From: Zoroaster sp. YZ-2022
Lineage: Eukaryota > Echinodermata > Asteroidea > Forcipulatida > Zoroasteridae
Direction of reading: 5' to 3'
Assembly: GCA_029582265.1 (NCBI GenBank)
Contig: CM055819.1
Span: 10,155,087-10,219,086, forward strand
Length of the DNA stretch: 64,000 nucleotides
Position numbers and translations under genes: made by a program. Positions 1 to 64,000 of the stretch are shown here, piece by piece. The first letter of the stretch is position 1. Each line of letters opens with the position of its first letter. Below the pieces are notes generated by a model. The model made no database searches. It was not told where the DNA came from and saw nothing but the letters and a program-made list of their open reading frames with translations.

Positions 1-32
1 TTATATATTTCATTTTGAATGATATTCTGTAG

Positions 33-200
33 GTACCAGATTTACTCAAGACATCACTGTGCTTGGAGACATAGGCATCAAAGAGAATGTTACTTTGGCT
101 GGAGTAGATATAAGTGAGTTACCATCAGAGACCGTCAGCATTTCCTCCCAATTGCTACAGATCATGACTGGATCGAAGACATTTACAGAATCTGTGGATG
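33..200 (+). CDS. Exon 1 visible (repeat protein)
   Basis: Acceptor AG at 31-32 and donor GTAAGA at 201. The exon is 168 bp, phase 1 to phase 1. It encodes [20 protein letters not shown] and then [12 protein letters not shown]..., ending KTFTESVDG, so it carries the GVDISEL and FxxxVxV parts of the repeat motif. Confidence 0.75.
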
Positions 201-3200
201 GTAAGATATTTTGTTTTGTGGGAAGGGCTGTCCATTTGTCATTCTGGTCAGAGTGGTGTTCTCCCACATTTAACATGGGCCAATTGATGTGCCAGACCAA
301 GTTCCTCCCCCCCACCCCTGCATGCTTTCTATGAACTGAATTGGGGGCATAAACAAAATTAAGTATTTTAATTAAGCAGTTTTTTAATTTTATGTTCATG
401 TGCATATTCAGTACACAGTGATGTAATTGTGGGCCAGTTCATCAACGGTGTTAATCTGACAGAATTACAGCAGCAGATCTTATCATTGTCACTTACCCAA
501 GTAATTAACCTCCCAGTAGAGGTCAGAGGTCAATTGGTAATCAACGGTAACCTACGTCTTGTCAATGACACAATTGATGGGTACCGGATATCACAGGATT
601 TTATTCAACTGGATGATATTTCCAGTATTAAAGGTAAGTTTCTAAGATACTAATTATCTTTCCTTCTGTACTTTTTGATATTTTTTTATTTCTGCTATAA
701 AGACTTCTCTTGGCCCAAAAGGTAGTTTTTTTTATTTTAAAGTAAACTTTTTTGTCAATCAGTGAAATATGTGATACATGTTATATGTGGGTATTTGAAA
801 CCAAGATGGCTGCTGCACAAAAAAACATCCAGCAATTTTGGCTGCAATTGGACATTGTTTCATAGCCCCCAAAAACTACAAATACTGACTCACAGGTCTG
901 AGGTGATGCAAAAAACAGATATTTTTTTTTGCCTTAATACTAATGGCCTTACATTTCAGAGTCACTCAAAACCACCAATTGTGCCAGCATCTACCCCAAA
1001 TGTGCCCAGTTGCATATTGTGCTTGAGGCCAAGTTGATTGCAACCAAATTCGTTGTGTGGGGCAGAGTTGACCTGACCTCATTTTGGCTTTAAAAAAATT
1101 ATGAAAATTACAGCCCATGAAGTCTCTGAAAACCATTATATTGACACTTGCCCATAAAACATGGGTTTCTTTATTGCTTGTATAGATGATTTGCTGTATA
1201 TTGTTGCAATGACATATAGCCCATCAGAATACTTAGTATTTTAAATAAACCAACAGCCAAATCTTTCAAGAGGCTTGTCGGGTTCTTTCAGCATTTTTAC
1301 ATACTATGTACAATTCAGCCTTTGCATTATATACCTAAAAGATAAATACTCCTCCATATGTATATAATTAAAGTTCCTGATTTACTTATTTTGATCAACA
1401 GGTCATAAGATCTTCAAAGAGTTAGTTACTATAGATGGTTATCTTGGCCTTTATTCAGATGTCAATATAAGTGGTGTAGACTTAGCTGAACTCAACAGAA
1501 CGGTTAGTTGATGAAACATTTCGATACATATAACCCCTCCCCCATCCCCATTCTGCTCCCCAGTACTATCTTGATTTCAACTCATTTCCCCTGCAAGTAT
1601 TTGCCATCATGAAATTGCTAACATTGGAATGGAGGAGAGGGGTTTATCAGATTATTTTAATCAAACGGAATTCAATGTACAACATGCATTATGTTAGCAA
1701 AACTTTTTTTTTTCTTTCTGTTCTTGAATCAATAGCTAACCTGTACAAGTTTCAGCTTAATTATTACACTGTCAGTCATAAAATAGTGAAAATGAATTCA
1801 GATTATTTGTATTCATTCATTCTGGACTTTAAGAAAGTACTCGCTCCTAGTAAATCCAAACATAAATGTTATATTTTCATGATGCATTTCATGAGTGCAT
1901 TACATCTTTTTTGTGTGTAAGTATGTAATTGGTAGAAGCAAATGTTAAGGGATTTACAGTTTGACGCTTGACCTTTTCTTCAATTTTTGTTGAATAAAGC
2001 CAAATAGAAAAATTGCATGAATCGGGTGTGTGATGCCCATCTTTGTCACTATGGTTCGAGTGTCGCACAAAACAGCTGGTGAACAGCTGCACGTATGCGC
2101 TACTCTGATTTTGATAAGCCAGTCTATAACATCTGTTAATACACCCACATGATTACATTTTGTCCAATCAGATTGTCTAAACTGTCTTGGGCATTTATGA
2201 ATATGTAATAAGTTGGCCATTGGAATATATCTACAGATATAACAGGCCATGGGTACAATTTGTCATCTTAAAATATAAAAAAACCAATTAACAATTAATA
2301 CCCAAGTCATGTGAGTTATTGGCAGAAGCTCACTAGCAAGTTTGTGATTAATACTGTGATACTTGATGTCCAATCTTTGTACTAGTGCAATATTCCTATT
2401 GTAGGGATATGAGCTTCAGTGTTGCATTTACACAATATAATATTTTGACTTGTGATTCACAAGAGGGCGCTAATATACTAGCCATAAATTGTTTTGGTGG
2501 TAATATAAATATACCGACTGTATCAGGGGCGCTGAGAAGTACGTGACCCCGGGTCACAATAAGTTGATACACTTTGTTACATTTGCGCGCATCTCGCATA
2601 GGATACCCTGGGAAAGTTCTCATTTGGGGCATATATATATGAGACACGGTTTTGGGAAGAAGGCAAAGCATAATGGTATCGGAGTAGAACGATTGTGTGG
2701 TACGCCAACACCTGTCCTAGCCCGAACGATTGGGGGAAATAATCCACACTTACAGCCTGACTGGAATCTGGAATTTTCTGTTATAATGTAACAATCGTCG
2801 TGAAATCGTCGAATAAAACACTCATCAAAATCACGGAAAAGCTGTGTCGGTGTGCGTCAGTTTTGTCTTCTAAAGAAAACCCCGGAGAACCTTGATTCCC
2901 AGGAATCAAATCAATAATACTACACTATATAAATCACATGAACTTTTGAACATATTTATAATGATTTGCTTATTTATCATGTAATATTTTATGCGTAGGT
3001 TATAAAGCTTAATGCTACCCAGACCATTGATGGTAATGTTGCAATAGTAAATGATGTCATCATAAGAGGCAACTTGGACATTGAAGGGCTGGTTAATGGT
3101 TTGGATGTCTCAATGGATGTTGTCACCCTCAGCAGCAACCAGAATATCACTGGTAATACTACAAACCTAGTTTGTTTTTATTTAAGGGGATAAGGGTATA

Positions 3201-6200
3201 TGATCGAATGAACTTTTAATGTGTTGACATCGGGTTTAATTGTTAAGTCCTTATTCTGGTCATCTGATGACCAGTGTAATAATTTGGAGCAGCATGTATA
3301 TTCAAGCTTGGCACAATGTTTCCTCAGGGAATGAATATGGAATTCATAGAGTTCGTTCAACCGATATTATAACTTGGTCCCATCTCGGAAGTAGGAGATA
3401 ACTATGAGTGGGGGTGGGGGTGGGGTGTGTGTTGCTGATGTATCCTGTTATTAAACTGACAATTGAAACATATACGCCCCATACTTCCCTTCAAGTGGGA
3501 CCCTAGTGATATGACATTGTTTTTAGTTATTACCTTTCATTTTGATTACACAGTGGATATAGAGTTCGAGTCACTGAAAGTATTTGGTAACATCCAAACC
3601 TCATATGTGAATGTGTCGGGAGGTATCAACTTGGTGGACATTAACGGACTATATTCTGCTGCAGTTATGAGTGTAGGGAAGAAGGATTTCATTCTATCCC
3701 CCGTGACCTTTGACCAGCTTAAAGGTAAGTTTCACTCAAACTTCAATTCCATTTCTGTTCAGCTTAATTTACTGTTCACTAAACAATTCTAAACTAAACA
3801 ATGTAAAATTTAGATAAAAAGCTCCATAAAGAAATAAGTTCAAAGCAAAAGTTGTACTTAAAATACTTTTAGAAATTCATAAAACATAATGGATATGAAA
3901 AACACCACAGCACCAACAAATAACACCCAAAGATTTGTGTGACCTGCTCTGGCAAAACCCGAAACTTCTCGGCATTTATCATAATGTGTAACAGCCATGA
4001 AAAGGTCAAAAACTGACCCCATGGACCAGTTTTAGGGACCAATTTTCATGTCGTCATATAGAGCATTTTCTCTACATTTTGATGGAAAAAGAAAAATCCT
4101 TTCTCCTGAGGACGACCAGAGCATACTGATCAAAACGTCGAGTTGTAACCTCCAGGTCTTTTCAGAACTAATTACTACTCAATTGAGAATTTCACATGGT
4201 GTCACCACAATTAGTCTTACTTATCCTCTTCACCATGCAAAGCTACAAGTTTTACCTAAGAAAAATCCTGAAACGTTGTTGGAAACATTGTTAATTTTCA
4301 CGATAAATTTGGGAGGTCACTTTTGTAAATTGGGTCCAAGTTTAGCATTTTGCCAGGGCCAGTCACATATATTGATATTGAACCTTACAATAACAGAATA
4401 AAATTGCACATTACAAAGGAAAATTAAAAACCCACCCTAACCTCATCCATTGATAGCGATGGTTCAGTGATTCACCTTGTCATGTATTGTCATCAACCTT
4501 GATAACACACTTTATTTCTTGTTTTTAGTGAAGAGTCAGTTATTAGTGACTGATACCATTGATGAAGTTGACATTGAGGAGTTTGAAAAGTTTGTTGTCA
4601 CCTTGTCAGGAGATCAAACCATCTTTGGTGAGAGAACTTTTTATTGTTAGACGATAACTATTGCATCGAATCAGTCAAATTGTCAAATCATGATCATTAC
4701 ACACTGAGAATCCAATTGGGAAAAAATTAGGATTTAATCTCTGCATGATTCACAATGTAGACTGTCTATGTTTGAGCCTACTAGTGTTACGGAGATCAAG
4801 AAACTCATCATGAAATCGCCATCAAAATCATGTGAACTTGATCCAGTACCAACTTCGCTAATAAAACAAAATATTGATGTTTGCTAAGTATATCACAATT
4901 ATTGTAAACAGATCTCTTTCTTCCGGTTGTTTCCCTGATAGCCAGAAGGTTGCTCATGTTAAACCACTCCTGAAGAAACCCAATTTGGACAAGGAAGTTT
5001 TCAAAAATTACCAACCGGTAGCGAATTTAAAGTACCTTGGAAAAACAATCGAGCGAGTTGTTTCATCACAGATCTCTGACCATGTTCGTGCTAATAACCT
5101 GTCGGACACATTTCAGTCAGCCTATAAACCATTTCATGGAACGGAAACTGCTCTTCTCTGCGTCAACAATGACATCTTATCTGCCATGAATGATGGAAAA
5201 ATCACTGCATTAGTTTTGTTAGACTTAAGCGCCGCTTTTGACACGGTCGATCACAAAATCCTTCTCTCCCGCCTTCAATATCATCTTGGAATACATGACA
5301 CAGCCCTGGATTGGTGCAGGTCCGATCCTACCTTTTTAAATAGGCCCCAGCATGTTTGTATTGGTAACGCTATCTCCGAGCCTGTTGACTATTCTGTACC
5401 CCAAGGCTCCGTGCTTGGCCCACAGTGGTTTACTGTTTATACGTTTCCAGTTCGTGATATCATTTTGAAGTATAATTTAAATTACCATGTCTACGCTGAT
5501 GACACGCAGCTTTACATTACTTTTAAATCTTCTCAAGAACCTGCCGATTCCTGCTTTACAACACTGGAGAAATGTATTCAAGAGATTCGAAGTTGGATGA
5601 GACGAAACTTACTGAAATTGAACGACGAAAAAACAGAATTTGTTCTATTTGGATCACGTCAGCAATTGTCTAAAGTTTCTCTTCCATTTATTACAATTGG
5701 TGACTCGCAGATAACCCCCTCATCACAAGCACATAATTTGGGTGTTATATTTGACTCGACAATGACTTTAAAACCTCATATCTCCAACATTGTTCGCATA
5801 TTATCATTTCATATCAGAAATATTAGCCGAATAAGGAAATACTTGTATCAAAGTGCTGCTGAACAAATTATACATGCATTTGTCACATCACGGCTCGATA
5901 ACGGGAATGCTCTCCTCTACGGTCTCCCGCAGAATCAAATATCTCATCTTCAGCACATACAAAACACAGCAGCTTGTGTTGTGACTTTGTCCAGAAAGTC
6001 ATGCCATATCACGCCAATCTTGAAATAACTGCACTGGCTTCCTGTTTCACAGAATTGTTTTTAAACGTATGCTAATTGTTCACAAATCTTTTAATAACAT
6101 TCCTCCAATTTATATTTCTGAACTGCTTAAAGTCTACACTCCATCATGCAATTTGCGCTCCAGCAACATGTCTCTCCTAAAGGAACCAACTTCAAAACGG

Positions 6201-9200
6201 AACTGGGGTGATAGGTCTTTTTCTGTCGCGGCTCTGAGACTCTGGAATCATCTTCCAACTAAACTCAAATCTTGTCATAGTATAACTAGATTTAAGTCGA
6301 TGCTTAAAACTCATCTTATGTCACAATTCTTCAAAGATGATGTATATTTGTAATTGCATTGTAGGTACATGTATCTCAGTACATAATTTTTCCCTATGCT
6401 ATTGTATATTGTGTGTATTAATGTTTTTTCTATGTTTCCGCGCCTTGAGTGCCCAGCAGGGTGGATATGTGCGCGCTACAAATCTTTATTATTAATATAA
6501 AGTGATATAAATGGATATGGCTAGAAAAGTAGGGAACAGAGATGAGAACAAAATATAGCTTTCATTGGAACTTATTGTAAATTTACATGCATGATACTTT
6601 GATTTTTTTTTTTTCCCAAGTAAATAATGGTCTTGTTGTTTTGAAGGTACCTTGGAGTTTGCATCTTCTGTTGAATTCTCCCAGAACCTAACAGTTGAAC
6701 AGAATGTCACTGGAATAGTCTTTGATTTTTTCATTACATCTGTGGTTCTCAAAGATACGGATGGGCCCATTTTTGGAGAAAAGACATTTGCAGGGTAAGA
6801 AAATTAGGTGTCTTTCAAGTACAAAAGGCAAATTTGTTTTTTTTGTTCCAGGGAGGGGGGTGATGTCATAAATGGTTCTGAATTTTTCAGAAACCCTCGA
6901 CTCAAAAACGAATTTTGGCAAGGTTTTGTACATAAGGAATATATTAAGAAAAGTCAGCCATGTCGACGTTTGTCTTTTAAAATGAAAAAAACACTTTAAG
7001 TAATGACTAACAAGGCATATGGCTTCAGTAAAACCTTTCTTAGTATCCAGCATTCCCGGGTGAATTTATGTAGCTTTGATGGTTATATGATATGGGCCTC
7101 AATAACCCACATGCAGACCCTATCCCTCATAGTAAAACCCACTGGTGTAAGGAGATGCAGGATGACACTACAGTGCTGAAGGTCCTGTCCCACCCCAATT
7201 ACAATGTTTACCATGATGTTTTGCATGGGTGTGCTGTAAAATTCAGCCCCAAGTGGAATGTCATTCACATTGCACAGAGAACCTAGCTTTCAATTTGACA
7301 AAGTAAAATCCAATTAACCACTGCTATGGCCTGACTTGGGGTTTACTGTGAGTACTACATATAAGAGTAGACTTGAACCCTTTCCTTACTATAGGCGACT
7401 TTAGTCAACTGCACTGATCATAACCCCCTCTTCCTTACCATAGGCGACTTTAGTCGACCAAGCTTTCCCACAAAAAAGCACTCAAGCCTGAGCACAAAGG
7501 CCATTTGTTATAAAGCTGTAGTTTTGTCCATGTTCACCCTCCATTCCCAAGCTTACAATGGTTGGAAAGAGCAAGATGGGATCTTTCCATTGATGGTGAA
7601 ATAAAATAAGGTTGCTATTATGCAATCCCTTCAAACTGGAGTGGAAAGATCCGAAATGCCAAACACCTATGGAGCACCATGTGTTTGTGTACAAAAGTAT
7701 TTGAGTTTACAGATCACACTGAGGAAACAAAGACCGAGAACATTTATTGACTGATCTTAATGTTTTTTGATTTTATGAAAGGGAATTCAATAAATAAGAT
7801 ATCTTTTATTTATTTTGCTGTAAAACAATATCTTCAAGGTGATAATAGTTTGTAAAATTGGCCTTTGAACACAAGCTTTCTGTTGTGTAAGAATGTGTGC
7901 TTCACACTTGAGTGGTCAAACAATTCGGTACTGAGAGGGTTAACGGACATAATGTTGTGACTATGTTCACCAGGTTGTTCAAGAAATGATTTATTTTGCA
8001 ACTGCAGAACTTCGACATAGTGATCTGATAACTCCTAATTAAGGCTCTCATTTGACCTCTTCATTTTGAAAGGTCAAGGAGATAATTGCTTATCACTGTA
8101 CTTGGTGTATATGCATTGGGCCTTGGTTCTTATAGTATTAATATTGACCAATGAACTGCAGACATCTCAACCCAGACATTGCAACACTAATTGCATTGTA
8201 AATATTAAACATTTTGCCACACAACTTAAACGAGCCAAATTCACATATTGTCATCACCATCAACCCCATTAGATGTGGTGACTTAATGCTTTTGACCAAT
8301 TGCATTATGCTTCCACTTTAAACACTTTGATTTTTTTCCACTACAGAAATTTCTCAGTTGATGGAAATATAACAATTGATGATCGTATAAATGGTGTTAA
8401 TCTTGAAAGTTTAAGCCAACTCTACCTGTCTCGAACTATCAACCAGACGTTAAGTGGACTGAAGTCTTTCACACGCAATGTGTCTCTTGGTATGCTAACC
8501 CATAATCTGGACAAATGAAATATACTTCTGGTAAAATGCATCAATACTTTTTAAGAATCGAGTTTCAGCTTATTTCATTGTGAAAATGCATTCAGATTTT
8601 TAACTTCTATATTTGAGTTTTCATCTCTAGAAGAAAATTATATAGGAAATGTGATTAAGTTGACTAAAATTGTAGCCCCTCGGACATAAGTATTTTTTTC
8701 ATGGGATGTTTATACTAGCATCTTTACAAGTAAATTTTATGTCAAAATGTGATAATTTATTCTTCAAAATAACAATTTACAGGGGCCTTAAACATAAGGC
8801 ATGCTCTCAGTAAGACTAAACGGTTCTTGATCTATTCTGTAAAAGAAAATCATAAATATTTTGTTTATGAAAATTTAAAATACAATTTCACACTTTTTGA
8901 AATTGAGTTCATTCAAGTAATTTCTTTATAAAAAATTATATTTGCTGATTTGAAATACAAGTTTCCGAAAATCTACTTAAACAGGTTATCTGTATTACAA
9001 ATTCCCAGTTCTAGTTTTGACAATATAAATAATGTTCTGAATTGGATTTTCCCCCCAGATAATTTATATCTTACACCAGGTGCTTATGTGAATAATGTGA
9101 TACCTTCTGCTGATCTAGTCTTGGTTAATACTGGAGGTGATGTTATTGATGGTGAGATGTGGTTCAGATCATTTTTAGAAGTTGATGGCAACATTACTGT

Positions 9201-11355
9201 AGCCAACACTGTCAATGAAATCAATTTGACACAGGTATGAACAATGTGTATTGGTACTTATGTCAATGTTTCCATGTGTCAATTCTCATGTCATTTCCCC
9301 CTCCCACAAACACTTTAAGGGTAGGTTGTCACTCCCCCACTAGTTTGCTTGTCCACTGACCTAGAGCAATATATCCAAATTCTTTCTTGGCCAATTCTGT
9401 CCCCTATAAAACGTGTTCAGAACGCACAGAGCATCTAAAATCCAAACGAGTTTTCCACAGCTTTATACTTTGCACTTGCATGTTCACCTCCCCCTTCTAA
9501 TTAGCAATCATCACCCTTGGTCTGATGAGTTATTTCCCAGATGCAATGTAAAGATTTAAAATTTGTAGCCTGCATATAAGAATTGCATTTAGGTTTCACA
9601 GAGAGGGACAAAGTTTTAAATGAGGTATAGATTTCTCGTAATTTTGATACATTATTTATACCACAAATTCAGAAACAATAACTAAATTTATAATTTCAAA
9701 ACTGACTAATGTTTGTATTCATTGTATAGTTGTATAACTCAGTGGTATGGCTCCAAAGTCCAGTGCAGACCATTACTGGCCAGTGGATATTACATGATGG
9801 TATACATGTTATTGGCGACATCACGATGGAGGAATACATGGAGGTCAATGGAGTGGATATATCAGGTAAAATAATGAGGTGAAACTCGACATACTGTATG
9901 TAACAAACTTATATTTGCATTATTTCTTTTTGAAAATTCTTTTAGATCATTTGCATGATGACTTAAGCCTCCCAAAGTTACCATGTAATAGGTAGCTTAT
10001 AACTGGACAAATTGAGGCTTTGTGTTGTCGAATGCCGAGATATTTGATCTGTGGTATCATCATGTGTAACCACAACTCATGATTTTTGTGGTTTTTCAAA
10101 GAAACGGTTGTTTTTACTTGTATGACATTTCATTCTCGGTATATATGCTCCGATATCTCCAGGAGAATGCTGGACACTAAAAGGTTGTAATTGAAGAAAT
10201 TTTGTATGGAATATCATCAGGAAGATAGTTCATTGTCTGATTGTTCTGCTGTTCTGCAGTTCTGCTTTTAATGTGCATCAGGTGCATTAGGCAATGTTTC
10301 TACAATACATACACCCCAATATGAGTACACCTACATTGTAAAGTACTCCGCTCCTACAGTATAAGCACACCGACTCGACCAGTCAACATATGGTGTACTT
10401 TGATTTAAGAATAAATTCAACTTAATCCTTCCACAAACATATTTTTAAATTTCATTAACTATCTTTCGTTTATGTAGAATTGGCAGATAGACTGGTGCAG
10501 TCCGGTTACAACCAGACAATTGAGATCCCTACTATTTTTAAGGGTCCTGTTACTATCGATGGTAATGTGGTTTGTCTCGGTCTAATTGGAGAAGTTGACT
10601 TACAGTTCATCTTGAAAGATGCCGTCATGTCAGGCCCAGCACAGGTATGTATAATATATATGGAGTGGTTATTATTATTCTTTGGTGCAGTGGCACTTTC
10701 CTCACTTTACACCTTTGGACATTGATTTGAATCCCACCCAGATCGAACCCAGGTTTTCAGTCTCTACATAGATGGAGGGGTTTCCCTAGATACTTGTCTA
10801 TGGTTTTCCCTCCCATAGCCATCATCGTCTTGTTTACACAAGTTTCTTCAAGTTAATGATAATGAGTGATATAGGCAACATTTAGTAATCCTTGGTTTCA
10901 TAACCTGGAAGATAAAAATATTAATAATACAAATTCATAAATGCTTCATCCAACCCAATCAGGAATGGAAGTATATTCAATCTGTTGCAGTCATTTTTAT
11001 GGTATCTTAGTGCCATTAATAGATGCACTTTGTCTTAAGGTTATACACGTCTGTCATATGTACATAAGGATGCTATTGGACTGGGATTACTTACAAGTTT
11101 GGAACTCCTGGCATTTAACTTCAATATTTTGTGTACATTCGTTGCAGAATATTTCAGGCAAGAATTTTTTCACAACTGGAGTAACTACCCGACATCTAAA
11201 TGTGGAGACTAATGTGGTGTCGGAGGTCATCTCTGGAACAGCCAGTCTCAAGCATCTTATTGACAATACAGTGATGAAGTCTATTGATCAAAACATTACA
11301 GGAATTGTTAGCTTTACAGATGATGTAATATTCCAAGAACATCTCATTGTTGAAG
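33..11355 (+). CDS. Multi-exon gene for a repetitive, probably extracellular protein (partial)
   Basis: Twelve exons can be placed (33-200, 412-633, 1402-1502, 2999-3152, 3554-3724, 4529-4627, 6647-6794, 8347-8489, 9059-9234, 9730-9865, 10478-10644, 11148-11355). Every junction has an AG acceptor and a GT donor, and phases agree across all of them, giving 631 codons with no stop. The protein repeats a motif of about 45 residues with the pattern NGVDLxxL, then VxxLSxNQxITG, then F, then VxVxGNIxI, rich in N-x-T/S sites. Alternating hydrophobic residues suggest a beta-rich, perhaps solenoid-like, extracellular repeat protein; that is inference. I do not recognise the family. No start codon, signal peptide, membrane segment or stop is seen. 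The gene begins before the window and probably continues into the gap at 11912. Introns hold a LINE, a TTAA element and other repeats. Intron stretches not listed separately show no coding signal. Confidence 0.8.
412..633 (+). CDS. Exon 2 (repeat protein)
   Basis: Acceptor AG at 410-411 after an AT-rich tract, donor GTAAGT at 634. It is 222 bp, phase 1 to 1, and one of the longest exons. It contains [13 protein letters not shown] followed by [15 protein letters not shown], the clearest copy of the repeat motif. Confidence 0.8.
1402..1502 (+). CDS. Exon 3 (repeat protein)
   Basis: Acceptor AG at 1400-1401, donor GTTAGT at 1503. It is 101 bp, phase 1 to 0. It encodes [20 protein letters not shown] and then VDLAELNRT. 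The donor is weaker than most, but the next exon continues in exactly this phase. Confidence 0.7.
2999..3152 (+). CDS. Exon 4 (repeat protein)
   Basis: Acceptor AG at 2997-2998, donor GTAATA at 3153. It is 154 bp, phase 0 to 1. It encodes [20 protein letters not shown], then [14 protein letters not shown], then [10 protein letters not shown], which is a full repeat period within one exon. Confidence 0.8.
3554..3724 (+). CDS. Exon 5 (repeat protein)
   Basis: Acceptor CAG at 3551-3553, donor GTAAGT at 3725. It is 171 bp, phase 1 to 1. It encodes [20 protein letters not shown], then [11 protein letters not shown] and [12 protein letters not shown]. Confidence 0.75.
4048..4290 (+). repeat. Dispersed repeat, second copy at 47745-47965 in reverse
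   Basis: This intronic stretch contains CCAGAGCATACTGATCAAAA next to CGTCGAGTTG and later TTTCACATGGTGTCACCACA. The reverse complement of 47745-47965 carries the same blocks in the same order with scattered differences. The phrase around 'AAAACGTCGAGTTG' resembles 3' regions of retroelements such as Penelope-like elements, but no protein supports that here. Confidence 0.55.
4529..4627 (+). CDS. Exon 6 (repeat protein)
   Basis: Acceptor TTTTTAG at 4522-4528, donor GTGAGA at 4628. It is 99 bp, phase 1 to 1, and the shortest exon. It encodes [20 protein letters not shown] followed by GDQTIFG. The following intron holds the LINE. Confidence 0.75.
4745..6497 (+). mobile_element. CR1/L2-like non-LTR retrotransposon, 5'-truncated, in intron 6
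   Basis: The reverse transcriptase reads from about 4745 to 6026 with one frameshift near 4880. Visible RT motifs are [20 protein letters not shown], the VPQGSVLGP block and YADDTQLY, which holds the catalytic DD. The C-terminal part (6069-6350, ending [13 protein letters not shown]) is in another frame after HWLPVS, so a second indel breaks the ORF near 6030-6060. The APE endonuclease domain is absent, as expected for 5' truncation. The YADDTQLY form and the closing HWLPV...RFKS...LKTHL pattern are typical of the CR1/L2 group. The 3' end (6441-6497) is CGCCTTGAGTGCCCAGCAGG and so on, finishing in a short ATT tract. It is not functional as assembled. Confidence 0.85.
6647..6794 (+). CDS. Exon 7 (repeat protein)
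   Basis: Acceptor AG at 6645-6646, donor GTAAGA at 6795. It is 148 bp, phase 1 to 2. It encodes [19 protein letters not shown] and ends [11 protein letters not shown]. The phase 2 end is matched exactly by the one-base start of the next exon. Confidence 0.75.
7378..7939 (-). mobile_element. TTAA-type MITE (piggyBac-like ends), copy 1, in intron 7
   Basis: This is reverse-complement homologous to 40854-41453 along its whole length. The right end reads AGAGGG followed by TTAA at 7940-7943. The left end is CCCTTTCC preceded by TGAA, a mutated TTAA. The ends carry two direct copies of a subterminal CTATAGGCGACTTTAGTC-like block. CCC...GGG ends at a TTAA target are the piggyBac signature. There is no transposase. 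A 70-residue reading frame shared by both copies reflects recent common origin, not a gene. Confidence 0.7.
8347..8489 (+). CDS. Exon 8 (repeat protein)
   Basis: Acceptor after the pyrimidine tract at about 8331-8346 (TTTTTTTCCACTACAG), donor GTATGC at 8490. It is 143 bp, phase 2 to 1. It encodes [20 protein letters not shown], then [15 protein letters not shown], a near-perfect repeat unit. Confidence 0.8.
9059..9234 (+). CDS. Exon 9 (repeat protein)
   Basis: Acceptor CCCCCCAG at 9051-9058, donor GTATGA at 9235. It is 176 bp, phase 1 to 0. It encodes [19 protein letters not shown], then [20 protein letters not shown]. Confidence 0.8.
9730..9865 (+). CDS. Exon 10 (repeat protein)
   Basis: Acceptor TAG ending at 9729, donor GTAAAA at 9866. 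It is 136 bp, phase 0 to 1. It encodes [20 protein letters not shown] and ends MEVNGVDIS. Confidence 0.75.
10478..10644 (+). CDS. Exon 11 (repeat protein)
   Basis: Acceptor TAG at 10475-10477, donor GTATGT at 10645. It is 167 bp, phase 1 to 0. It encodes [20 protein letters not shown], then [15 protein letters not shown]. Confidence 0.75.
11148..11355 (+). CDS. Exon 12, last visible (repeat protein)
   Basis: Acceptor TTGCAG ending at 11147, donor GTATTA at 11356. It is 208 bp, phase 0 to 1. It encodes [20 protein letters not shown], then [20 protein letters not shown]. The phase 1 end demands a further exon, probably inside or beyond the gap at 11912. Confidence 0.8.
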
Positions 11356-11911
11356 GTATTATACGCATTTGGTTGGTACATCATTTATCTGGAGGTGATC
11401 AGAAACGTTAATTTGGAGGTGTAAAATAAAGTCCAAATATCTTGTTTTCTTCAAGCAAAGGCATGCAAATATTGAATAAAGATATGTTCATTGATATAAA
11501 GGCCCCAATTTTTCGGGGAAAAAATTAAGGATCATGGGCCGTTTTTTGTATAATAGTTTTTTGTATAATTTTTGTATAATTGCCATTTTTCAAATGGGCT
11601 TTTGATGTTTGAATCATCCATGAAATTTAAATATTCCAATTAAGATTACAAATAGAAATAACACTTTCATGTGTTTATTGTTGAAATTTTTTTGATTAAA
11701 ACATAAGTGAACTCGAAGCGACACATTTAGTAATCTAAGATATGTTGCACTTTGGCTTTAAACAAAAAATAAACATTAATAAAAGCCTCGCCTATTCTGA
11801 TTGGTTGAGAACCAGTCATGTGGCTCTTAAATGAATGTTTATAAAGAACTGTAGATGTTTAAGACTGGTTGAGGATGTTTAACTTTTAGGTGCATCACCT
11901 GCTAGTTTCTG

Positions 11912-12411
11912 NNNNNNNNNNNNNNNNNNNNNNNNNNNNNNNNNNNNNNNNNNNNNNNNNNNNNNNNNNNNNNNNNNNNNNNNNNNNNNNNNNNNNNNNN
12001 NNNNNNNNNNNNNNNNNNNNNNNNNNNNNNNNNNNNNNNNNNNNNNNNNNNNNNNNNNNNNNNNNNNNNNNNNNNNNNNNNNNNNNNNNNNNNNNNNNNN
12101 NNNNNNNNNNNNNNNNNNNNNNNNNNNNNNNNNNNNNNNNNNNNNNNNNNNNNNNNNNNNNNNNNNNNNNNNNNNNNNNNNNNNNNNNNNNNNNNNNNNN
12201 NNNNNNNNNNNNNNNNNNNNNNNNNNNNNNNNNNNNNNNNNNNNNNNNNNNNNNNNNNNNNNNNNNNNNNNNNNNNNNNNNNNNNNNNNNNNNNNNNNNN
12301 NNNNNNNNNNNNNNNNNNNNNNNNNNNNNNNNNNNNNNNNNNNNNNNNNNNNNNNNNNNNNNNNNNNNNNNNNNNNNNNNNNNNNNNNNNNNNNNNNNNN
12401 NNNNNNNNNNN
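11912..12411. other. Assembly gap (500 N)
   Basis: Exactly 500 unknown bases, the usual placeholder for an unsized scaffold gap. The upstream gene needs at least one more exon, which may lie here. Confidence 0.98.
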
Positions 12412-12870
12412 AAATCAACATGTAAGTACACAGACAAGTAAAGTGTACATGGAATAAAACAATTTGTGATTGGAAATGCAACATGACTAAATGCAGAAGG
12501 TACATGTAATTGCCATGAGTATAACATGGCACATCACATAAAGTTGGACAATTTGACCTGAACTTTCGAGGGGTGGTTCAATTTCCATAAAATATTTCAT
12601 TACGGTGTGTTTCCACCCATTACCATTGTTTTCTGTTTAGCAATGGAAGTCTTCCAAACCACATAGACTCTAATTTGTTTTTGTACTTTGTATTTTCAAT
12701 GAGAAAGCAATCAATGAAATGGAAAAAGGTAACACATAATAAAAAAGTACTGGTTCAAGTTCACCTACAATACGGTAAAACACTATGTAGTACAGTGGTT
12801 TTTTTTAACAATTGGCCCAATACACTTAAAAATAATTACAAAAAAAGCGCCACCAATTGGCAAGCACTGG
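12412..12870. other. Stretch with no recognised feature
   Basis: AT-rich sequence after the gap. I see no exon that continues the upstream gene in phase 1 and no clear repeat. Confidence 0.5.
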
Positions 12871-12884
12871 ATAATTCAGTCAAA

Positions 12885-13090
12885 CTGGTACGGGGGCGAC
12901 GGCGCGACTATGCGCCGTTGACGGCGTAAGCGGCTAAGGACCATCAATCAACACGGGCGACAATGCGACGGCACGACGCGACAATGCGACGACGCGACTA
13001 TGCGACGGCACGACGCGACTATGCGCCGTTGACGGCGCAAACGGCTAGGGACCAAACCATCATCGCCATACATGCGCCGTTTAGATGGCA
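12885..13090. repeat. GC-rich repeat of GCGAC/GCGCCGTTGACGGCG units
   Basis: Short units such as GCGACTATGCGCCGTTGACG and GACGCGACAATGCGAC recur in tandem, and the CGCCGTTGACGGCG block appears twice, each time followed by an AxxCGGCTA(A/G)GGACCA tail. The composition is far from the surrounding AT-rich DNA, so this is probably one end of a DNA transposon. Confidence 0.5.
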
Positions 13091-13159
13091 GTAATGGAAT
13101 TCCATAAGTTCAGTGATGTTGTCTGGCCATCCTGTGTAGATCACACTTGACTTAATGCA

Positions 13160-13625
13160 CCGAGAGTGGGATCACGGATGGTTTCTTCCTGAAGTACTTC
13201 TCTTGCTGAAGTGAAGGAGATCCATATTTTGGACGTCTGGTCCATCTGATACATAGAGGCTGCCAACGAGCTTGTCAAGGAGTATGTCGTCAGTTTTACT
13301 GGGGTTCGGCAGTCTGCTCAGGGCATCTGATTGGATCATGGTACTCCCAGGCTTGTCGTACACATCAAAGTTGTAGCCTTGGACCTTAATTGAGTCGTTG
13401 AAAGCGAGGTGGTGCGCTTTATAAGGGTTTCTTCCATATCATTTCCAGAGGTTTGTGATCGGTATTGACAGTGAACTCCTTTCCAAATAGGTAGTTATGG
13501 CGGAATCTAGTTATTCCAAAAACGAGGGCTAGTGTTTCTCGTTCAATGTTATAGAGTAGTTCTTCTGTGCTGGTGATAGACTTTTTGATGCAAATGCTAT
13601 TGGATTGTCGTTTTGCTATTGGATT
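13160..13625 (-). pseudogene. Ty3/gypsy LTR-retrotransposon remnant (RNase H end of pol)
   Basis: On the minus strand, about 13620 to 13400 encodes an RNase H-like segment with IAFASKSLSPAQKNYS at the start and VNTDHKPLE further on. A frameshift lies near 13560. After 13363 comes QSDALSRLPNP, the DALSR motif that closes the RNase H region of Ty3/gypsy elements. There are no LTRs, protease, integrase or catalytic RT core in view. It is a short decayed fragment. Confidence 0.75.
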
Positions 13626-13818
13626 GTCTCATTAACGTGTGTTGTGCATAATAAAGTTACAACAAACGCATGTTTGTTTTTCATTACTCCAGTGGAATAC
13701 CATGACGTCATGCATAAACATGTCAGCCTAGCTCTATAGTCCATAAAGTTTACATGAATGAATCATGAATTTACGGAAGCGTTAAAGGGCCACAACCAAA
13801 AAAAAAATTTCAAGTTAC

Positions 13819-13883
13819 TATCTCGCCGCGGCGAGTTAGTATCTCGCCGCGGCGAGTTACTATCTCGCCGCGGCGAGTTAGTA
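13819..13883. repeat. Palindromic 21-bp tandem array, E1 left (3 units)
   Basis: Three units of TATCTCGCCGCGGCGAGTTA-like sequence. Each has a perfect 14-bp palindrome CTCGCCGCGGCGAG containing a SacII site. Candidate protein-binding array of the transposon. Confidence 0.8.
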
Positions 13884-14035
13884 GCGAGGTTTCGGTTGCA
13901 CACGGTTAGCGGAACAGCGACTTTTAGTAGCTGTGACGTCATCACTCTTTGCGCACTAATGACGTTTTACTCAATCTGTCAAAGTGTAAAAGTGTCGTCA
14001 ACATATGGAACGCCACAGCTGCCTTCGGTGCCCAT

Positions 14036-14356
14036 ATCGCTTCATTCGGCCGATTCACCATTTCATTCGGCCGATTCACCATTTCATTCGGCCGATTCAC
14101 CATTTCATTCTGCTATATCACCATTTCATTCGGCTACTCATCATTTCATTTGCCCAATCATCATTTCATTTGGCTAGTCTTCATTTCGTTCGCCTTTTCG
14201 TAATTTCATTCGGCTAGTCGTCATTTCATTCGGCCATTCACCATTTCATTTGCCCAATCATCATTTCATTCGGCTAGTCTTCATTTCGTTCGGCTTTTCA
14301 TCATTTCATTCGGCTAGTCATCATTTCATTCGGCTATTCACCATTTCATTTGCCAC
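14036..14356. repeat. Minisatellite of about 20-21 bp in E1 left arm
   Basis: About 15 units of CATTTCATTCGGCCGATTCA type. The first three are near identical and the rest diverge (CGGCTACTCAT, CGGCTAGTCTT, and others). Inverted counterpart at 15373-15745. Confidence 0.8.
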
Positions 14357-15372
14357 CAAGATCAAACTAGCCGCGGATTCAACCGCGGATTCAGCTGCAG
14401 GTTTTCTCACGGATTTAACCGGATCGGGTCAGTTTAAAAACTGGATAGATGTAAATTTAAAACCCACGATCAGGTTGGTCCAGTGCGTGTGAATACTGCA
14501 CTCAATACGGTACGTTTCCACACGGCCGGGCGCAGGCGAAATGAAATGATTGCGCCCAGCCTCTGTCGTTAAAAGCGTAATCTTATAACGCCAAAACCAC
14601 GATATGCCCTAAGGTGAAATGTCATCTCCATAATTCGTTAACAAAAATTTACAAAAATTAACAAAAATTAACATTATAGGGGGCACAAATTGTTTTAACT
14701 TTTGATGAGTTGGTCACAAATACTCTGCATTGTGTAACTATACACGGCATATACCGGCGATAATGGTACATATTCTAGCGTCACTTTAATTATGACCAAC
14801 TCGTCCAAAGTTAAAACAATTTGTGCCCCCTTTAATGTTAATTTTTGTTAATGAATTATGAAGTTGAAATTTCAACTTAGGGCATATCGTGGTTTTGGCT
14901 TGATACGATTAATATTTCATAATTAAAGGGACTCTAGAATATGTATCATCGCCGGTATATGCCGTGTATATATTACACAGTTAAACAAAGCTGAGTAATT
15001 GTGACCAACTCATCAAAAGTTAAAACAATTTGTGCCCCATTTAATGTTATTTTTTGTTAACTTTTGGAATTATGGAGATGACATTTCACCTTGGGGCATA
15101 TCGTGGTTTTGGCGTTATAAGATTACGCTTTTAACGACAGAGGCTGGGCGCAATCATCATTTCATTTCGCCTGCGCCCGGCCGTGTGGAAACGTACCGTA
15201 TTGAGTGCAGTATTCACACGCACTGGACCAACCTGATCGTGGGTTTTAAATTTACATCTATCCAGTTTTTAAACTGACCCGATCCGGTTAAATCCGTGAT
15301 AAAACCTGCAGCTGAATCCGCGGTTGAATCCGCGGCTGAATCCGCGGTTGAATCCGCGGCTAGTTTGATCTT

Positions 15373-15745
15373 GGTGGCAAATGAAATGGTGAATAGCCGA
15401 ATGAAATGAAGACTAGCCGAATGAAATGATGATTGGGCAAATGAAATGGTGAATGGCCGAATGAAATGACGACTAGCCGAATGAAATTACGAAAAGGTGA
15501 ACGAAATGAAGACTAGCCAAATGAAATGATGATTGGGCAAATGAAATGGTGAATGGCCGAATGAAATGACGACTAGCCGAATGAAATGACGAAAAGGCGA
15601 ACGAAATGAAGACTAGCCAAATGAAATGATGATTGGGCAAATGAAATGATGAGTAGCCGAATGAAATGGTGATATAGCAGAATGAAATGGTGAATCGGCC
15701 GAATGAAATGGTGAATCGGCCGAATGAAATGGTGAATCGGCCGAA
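15373..15745. repeat. Minisatellite of about 20-21 bp in E1 right arm
   Basis: Reverse-complement counterpart of 14036-14356 with more units, so the two arms have changed repeat number independently. Confidence 0.8.
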
Positions 15746-15908
15746 TGAAGCGATATGGGCACCGAAGGCAGCTGTGGCGTTCCATATGTTGACGACACTT
15801 TTACACTTTGACAGATTGAGTAAAACGTCATTAGTGCGCAAAGAGTGATGACGTCACAGCTACTAAAAGTCGCTGTTCCGCTAACCGTGTGCAACCGAAA
15901 CCTCGCTA

Positions 15909-16057
15909 CTAACTCGCCGCGGCGAGAGTAACTCGCCGCGGCGAGATAGTAACTCGCCGCGGCGAGATACTAACTCGCCGCGGCGAGATACTAACTCGCC
16001 GCGGCGGGATACTAACTCGCCGCGGCGAGATATTAACTCGCCGCGGCGAGATAGTAA
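15909..16057. repeat. Palindromic 21-bp tandem array, E1 right (7 units)
   Basis: Seven units of AACTCGCCGCGGCGAGATAG type, one with CGGCGGG in place of CGGCGAG. The left arm has only three. Confidence 0.8.
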
Positions 16058-16100
16058 CTTGAAATATTTTTTTTGGTTGTGGCCCTTTAACGCTTCCGTA

Positions 16101-16334
16101 AAATACTGTGCTGAAGTTTTAGTTACCGATATAAGTGACCACTTGCCTGTTTTGTTGGTGGTAGATAATATCAAGAAAAAGTTTCGGACTTAAACGTGAT
16201 TATTCTGATGAAAATATTGAACATTTCATTGATGATCTCAATGAGACAGATTGGAGTTTTATAACAAGTTATGATGTTAATGTAGCATATATACATAACA
16301 GCAAAAGAAACGTCACCCCCTAAATTGTGTTAAG
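16101..16334 (+). pseudogene. LINE fragment: end of APE endonuclease domain
   Basis: The first bases read in frame as KYCAEVLVTDISDHLPVLL. SDHLPV is the closing motif of the APE-type endonuclease of CR1/L2-like LINEs. Stops and frameshifts follow. The N-terminal half of the same domain lies in reverse at 26800-27845, beside E2. The fragment is cut by E1 on the left and E3 on the right. Confidence 0.65.
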
Positions 16335-16886
16335 TACGGAAGCGTTAAAGGGCCACAACCAAAACAATTTTTTCAAGTTACTATCTCGCCGCGGCGAGTT
16401 ACTATCTCGCCGCGGCGAGTTACTATCTCGCCGCGGCGAGTTAGTAGCAGAGGTTTCGGTTGCACACGGTTAGCGGAACAACGACTTTTAGTAGCTGTGA
16501 CGTCATCACTCTTTGCGCACTATTGACGTTTTACGCAATCTGTCAAAGTGTAAAAGTGTCGTCAACACGGATAACAGCTCCACTACACGTAAGTGAAAAA
16601 CGGATAGTAAAACTCAGCAATTTCCTAAAAATTTCGAGAGAAAAACATAAATAATCAACCATAGAGATAGTTCATAGTTAGCATAAAGACAGTTCTGGTA
16701 GCATGTATGTTTACTTCTGGTCTCGGACTAGCCGCTGTATCTGTGGCAGTATGGGCATGGCCTATAGGCTATATGAAAATGAAGAGGACCTCTTATGTTT
16801 CTTCACCACCAGAAAATTTAAAATTTGATTCCCCCATCCCATATTTAGTCAGTGCATTTAATAAGGTTTCATCTTTCATTTTCAGA

Positions 16887-17664
16887 ATGGCAAAGAAAAC
16901 CGTTAGATTTTACCCTGGCCTTCTGAGGGAAGTTTTGGCGATTTCAAAAAGGAATTTCAAAAATAGCATGGGAGGGAATCAACACTAACATGAATGATGC
17001 CATCAAGGCTAAGAACATTTATGTGACACTGAGGGCATGCAAAGATCGCTTTCGACACCTTCAGGATGCTCACCGAAGAAATGAAATGAGTTCTTTAAGG
17101 GCCAAGTAATTTTTTAACAGAAAAATTATATTTATACGCATACAAATCACCATATAAAATGTAGGAAAATTTCAAAGAGGATATGAAAAAGTGTGAGACG
17201 GATGAAAAAGAGATGCAGGGGTTAGCCATTAGAGCAGCAGCAATGGAATCCCTGGTTTCTGCCAAGAAGGCCCAAAATGGTGACAGAAAAGGTGCTTTTC
17301 TTAGGTCCCTTAGATTTGATTTGAAAGTCATCCACTGTTGCCAGTGTCGTTTTCTATTTGATCCCTGGTTTTTTAACCAAAACAAATTTAAAGAGAAGGG
17401 GATTTTCTCACCCAAACTTTTACCCTTTGAGTTTTAAGGTTTAATTTGAAAATCATTTCCTTGTAAGTGCTTTCATTTTGTTTATTGTTCTTTTTTAAAC
17501 TGATCATTATTTCAGACACAGAGCTGACCGCACCACAAAGGAAACGCCGAAGCACAGCAGACTTATATGTCAAGTACCTTGAAGACAAACTGGAATTTGA
17601 GCGTGAAAAGTTTTATTTGGAAAAAAAAGAAAGAGAAGCAAGGTTGGAAAAGACAATGAAATGA
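16887..17664 (+). pseudogene. Myb/SANT-like protein gene of the Harbinger element
   Basis: A start is chosen at 16887, just after a TTTTCAG acceptor (16879-16885). It gives MAKKTVRFYPGLLREVLAI, a trihelix/Myb-like opening. About 16930-17103 then reads, in a different frame, AWEGINTNMNDAIK and LRACKDRFRHLQ, so a frameshift lies near 16945-16975. Exon 17165-17291 gives FKEDMKKCETDEKEMQGLA, and exon 17516-17664 gives PQRKRRSTADLYVKYLEDKL, then a charged coiled coil ending at a stop. The junction of the last two is phase 1 with GT-AG; the donor after about 17103 is unresolved. In Harbinger elements this protein binds DNA and helps nuclear import of the nuclease. As assembled it is broken. Confidence 0.6.
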
Positions 17665-19941
17665 TGAAAATGATGATGACCCTAATAAAAAAGTAAGGTT
17701 AAACATATTTTAGGATTGCACTGCTATGAATACGGTTTGTGAAACTAACACATGTTGGTGATCATAGAATTCCATGATTTGATTCCTCTGGCAATATTTC
17801 CCCCGTTGATTTTGAAAACCGTGTTAACGTTTTCAAGTTTTGCAATTTTATTCCTGCATTTCATTGTTTTGTCAGGATTTCCAGCATCTATACATGGACA
17901 TGCATTTTAAATTTGTCATTTTGTGATATGTTTCAAGTCCAGAGTTCAATTAAGCTCAAAGTGTGGGTTAGAAGTGAAAATTTTAATATACATTGTAAAC
18001 ATTCCTAGATACTTAGAATGTTGAGCAATTTTGGCTCAACATAAACACAAGTGACTAAATGTAAAAACACATGTGGAGAGTGGATACTTGCTTCAAGTTG
18101 GACTGTTTTCACTGCTTTTGCCTCATGTAAAAAGAACACTCAGAGATAGCCAAAGGGCCCGTCATGAGTTTAAAAAGTCGATATTTGTTTCATAACACCT
18201 GAACCATTTTATAAAGATTCTGCATATTTTTAGAAGACCTGCTACAATATATCAAACCAAAACACAGGTTCCACAGGTAACATGACAACAATTCACATTG
18301 CCAGAATTTGATGTAGTATGGACGACTGGTAGTTTATTGGTTTCTAAGGAATACTAGTAGTACACAGTCTTTACAGGTTCACACGATGCAATAGTACAGA
18401 TGGTATACATCATATGACTATTTAGTCAGAATTTATGTATAAGGTATTATAAGGTTTTTTTCAGATTTACATTGTGTATGTACCACTTTAAAAATTTAAA
18501 AATTAAAATTAAAAAATTAATACTTTGTATCCCCTTCTTTGTCCTTGGTGTACAGGTTTGTGTTTTTACTACACTGTCTTGTTTTTATCATAAATTTCAT
18601 ATCATTTATATCATTTTTAAGTGCAATGACGTGTGCAGTCTTTTGTTACTTCTCGTCTTTTACATGTATAGTAGATCCCTTGTCCAGTTTCTTCCAGTTA
18701 AATTATTGTTTTAAAGTTTTAAAGTATTTCATTTGATTTTAATCATTTATTAATTTTATTTAACATTTTTAAAGACTAAAGGGTTAATAAACCCTGAGAC
18801 AACATTTTTATGTATTGATATTATGTGATAACATTTTCCTGTTAATATTTCTTTATTGGCTTTTGACCAAAAAAATGATCATTTAATGTTCAACGGGTGC
18901 CGCCATCTTGGGACTCTCTGACGTAGCAGGGTTCCATCAAGCCAGACTGTCGTCACAAAGCGAATTCAAAAAGATGCATGTTGCAGTGTGGCACATACTC
19001 GTGGCCTCAACAAATCTGAAGCGCATATTGGACTATTTGAGGCCGCGCGTATGTGCAAAACGTCGTTTAGAACTTGCACTGTGACGATGGTCTGGCTAAT
19101 GGTACTCTGTTACATAACCGGGTCCAAATATGGCGTCACCTGTGGAACACTAAAACACAATCATGTTTTTGGGGTTAAAAAAAAGCCAATAAAAAAATAC
19201 TGATATGAACATGTGTAACTGTCTTAGTCTTAGAAATCTCACATCCGTCGACACGTAAAAATGTGTCTTGTGGTTCACTATCCCTTTAATTTTATTTTCA
19301 GCAAAGGTTTTTATATTTTCAGGGTTTGTAATTTTTGCTTGAGTAATCAATCCCCGTTATGTAATTTGCATTTGTTGTTGCAGTGATTAAAATCAATGTT
19401 TATAAATATCTTACAAAGCTAGCTTCATTTTGTCAATATGAATTATAAGGTTGTTCCCTTCAAAGTGTGGGTGTAAGGAAGCATTGCCCAATTTCATGGA
19501 ATTCCTCATTGTAACAATCGTCTTTCCCTGCTCACCGAGCTACCAACATGAACAGGAAATCAGTGTTAAGTTCCCTTTTAACCAGGGGAACATTTTATTT
19601 TGTTTTTCTTACAGAACATGAAATTGGGCACAGGAAACAAATTTATATAGGCCTTCACAGTAAAGAAAAATAAAAATAAAAAATAAATAAATGTAAGAAA
19701 GTGCACAGCAACAGAAAACAAAGACTACTGTTAAACTTGCTGACTGATCAAGACCTGACAATTTTTATTCTAAACTATACTTTTGTTGTCTTTTTTTTAA
19801 TCTCGTGGATCATAAATATAACTTAGTTATTGAAAGCCTGACATTCCAAAAATCACTAAATTCTTACAGATACAATCCTTGACGTAGGATTCATAATTCA
19901 GGGGCTCATAACGCAGACTTACTATATCATGAATGATGGAA
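17665..19941. other. Interior of E3 with no recognised gene
   Basis: AT-rich sequence between the converging Myb-like and nuclease genes. I see no protein motif. A more GC-balanced island at about 18890-19140 has no recognisable coding content. Confidence 0.5.
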
Positions 19942-21043
19942 TCATGCTAAATAGTTCTCCAAGGAGGGTGCCGGGTCCAGCTGGAAGTAACTGCTTGTCT
20001 GATTTTCATAGATACAAGTATGGCAGTTAGTGAGGGGCCCGCCAACTAGGTAGTACTTTGCCACTGGGGATAACAGTACTTTCAGGTTCTTGCGAAAGTC
20101 AAGGAAGGCAAACATTTTTATCATCTTCCCGAATACCCACACTACACATTCTCGTACTGATGACATTCTTGAATTGAATTCTTGTTGCTCAGCCCTCAGG
20201 TTTGCCCCTTTGAATGGACCTAGTAGATAACGTCTCATTGGATAAGCAGGGTCCCCATAAAGCGCGTAGGGCAGGTCATTTCTATCAGTCAGATCTCTTG
20301 CCTCAAATTCTTGCAGCAGTCCACTCATGCGAAGGAGAGCACTATCATGTCTTCGACCTTCTACTGGGCCGTAAAGATGAGCAATCAACCCACAAGGTAT
20401 CACCACTGACTGGAATTTTAAGGCATGTATCCTTTTGTGTCCGTTATAACACACTCGCTGATGATGAGTTGGCCTACAAATTGGACGAACTGTCCCATCC
20501 ACGAATCCAAAGCAATTCTGCAAAGGCGCCCCTTTGTCATGAATAAAATCTGCATAAACTTGCAGTTGTGCAGGATCTAGCCATGGTTTATCAAGGGATC
20601 ATGAGAAAGCGATGATGATGCAAAATAATTATACAAAACTTCAACGGTCTCATTGATAACGAGTGAAAGGGTGGATTTCGGTCTCCCAAAAAACTCTTCC
20701 AAGTCCGATTGGCAATTTGGGTAAGCGATCCTCTTGAGGACCATGCAAATAGCATCAAAGCTACTGCAAGTGGACCCGTTCTAATTAAAGTTAGTTTCTG
20801 TGGAAGTCCAAGTAGGCCTAACTAAATGTCGTAGCCGGTAAATGTCATCCTTTAAAATCTGAACTTATCTAAGCACTGATTATCTGTTAGCGTTAAATAT
20901 ATCAAACCTGGGCCAGTCTGGATTGAATGTGATTCTCTTTGGTATCGGTGCATTGGTCAAGAGAAGGTATATAAAGTCATAGTCAAGTCATAGTCAAATT
21001 CGTTTTCAATCGCAAAATCGAGCATACTCATGGGCGCAGCCAT
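19942..21043 (-). pseudogene. PIF/Harbinger DDE nuclease (DDE_Tnp_4), degenerate but near full length
   Basis: From a minus-strand ATG at 21043 the protein opens MAAPMSMLDFAIENEFDYD. Then, across frame changes, come DDIYRLRHLVRPTW, IAYPNCQSDLEEFFGRPKS, WLDPAQLQVYADFIH, and the open stretch 20523-19942. Catalytic positions are visible: D in FGFVDGTVRPI, D in YGDPAYP, E in SSVRECVVWVFGKM. Order and spacing match Harbinger transposases, which cut and paste the element with the Myb-like partner. At least three interruptions (near 20590, 20790 and 20880-20970) break the frame, so it is a recent pseudogene unless they are assembly indels or small introns (a CAG acceptor lies near 20777). The start is about 100 bp inside the right E-type terminus. 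Confidence 0.8.
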
Positions 21044-21148
21044 TTTAAGTTTGCGCCCTCTATAGCCTATCGTAAATGTAACCGCGACGATCGACGAAAC
21101 GCCCAAACTACACGTATCAGTGAACGGTTACCCGTACTGTCATGACGG

Positions 21149-21261
21149 TTAGTAACTCGCCGCGGCGAGATAGTAACTCGCCGCGGCGAGATAGTATCTC
21201 GCCGCGGCGAGATAGTAACTTGAAATTTTTTTTTTGGTTGTGGCCCTTTAACGCTTCCGTA
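21149..21261. repeat. Right terminus of E3 with palindromic array
   Basis: Three 21-bp palindromic units, then GGTTGTGGCCCTTTAACGCT and the end at TA 21260-21261. Identical in layout to the right ends of E1 and E2. Confidence 0.8.
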
Positions 21262-21289
21262 GTTTTTTCCCTCTCGAAATTTTTATTTA

Positions 21290-21470
21290 AAAAAAAAAAA
21301 AAAAAAAGTCGCCGTCCAAAAATAAAAAGTCGCCGCGTAAAAAAAAAAGTCGCCGTCCAAAAACAAAAAGTCGCCGCGTAAAAAAAAAAGTCGCCGCGTA
21401 AAAAAAAAAGTCGCCGTCCAAAAACAAAAAGTCGCCGCGTAGAAAAAAAAAAGGCGCCGCGTAGGTGTCC
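21290..21470. repeat. A-rich tandem repeat with GTCGCCG core
   Basis: About nine units of roughly 20 bp alternate between AAAAAGTCGCCGTCCAAAAA and AAAAAGTCGCCGCGTAAAAA, starting 28 bp outside the right end of E3. Possibly subterminal repeats of another element. Confidence 0.75.
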
Positions 21471-22094
21471 ATTATAGAACACCATATAATGGCATTTAAC
21501 GTACATCTATTTTTACCTCCATGGTGCATCCATCGTAACGCATTACGTGTTTACGTACACCGTACACGGTTAACTCGTTTTGATCGTGTGTATTCTGAAT
21601 GCATAGAAAGGATAGCCATTTTTACAGAAACAGTTGTGTACGGTTACTGTGAATTCTTGCAAAAAGACATGTACTGCATCAAATGAACATTCAGCCTGAT
21701 CCCTGACAATGAATACATTTGGCCTCGCAGTCTTTAAGTTTATTAAAACACACATTGGCGTTAAATTAATAAATGATAGGCAAACTTTTCCGTTGTTAAT
21801 AAAGTGAAACTTGTTTCAACAATGTTTGTTTTTACATGTATTGAATTCAGTAGTTCAATCGATAGGCCTAACGTTATGAACGTGAATGGAACTTCACACT
21901 GTACATTCATTGTACATTTACGGTATACTGCATTTTCATCCGCATGTCAACTTTGCACTATATTTACATGCTTGGAAATATAATGGTGTTGAAGATATCC
22001 AAGAGAACGGTCTGGATGAGTAGTGTTATTTTTTAATGTTTTCATAGAACTATGGAAGCCTTACTATTATTTTATTATCATTTCTTTCAACCAG
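21471..22094. other. Stretch with no recognised feature
   Basis: Ordinary AT-rich sequence. No motif-bearing reading frame is seen. Confidence 0.4.
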
Positions 22095-22676
22095 GAATTG
22101 AAAACAGTTTACAACATTGGCAGTTGGCTCCTATTAATTTAGGACATCTACGACAACAGGTAATTTAACTAGAAATAGTATTCAGTCTAATTCTTATTTA
22201 AATGTAGGCTACTTGTTATCAGACGATTTCTGCTTTTTCAATTTATTTGTATTTCCTCCATTTGTCCTTCATGTCCTCTGTTATTCTCCTATGATAGTTC
22301 AAGGCAACTTGTCCATTCTCATTTTCGTCATTTCAATTTTGTTTGTTACATAAAGGCCTTTGTACATTATTTATAAATTATATACATTGTAAATGCTCCG
22401 CTTCCAGTTTTCTCTAAAGTTCTTTTGAGTATTCACCACTGGTCCTTTTAAATGATAAGTGCAAAACTTATTTAAAAAAATTTTGTTCTTGTGTTTCAGG
22501 CTCTGTATAGCTTGTTCAATGGCAACTGGAATTGGATCTCCAGGTTACTGCTTTTTGAGAAGGTTGGCAGCTTTCAAGATGTTGTCACTAGACTTGCTTC
22601 ATCAAAAGTTGTACTAGGCCTACATGTAGGTCTGTCTGGAGATGTTTTCTTCGGGCATACATGGGCAGATAGTTGA
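22095..22676 (+). CDS. Possible last two exons of an unrecognised gene
   Basis: Exon 22095-22159 follows CAACCAG and ends at donor GTAATT. It reads IENSLQHWQLAPINLGHLRQ and Q. Exon 22500-22676 follows TTGTGTTTCAG and reads ALYSLFNGNWNWISRLLLFE, then KVGSFQDVVTRLASSKVVLG and on to a stop after GHTWADS. The junction is phase 0 on both sides. Local composition and the tryptophan-rich text look protein-like, but I do not recognise a family, and no upstream exon is visible. An orphan 3' end cut off by the E3 insertion is one possibility. Confidence 0.4.
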
Positions 22677-22983
22677 TGCACTTTTTCAAGTGGAAGACAC
22701 GATGCCCAGATAACCACCACATTTTTTAAGTTGAACATGCAGTATTCTATGACTTTTGGAGATTTTATTTTCAATTTCTTTGGTCGTCCTGGTTGTGCCT
22801 GTTTGTTAAACTGTTCACAAACTTGGTAGTTTGTCATGTTTATACCAGTTAGGCGTGACTGATTGTCAGTGCCTTAATTTCCTCGCGCAAGTATACATTT
22901 ACCTATATTATATTTTGATTTATATGGATGTCACATTGTTTTGATTTATGCAATATATTATACACAATTATTAATCATATTGC

Positions 22984-23434
22984 ATATGACATAAAACACA
23001 ATAAAGGGGGCCACTTTGCATCCATCACGTTAGCAGTTTTTCCAATGGTTGTTATTTATTTTTAAGTACCTGAAACCGACCAAAAAGTGTTTCAACATGT
23101 GAATGGACATGCAGGCTTATACTAGAACTAATTTGAGTTGATTTATTTTATTTTTAAATTTTTTTTATTTTTTTTACCCTCAAATTTCCATAAAAATTGG
23201 ACGGAAAAAGTTACCTCACTTTTCCGTCCATTTGTTGATGGAAATTTTAGGGTAATTAAAAAAATAATAGTAATAATCAACTCAAATTATCTTTAGGATA
23301 AGCATGCATGTCTATTCAAATGTTGAAATTCTTTTTGGTTGGTTTCAGATATTACCAAAAAAATTACAACCATTAGAAAAACTGCTAACGTGACGGTAGG
23401 AAAGTGGCCCCCTTTATTGTGTTTTATGTCATAT
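22984..23434. mobile_element. 451-bp palindromic MITE/foldback element
   Basis: The left arm starts ATATGACATAAAACACAATA and AAGGGGGCCAC. The right arm is its reverse complement and ends at 23434. Arms of roughly 200 bp pair with few mismatches, meeting near 23205 at a GGACGGAAAAAG / CTTTTCCGTCC hairpin. No coding content. The target duplication is unclear because the palindrome runs into AT-rich flanks. Confidence 0.75.
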
Positions 23435-24545
23435 AAATTTATATTTATTACTTTTATAATCACTTCAAATGATTAACTTCGTCATCAGCTTTCATGTTCC
23501 ATTTTAAGATTCAATTAATAAGTTTTCGAGTAACAACATAATAAATTCACTTTTATCAATCTTGACCATCTTAGAATGGTTGTTTTTTGTCTATATCCAT
23601 CTGGTTGTTGTCTACATTACCTTTATTTGTGACTGTTACTATTTATTATTCCTTGGTTATACAAATTTTTATTTTATGTTACACACCCCCTTCTCTCCTG
23701 ATCCAATCCCTTTGTTCAACTTGTATACCCTGTTATGTTTATATAACATTCATATAAAATTACAATGTTCATTTCTCTTGTAGTGTTTGTAAGATTGTTG
23801 CATTTTTGGCCAAATAAATAATGACAATAAAATAATTGATGGATGTTGATCAGAAATGTCGTCCCATATACTCCAACCAAACACATCTTTTGAAAAAAGG
23901 CCTTCCTGAATAGTTAAAAATATTGTGCTGCTTATCTTGGCCCTGTCAAGTTTAACGTTTATATATAATTACAATGTTCATTTCTCATTCTTTGTATGAT
24001 TGTTGTATTTTGACCGAATAAATAATAATAATAATAGAATATTTGATGGTGTTGCTTAGAATTGTGGTCCCATGTTCTCCCACCAAATAATTATAGAAAA
24101 TGCCTTTCTGAAGTCTGAACACCTGCTCATCTTAGCCATTTTCATGTAGCTTTAATCAGTCTATTACCATAATTCTTCATAACTTTGTCAGAGCATTTTT
24201 TTAAATGAAAATCAAAACTCATCTCCAGATAAACAGGAATGTGGAAAACAAGGTAACATACTCGGTGATTTCCCGTAACTTTTCACAATGACCACCGCGC
24301 GTCGCTCACATGCACACATACAAATGAGCGCGACGCGTACATAGACGTCCGTGTATTACACGTATAATCCCGCACACGCGCGCTGTATGTAAATTCCTAT
24401 TTGTTTGTGCACGTCACAAAGACTTCAAACCCCGCGTAAACATCGACACTCAACTTAAACAAAACCTTATAAAAACTTGTAAAAAGTTTTGTCCCAGGAA
24501 TAATATTTGGAAAAATACTTGTAAAAACATTTAATCTCACTAATG
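23435..24545. other. Stretch with no recognised gene
   Basis: AT-rich, with two similar blocks (about 23755-23870 and 23960-24090) that both contain TACAATGTTCATTTCTC and a later AATAATAATA-like tract, so a local duplication. A CpG-rich patch lies at 24290-24440. Confidence 0.45.
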
Positions 24546-26799
24546 TACGGAAGCGTTAAAGGGCCACAACCAAAAAATGTTTTTCAAGTTACTATCTCGC
24601 CGCGGCGAGTTACTATCTCGCCGCGGCGAGTTACTATTTCGCCGCGGCGAGTTACTATCTCGCCGCGGCGAGTTATGTAGCAGAGGTTTCGGTTGCACAC
24701 GGTTAGCGGAACAGCGACTTTTAGTAGCTGTGACGTCATCACTCTTTGCGCACTAATGACGTTTTACGCAATCTGTCAAAGTGTAATAGTGTCGTCAACA
24801 TATGGAACGCCACAGCTGCCTTCGGTGCCCATATCGCTTCATTTGGCCGATTCACCATTTCATTCGGCCGATTCACCATTTCATTTGGCCGATTCACCAT
24901 TTCATTCGGCCGATTCACCATTTCATTCTGCTATATCACCATTTCATTCGGCTACTCATCATTTCATTTGCCCAATCATCATTTCATTTGGCTAGTCTTC
25001 ATTTCGTTCGCCTTTTCGTCATTTCATTCGGCTAGTCGTCATTTCATTCGGCCATTCACCATTTCATTTGCCCAATCATCATTTCATTCGGCTAGTCTTC
25101 ATTTCGTTCGGCTTTTCATCATTTCATTCGGCTAGTCATCATTTCATTCGGCTATTCACCATTTCGTTTGCCACCAAGATCAAATTAGCCGCGGATTCAG
25201 CCGCGGATTCAACCGCGGATTCAACCGCGGATTCAGCTGCAGGTTTTATCACGGATTTAACCGGATCGGGTCAGTTTAAAAACTGGATAGATGTAAATTT
25301 AAAACCCACGATCAGGTTGGTCCAGTGCGTGTGAATACTGCACTCAATACGGTACGTTTCCACACGGCCGGGCGCAGGCGAAATGAAATGATGATTGCGC
25401 CCAGCCTCTGTCGTTAAAAGCGTAATCTTATAACGCCAAAACCACGATATGCCCCAAGGTGAAATGTCATCTCCATAATTCCAAAAGTTAACAAAAAATA
25501 ACATTAAATGGGGCACAAATTGTTTTAACTTTTGATGAGTTGGTCACAATTACTCAGCTTTGTTTAACTGTGTAATATATACACGGCATATACCGGCGAT
25601 AATGATACATATTCTAGAGTCCCTTTAATTATGAAATATTAATCGTATCAAGCCAAAACCACGATATGCCCTAAGTTGAAATGTCAACTTCATAATTCAT
25701 TAACAAAAATTAACATTAAAGGGGGCACAAATTGTTTTAACTTTTGACGAGTTGGTCATAATTAAAGTGACGCTAGAATATGTACCATTATCGCCGGTAT
25801 ATGCCGTGTATAGTTACACAATGCAGAGTATTTGTGACCAACTCATCAAAAGTTAAAACAATTTGTGCCCCCTATAATGTTAATTTTTGTTAATTTTTGT
25901 TAACGAATTATGGAGATGACATTTCACCTTAGGGCATATCGTGGTTTTGGCGTTATAAGATTACGCTTTTAACGACAGAGGGTGGGCGCAAACATTTCAT
26001 TTCGCCTGCGCCCGGCCGTGTGGAAACGTACCGTATTGAGTGCAGTATTCACACGCACTGGACCAACCTGATCGTGGGTTTTAAATTTACATCTATCCAG
26101 TTTTTACACTGACCCGATCCGGTTAAATCCGTGAGAAAACCTGCAGCTGAATCCGCGGTTGAATCCGCGGCTGAATCCGCGGTTGAATCCGCGGCTAGTT
26201 TGATCTTAGTGGCAAATGAAATGGTGAATAGCCGAATGAAATGATGACTAGCCGAATGAAATGATGAAAAGCCGAACGAAATGAAGACTAGCGAAATGAA
26301 ATGATGATTGGGCAAATGAAATGATGAGTAGCCGAATGAAATGGTGATATAGCAGAATGAAATGATGAATCGGCCGAATGAAATGGTGAATCGGCCGAAT
26401 GAAATGGTGAATCGGCCGAATGGAATGGTGAATCGGCCGAATGAAATGGTGAATCGGCCAAATGAAGCGATATGGGCACCGAAGGCAGCTGTGGCGTTCC
26501 ATATGTTGACGACACTTTAACACTTTGACAGATTGCGTAAAACGTCATTAGTGCGCAAAGAGTGATGACGTCACAGCTACTAAAAGTCGCTGTTCCGCTA
26601 ACCGTGTGCAACCGAAACCTCTGCTACTAACTCGCCGCGGCGAGATAGTAACTCGCCGCGGCGAGATAGTAACTCGCCGCGGCGAGATAGTAACTCGCCG
26701 CGGCGAAATAGTAACTCGCCGCGGCGAGATAGTAACTCGCCGCGGCGAGATAGTAACTTGAAAAACATTTTTTGGTTGTGGCCCTTTAACGCTTCCGTA
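24546..26799. mobile_element. E2: quasi-palindromic DNA transposon, inverted relative to E1
   Basis: Same ends and same internal order as E1, and the asymmetrical centre (25490-25900) is the reverse complement of the E1 centre (14650-15060), so E2 lies in opposite orientation. Arrays of the 21-bp palindromic unit flank it (4 units left at 24590-24674, 6 units right at 26626-26758). Flanks show only TA. Non-coding. Confidence 0.8.
26626..26758. repeat. Palindromic 21-bp tandem array, E2 right (6 units)
   Basis: Six units of CTCGCCGCGGCGAGATAGTA type, one with GGCGAAAT. Copy number differs from all other E ends in the window. Confidence 0.8.
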
Positions 26800-27845
26800 G
26801 TATTTAGAGTAATCATTGGTGAAAATATTGTCAATCAGAGTAGAACTAATATCTGTAATTCTCGTCGGCTTGTTAATTGTTGGGTAAAAAGAAATATTAT
26901 CAATCAGAGTAGAACTAATATCTGTAATTCTCGTCGGCTTGTTAATTGTTGGGTAAAAAGAAATATTATCAATCAGAGTAGAACTAATATCTGTAATTCT
27001 CGTCGGCTTGTTAATTGTTGGGTAAAAAGAAATATTGTCAATCAGAGTAGAACTAATATCTGTAATTCTCGTCGGCTTGTTAATTGTTGGGTAAAAAGAA
27101 TAGGAAGTAAGTAGGCCTACATCCAAAAAAAAATTCACAGTGCGGTCAGAATTATAATTAAATAAATTTACATTAAAATCGCCCATCATATAACACTTTT
27201 TGTTGTAATTATTTACCCGGGCTAATATTTCAGTGAAGTGGATAATGAAGTTAACATAAGAAGCATCAGGGGGTAAAATTCAAACAATAACACTGGTTGT
27301 ATGGATATTATCCAACTCAATAAAACATGCTTCAATATCAGAATTGTATACACATATGTCATTACGCACCTTGTAGGATAAATCCTGATTATTAAATATA
27401 AAATGCTTTTATCATGTCTGCAAAGTGCAAACACCTTCAATATTATAGTGAGGAAGCTGGATAAGAGGGTCATTTAAATCATTAAGCCATGTCTCTGAAA
27501 TACCAATAATAGAAAAATCAACCTTTAACAGATTAATAAAAATAGAAATATTACTAATTTTATTTAGGAAGACTACGTGCATTGATGTGAAGTAATTTAG
27601 CATTAGTATTAACATTAAAAGTATTCAAGAAAGTATTCTGGTCATAACAATCACAGCTAATATCTGGCAATTCATAATTTAAATCGGGGTCAATATTAGA
27701 ATCTGCAAAAGATGTGATGTCAATGAAAGAGCAAATGTATACTGAATGGTCGATCTCCTGAACAAAATTAATGACAATTGGACAAGGACAAGAACAATAC
27801 ATGAAATAGTAATTATACATACTAAATGAAATAAGACTCACAATA
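26800..27845 (-). pseudogene. LINE fragment: N-terminal part of APE endonuclease domain
   Basis: Read on the minus strand from about 27600 it shows LLHINARSLPK, then FSIIGISETWLNDLNDP, then MMGDFNVNLFNYNSDRTVNF and PTINKPTRITDISSTLIDNI, ending IFTNDYSKY at the E2 border. These are the N..RS, ETW, GDFN and LIDNI motifs of CR1/L2-clade endonucleases. Frame changes near 27560 and 27420 break it. The SDHLPV end of the domain is not here but at 16101. The LIDNI block is present four times in tandem. Confidence 0.75.
26821..27096 (-). repeat. In-frame 69-bp (23-residue) unit repeated four times in the LINE endonuclease
   Basis: Four near-identical 69-bp units, each coding SFYPTINKPTRITDI plus SSTLIDNI. 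A normal domain has one. The length keeps the frame. The same four-unit array recurs at 59425-59695. Confidence 0.85.
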
Positions 27846-28288
27846 ATTATGCTATGAGGTGTAGTGACAGATCGCGATACCCCCCCCCCCCAGGCGATTA
27901 ATAAAGTATGACATCAAATATTACAATGTAAGCCCGATTGCGGCGACACCATGTCAAACCCTCCACTAGGAGCGGTGATTAGCTCTGAAAAAACTGGAGG
28001 TTCTTTTCAAAAAATCACTTTTTAGCGCGAGTACTTAAAAGTGGGCATGGTTAATAAGATTTGTAGAAAGAGATTAGGGCGCCGATATAGTAATGAAGTA
28101 GGTGTGACGTCATCAAAAAATTAATGACGTCACGCTAGATTTAGATTGCTGGGTAGTAGTAGGGGTGGGGTGGTATATTAAAAAGTAATTTGTTTTTAGT
28201 CGTTTTTTTTTTTAAAGTAAGTTTAAAAAATGAGAAATTGAAACGAGAAAAAAAAAAAAAATTTATCTTGTTTAATAGTAAAGATAGT
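27846..28288. other. Spacer between LINE fragment and SAP-like ORF
   Basis: Contains a C12 run near 27880, GCGGCGACACCATGTCAAAC (similar to a block of the 4.1/47.8-kb dispersed repeat), and TGACGTCA-type sites at 28106-28132. Repeated at 60440-60845. Confidence 0.5.
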
Positions 28289-28689
28289 ATGGAATCAAGA
28301 AGAAAATATTTATCGAAATGGACATTGCCAGAATTTAAAATATTTGCGCGAGAACACGGGCTAATTCTTGTACAAAACCAAAATGGTAAGGTAGATAAAC
28401 GTTCATATTACAACGCGGTAAAAAATATTTGCGTCGCCGTAAACCAAAGCCGCTGTATAAATTAAGTTTAGTCGAATTAAGAGAGCGTATAGAGTCTGAA
28501 AATATTGAGCTACCAGAACGCGGCGCGGGTAAAAGAGCGCAGTTGTTAAAAAAAGACTACATCGCCGCTATTAAAAGGTTTCACGGACGAGAAGAAGAGT
28601 TGAGATTTAAACCCCCGATCGATGGCGGAAGATATTTACGCGAACGAAGAATAATAGTTCCGCTGAATCATAGCAAAGAAAAAGATTAA
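28289..28689 (+). pseudogene. Small basic protein with two SAP-like motifs, frameshifted
   Basis: The ATG at 28289 gives MESRRKYLSKWTLPEFKIFA and REHGLILVQ. The frame ends at 28465, but an overlapping frame from 28429 continues RRRKPKPLYKLSLVELRERI and ends NHSKEKD at 28689. A one-base slip in the A-run near 28420 would explain this. Both halves share the pattern L-x2-(F/L)-x3-A/R ... G-K/R ... Y-x-A-(V/I)-K, as in SAP/Rho-N helix-extended-loop-helix DNA-binding motifs. The second copy at 60846 has the same slip. Such proteins occur in large DNA transposons and viruses, but nothing else of such an element is seen here. Confidence 0.5.
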
Positions 28690-28739
28690 TGTCAGAGGTT
28701 AATACACAAGAGGGCGCTATTTAATGCGATACTGTATTG

Positions 28740-28924
28740 GCTTCAGCTCAGACAAAAAACCACGATCACAGACTTGGATCCAAGTCAACGCCGGGGGGTA
28801 CGTCCGTGCGACGTACGTGGTCAACGATGACGTCAGCGGCGTAGCCACGGGGGGCCTGGGTGGGGGGGGGCACGTGCCCCCCCACAAATTTCAAGTGCCC
28901 CCCCCCCCCACGAAAAATCCTGGA
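28740..28924. other. Short element with CAGACTTG hairpin and G/C-run region
   Basis: Contains ACGATCACAGACTTGGATCC followed by AAGTC (stem GACTTGG/CAAGTC). Similar text occurs at 34997, 35470 and 35562. Also GGCGTAGCCACGGGGGGCCT, a phrase common in dispersed elements of marine invertebrates, followed by long G and C runs. Confidence 0.45.
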
Positions 28925-31954
<3,030 letters not shown>

Positions 31955-32829
31955 TTACCCATCAATCTCTTGACGTGCAAGACATCGTGGCATGTATGTT
32001 TGGCAATTGTTATACCACCAGGAACACTTCTCTTGGGTAATTTGTCCAATGTTTTCTTGGGCAACTTCCATCAGACGATCACATCTCCAATCCTGCATGT
32101 TCATTCCTGCTTCTTGCGCGGCTTGTCGATCCCCTACTCTTTGTTGCCATTCTGGAAGGGCTAGATCTCTCTTGACTCCGGCTTTGAAGGCAGAGTGAGC
32201 CATTTCAGTCATGTTTAGGAATGGGGAGTAGGAACCCCTCAAACCTCTCTCTTGTGACGGTTTCAAACGCAATGCGATGATGGACCAGTCCTATCTCACC
32301 AGAAACTGCAAAGGTTACATTGCAATTGCGACCACGTTGCCCATGTACCACTCTTCTAGCTGGGACTCCACGAAGGGCTCGTCCGAACGAACGTCTCGTC
32401 CAGATATTGTAGCCTGTCTCGTCGATGAAGACACAGTGGGCCAACACACCATGTTGGAGAAACCACTGGGCGTACTCGACGCGCATGTCAAGTACGCGAG
32501 GGGAGTTCCTTACTTCAGGCACGTTTTCTGCTAGCTTCAGGGTAATCAACATGCCATCCAACGCTCGAGCAATGGTGCTGGGAGAAACGCGGCTTCTCAG
32601 GCAGGCATGCTCCAGGTCTTCTTTCATTTGCTTTAGAGTTAGAAGGGGGTTCAAGTCTAGCAGGCGCTGTAGCTCGTTCCTCATTTCCTCGTCCATCTTG
32701 GTGTCATGAGCTCCTCCTTTGGGCAGACTTTGACGGCGACCAGTGCGAACATAATTGGCAACGATGGACCTTGCAGTCGCCCTTTTGACTCCCAGAGTAT
32801 CTGCTAGCTCGACGGGCCGCCATCTTTAT
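31955..32829 (-). pseudogene. IS630/Tc1-like DDE transposase with internal deletion
   Basis: On the minus strand, 32829-32700 reads VELADTLGVKRATARSIVAN, a helix-turn-helix. 32696-32205 continues the open frame with MKEDLEHACLRSRVSPSTIA and HCVFIDETGYNIWTRRSFGR, where the D of FIDE is the first catalytic residue. It reaches TRERFEGFL. The frame then shifts into YSPFLNMTEMAHSAFKAGVK (E is the third catalytic position) and ends near 31955. The stretch that should lie between FEGFL and YSPFLN, with the second catalytic D, is missing, so an internal deletion of roughly 30-40 codons has killed it. Terminal repeats were not identified. Confidence 0.8.
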
Positions 32830-33510
32830 GTCTGAACACTTAATTAAGAGAGAGATATAAAGGTGTGCACACACTGATTGGAGACGTTTGATATGATTAC
32901 GCTGAGAGAGCCCAGGCTTTTATATAGGAATACGGATATGCAGGAATGTCTTAAAATATGACTAGAAAAATTTGGAATATGTTTGCCCATTAATGGAATT
33001 GAATGCTCGATCAACCCCTTGCTCCTGTTCAGACGAAATTGAATGATCAATGCCATACTTTTAATTTGAATACAGCTAAACCGCGATAGAATGCTCGGAT
33101 AGCGAGATTGAATGATTCTTTGTAATTGTTGAATAACGCTCTGCACGATTTTTCACTTTCAATTCTAAATTGAATAGAGCCAGGCGTTAAAATGAATAAA
33201 AATGTTGAAAATGGCCGGGAAAACCTATAATAATAATTATTATTTATATTAGCCTATTAGCATTCGCGAGCAGTTGGTACGAGGCTGCAATAAGCCCTGG
33301 GAATGTGGATAATTCGTGGGCGGTTCGTATATATTATTGTTGCATTTCCCACTTTTGTGGGTCAACAAATAATAGTCGGACACAAACTTTGTTGTGACAA
33401 TCTCAATCAATGGGGTTGGTTTATTATTAACATCACTATTTAACAATGGCACTAGTAACATGTATGACAGGAGTGGTAGCGTATAGGTACATGTCAATAG
33501 AAACTTATAT
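32830..33510. other. AT-rich stretch with GAATGATT/GAATGCTC phrases
   Basis: Between 32990 and 33180 the phrase AATTGAATG(A/C)TC recurs several times, a degenerate dispersed pattern. No gene is seen. Confidence 0.4.
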
Positions 33511-34510
33511 ACTTGTGCTAAGTTCCGAATAGGGTGTACGAATACCAACTATTGGGTACAGCCAGTGGGGACCATCGTTCGTTCATGCGGCTTGTCACCG
33601 GCATACGGTACGGCACATATACCGAGAGACGGGCGGCTGGTCGGTCTCCTACGACGGGACCACCGGGGCTTGACTACACGGGGTGTCCTGGACGGGGCCA
33701 GAGTGTGTATCAGACCGCACAGCTAGGCGAACCAATGGTCATATCGACGCCCTGCACCATTGGTTCAACGAACGAGGCACTGCACTGTAATGGTTTGGTA
33801 TATCGCACTGTCATGGATCGAATCGAGTTGCACAGATCTTATTCGGAATCGCACTTCCGCCGAGATCAGGAAATCTCGGGGATTATAATATAGAAATCTG
33901 GGGCATAGGAATGAATAAAACATAAGCCTAGTTTAGCGTCTTAGCCAATGAGAAGCTTGGCTTCCGCGTCTAAGGGTAGAAACGTGTGCAAAATCATGAC
34001 ATACAACAGGTCCTTGTTCCATATAAGGAAAGGTATTTGACGAAAGTGAAGTGATCGACAACTTAGAAAGGAGGGCGTGTTCAAGGGGAAAATGCTTACC
34101 GGGCATGTTAAGCTATTTGCTTGGATGCTAAGCTATTAATCCATGAGGGGAACAGCGGCTATGCTTGGGTAGGGAGCACTACACACGCGGGCCATGCGCC
34201 ACGGCTAATGACTGAGCGGGTCAGTCACGGTGACTGTTTGGCCGTGGTTCACCCACGAACCGTGTTCGGTACGGTGTGAATGGGTGGACTCCGAGAAAAG
34301 TATTCGGAAAATAGACTAAGTCCAAAGGACGGCTCCAAGCCACGTGGCGGGAGGGTGCACACGCACGCAAGGCTCTCGCTGGTGTTGCATTATGCATTGC
34401 GTTGGCGCTGGATATGCACTCATGAGCAAAAGTAGCGTCCTTGTATGGATTGCATGAATCATAGCGGACAATCGAGGGTCCGGCGAAACAACCCTGGGAC
34501 TTAGACTGCT
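33511..34510. other. GC-richer non-coding block with hairpin-forming repeats
   Basis: An imperfect inverted pair, GTGCTAAGTTCCGAATA near 33516 and TATTCGGAATCGCAC near 33839, brackets a GC-rich segment. That segment contains a perfect 10-bp stem (GAACCAATGG 33729-33738 / CCATTGGTTC 33757-33766). Downstream, 34180-34500 has further short stems. No convincing protein, tRNA or rRNA match. It could be the untranslated region of a retroelement or a structured RNA. Confidence 0.4.
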
Positions 34511-36553
34511 TGAAATTGCATCGTCAGCAAAATATTGGAAGTGGAAGAAGTGAAATAGAGGGTGCTAATATTTATCAAAATCAAAGGGTAAGATTCGTAA
34601 CACTATATACATGTATATTTCGCTCGTCAACGACTGTATGCGGTTTATGGTTACAATTTGTGTTTCAGATTTGCCTTTTCTTGAAGAATTGAAATTTTCC
34701 ATACCTGTCGCATGAACACCTAAAAAACCCCGAACAATTTCAAAGAGGTGTTCGCGCTGTCGCAACCTATGACCGGAAATTTTGGAGCCTTTTGCATGCA
34801 TGCCGCCTTAAGTATTTAAAGCGGGGTCACTAATTACATTGAAAGACGTCACACTTACCACCAACAGCTAACCGACCATACCATGTATATACCATGTACT
34901 TTGTACCACCACCGGATAATAATAAAGATCAGTGGTCCCCCCGCGGCCACACCGGTATTTTATTGAGGTGGTGGTTAACCTTCGACATTAACCTTCGATC
35001 ACAGACTTGGGAATGTTGTTTGTCGGTTTGTACACACCCTATTGCGAATTAGTCCAAAAGTGGACGGAACAATCTGATTGGTCGGAAAGCCTTCCATAAC
35101 ATGAATATTCAACCTAAACTTCCACATGCAGTTGGAGGAGATGTACTCAACGATTCCATTTAAACTGTAGGTAAGACGTATTTTGTAGAGAAGGAATTAT
35201 GTACTTTATTTTGTGCTTTTTTACAACTCTAAGATCTCATTAAATTTACCTATCATTTCAAATACTATTTACGTACCAAGCACTATACAAATTTAATATC
35301 GAATGAATATTAGTCTTTACAGAAAGAATTTTAAGCGAGTGTAACCTAGCTGTTAGTAATAGATGCGGCCTACAAGGTTTTTGTGGCCTCCTGATTGGCC
35401 ATCTCTCTAGCATCCGTATTATTATGTAAATTTTAGCTATGAATACGTGAATATCCCACAAACACAAGAGGGTCAAGTCTGAGATCGCGAGTTAGGGCTG
35501 TGTGATCAGGGGTAAACGGCGTTTTGCGTGGCTGCGCTGATGCAGACAAAAATAACCACGATCTCAGACTTGAAATCAAGTCTAGGGCCTTATGGACCAG
35601 CATGCATCAGACGACCACAGTAATGGGCGTGGCTACAGGTGAGATGAATAAACTTAGACCAATCATATACTTTGTTAAAAACCTTTACCAAATATGGTGG
35701 CCAAACGACAGGGTCGGATCACTTTGCATATAGGGAATAACTAATTTAGCATTGTAACAAATATATAAATTTTTTGTATTTTCTGATTAACTACGAAATA
35801 AATAAATTCTCTTTGTTATTATTATTTTAAAATCTTGACTTTTGGGAGTATGAACACATCCCGATGCAAGGTAATCAATAAATATTTTACTTCTTCACCC
35901 CTTCTTTCACTTGTTTGCACGCGCCGCCCCCAGGGCCGGGCCGGCCGTCCGTGCATGCGCATTTATGCGATGCGCGCGCGCGTACGTACTAATGCAGCAC
36001 TAGCAGCTAGCGTAGCACGTACGTGCGCGTGATGATAATAATCGAACTATTTTGTGTTGGCCGGCCAGCTTAAGCGCCAAAAAGTACAGTGCAGTAGTGG
36101 GTGGATTTCTACAGCCAAGTTCATCATCATCAGCCAAGTTTATCTAGCCTATTTATTGAACAAACGTTAGGTCTTTGTCCGTAAGTAAAACCATTTTAAT
36201 GTTATTCTTAGTTTTGTAAAGTTATATACGAGTACGACGAGTACGAGTACGAAGGACGAAGGTACTTGTATTGTAAACATGGTAAAAGTTGTATGGTAAG
36301 GCGCCACTTTTTTATTTTTGCCGTTTTGGGTCTGGTGTTTCCAGAATAAAATAGGCCTCTTGTGCACATATCGCCAATAACCAGGATTGGCCGTTTATGT
36401 TTCAAGTTTCAGTTATTCTGGACTGGAGCTAACAGTAACTAAAGAAAAATACACCACCTGTTTTATTAAGCCTACCTGTCAAGTTTTCCATTCGCATGTG
36501 TCACATGCATTGTTGTCACATAAAACAGCTAGGCCTAATTATGAAATGGGAAA
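34511..36553. other. Stretch with small repeats, no gene recognised
   Basis: Holds CAGACTTG hairpin copies at 34997, 35470 (inverted) and 35562, and a CpG-rich patch at 35920-36020 (GCGCGCGCGTACGTAC). No coding motif is seen. Confidence 0.4.
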
Positions 36554-37104
36554 GAATGTCGTATCCGACCGCCACTTTTTAAGTTTTTTTTTGGAATTTG
36601 TTTGCAACCACTAACCAGTTAAATAATGATTCTATTGATTGTTGGTGGTACAGAAAGCGAAAACTATCTTTAAAATCCACTTTTATGATGGTTTTCGGAC
36701 TTTATTTCCCTTCTAAAAAAATCTTCCCCTTCAGAAAAGTTAGAAGGATCCTATAATAGGATCCTTCTAACTTTTCTGAAGGGGAAGATTTTTTACTTAT
36801 TATTAGCCTACATTAGTAATAGTATTAGGGGCCTAATACTAATAATAGTATTATAGTTGCCACTGCGCATGTACATGACTGTGTTGGTCACCAATTGGGG
36901 AGTTTACAAGATCAGACTGACATGACTGAGGAAGTCATCGTATACCAAAAATGCCTGATTTTTCATGAAATAAATATCCTGGAATAATTTGAAGTACTAT
37001 GTCCATCATCATCCATATGTTCTCCACCTTACTAGGTAGGCCTAGGTAAGATTACTTTATTGGTTATATTGAATGAGAAAAAGTGGCAGTCGGATACGAC
37101 ATTC
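36554..37104. mobile_element. Inverted-repeat DNA transposon A (551 bp, complete)
   Basis: The left end is GAATGTCGTATCCGACCGCC followed by ACTTTTT. The right end is the reverse complement with one mismatch (GGCAGTCGGATACGACATTC). Terminal repeats are about 26 bp. Non-coding. Holds a 79-bp near-perfect palindrome (36716-36794). The empty site for the 1380-bp insertion in copy B is at 36926-36930. Confidence 0.75.
36716..36794. repeat. Perfect 39-bp inverted repeat with 1-nt centre
   Basis: Arms 36716-36754 and 36756-36794 are exact reverse complements (core TTAGAAGGATCCTAT / ATAGGATCCTTCTAA). The sister element at 37234 keeps only the left arm. Confidence 0.9.
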
Positions 37105-37233
37105 TACCCATGGAATGTGTTTCATAATAATGTTTTTTAGTCTCTAAGGACTTTATAATATTGGATGGTGGATGTGAAACCCTAGTCCGAATGCTTCTTC
37201 CATTCACAGTCCTATTTTTAGAATAATTGGAAA

Positions 37234-39063
37234 GAATGTCGTATCCGGCCGCCACTTTTTAAGGGCTTTTTTGGATTTTTTTTGCAACCACTAACCAGTT
37301 AAAAAAATCATTCTATCGATTTTTGGTGGTACAGAAAGCGAAAACTATCTTTAAAATCCACTTTTATGATGGTTTTCGGACTTGATTTCCCTTCTAAAAA
37401 ATCCTCCCCTTCAGAAAATAGAAGGATCCTATTATAGTTGCCACTACGCATGTACAATGACTGGTTTGTCACTAATTGTGGAGTTTACAAGATCAGACTG
37501 ACATGACTGAGCAGGGCTTGCGCTAACTTTTTTTCCTGACTAGACCACCGGGCTAGTCAGATGTATTTTTGACTAGCCCTCACAAATTTTCACTAGCCCG
37601 ACCATTTACACCACACGGGAAACTGACAGGGTAAAGGGAACGATTTCGTTCAAAAATTTTGCATAGCAAAACTGCGATGCAAAAACTGAATTTGCATAGC
37701 AAAATAATTTTTTTGTATAGCAATCTGTGAATTTTGTATAGCAAATTTAAAAATGCTTAAAATTATAGTATGTAGTGTGCATAGGTAAAGGTTTTTTTTT
37801 TAAGGCTTTACTGTCGTTTGGTTCATAATATGAATGTCCAAATTTTACCAGAAATAATAATTTTTAGTGTCCGGAAATTGAGCCACAGGTGGTAAAAAAA
37901 ACTCACGTGGAACCGTTATTTCGCCAAATTGCAATCATTCATGAAAGTTAGTCCTCCGTCCATTTTCTTGTTTTGTTTACATTATTATCGATCGCTAAAA
38001 CAGAGGCAATATCACGAAAACAAATTACCGACTGCGACATGTTCGGGTGCATCAACACCGTCGCATCGGCGTGAAGTCATCGTTGAACACGGGTACGTAC
38101 GTCTCATGGACATACCCCCGGCGTGGTCTGGACACACGGAAACAAACCCAGTCGGGACGGATAGCTCGATATTTTTTGGTCGGAAATATACATGTAAACG
38201 TTATTTCGGGAAAGGTTTGTGAATATGATTTCAAAAATGTTTATAAATCTGTCGAAATTTGTATCGCAAAATCTGCGATGCATTGTTTGAAATTCCGCCA
38301 TAGATTGCTCAAATTACATCGCATTTTGCGATGGCGATACAGAAATCGTTCACTGTAAATTTAGAAAGATGAGTCATCTGGTTCGTCTTCATCCAGGCCA
38401 CGTCGGAGTTATGCCTGTGTTCTCCTCCTCTGATTCATCTGATTCGATGCGTCATGCATGGTGCGGTTCTCGGACACGAAACACGCGATCACGTAAGAGC
38501 GTGGTACCATTGATTCAGTGATCGTGGAGCTGGCTGCTGTGTGTGTGCATTACATGTATGTGTACTGTAACGTCGTTTGTATGCCCATGCACACGCTCGT
38601 CTCCGCTCTCAACATGCTCGATGTTGTGGGTCATTAACGTCAAACCAAAACATGAGTCAGTAATGAGTAGCGACTGACAAAATTTAACGAAATTAACACT
38701 CCAACGTTCAAGTTTATTTTTGTTTTATTTACATATTAAAAATCAAATATCACATAACAGCTAGAAAATTACAAAGGTAAGTTGTTAATTTTTGACTAGC
38801 CCGGCAGACTACCCAGAAGCAAGTTTGACCTAGCCAGCGGCACTCTTGACCTAGTGTTTATACGCCGGGGCTGTGTCTAAATCGAGCCCTGCTGAGGAAG
38901 TCATCGTATACCAAAAATGCCTGATTTTTCATGAAATAAATATCCTGGAATAATTTGAAGTATATGTCCATCATCATCCATATGTTCTCCACCTTACCAG
39001 GTAGGTAAGATTACATTATTGGTTATATTTAATGAAAAATAGTGGCGGCCAGATACGACATTC
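37234..39063. mobile_element. Inverted-repeat DNA transposon B, split by another element
   Basis: Same termini and internal sequence as copy A (551 bp at 36554), in the same orientation and 129 bp downstream of it. It lacks the right palindrome arm and neighbouring bases (about 95 bp), and it is interrupted at 37512-38891. Confidence 0.75.
37512..38891. mobile_element. 1380-bp DNA transposon with CAGGGCT ends and 5-bp target duplication
   Basis: The left end is CAGGGCTTGCGCTAAC and the right end GATTTAGACACAGC-like in reverse, finishing CGAGCCCTG. It is flanked by CTGAG on both sides (37507-37511 and 38892-38896). The uninterrupted sister copy A has CTGAG once (36926-36930), so the insertion and the 5-bp duplication are proven by comparison. 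Both subterminal regions hold several GACTAGCCC(G/T) motifs. No transposase is encoded; the superfamily is uncertain, since hAT would give 8 bp. Confidence 0.8.
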
Positions 39064-40760
39064 TACCCGAATAATTATGTAATTTGTCGCTGTGAACGTC
39101 AGAACATGGCTCCTACCCCACACGCACGTATCTGGAGTACAGTGAAGTTTGAGAGCCAGGTCGCAGACGGCAACGAGTGTTCGAAATAAACAATTTTGTC
39201 CCGACAAAAACGTGGCGCATATTACCATGAAATGGTTTATTGAACAGAATTATTGCAGATTTCCATTTTTTATGGGAGTAAAATATGTTTGGCCTAAAAA
39301 TTATGTTAGCACTGATGTAATGTTATTGTTTAAAAAAAAAAAACTAAATTCAACAAAAATTCAACAAAACCTACAAATGACAAGATTTTTCAATTGTGGT
39401 TGAAGGCTTGGCCTACTCTGCAAATTAGGTTTTTAAAATTAAAGGTACAACATACAGGTAATGAAGCGTTTACAAAATAAGCAAATTATTATCTGAATGT
39501 TAATTTGATGTGATATTAGTGAAGGTACCAATGATCGTGAAAAAGTGTTCTAAATTCAGAGAAACATTAACAAAATAAATAGGTACCAGTGATCCTCAAA
39601 AAATTGTTCTCAATTCAGAGAAAACATTAACAAAAATAAAATATACAGAGGGTCTGTGGCACTTTTACATGTGTTTCTGTAAAAAATTAGAATGCCTATT
39701 CCATCATCATGAACTTACACAGGTTGGTTGTTTAATGCCATTCTTGATTCTAAGAAATACCCATAGCATTCCCATATAGGAATTTGTAACATAACCAATA
39801 ATAGAGTTAATATTGCTTTGTACGTCTTTTTTTAATGGAAACCTAGCCTGAAAAAACTAAGTCCTTGTGCTTTCAGCTATTTGTGACACATCAAAAAAGT
39901 ATACATACACACATACATATAGTTTTTGATACTGGAGATTTTTTGAATATTATGTTGTGTACAAATAAAAATAATAATGGAGACTATTATGGCTCAGTTT
40001 TCTTATGATGTGTTATCTTACATATCAGTCTGATAAATAAAATAATATATTTAGGCTATGATTTTTCAAAGTATTTTTATTCATGTTTTATCTGTATCAT
40101 CCCCAGGAAAAAAAGATACAAAATTGTGACATTTTTAAATGATCTAAATCAATCCCATTAACTGAGAGCACTACTACCTGAAATTTACTTGTCCTTGTTT
40201 TAATATTATGACCTGCTATGACCCTCTTCTTCAACTGACCCCCAAAGTGAAAATTATTTGTAACTATGTTCCCAAACCATATCAATAAGATCTTACTTAC
40301 GATTGTAACTCTTGGTGTCTTTCTATGTTACGCACATTTACGTGATCGACTAATACTGGAAACGAAATAATAATCAACATTAATATTTTTCATTAAAAAG
40401 ATTATGTTTCAAGAGAACACTTTGTAACACTTTCAGTTTTAATGTTTTAATTAATTACGAAAAAATGCAAATCATTTACGAGTCCTAGTTCGTTTCCATT
40501 TTTTGTTACGACACAACACATGCAATTCTGGATTTGTTTCGATGGTTTCCGGCGGAACGTACACACAGATAACGACAACCAATGTTCCTGTATATAGTCC
40601 GTATAATAATCAGATTGCATGTCCTGGGGACGAGGATAAAGGTCGTTACATTGTTGTCGTCCGTTCCGGTAAGCTGTGTTACGTACGTTAACGACGCTTA
40701 ACCTTAACATTAACGATGCTAAATTACATCGTGATGTTTGGCCATCAGGCTTTGGTTTTT
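39064..40760. other. AT-rich stretch, no gene recognised
   Basis: Contains a local duplication: GGTACCAATGATCGTGAAAA near 39525 and GGTACCAGTGATCCTCAAAA near 39582, each followed by TTCTMAATTCAGAGAAAACA-like text. An octamer ATGCAAAT lies at 40465. No coding motif is seen. Confidence 0.4.
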
Positions 40761-40766
40761 GTTGAT

Positions 40767-41618
40767 ACATAAAGCCAAGATACTATTTAATATATTTATC
40801 ATAAAATTTGTCCTCTATGATGGCTGCCAATGCTGGATTGTACCGTGTCTTAACCCTCTCAGTACCGAATTGTTTTGACATAAACAACCGCTGGTGACCG
40901 CGTTGTTTGACCACTCAAGCGTGAAACACACATTCTTACATAACAGAAAGCTTGTGTTCAAGGCCCATTTTACAAACTCTATTATCACCTTGAAGATATC
41001 GTTTTACAGCAAAATAAATAATAAAAATATCTTATTGAATTCCCTTTCGCGAAATCCAAAAACATTTAGATCGGTCAATAAATGTCCAAGTTCTCGGTCT
41101 TTGTTTCCTCGGTGTGATCTGTAAACTCAAACACTTTTTTGTACACAACGCATGGCGCTCTGTAGGTGTTTGGCATTTCGGATCTTTCCACTCCAGTTTG
41201 AAGGGATTGCATAATAGCAACCTTATTTTATTTCACCATCAATGGAAAGATCCGATCTTGCTCTTTCCAACCATTGTAAGCTTGGGTATGGAGGGTGAAC
41301 ATGGACAAAACTACAGCTTTATAACAAATGGCCTTTGTGCTCAGGCTTGAGTGCTTTTTTTTGTGTGAAAGCTTGGTCGACTAAAGTCGCCTATGGTAAG
41401 GAAGAGGGGTATGAGTGCAGTCGACTGAAGTCACCTATGGTATAGGAAAAGGGTTAATGTTACAAACGCATTAATTCTCAAACATAAACTTCGAAAATTT
41501 GAGCGCAATTCGTGGCAGAATTGAATTAGCTTAATTAAATTAGAATTGAATGGAGTTGAACTGAATAAGATTGAATAGTAAAATGACGATGAAAAAATGC
41601 CTTGGATTAGATAATTTC
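40767..41618 (+). repeat. Dispersed repeat carrying the TTAA MITE
   Basis: The flanks of the MITE (40767-40853 and 41454-41618) match the reverse complement of 58195-58440 continuously. The MITE is missing there, so 58195-58440 is the empty version. Confidence 0.75.
40854..41453 (+). mobile_element. TTAA-type MITE (piggyBac-like ends), copy 2, intact
   Basis: A 600-bp element starting CCCTCTCAGTACCGAATT and ending CTATGGTATAGGAAAAGGG, flanked by TTAA at 40850-40853 and 41454-41457. The related locus at 58345-58348 has a single TTAA and no insert. Two subterminal GTCGACTRAAGTCRCCTATGG blocks lie in direct repeat near the right end. No transposase. Copy 1 is in the host gene intron at 7378. 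Confidence 0.85.
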
Positions 41619-42147
41619 ATATGTGTGTATATACAATACTAGGTGAAGAAAGTGTTGGCCTTTTGGTAAAAAAAATGAATAACTCAGAATAATACAGACA
41701 CTTTTATTTCAATGTTTATCTCTCAAACAACTACTTTAAAGGGTAAAGATAGTTACGTCGTGAGGAAGTCCACTTTTAGCATTCAAACTTATGTAGTTGC
41801 ATTTCTAACGTATGTAACATAGTGTCTTTTAGGTGTATGGTATCACACAAAGGTAAGTTCCTTTGACTTTGTATCATGTAGGTACATGTCTCACTATGAG
41901 CAGACAAGGTACAAAAAAGAAAAGTATTCTGATGTTTTTTTCAGTTTGAGTTACATGAGTGAGTAAAAAGGACACCGTTACATATGTTTACACCACATAT
42001 TGTAAATAACGAAAGTTTTTATCCAGATAGTTTTACAAGAGCAATCTTCTATATTTTAAAGGGAAAGTTTGTTTATGATAATCACAATGTTTAATGACTG
42101 TTATCCAAATCAATTTTCAAACAAAAACTGTTAATCCTTTTATTTAA
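41619..42147. other. AT-rich stretch, nothing recognised
   Basis: No coding or repeat signal that I can support. Confidence 0.4.
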
Positions 42148-42530
42148 CGTAGGCCTGGGTGAATAGTTCGATTATTCAAATATTTGCGAATAGTTGTTGC
42201 TAATCGCATCGTGTTCGCCGGATTTTGAACTATTGATTAATTTGTCGGGCGCGAATACACGCAACTATTCATGCGAATAATGACCATTAACGATTAACTT
42301 GCGGTCGTGAACTGTTTGCTAATTATTCGGGTGGACTACTATTCGCGGTAACACTGCCAATTACACCGTTTTTCTGACACGTGCTGCTGGTGGTGGTAAG
42401 CTTTGTAGTATTTGTGAATAGTACTTGCGGTAATTCTTTTGAGGAAGCCGGCGTGGCAGGCTGGCTGGGTGTGACTGCAGCAACTGTTACCTGCAATAGT
42501 GTATTGCCTTTGTAGTGGCCAATGATTTTC
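42148..42530 (+). mobile_element. GCGAATAGTT-family transposon fragment
   Basis: Starts GGCCTGGGTGAATAGTTCGA and contains repeated GCGAATA motifs and GGCTGGGTGTGACTGCAGCA. The same order of blocks occurs at 50895-51520, and part at 55990-56260. GGCCTGGGCGAATA-type termini are common in hAT-like elements. Non-coding and degenerate. Confidence 0.5.
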
Positions 42531-42839
42531 CGTTTCAGAAAAGTGCAAATTCCATTTTCAAAAATCTTAAATTCCGTTTCAGGCTGAAAAATTCCGTTTC
42601 ATTTTCAATACATAAAAGTGCATACAGACAGTACATAAAATTGTAAATGTGAAAGGATAATGCATTGTTTAATAATTAACTAGCAAAGGGTCACAGTTGT
42701 TTTATGCTAGAAATGTGTCTTATTGCCAGTTATTTATCAACGGCCGATCTATTTACAGACATAGTATTTAACTTCCTCAGTCATTACACTGTGAAAATCT
42801 CCTCGGTTAAAATATAAAGAGACTCGGTTAAATGTTTTT

Positions 42840-44404
42840 TTAACCGTGTTTTAATATCATTTAAACCCCAATTTCAGCGGCTGTTCAACGCGCATTCTCA
42901 CGCGTTTTAACCGGTGGTTTCCGGCCAGGATTTCCTTTGTTATTCATAACTGTAAACTAACCCTTTGTTCAATGTGATAATGGGGATGCAAGTTTTAACG
43001 TGGTTTAACCCCAGTATACTGCGTACAGGTACAACACACCTGGGCGATAAAAGATTAAAAACACTTCGAAGTGTCTGTAAATTTCAATAAAAAACACTGG
43101 TGGTATCTGGCGCCGAGACATGCATGCAATTTGCTCAAATGCCACTGACCTTGCCCATATGAGAATAGGTGTCTGTGCGAGAATGGGTTGGCGTGCGCTG
43201 TATGATAGGCGTGCGTGATAGGTGTATATTTAGGTATGGCCCTACTTGTTAATCTGTTTTTCATCGGAAGGGATGCGTTTGAATAATATATATCATATTC
43301 CAGAGTGTAATTACGAAATGGACAATAATTATGTGCATTGATTGCGAACTGAGGTATGTTGCGGGCCAAACGAATTACTAACAATTGGACTTAAAATAAC
43401 AATTCATCCATGAGGGGTTCCTAATTATCATGGGTTGTTTTAATAATGGTGCCGAAGGAACAAAGGATCGATGAGGACCAGTAAGCGTAAAGCCTCGACT
43501 GTAAGGGATAAATTGACGCTCTGGGCTCAAAAGCGGATGATTTATAAAACCGCGGTTTTATTTTGGCTCTCGGTATTTCGGAATTTATAAATCCTGCACT
43601 TTATTATTATTAAAAAGTAACTATGAATATAAGTAAATAAATAGATATCGCCATTCCCTACTTTACCGTGTTTTGGTCAGATGATGTCCATTAACACCTG
43701 TAATTTTAGATCTTTGCGTGTAAAATACTGATTGTCCGCAAACCAAATTATCGTCAACTGGAATTACATTCTCATCCTAAAACCATTGGGGCTAATTTGA
43801 TCCAGTCATTGGAAGGAAAACTCAGGGTATGGTTATACGCATTGTGCAATGCCCTATGCATAAGCCCGTTTAATTTTGTTCTATTGGCCAAGGTGAACAA
43901 TCGTCATCATAATAACCAATATAAATATTAAATTCTGGGGCCGCGTGTACAATGCCTATATAAAGCGTTTTCTTTATTGGTCGAGGAGCGAGAACACGTG
44001 CGCCTTACCGGCAATAGAAATATTTGTTAAGCGATTTGGATCTGTTACTCACAAAATGTGAACAAACTTTTGCCTCGATATCATGACTTTTGGTTTTTTA
44101 AGTTGAAAACAAGCGTAAACCAAAGGCTATGAGAGTATTGAAAAGAGTAGGCAGATGAAGGATGAAGTTAATTATAAGCATATTGATCAACCCGGCATCC
44201 ACCCAGCCAGTATGGTTGCAATGTACAAATGTATTATGTACTCTGTACATTCATGGAGGCTGTACATTATGGGACTTGGTAAGGTGCCAGTGTGATGAGC
44301 AGGTTGACCACTGTACCATTAGCCTGAGTTGGGGCCCGGTTAAAAGCGCCTTGTCGGCACACTTTTTTCAGCAGCGTGGTTTCCTCGAACTCGTGGATGT
44401 GCAA
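42840..44404. other. Stretch upstream of the satellite, no gene recognised
   Basis: Mixed AT-rich DNA. A lone fragment of the satellite (GATATCATGACTTTTGGTTT) sits at about 44078, separated from the main array by about 290 bp of unrelated sequence. Confidence 0.45.
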
Positions 44405-45870
44405 GGCTTTGTACCTTTTTTTTTCTCCATAACAATTTATTTTTGTGCATGTACCACGTTGAAATTTTCCAGACATGATGAACTCCTGTGGCGATATCAT
44501 GACTTTTGGTTTTTAGGTTGAAAACAAGCGTAATAATTTTGGGGCAAAAAATACTGAAAATAGGATTGCCACCTACTCCATAGAGTATAATTCTTATTTT
44601 TTCAATTTTCTCCATAACAATTTATTTTGTGCATGTACCGTTGAAATTTTTCAGACATGATGTGAACTCCCCGTCGCGATATCATGACTTTTGGTTTTAA
44701 GTTGAAAACAAGCGTAATCATTTTGGGGCAAAAATACGAAAATAGGATTGCCACCTAAGACTATAATTCTTAATTTTTTCAATTTTCTCCATAACAATTT
44801 TATTTTGTGCATGTACCACGTTGAAATTTTTCCAGACATGATGTGAACTCCTGTCGCGATATCATGACTTTTTGGTTTTAAGTTGAAAACAAGCGTAATA
44901 ATTTTTTGGGGCAAAAATACTGAAAATAAGATTACACCTACTCCACATAGAGTATAATTCTTAATTTTTTCAATTTTTCTCCATAACAATTTATTTTGTG
45001 CATGTACCGTTGACATTTTTCAGACATGATGTAAACTCCTGTCGGCGATCATGACTTTTTGGTTTTAGGTTGAAAACAAGCGTAATCATTTTTGGGGCAA
45101 AAATACTTGAAAAATAGGATTGCCACCTACTCCGCCATAGTCATAAGTATAATTCTTAATTTTTCAATTTTCTCCATAACAATTTATTTTTGTGCATGTA
45201 CCACGTTGAAATTTTCAGGCATGATGTGAACTCTGTCGCGATATCATGACTTTTTTTGGTTTTAAGTTGAAAACAAAAGCGTAATCATTTTTGGGGCAAA
45301 ATACTGAAAATAGGATTGCCACCCTTCATAGAGGTATAATTCTTAATTTTTCAATTTTTTCTCATAACAATTTATTTTGTGCATGTACCAGTTGAAATTT
45401 TCAGACATGATGTGAACTCCTGTCGCGATATCATGACTTTTGGTTTTTAAGTTGAAAACAAGTAATAATTTTGGGGCAAAAATACTGAAATAGGATTGCC
45501 ACCTTACTCCATAGAGTATAATTCTTAATGTTTTTCAGTTTTCTCCATAACAATTTATTTTGTGCATGTACCACGTTGAAATTTTCAGACATGATGTGAA
45601 CTCCTGTCGCGATATCAAGACATTTTGTGTTTTAGGTTGAAAACAATAGTAATCAATTTTGGGGCAAAAATACTGAAAAATAGGTTGCCACCTACTCCAT
45701 AGAGTATAATTCTTAATTTTTTCAATTTTCTCCATAACAATTTATTTTGTGCATGTACCACGTTGAAATTTTCCAGACATGATGTGAACTCCTGTCGCGA
45801 TATCATGAAACCTTTTTGGGTTTTAGGTTGAAAACAAAGCGTAATCATTTTGGGGCAAAAATACTGATAA
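44405..45870. repeat. Satellite of about 187 bp, eight units
   Basis: GATATCATGACTTTTGGTTT recurs at about 44490, 44675, 44860, 45046, 45240, 45427, 45612 and 45799. Each unit also carries TTGAAAACAAGCGTAAT, GGGGCAAAAATACTGAAAAT, CTCCATAACAATTTATTTTG and CAGACATGATGTGAACTCC. Units differ mainly by 1-3-base indels. Confidence 0.9.
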
Positions 45871-47744
45871 GATGGTGCCCTGGGAAAATGTACCAGGAAA
45901 GCTGATATTTTCTTTTTAACATGGCGACGGGTTGTATGCACGATAAAGTGCCAATTCCCGGTCTTGAGAGAGAGACTCATCGAAACCCCTGAAAGCTGCA
46001 GTCGTCATGGCGCTCTGCAGTGGAACCTTCATGGAGCCATTTCACTCTCCGTTGATGGTAGGTTTTTTTTTTTTCTTTGATGTCGAAATTCCCCTTGCGG
46101 CATGCGTGCATGAATGGGTTCATAGTCTTCGGCACAAGAAGAGGCGAAATCTCGTACAAACCCGTCATGTGCTGGATTTGCGTAGTAAGCGTAGAATAAT
46201 GATGGTGCAAACTCATCATTCGGTGACACCATGCTATGGGTTGACACCACATATTTGTTGACTTTTTGTTTTGTTTTCCAAGATGTTGTTGTCATAATTG
46301 AAATACAGTGAATCCGTATTTGACTTCTTTCCAAAAATTGTCCATTTGACAAATGAGTTTTGTGGGAATAGTGAGGCTTTGTATATATGTGAGCATTACC
46401 GATATGGCCGATTGGTCAAATTGAAATGTGTAGAAGAAAGGATATTTTTCAGATCCTTTGAAAGTGTGTGAGGCAGTGCACGCCATGTGAGGGCCGGGGG
46501 CCATTCGGTTTGAGAAACAGATCGCAGTCTTGGGTGCAGTAAAATAAGGCAAAAAAAAAAAAATGTTGAGTTGCCACTCCACCGACCACGACCAAAAGCC
46601 TGCTGAAATCTCGGGTTAGTTTTTTAAATTTTTTTTCCTCGTCATTCATAGGCCCTATTTATTAAATGAAACTTACCAATTTTCTTTGTATAAAACCCAT
46701 AATACGTTTGATTTGTGAACATTTTACCACTTTTTTTGCAGGGTAAATTTGGTGCAGAACTCAGTCTGCATGTTTTCAAATCGAATGGCCCGGCCCTCAC
46801 TCGCGGGTACTGCACTTCGCGCACACACTGTGTGCCAAGCGATTGCAAACTCAAATCATGAGCATGTTTTCCGTCCAAAGGCCCTAGCATGTTTCCGCAA
46901 CCCGTACACACGTCAGATTGTGGTCAATCACCACGTTTTCAAATCAAATGGCCTCACATGTTGTGCACTGGCTCCCTCGCACTGTCGTGGTGTCAGCGAT
47001 TGCGACTCGATCTACGTTTCCGTCGAATCGAATGCAGCCTCTCACATGTTGCCGCGTTGAGCATTGCACCGCCAATATGGATGAATTTGCTGTGTCAATC
47101 TGTGGAGGAATACCTCCATGGTCAATCACAACGAAAAGTACAAACAAAATACTGTGGGATACTTTTGTTCTGAAGTGAAATTCCTTGCTGATAGGGTATA
47201 CAAATGAAAACATGGTATATGGTTTCAGTTCCAATGCATTTCAATCTTAAAATGACAGTCGAGGAGGGGAAGAAAAGAAAAAGAAAAAAAAACCTCCGAC
47301 CGACCGAGCCCTTCAAATATTTTCACTGGAGGGCAACAACTCAACAGACTTTAATTGTTTTGGCCTAATATGTCTGATTAAAATTTCTGATACTTAAGTC
47401 ACCCCTATACTGTCACTTAGATAACCCCGGTCATATACAGTACATTGCAATTCCCCAAAAACGAACACTAGCATATGTAGAATTGTATAAAGCCAAAATT
47501 TTTAACTCCATTTATGCGGCAGTGGTTTATTACGACTATGGACATCATTCCCATCCTTTTTGGCGGTTTGTTTATGTGTTTTATGTTGAAAAAAAATTTC
47601 AATGTACTTAAATCATGGAGGAAGGAAATACAACTCATTTACAAAAGGACAAGAAACACAATCTAAAATTTCCTCATAATTTTATATTTCGTCAAGTCAG
47701 AACAAAATAATCAATAAGTGAATGAGTTAAATTAAATTACAATA
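45871..47744. other. Stretch with no supported gene
   Basis: Two related GC-richer blocks at 46765-46880 and 46935-47050 both contain TTTTCAAATC(G/A)AATGGCC and GCGATTGC(A/G)A, so a local duplication. Reading frames here lack family motifs. Confidence 0.45.
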
Positions 47745-47965
47745 AAAAAAAGTTAAGTAAAACTAAATAGCTTTGCATGGTGAGGAGGATAAGATAAGAC
47801 AAATTGCGGTGACACCATGTGAAATGCTCAATTGGGTAGTGGTTTTCGAAGAAGGACTGGAGTACAACTCAACGTTTCGATCCATATGCTCTGATTGTCT
47901 AAGGGGCGATCAGACATCGAACGAAACATGAGATTGTACCCCAGTTCTTGCAGAACCAAATACTA
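47745..47965 (-). repeat. Dispersed repeat, copy of 4048-4290 in reverse
   Basis: The reverse complement contains CAGAGCATATGGATCGAAAC, GTTGAGTTGTACTCCAG and TTTCACATGGTGTCACCGCA, in the same order as the intronic copy near 4.1 kb. Confidence 0.55.
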
Positions 47966-49480
47966 CTCAAATAACGATTTAATGGTGTCTACCACAAGAA
48001 TCTGCTTAAAAATTAATTACAAAAATTGCACATATAAAACTGTGTAGGCCAACATAAATAGAAGCGAATTAAAACAAGTTGACTAAGTAAAATATAAAAT
48101 GACGATGTTAAGAGGTAGTATAAATAGGGTCACTAGGCTTTAAGTATTGTATATATTAACTTTGTGAAATAAACAAAATAAATATGAAAGTTTAATAACA
48201 ATACCGATAATCACACATAAAACTGGCACCAGGAACACTTTAAATATCTTGAGTTGACTTTCAGGCGTTACTTTTCCCTTCCTCTGGCTTTCAGGAATTC
48301 CTTGTTGCCTTGACTTGTCCAATGGCATAAGCCCTTCAACATTCCTTGTTCTGTTAAAATAAATTAATACTTTTCAGATTAAAATGTGTTAATTTTCAAT
48401 TTCAGTTCAAAGTTGCAAGCTGACAGATGGGTACTCTTTTTACCTTATGATAGATTTGTATTGCTCTCCTCCGATTATGCGGTGGAAAAGAACATCAGTA
48501 ACATGTTATATAAATATGCGACTTTCTAATTATATTATTATTTTTTTAAATTCACAGTAAAACTGCAAACCCTTGGTTTTTCAATGATAAGCCAACTAGC
48601 CACTAAAATTAAAACCCCAAACCGATCCTGATCACAGATAGTATCTACTGTGAATGCGATTTTGGCCAGCGAAATTGAGTTAATTAAAACCGCGCCGAAT
48701 CAAAAAAGGGTTTATCACCGGACATGACGCTATGTATTGTGACAGACGGCAAATTGGTTTAACCCGAATGCTTTCGTTGCACCGTCATGACGGCGGACCC
48801 GTTTCCCCGGTACCCAGCGCCTTAATCGGTGCTTCGTGCTGGGCGTGAAGTTAGTTCGAGCGCTTCATATGCAATCGATCGCATGGCTTCAGCGAATGTT
48901 CGAAAGCGTGAACCAATGCCGACAAACCTAAGCGCTATATACTGCCGTGAAAGGTTTATTTGCCCACACACACAAATATTCGTACCGATTGTGTGCGAGA
49001 TCAGAGACCCAAAATTGTCGTCAGTGCTGACGCGCGTCAATCTAAAACGGGAGGACTTTTTTCTTCTTTACGCTTGGCGCTAAAGTGGCGGCGCTAAAAT
49101 AATTACAACGTGATTTCAGACTGAACTAAAAGCGATTAAGCTCGTTTTAGGCACATTCCTGACTGGCGGCGGCGCGTACCCCAATTTAAAAATTCAGCCG
49201 AAGTTCAGATGCGGACTGCAGAGCTGCGCTATGGGCTAACATGACGACGATACCGATGTTCGCGCATGGTTGAAATGTAAACGTGGCCGTTATGTCTCCA
49301 GGCAAGCGGAGGCTTTTGTATTGGGATATCTCTGTCAGCAATGGATTAACCTCACCCACGGGGTTAATAAGGCAAAGCCCTCAGCAGATCTCAGAACAAG
49401 GTGCAGTTTTAACCTTTACTTTAACCGAGACAATACAAAGGAATTTTTTTAAAAGGCGATTTAACACGTTGCACTAAGGC
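47966..49480. other. Stretch with no supported gene
   Basis: AT-rich to about 48650, then a CpG-richer part (48740-49330). Reading frames there carry no recognisable motif. Confidence 0.4.
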
Positions 49481-49598
49481 CGGTTAAGGGGTCAAATTAA
49501 AAAATGTAGGGTACCATATTTTAACCGTGTTTGTTAAAATTTTAACCCGGCGAGAATTTTCACAGTGTTAATACTGTGCACGCCAACCGCCACCACAC

Positions 49599-49827
49599 CA
49601 GTGTTGTAGGGGAGACCAGCTTGTCCGAGACCAAGGCGTCCGGTGAACCAAGACCGATACCGCCATTTCGAGACCCGAGACCAAGCCTTCTGGGACCTGA
49701 GACTTTATAGGGGCGAGAGACAGGGGCCGAGACCAAGACCGAAGGGCAAAGACCCCGGGCAAAAGGATCTAAAGACAGTCTAGACGAGACCAGTGAGTCT
49801 CGGGACCTACATGTGCAACACTGCTCT
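49599..49827 (+). mobile_element. GAGACC-rich MITE, copy A
   Basis: Starts CAGTGTTGTAGGGGAGACC and ends GGACCTACATGTGCAACACTG-like (inverted terminus). The interior is packed with CGAGACC/GGGACC motifs and GAGACTTTATAGGGGCGAG. Confidence 0.6.
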
Positions 49828-50370
49828 TCACAGTGCTTTTGTTCCCTTTCCACCACCAACAAATCCTTAGCTGGTTTTTTGGCAGACACCACCAGACTGC
49901 CGATTTGTTGACATGGCACCACACTGGCAGGGGCAATGACTGTTGTCTCAAGTTTATGTAAATAAACTTTCGGTTTTTATAGAGCGTACAATGTACCAAT
50001 GCCAAGCTTAACCTACAAACGAATATATACGTGCGATGTAGCATAGCATGCCGCCGTATACCAGTGAGCATACACGAGCAACTGTGCTCCAGAGGCGGTA
50101 CCATTCGAATTGGCATGCTGCAGCTGCAGCAGATTCGTCTCTCATTCAAACTTCAATATCTTTCGTCGATGCAACAGCCTGATAACTTGCACATTGAAGG
50201 AGTCGTTTGACACAGGTAAAAGGACTACTGAATAAAAAGAACTCGGTTAAGCGCAAATGGGGCAAATCTAATTTATAGAGGGCGCGTTGCAATTTAACAT
50301 GGTGTTTTATTGTGTGAGCGAGGGTTCGCAGCTTCGTAACGTGTTGGCTATTTTCTCTGCAAAAAATTAA
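49828..50370. other. Spacer between two GAGACC-rich MITEs
   Basis: No gene is recognised. A small palindrome, GCATGCTGCAGCTGCAGCAG, lies near 50113. Confidence 0.4.
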
Positions 50371-50586
50371 CGTGAGTTGTTGTGAAGGTCTCGGCGACGG
50401 TCTCGGTGCGAAATCCGAGACCTATGGCATCGGACGAGACCGAACCTATCCGAGGGCACCAAGACCTGCCCATATCTCGGGGCCGAGACCAGCCCCCTTC
50501 CGGACGAGACTTTTTATAGGGTGAGGTGAGTATCCCTACCAGGGTCAAGACCCCGGTAAAAAGGTCTCGCGAGACCTACAACACTG
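50371..50586 (+). mobile_element. GAGACC-rich MITE, copy B
   Basis: Starts GTTGTTGTGAAGGTCTCGGC and ends GGTCTCGCGAGACCTACAAC followed by ACTG. It shares GACTTTTTATAGGGTGAG and CAAGACCCCGG with copy A in the same orientation. Confidence 0.6.
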
Positions 50587-50894
50587 CCACACACACATAG
50601 AGAACATGCAACAGCTGTATACGCTGCGACGTCACACACATCACACGGGTTATTTGTGGCGGAAGCGAAATTGATATCCGCCATTTTTCACGTTAACTAG
50701 TGTCAAAAATAGGATAGTTTCGGTAGGTTTTTGGACCTGTATAAGTGAATAAGCACAACACAATTTCACTAGAGCCAAAGTTAGATATATAAAAGAATGG
50801 TTGATGAGTTGAGCGGAGAAAACCCAAAACCTGCCGATGTTGAAAGTCGCTACTAGAGGCGTGCCGTAGAAGTGTGTGATTGTGGCTTGCCTCA

Positions 50895-52675
50895 GGGATT
50901 AGGCCTGATAATAATCGCAGATACCGATTCGATTCGAATATTCGCGAATAGTTGTTACTAATCGTACTGCATTATTGGATTCCCGGTGTATTTGAATTAT
51001 TCGATTAATGTGCTGCGAAGCGCGCGCCGAATCCCTGGCAACTAATTCATGCTAATAATGACCAATTACTTCCAAACCATCCATAATCTCAGCGGTGGTG
51101 AAGTGTTTATAACTATTCGCCCCACTGCTGTGAGTAATCCTATTAAGCTGGCAATACCTGGTTGTGTCTGAGTCATGGGAATTGGCATTGTAGTGTTTGT
51201 AACTAGTAATTACCTTTGAGTGAAACCCATTAAGTCAGGCTGGCTGGCTGTGACTGCAGCGACTGTTGCCTGCAATAATGCATTGCAACTTTTACAACAT
51301 AAAAAATTTGCGGTCGTGAACTGTTAAGTGAACTGTTCGCGAATACTGATATTCGCGAGCGAATGCAATGCCAATTGTACTCGACTGTCCAGGCACAGCT
51401 GGTAGTTATGCGCGTGTATGATGATATTCTCGCAAATAGTACTCACTGAGTGAAGTGCGCTGAGGGGAGCCGACAGGGCGCCGGCCTGGATGGCTGTGAC
51501 TGCATTGACTGTAAAAGTAGCATAAACTTAAAAGTAGCATAAATTCTAAAGTAGCATAAACTTAAAGTAGCATAAACTGAACTCAATTTCTAATCGTAAA
51601 ATTTGACCACTACAAAATCATGTAACGTTTTGTTTGAAGAAAAAGCTGGAATAATGAGTGTGATTTAATGATAACAATGCGATTAATTAATGTTTCATAT
51701 TTGTTTATTTATTATACATCGTTTGTTTGAAAATCTCGAACTGGCACTGTAAATGTCTTTAACTACGAAAAGCACTGGTCTTTGGTCACTGTCTTTGCTT
51801 GGGTGTAATTGCCTTTGCACTTGCAGTAATAGCAGTTCACTGACAGTATGATAATGATAAATCCCACGATCCACTTGTTGCATGGCGCAATGGTGTTTAG
51901 CCCCATTTGGTTTCCAAAATCAGTTTGAGGTACACTCACCCGCGTGCGTGCCGGGCAACCGGATTTTCAAGAGAAACTGAAGTGCGGGGCACACTGCGAG
52001 AAGCTAACTTTGGGCGTAAACCACTTGAACCGCGTCTAAAAAGTGTGCCCCGCGGGCATAAGCTGCATGTTTACTGCTTGCATGGTTATATTATTTTGCG
52101 TAGTATAGGACTAGGCTAATGCAGATTTGAAATATAACAGGGGTGACCGTCAATCTTATTGGTATTTCTTAACAGTCATGACTTAAATATAAACAAGGAT
52201 CTATTCAATCCGTTCATTTTATATGGGGGTTTGGGTGGACTTCCCACTCTGTTGAGCTTGTGGGATGAAACGTAACTCTTGTGCGTGACTTATGCATGTG
52301 CTCCCAATGTGCACTGTTAATGCTAATTTATTAACTGGAAGTTTCACCGCACGCTGCCAGAAGTAATATTTCGGCGGCGATTAGGTTTTCACTTACGAAA
52401 ATGTATTCGAGAATTACAATTTTGCAAGAAATAAGAAAAAACAACAACAGGCATGAGAAAGAGCTTAATGTATGGCGTGTTGCTTGTTTGTCTCTGGAGA
52501 ATGTTACAAATAGGCCAGAAATTACTATCCAAAGCAATTGTTTTTAGTTAATGTTTTAGTACTTTATAAACCGTGGGGGAAAAAATGGCCAACCTGTCGC
52601 GAATAGTTGATTATTCATCGAAAAGTTAGCGGCATGATTAATCGTAATAGTCAAAGTTTTACCATTCGCCCTTCA
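50895..52675 (+). mobile_element. GCGAATAGTT-family transposon, longest copy
   Basis: The left end, TTAGGCCTGATAATAATCGC followed by ATTCGCGAATAGTTGTTAC, matches 42148. The right part (52215-52675) with GAATTACAATTTTGCAAGAA and AAATAGGCCAGAAATTACTA matches 57770-58150. Inside are two GGCTGTGACTGCA blocks and a four-unit tandem (51505-51590). No transposase, so a non-autonomous, diverged element. Confidence 0.5.
51505..51590. repeat. Tandem AAAGTAGCATAAACTT repeat (four units)
   Basis: Four units of 16-18 bp, AAAAGTAGCATAAACTTA type, with small length changes. Confidence 0.85.
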
Positions 52676-55600
52676 GCTGACCTACTCAGGATTCTACATG
52701 CACCCTGAGGAGTTCCTCACCCTGACAAACCAAGGTCTCAAACTTCACAGAGACTCACACCAAAACAACCCAAAATGACTATATTCACAACTACAACTTG
52801 ATAACAACCATTACACAACAAAAGATACATGAGAGTCACTTTGTCTATTTGTCCAGTTGTTGAGTTGTTCATAATTGAAGAAGTTGAGATAACAATCTGG
52901 AAATTTTAATATATCCTCAATTTACCCTAAATGACACACCTAAGGTTATATAATCAACTGGACGGTAACTTACAAATGAAATTAAGCAGTTTGGTGTTCT
53001 TCCAATTTGTTTTCCAGTGAAGGATTCTATGTATAAATACGGAATTTCAATGCATGATCCTTATGCGTGGACGCTCTTAGAAGCCGTTTTTTTTGGCGCA
53101 GCACAGAATTGTAGATCATCAGAAAATTGATGTTGGTATAATGATTCACCCCCAAACTGTTAAAAGTTTATGGGGCACGAAAATGTACCCCAAGAAGACA
53201 AACAGTTGAATCATATTCATCTTATCCAGATGGTTGTAAAATTGTTTTAATCTTGAAAATAAAAAATACTGTTTCGATTTTTTAAATAAAATGATATATA
53301 ATTTGGAGAAGCTCTCAAAACTTTTAATCAATATTCTTGAAAGACCAATAAAATGGAAGGTGGTTAAAATTTTTGCAAAAGTACTTTAAAATTTTTGATA
53401 ATGTAGTAAAAATGCTGTTATACATTTTGTCAAATAAAAGATTTCTTTTCATAACCATGGTAATATAATATGTTCATTTTTCTCAATAATTTTCCACTAC
53501 CGTCGGGAATATAAACACAAATCTGTGAATTAAGTAGTCTTCGGGGGGTTCTTCTATAAGAGAATGTGTCCATTTTGGAGGATCAGTATTTAAAAAAAAA
53601 AAATCATTAAGGCAAATGCAAAGCATTCCTTATATTTTAGTTTCCACACAGACAACAGCTTGGTTGACGGCATAGAACAATAAAATCTACAGATGTTAAA
53701 GTGAAAAATTTTTTTTAGGTCATATAAATCTCTTACTATTTGTATCTAGTAAAATCAGTGGTTAGCAACAACTTTTCCACTTTCACAAGCACTAACTTTC
53801 CAGTAAATCATATAATTTCACTATAATTTTTATTTCTGTAACAAACACGACTTAGATAAGTTTGTGCAACCAGTAATGTCATATAATTTTACAGCAAGTT
53901 TTCCAAGAAATGCTCAAGCCAAAATGTAGGTAAATCTATTTCCGCAGTGCTTGACCAATTACGTCCATGGACGATGGTAAACAAAACACTTATAAGATAC
54001 TGGCACAAGTACACCGGGCAATATAAGGGAATAAACTATTTCTAAACATATTGGAAATCAGGTCACTTATTTGCAGACATAAATTAGTTGCAAATCTCAG
54101 AAAAAATGCACTAACTTCTTTTTTATTCTGTAATGATTCATGAATATTACTGAATAACAAGAATACTCTGCTTACCGAATTGGGGTCTTTAACCTCCCTA
54201 TGGGTTTAACAATCAAAGACACTCAAAATTTGTATGTCTCTCTTAACCCCCAAAACTTTGTGCGCAGTGCACTCAAATACATGCGAGGACGTGTGATTAG
54301 GATAGATAAGTCAAACCAAAATTGACAGTATACACAGCTCTGTGTGACTGTGTGTGGTTTGACACTACCAATTGGCAATGCAACCGCCATGACTGTCTGT
54401 GGGTGCTTTCTGTACTTCCTGGGCCAAATTTCCAGCCTGGGCATAGGAGGGTTAAAGAAGTCCATAAAAAGGTGAGATAATCTTGAAGAATTAAAAACCC
54501 CCGCTACATGAACTCACAAAAAGGGTTTCACAGTGTGATTTACAAATGCACATATGGATACTGCCCACTGTAGACATGGCAAGAGAAATACACTCCAGTC
54601 TGTAATGATATGCTCAGGGCCATGGGGACTGGACCCCGCAAAACCTATGGACCTTATGAGGTCACTGGCTATCCACCAGTGGGTCACCTAATGCTATATT
54701 CACTTATTAAAAGGGGACTGACATGGATTTAAATCAAAACAGTTAAATATGTGATCGTTTTATTCTTTTATATCAGTAAAGATCAATAAAATTTTTGTTT
54801 TGTGTGTTTTATTGTTTTGAGTGTTTTTTTACCATTGTAAAATTGCCCCCCAGTTTTACGCCCTACCCAGGAGAGCTGTCGTGCGTCATGTCGGGAAGAG
54901 AAATTCGGCTCAAAAAACTCGGCTCAAAATGAGATACATGCACAACAAGGCTATATGAGCGCGGGACCCTGACCACTTGTCCAGTTGAACTTTGCTCACG
55001 TCAAATACTGGCGATATTTTACTTGGGAACAGATGAAAGGCTAACATCATCTTTAGTGGTGTTATGCTGCATCCTGCAGAGAGAAACACATCTTCGGCAT
55101 TTTATTAGTTCGAGAAACAAAAATCACGGAACAAATGAAATCGACAACTACGTGTATGAAACATGTACATGTACATGTACATCATGTACTATCGGATCTT
55201 CCGACGACACGTCCCGCATATCTTATGCAAAAAAGCTTCCACCGTGAAGGGCTAAGGGGTTGTCTCCCAGCAAACACTTCAACATTGTTTTAAATATGCG
55301 CTACTCAGAAATCAATGGATTAAATAGACACAGGTGGGTCTCAAAACAATATTTATTACCAAAACGCCTTGCCAAAGGCGTAGTAAAAGGATATCAGTCC
55401 CCCTTTAAGGAACATGTACAGAAGCAGATTCCTGCCGTATGTGAAAGCATGTACAGTATATTCAGTACACTTGGAAGCTAACTGGCAGAACTTACACACA
55501 CACTTATCACTGAATCACTTTACTTATATTGGCAGACTCTTGCTAGAGTATACATTGTGTCTTCAACTGACCGCGTTAGAAATTAATTAAGAACTGAAGT

Positions 55601-55989
55601 AAATATGGATTAAAACATATTCCTACAATTAATAAAGAGAAAACTAACTAAGCAAACAAAATAAGCTTCACTGCACATGCTGCTGCGGTGACAATGATTT
55701 TCACCTGTGCGCTGACGGCTTCGAAAGCTACATGGTACGCGCTCCATGTCATGCGTCTATTTCATCGCTAACGGTGATTAAATATGTATCATGATTTGTT
55801 GGTACTCTAATCTTGCCAAGCGGCGCATTTGTTATGTGGCTCATCTATTGAATCTGGTTTGGGTTAATCATCAATTCGGTGTTTGGACCAATAAATTTTT
55901 GAAAATTATGTTTTTTATCAATAAAATTCGGCGGAAGTAATTTCTTCAGATTCAAATCCTGTTTTCCATTTCAGGAGCAAATTCAAAAG
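52676..55989. other. Stretch with no supported gene
   Basis: Mostly AT-rich. A (ACATGT)n-like tract lies at 55164-55182. Two modest open frames at 55023-55247 and 55260-55481 have no recognisable motif and no clear splice context, so I do not call them genes. Confidence 0.4.
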
Positions 55990-58155
55990 ATTCCGTCCGT
56001 TTTCAGCGATCGTGAAATCATTGGCCCTACCTTTGCACTCCATAACTTGCAGTGATGAACTGTTTGCCTAACTATTAAGTGACTACTATTAGCCACCATT
56101 ACACTGCCGTAGCTGTTTTTGTCTAGGCACTGCTGGTAGTAGGTATGCATTATAGTATTCCCGAATAGTATATGCGTCATAGAAATGCCTTAGAGGGGAA
56201 AGCGACCACGGCTGGCTGGCTGGCTATGATTTTTCTGGCGACTATTACCTGCTGAAACTGGTAACATCAAAAGGCATGCCGGCGTAATATATACATGTAA
56301 CAGTCTTGCCATTGTTCAGATTCGGGGGTTTGGCTAATGTTTAAAATACTTGAGAGTAAATGTAAGCATATGTTGTATTTTGTTTAAGAAGAATTTAAAT
56401 CCTTTGCCTTAATTGGCCAAATGTGTTTAGAAGAGAAATACCTACCTACTGGTTGTTTAATGATGGGAATTATAAATTATAAGGTAAAGTTAAAACAAAA
56501 TACTAATTCACTTGAGGATGAGTACTTGTGAATTCAATCAGTATAATGGGGTATCGTACGGCCGGCGGTCTGGCTAATACGGATTCAGGATTCTGTAATT
56601 GTAGCAACATTAATGTGGGATTCGAATCACGGCCACTGTACTTTGTGTCCTTGAAATAAGAACATTAAATCATAATTGGCACTGTCTTTCCACCCAGGGT
56701 TTAAATGGGTACACTGTAGGGGAAAAGCAGAGTTTGGTTTTGCTCTGTAATAAACTAGAAATGGCAGCAGTTGAGTTACAGCATACTCCCCGAGGGAGCT
56801 GAGATGGTTTCAGGAATGATTTATGAGCCTTGCAGATCAGGGATAATAATAATATAATGCGCTTGTGAGCAGCGCACTTGGTCTAATTGAATACGTGCGC
56901 TATATAAATCCACACATTATTATTATTATTATTAATGCCTGGGAAAAGGAAAATGCAACAGGATTACGTGCATGCAAATCTAGCGTGCTCGGCCCTGATA
57001 TGCAAAGATTTTGGAGGATACACTCTATTCTTTGAGTACCTTTGATTATTCGTGAAATTATTAAAAAGGAGTGGTCTGGAGATTAATAATTTATAAATCA
57101 AACTTTTCGTGTGCGCCTCCATCGAACAGTAACTGTTTACATGAATTACAGCATGCAACTAACTGCAGGTACCCAAACAGCCGAGTTAGCTGATTCCCTT
57201 CTCCCAGACCCAATAGAAAGGTACTTCTTTTTTCCAGAGTGGGCACCAGTGAAATACCATATCGTGAAACATCGGGTTAAAAATCATTAATATACAACAC
57301 TAATGAACATATTCATGATCAGAACAGCCAATGAGGAAAAATAATAAAATATTAACTATGCAGCTCTATCCAATCCGCGACGCGCGAGTGGACGCACGTG
57401 ATGGGATACCTGAGTTACAACCTCGTGCACAATACACACACAGTCTGCAGCTCAAAGCATGAACTCAAAAAAATACATGTACAATTGGGTACATATAATT
57501 TAAAAAATGGTTCAGGGCACGGTACCACGTGATTTGAAAACTTTTTATAGTGCAGGGCACACCATGGAAGCTTGTATTTGTGAACAACGAAAAACGTCCA
57601 AGAGTGTGGGGTTCCCCTACATGAGCATAAATAACGTCTAAAGAGTGGCCCTACTCGAGAAACACAAACTGCTTACAATGGTGATCTGTATAGGACTGAT
57701 TGATTTTAAATAATAAGGCAAACCGTTAACGCTGGCATTACTCTTAATGACGACTTAAATACAACTCGATCGCGACATTTATTTATTACGTTTAGGTGGA
57801 CTTCTTTTCTGTCAATATGGGATGAACATAACTAACCATGCGCATGAATTAGCATGTGCTATTTTATGCTGGAATTTTTCCCCAGCTGCCAAAACAATAA
57901 CAAACTTATATAACGTGGCGACCATTGGATTTTTACTTACAAATTCTGTTATTTTTAGAGTACAATTTTGCAAGAAATAAGAGGAAAACAACAACAGGCA
58001 TTCAAGAACTCACTATATATGTTTCTCTATTGTCTGGAAGCTTACAAATAGGCCAGAAATTACTATCAAAGCACATGCTTTTCATTATGGGGAAAAAATC
58101 TTTGCCAACTATTCACGATTATGTCGCTTAGTAAATTTCTACTATTCACCAGTGC
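55990..58155 (+). mobile_element. GCGAATAGTT-family transposon, copy with SINE insertion
   Basis: Blocks from 56060 (GATGAACTGTTTGCCTAACT), 56190-56250 (GGCTGGCTGGCTATGA) and 57770-58150 (GTACAATTTTGCAAGAAATA, AAATAGGCCAGAAATTACTA) follow the order of 50895-52675. A SINE sits at 56551-56934. The sequence ends CTACTATTCACCAGTGCCCA, an inverted form of the GGGTGAATAGT terminus. Confidence 0.45.
56551..56934 (+). mobile_element. tRNA-Leu-derived SINE, old copy 3
   Basis: Degenerate head (GGCCGGCGGTCTGGC, B box region GGGATTCGAATCACGGCC). A clear body follows (CCACCCAGGGTTTAAATGGG, GCTGAGATGGTTTCAGGAAT) and a tail GTGCGCTATATAAATCCACA followed by (ATT)6. More diverged than copies at 28925 and 61463. 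Confidence 0.8.
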
Positions 58156-58194
58156 CCAACCTAAAGGACACCGAACCGAGGAAAGTAACAATGA

Positions 58195-58440
58195 AATTAT
58201 CTAATCCAAGGCATTTTTTCATTTGTCATTTGTTATTCAATCTTTATTCAGTTCAACTCCATTTCAATTCTAATTTAATTAAGCTAATTCAATTCTGCCT
58301 AAATTTTTCAGAAGTTTTATGTTTTGCGAAATAATGTTGTAATATTAAGACACGGGCGATCCAGCATTGGCAGCCAATATACAGAGGACAAATTTTATGA
58401 TAAATATATTAAATAGTATCTTTGGCTTGTATGTGGGTCT
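58195..58440 (-). repeat. Dispersed repeat, empty site of the TTAA MITE
   Basis: Its reverse complement matches the two flanks of the MITE at 40854-41453 with a single TTAA (58345-58348) where the element would sit. Confidence 0.75.
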
Positions 58441-58608
58441 TTCTACAGTATTGGGTAACAGGGAGTGTACACAAGCACCCAAAACTGAAATTGATTTAGG
58501 CAAAAATTGTGTCAGAAGTACCAGTTGAGGCAGGTGAATCACCTTTTCGAAGAATTTTAAGAAAAAGATAACTTTCTGATGTTAATTAACTTTTTGTTGA
58601 TCAAAACC

Positions 58609-59108
58609 NNNNNNNNNNNNNNNNNNNNNNNNNNNNNNNNNNNNNNNNNNNNNNNNNNNNNNNNNNNNNNNNNNNNNNNNNNNNNNNNNNNNNNNNNNNN
58701 NNNNNNNNNNNNNNNNNNNNNNNNNNNNNNNNNNNNNNNNNNNNNNNNNNNNNNNNNNNNNNNNNNNNNNNNNNNNNNNNNNNNNNNNNNNNNNNNNNNN
58801 NNNNNNNNNNNNNNNNNNNNNNNNNNNNNNNNNNNNNNNNNNNNNNNNNNNNNNNNNNNNNNNNNNNNNNNNNNNNNNNNNNNNNNNNNNNNNNNNNNNN
58901 NNNNNNNNNNNNNNNNNNNNNNNNNNNNNNNNNNNNNNNNNNNNNNNNNNNNNNNNNNNNNNNNNNNNNNNNNNNNNNNNNNNNNNNNNNNNNNNNNNNN
59001 NNNNNNNNNNNNNNNNNNNNNNNNNNNNNNNNNNNNNNNNNNNNNNNNNNNNNNNNNNNNNNNNNNNNNNNNNNNNNNNNNNNNNNNNNNNNNNNNNNNN
59101 NNNNNNNN
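58609..59108. other. Assembly gap (500 N)
   Basis: Exactly 500 unknown bases. The sequence resumes inside a truncated E element. Confidence 0.98.
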
Positions 59109-59404
59109 ATGGGCCGTGAAATGGTGTCGGCCAAATGAGCTAGGGCCCGAAGGCGGCTGTGGCGTTCCATTGTTGACGACCTTAACCTGACGGATTGCGA
59201 AAAACGTCGTCGCAAAGGTGAGGGCCCGCTCCCAAGTCGCTTTTCCCCAACCGTGCAACCAAACCCTGCCTCTCGCCGCGGCGATAGAAACTCGCCGCGC
59301 GAAAGTAACTGCCGCGGCGGTAAAAGGGGCTATAACTCGCCGCGGCGAGATGGTAACTCGCCGCGGCAGTTTAACAACATTTTGGTTTGTTTAACGCTTC
59401 CGTA
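59109..59404. mobile_element. E4: right end of an E element, truncated by the gap
   Basis: Contains GTGGCGTTCCAT and several degraded CTCGCCGCGGCGAG units, and ends AACGCTTCCGTA. Compared with E2 it misses many short strings, which looks like poor base quality or indel errors. Confidence 0.75.
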
Positions 59405-60440
59405 GTATTAGGTAATCATTGGTGAAAATATTGTCAATCAGGTGGGTAATATCTGTAATTCTCGTCAGCTTGTAATTGTTGGGTAAAAGAAATTTATCAA
59501 TAAAGGTAGAACTAATATCTGTAATTCTCGTCGGCTTGTTAATTGTTGGGTAAAAGAAATATTATCAATCAGGTAGAACTAATATCTGTAATTCTCGTCG
59601 GCTTTTAATTGTTTTTAAAAAATATTGTCAATCAGAGTAGAACTAATATCTGTAATTCTCTCGCTTGTTAATTGTTGGGTAAAAGAATAGAAGGGTAAGT
59701 GGCCTATCCAAAAAAAAATTCACAGTGCGGTCAAATTATAATTAAAAAAAATTTTACATTAAAATCGCCATCATATAACACTTTTTTGTAATTATTTACC
59801 CAGGGCTAATATTTCAGTGAAGTGGATAATGAGTTAACAAAGACATCAGGGGGTAAAATTCAAACAATAACACTGGTTGTATGGATTTTTCCAACTCAAT
59901 AAACATGCTTCAATATCAGAATTGTATACACATATTCATTACGCCCCTTTGTAGGATAAATCCTGATTATTAATATATAAATGCTTTATCATGTCTGCAA
60001 ATTGCAAACACCTGTAATATTATAGTGAGGAAGCTGGATAAGAGGGTCATTTAAATCATTAAGCCATGTCTCTGAAATACCAATAATGAAAAATCAACCT
60101 TTAACAGATTAATAAAATACAAAATATTACTAATTTTATTTAGAGAAGACTACGTGCATTGATGTGAAGTAATTTAGCATTAGTATTAACATTAAAGTGA
60201 TTCAAAGTATTCTGGTCATAACAATCACAGCTAATATCTGGCAATTCATAATTTAAATCAGGGGTCCAATCATTAGAGACCTGCAAAGATGTGATGTCTT
60301 AATGAAGAAGCAAATATTATTGTACTGGAATGGTCTGATCTCCTGAACAAAATTAATGACAATTGGACAAGGACAAGAACAATACATGAAATAGTAATTA
60401 TACATACTAAATGAAATAAGACTCACAATAATTATGCTAT
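59405..60440 (-). pseudogene. LINE endonuclease fragment, copy in block D2
   Basis: Colinear with 26800-27845, including four units of the 69-bp array (59425-59695), but with many 1-3-base indels that break every frame. Confidence 0.75.
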
Positions 60441-60845
60441 GAGGTGTAGTGACCGATCGCGATACCCCAGGCGATTAATAAAGTATGACATCAAATATTA
60501 CAATGTAAGCCCGATTGCGGCGACACCATGTCAAACCCTCCACTAGGGCGGTGATTAGCTCTGAAAAAACTGGAGGTTCTTTTCAAAAAAAATCACTTTA
60601 GCGCGAGTACTTAAAGTGGGCATGGTTAATAAGATTTGTAGAAAGAGATTAGGGCGCCGATATAGTAATGAAGTAGGTGTGACATCAAAAATTAATGACG
60701 TCACGCTAGATTTAGATGCTGGTAGTAGTAGGGTGGGGTGGTATATTAAAAATAATTTTTTAGTCGTTTTTTTTTTTAATGTTTAAAAATGAAATTGAAA
60801 CGAGAAAAAAAAAAAAAATTTATCTTGTTTAATAGTAAAGATAGT

Positions 60846-61232
60846 ATGGAATCAAGAAGAAAATATTTATCGAAATGGACATTGCCAGAATTTAAAATAT
60901 TTGCGCGAGAACACGGGCTAATTCTTGTACAAAACCAAAATGGTAAGGTAGATAAACGTTCATATTACAACGCGGTAAAAAATATTTGCGTCGCCGTAAA
61001 CCAAAGCCGCTGTATAAATTAAGTTTAGTCGAATTAAGAAGGCGTATAGAGTCTGAAATAATTGAGCTACCAGAACGCGGCGCGGGTAAGCGCAGTTGTT
61101 AAAAAGACTACATCGCCGCTATTAAAGGTTTCACGGACGAGAAGAGTTGAGATTTAAACCCCGATCGATGGCGGAAGATATTTACGCGAACGAAGAATAA
61201 TAGTTCCGCTGAATCATAGCAAAGAAAAAGAT
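60846..61232 (+). pseudogene. SAP-like small protein, copy in block D2
   Basis: The first 58 codons are the same as at 28289. The same frame slip near the A-run is present, and further short deletions damage the second SAP-like half. Confidence 0.5.
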
Positions 61233-61462
61233 TAATGTCAGAGGTTAATACACAAGAGGGCGCTATTTAATGCGATACTGTATTGGCTTCAGCTCAGACA
61301 AAAAACCACGATCACAGACTTGGATCCAAGTCAACGCCGGGGGGTACGTCCGTGCGACGTACGTGGTCAACGATGACGTCAGCGGCGTAGCCACGGGGGG
61401 CCTGGGGTGGGGGGCGTGCACAAATTCAGTGCCCCCCAGTGCCCCCCACGAAAAATCCTGGA

Positions 61463-61794
61463 GTGTCGTGGCCGAGCGGTCTAGCTTACCGGACTCAAGT
61501 TCTGGTGTTGGCAGAATGTGGTTCGAATCCCGGCTGTGACACTTGTGTCCTTGAGCAGAACACTTAACCATAATTGCTTCTCTCCACCCAGGGTTAAATG
61601 GGTACCTGTGAGGGGCAGAGTTGGTTGATTAGCCTATTATGCGCTGGCAGCAATTGAGCTGTATACTCCCCAGGGAGCTGATATGGTTTCAGGAATGATT
61701 TGTGAGCCTTATGAGCCTCATGAGCAGGAGTAATGATATAATGCGCCTTGAGCACCACTTAGTTGGTGGATACGTGCGCTATATATGTCCACAA
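61463..61794 (+). mobile_element. tRNA-Leu-derived SINE, copy 2 (block D2)
   Basis: Same head, body and tail as 28925-29266, with an intact B box (GGTTCGAATCCC) and small indels. Confidence 0.85.
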
Positions 61795-62063
<269 letters not shown>

Positions 62064-64000
62064 GCGTTAGCACAGCATGAAAAGAAAGATCTTGTTTCCT
62101 TTCTGCCGGTTACACCTCGAGTCAAGCTACGTCCCGTAGCCTTAGATCTCAGTGTCTTTCACAGAATCCTTGCTGTCCCTAGAGTGCCGCCTTCTGTAGT
62201 AATTCTACTAACAGATGTTCCTATCTCCTTGAGATGTTTCTCCAACACCTTCGGGATTGTACCCAGTGCTCCCACTACCACAGGAATAACCTTGACCTTG
62301 ACTTGCCGCCATAGCTTGCGGAGTTCTCTCGCTAAATCCTGATATTTCTGTACCTTCTCCTTCTCCTTCGAAGCTACTCTACTATCACCCGGCACAGCTA
62401 TATCAATAAGATGACACATCTTTGCATGCTTATCCAAGACAACAACACCCGGCCGTCTATGTTCTATAACATGATCTGTCTGGATGTTGAAGTCCCAGAG
62501 AATCTTGACATGATCCGTTTCTTCAACCTTTCGTACCACTTCGATTGCACCTTGACACCGTACTTCTTACACAGATCCCAATGGATCACCTTGGCCAACT
62601 TGTCGTGTCTGCCTTTGTACTCTGTCTGAGCATGCACTCTGCATTCGCTGACAATGTAAATACAGATCTCCTCCGCCGCATTGCACATTCTGCACATAGA
62701 AGAGACATCTGACTTCTCGATCCTTGCCTTCATCACATTCGTCGGCAGAGACTGGTCTTGCGCTGCAGTAATCAGACACTCAGTTTCTTTCTTTAGTTCT
62801 CCTCTCCTCAACCATTCCCAAGTCTTGCTACTTTCCACTTCTTCAGTACATCTCAGGAATCGGCCGTGAAGTGGTTTTTCCTGCCAATCTCGTGTTCTTT
62901 CTTCTCTTCTTTGATTCTTATACTCCTTTGGACCTAATTCGTCTGCCTTCATGTATTTCTGCGCAACCTTCAACAACTTTTCCCGAGTACTTCTTACATG
63001 ACACTGCAAGCTCCATCTCTCGATGTTAACGCTGTCTGATACACTAAGTTAACCCTCTTCCACCCTCTGACCTCGGTAGATAGAGTCTGCTGACATTCGA
63101 CCGTGGATGTAACATACCGTATATCGTCATCACTTTCCTCGTTTTCCTGTCAGCAACATCTAGATCTGCCTTAGTCCACTCGACAATTCCCGCACTGTAT
63201 CTCATTAGTGACACAGCCCAAGTGTTGATCGCCTTTATCATATTCCCTCCATTCAGCTTGGACTTCAAACACTTCGTCACTCGTCTTATATACTCTTTCT
63301 TAAGTCTCTCTTTCGATTCCTCGTGCAGTACATGATCTGCTTCAAGCACTCCAAGATACTTAGAACCTTCTTCTTCACCCAACGCCCTCAATTGTGTGCC
63401 ATCTGGTAAAGCAATTCCATCCGAATGTACCCTTTTACCCCTCTTCATGGTCATCACACATTTCTCCAGACCAAACTTCATGCCGATGTCATCGCTGAAG
63501 ATCCGTACAGTCTGCACCAAGGAATCAATCTCTTTCTCGTTCTTCGCAAACAACTTCCAGGTCGTCCATGAAGAGAAGATGATTAATCACTGCATCCATC
63601 CTTCGTCATCTCATATCCCGAACCTTCCGCAAAATCATCGTCAAAGGGAACAGCGCCAAAACAAACAACAGTGGAGACAGAGAATCGCCCTGGAAAATAC
63701 CTTTGTCTGATGTTTACCTTACCAAGACATTCATCACTGGCCATCAGATTTGTTCTCCATGTCTTCATGCTCTCACCCAGGAGACATTTCACCGCATCAA
63801 CTGCCCCTATCATATCCAAACATTCCATAATCCACGAGTGTGATACCATGTCGTATGCCTTCTTGTAATCTATCCATGCCATGGCCAGATTAGTTTTTCC
63901 TGTTCCTACAGTCCTTTAGCACCGTCTTATCAATGATGAGTTGGTCTTTCGTTCCTCTTGACCGCTTCTTGCATCCTTTTCTGCTCATCTGGAAATAACT
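62064..64000 (-). pseudogene. R2/R4-type LINE, copy 2 (cut by window end)
   Basis: Colinear with 29516-31480. The endonuclease region reads through further than in copy 1, to VQKYQDLARELRKLW, but the motif residue D of RRPD is G here (RRPG, near 62453). The CCHC region reads CRMCNAAEEICIYIVSEC, so the H is lost. The RT is split by indels near 63555 and 63620; LFMDDL is interrupted there. The frame change after RSEGGRGLT is shared with copy 1. Confidence 0.8.

Follow-up and report, generated by a model that had tools for sequence, protein, structure and literature searches.

The element E3 of the starfish Zoroaster sp. YZ-2022 is very probably a non-autonomous composite, in which IS3EU-type ends enclose a dead Harbinger gene pair and which has multiplied as a unit. 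It lies in a 64,000-nucleotide stretch of contig CM055819.1 (here called the window), together with the related elements E1 and E4 (Table 1). That E3 is most likely such a composite follows from 6-bp target site duplications (TSDs), TACGG..CCGTA ends, integrase frames, further copies of the composite, and frameshifts common to these copies.

Table 1. Features of E3 and its relatives in the window
Feature	Position	Strand	Basis
E3, probable composite element: IS3EU-type ends, broken Harbinger gene pair inside	16335..21261	+	Termini, 14 sampled genomic copies
E3 left terminal inverted repeat including array	16335..16446	+	Arm comparison
E3 right terminal inverted repeat including array	21150..21261	-	Arm comparison
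E3 left array: three CTCGCCGCGGCGAG, 21-bp spacing	16385..16440	+	
E3 right array: three CTCGCCGCGGCGAG, 21-bp spacing	21156..21211	-	
Subterminal stretch common to E3 and foldbacks	16447..16567	+	
AGAGGTTTCG, inner edge of E3 left array, possible old Harbinger end	16449..16458	+	Also in L073 terminal repeat
Broken Myb-like gene: 16889-17103 (start by eye, frameshifted), 17186-17302, 17509-17693	16889..17693	+	tblastn with P0121/P0122
Broken DDE_Tnp_4 (Harbinger-type) transposase gene; D, D, E all present	19942..21043	-	Pfam, homology, frameshift-aware alignment
E1, foldback relative, arms most likely from E3-type left end	13772..16100	.	Termini, arm comparison
E4, foldback relative	24546..26799	.	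Termini, arm comparison
LINE piece right of E1, starts AAATAC (KY)	16101..16334	+	
LINE piece right of E4, ends AAATAC (KY)	26800..27703	-	With 16101..16334 piece: 6-bp duplication

Ends and Target Site Duplications

The initial annotation had described identical inverted termini at the two limits of E3, each with three 21-bp palindromic units, and this account is confirmed. A 20-bp terminus is present without mismatch at 16335-16354 (+) and 21242-21261 (-); three array units follow at either end with 21-bp spacing, the first of them exactly 50 bp from the end, and the two arms are alike over 112-115 bp (identity about 94-95%). In the window the terminus occurs six times (0.00 expected from shuffles) and the palindrome CTCGCCGCGGCGAG 28 times at two or fewer mismatches (0.03 expected).

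A search of the genome (1,001,958,528 bases in 616 contigs) found the terminus 586 times (305 + 281), compared with 1 + 0 for a reversed control. The 40 loci fetched were chosen among the first places listed for the terminus and not at random; 34 of them (L032-L065) formed the TSD sample and gave 33 facing pairs, 31 with distinct flanks. An exact 6-bp duplication was identified in 23 of these 31 pairs versus 0 of 930 mismatched pairings, and the remaining eight comprise one 7-bp duplication and seven that are shorter or lacking. The 3-bp TWA duplication that had been attributed to the element is rejected: it was found in none of the 31 pairs at any of the ten boundaries tried, which run from 4 bp outside TACGG to 5 bp inside it, and it is absent from the boundaries of E3 in the window sequence. 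The flanks of E3 itself, GTTAAG and GTTTTT, agree at only three of six TSD positions, so that E3 has no clean TSD. Duplications of TA (PHISTA-like) and ANT (Pangu-like) were considered since E3 alone shows AGT/AGT at one boundary; given the exact 6-bp duplications, neither is needed. A viral contig (L001) with one 18-mer match to the terminus is without an array, and the match is taken as chance.

The ends of the family fit the TA..TA and TAYGG..CCRTA of IS3EU. In the portions of the literature available, IS3EU ends are always TA..TA and the duplication is usually 6 bp (PMC10045372), and IS3EU of rust fungi has 6-bp TSDs and TAYGG..CCRTA ends (PMC12730594). The IS3EU label used here is set by description, from these published signatures and the integrase core domain PF24764.

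Genes Carried between the Ends

The cargo sample consists of 16 loci (L032-L047) with facing ends 4.3-7.4 kb apart. Two of these, L032 and L043, are same-ended, array-bearing, and flanked by exact 6-bp TSDs, and they contain PF24764 (2.8e-15 and 1.2e-16, respectively) in integrase frames that are both interrupted; no Harbinger genes were found in either (tblastn at 1e-4). Between the two, long matching blocks are 91-96% identical, and with E3 they have in common only the terminal 74-115 bp, array included; the outer 74-112 bp of the E3 left repeat are about 91-96% identical to their ends. Pfam analysis of E3 in six frames found no integrase domain.

Copies with E3 ends around the nuclease and Myb-like frames, which the initial annotation had proposed to look for, account for 14 of the 16 sampled pairs. 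These E3-like loci match E3 in blocks of at least 150 bp at 91-98% identity and contain pieces of the Harbinger DDE and Myb-like genes in the same layout as E3; ten have an exact 6-bp TSD, the exceptions being L037, L042 (7 bp), L044, and L045. A further composite (L072) has one end missing. Apart from small changes, the right inner junction is common to all 15 two-ended composites (E3 included) and the left to 14 of the 15, being missing in L033; these common junctions indicate that the composite moved as a unit. Mini-elements of 115-198 bp consist of little more than ends and array, with exact TSDs in L053, L058, L064, and L065 and not in L057.

It is highly improbable that 16335 and 21261 are the ends of two separate insertions, as the missing clean TSD might suggest, together with terminal 50-mers of E3 that differ at four places while the right one equals the left one of E1. 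Against this stand the 14 additional copies of the E3 layout, ten of them with perfect TSDs, and the right flank of E3, which weakly continues the LINE as FPLE (64 of 1959 random stretches score equally, and the FPLE motif is in place in 207 of 39307).

The Harbinger Gene Pair

The two genes of E3 are convergent, as in a Harbinger-type pair; the Myb-like gene and converging DDE nuclease of the initial annotation are present, and both are broken. A DDE_Tnp_4 match at 19942-20523 (-) (Pfam, E=6.4e-22) belongs to a gene that starts near 21043 and whose frame is interrupted by frameshifts and stops; frameshift-aware alignment gives seven frameshifts relative to the reference protein P0002, which defines the term for this gene. 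The pieces of the Myb-like gene match the starfish proteins P0121 and P0122. The three open frames tested in this region of E3 had no Pfam match, and P0121 scores below the cut-off against Myb_DNA-bind_4 (E 0.059). The first exon is frameshifted and there is no full second exon; the stretch absent from E3 appears, from sequence comparison, to exist in longer copies.

Frames were analyzed in 11 of the 15 composites (L040, L041, and L047 were omitted as interrupted, and L039 was also omitted). Frameshifts at P0002 positions 82 and 134 are present in all ten copies that cover them, E3 included (L042 does not), which suggests that the DDE gene was probably dead before the composite spread and that the composite was mobilized in trans. 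The DDE protein has at least 151 matches genome-wide (494 candidates, 150 scored), with several open frames without stops among the matches listed. In nine of the 15 composites, the open frame of Myb exon 1 is complete or one residue short, which leaves room for a role of the Myb-like protein. The swallowed protein might help the IS3EU-type machinery, or the arrays might recruit both, so that two transposon systems would act on the same ends; we regard this as quite improbable.

Alternatively, E3 could belong to the Harbinger lineage proper and have switched to TACGG ends and staggered cuts of 6 bp, its own proteins moving E1, E3, and E4 and binding the arrays. Its two convergent genes do start near the ends, as in autonomous Harbinger elements, and no second Harbinger end pair was found inside E3 above chance. 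We nevertheless consider such a lineage improbable in view of the integrase genes inside the same ends, the DDE frameshifts common to all covering copies, a relative (L073) that has other ends, and the TSDs of 0, 2, or 3 bp given for PHIS groups in the available parts of two studies (PMC4482050; PMC12730594). The earlier designation as a Harbinger-type element holds for the gene pair and fails for the ends, which have 6-bp duplications and, in two copies, surround an integrase-type transposase.

Palindrome Arrays

The window contains 26 array units at six ends of three elements, with the first palindrome always 50 bp from the end. Of 20 spacings between units, 19 are 21 bp, and none of the 104 CpGs is lost. 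Linkers are more variable than palindromes (12/182 vs. 3/364, in copies that are not independent). Arrays are present at all 78 sampled ends (L032-L071), where the first palindrome lies at 50 bp in 48 and at 49 bp in 19 (range 41-58). Counting only units with three or fewer mismatches, the sampled arrays have 1-11 units, spaced by 21 bp in 185 of 190 cases, with an exact 12-bp core in 232 of 268 units and 1047 of 1072 CpGs kept. No array was found in prokaryote contigs, and PDB sequence searches returned no match.

The occurrence of arrays in integrase-coding copies and in mini-elements indicates that they accompany the ends rather than the Myb-like gene. At each end the array lies about 50 bp from the terminus, and its palindromes recur every 21 bp (two helical turns). 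It would probably serve as a row of binding sites for a dimeric end-binding protein; the two-turn phasing suggests dimers bound on one face of the DNA. Because arrays are found at every sampled end, including those of copies in which no Harbinger gene was found, binding by the integrase-type transposase is more likely than binding by the Myb-like protein. Partial texts offer a precedent in the repeated transposase-binding sites in the long ends of Galileo (PMC3688188), and in Harbinger3_DR a Myb-like protein binds a 9-bp subterminal motif (PMC9710019).

The variation in unit number, from 1 to 11, would also be expected if the arrays bound no protein and were satellite-like by-products of the ends, and Tetris-type foldbacks are described as seeding satellites in the available part of one study (PMC4079207). 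The presence of arrays at all 78 ends, the near-constant spacing, the conserved CpGs, and the greater variability of the window linkers make this explanation rather unlikely.

Probable Nested Origin of the Composite

Sequence comparison supports an origin in which the array of a short IS3EU-type element was probably the insertion site of a Harbinger element. Five DDE-match places outside the sampled composites were inspected. One (L073) is a Harbinger relative with convergent Myb-like and DDE genes and a 39-nt inverted repeat (845-883/4876-4914, 92%); it has no IS3EU terminus and no palindromes, and no target duplication was clear by eye. Nuclease copies with other termini had been named in advance as evidence against the initial annotation, and L073, with its different terminal repeats and no palindrome array, is in part such a copy. 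Its terminal repeat contains AGAGGTTTCG, which is also present at the inner edge of the E3 left array and supports the landing of a Harbinger element there. The local score between this edge and the L073 repeat is reached by 27 of 2936 random 68-mers; the right side of E3 has no significant match (243 of 2936 random stretches reach the score).

Harbinger ends nested within E3 were searched for both with a 3-bp TSD required and without one, and nothing rose clearly above chance: the best result was a 10/10 match equalled in 1 of 30 shuffles, and the best pairs were reached in 17 (TWA), 86 (CWG), 24 (TNA), and 169 (ANT) of 200 shuffles. Three further loci (L074-L076), about 54-60% identical in DDE, have no IS3EU terminus and no palindrome, and no terminal repeats were recognized in L074 and L076, the two inspected for them. 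In the proposed sequence of events, the Myb-like and DDE pair would have landed in the array with its Harbinger element, the ancestor common to the copies examined would already have had a frameshifted DDE gene, and the integrase-type transposase of the family would then have amplified the whole composite in trans.

Foldback Relatives and a Possible Rearrangement

E1 and E4 have long, internally repetitive inverted arms and little else, as expected of foldback elements. The first 233 bp of E3 are 96% identical to E1, and the inner 192 bp of this stretch are 97-98% identical to E4; together with the same ends, this agrees with the earlier view of E3 as their coding relative. Since the foldbacks have this part of E3, including the AGAGGTTTCG edge, they most likely descend from the left end of the composite. 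The interior of E1 is also found in nine sampled loci.

The right flanks of E1 and E4 are two halves of one LINE, each with AAATAC at the element, and of the 15 possible pairings of the six flanks no other has an exact duplication between 2 and 10 bp long. Joining the halves and removing the duplication yields the length seen in all six of the closest LINE relatives (P0123-P0128), independent evidence for the 6-bp TSD of the family. More distant relatives give no verdict, as lengths vary among 119 aligned matches (23 of that length, and 66, 19, and 11 longer by one, two, and three residues, respectively). Over the outermost 50 bp, the two arms of a single foldback show 0-1 differences, compared with 3-4 between arms that belong to different foldbacks; past the array, over the following 126 bp, the E1 arms are identical and the E4 arms differ at four places, the same as between E1 and the right arm of E4. 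By criteria taken from the available text of two studies (PMC8225341; PMC2775673), these patterns fit an aberrant transposition that used ends from two elements better than they fit recombination between the elements, though the preference is not strong. Arm homogenization or misassembly is also possible.

Comparison with Known Systems

The family resembles IS3EU and GingerRoot in its TA..TA ends, 6-bp TSD, and integrase-type transposase, and passenger genes (TET/JBP and alpha-kinase) are known from those elements, as far as the accessible text goes (PMC12730594; PMC10045372). It differs in its palindrome arrays, foldback forms, and Harbinger pair as cargo, none of which was found for IS3EU in the literature searched, itself available in part. 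With PIF/Harbinger (PHIS) it has in common a DDE_Tnp_4 transposase and a convergent, putatively Myb-like partner; in contrast, its TSD is 6 bp and not TWA, and its ends are those of integrase elements.

Foldback elements, among them Tetris and the TU elements of sea urchins, likewise have long repetitive inverted arms. In the consulted part of one study, which cites a sea urchin foldback element, most foldbacks seem to be Mutator and Tetris has TSDs of 8-10 bp, unlike the 6 bp of the starfish family (PMC4079207). Galileo, a foldback-like member of the P superfamily, has long ends that are internally repetitive and hold several sites for binding of its transposase (PMC3688188), and it shows exchanged TSDs at rearrangements (PMC2775673). 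It differs in its transposase, its 7-bp TSD (PMC2775673), and the kind of its tandem repeats.

A search of a partial literature library found no description of such an IS3EU/Harbinger composite. One cut-and-paste superfamily here carries and amplifies the gene pair of another, so that a family name taken only from the encoded transposase would be wrong. The copies form a natural series, from a mini-element of 115 bp that has a single palindrome up to ends that have 11, in which the relation between the number of phased sites and transposition can be tested.

Flanking Sequence and Foldback Arms

E1 (13772–16100) and E4 (24546–26799), the foldback relatives of the composite element E3, are each bordered by half of a LINE. 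These halves suggest that an inversion of about 8.4 kb may have occurred, through aberrant transposition or recombination, or may have been introduced by a misjoin. Both come from one LINE and have a 6-bp duplication in common.

Features within and around the elements (window positions)
Feature	Position	Remark
LINE half, right of E1	16101–16334	Orientation opposite to the half right of E4
TGACGTCA	16498–16505	Within stretch common to E3 and the foldbacks; CRE-like
Nested inverted repeats, MITE-like	18802–19264	Between the two E3 genes
Satellite, A/T-rich, 20/41-bp	21298–21463	Contains GTCGCCG; few bases right of E3
LINE half, right of E4	26800–27703	Orientation opposite to the half right of E1
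69-bp tandem repeat, 4 copies	26823–27100	Endonuclease frame of the LINE stays open across it
N gap	58609–59108	Precedes noisy copy

Within 58609–64000, beyond the N gap, the 26–31 kb region, including the right end of E4, recurs as a noisy copy, whose appearance suggests either a haplotype left uncollapsed or sequence that was poorly polished. Elsewhere in the genome, two pairs of neighboring loci bearing the family termini (L053/L054 and L059/L060) have identical flanks and differ in the number of palindromic array units; the pairs may represent local duplications or changes in array length.

In their outermost 50 bp, arms belonging to one foldback differ from each other at 0–1 positions, and arms from different foldbacks (E1 versus E4) at 3–4. 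In the 126 bp past the array, E1 keeps this within-element likeness and E4 does not. The arms of E1 and E4 may have been homogenized within each element.
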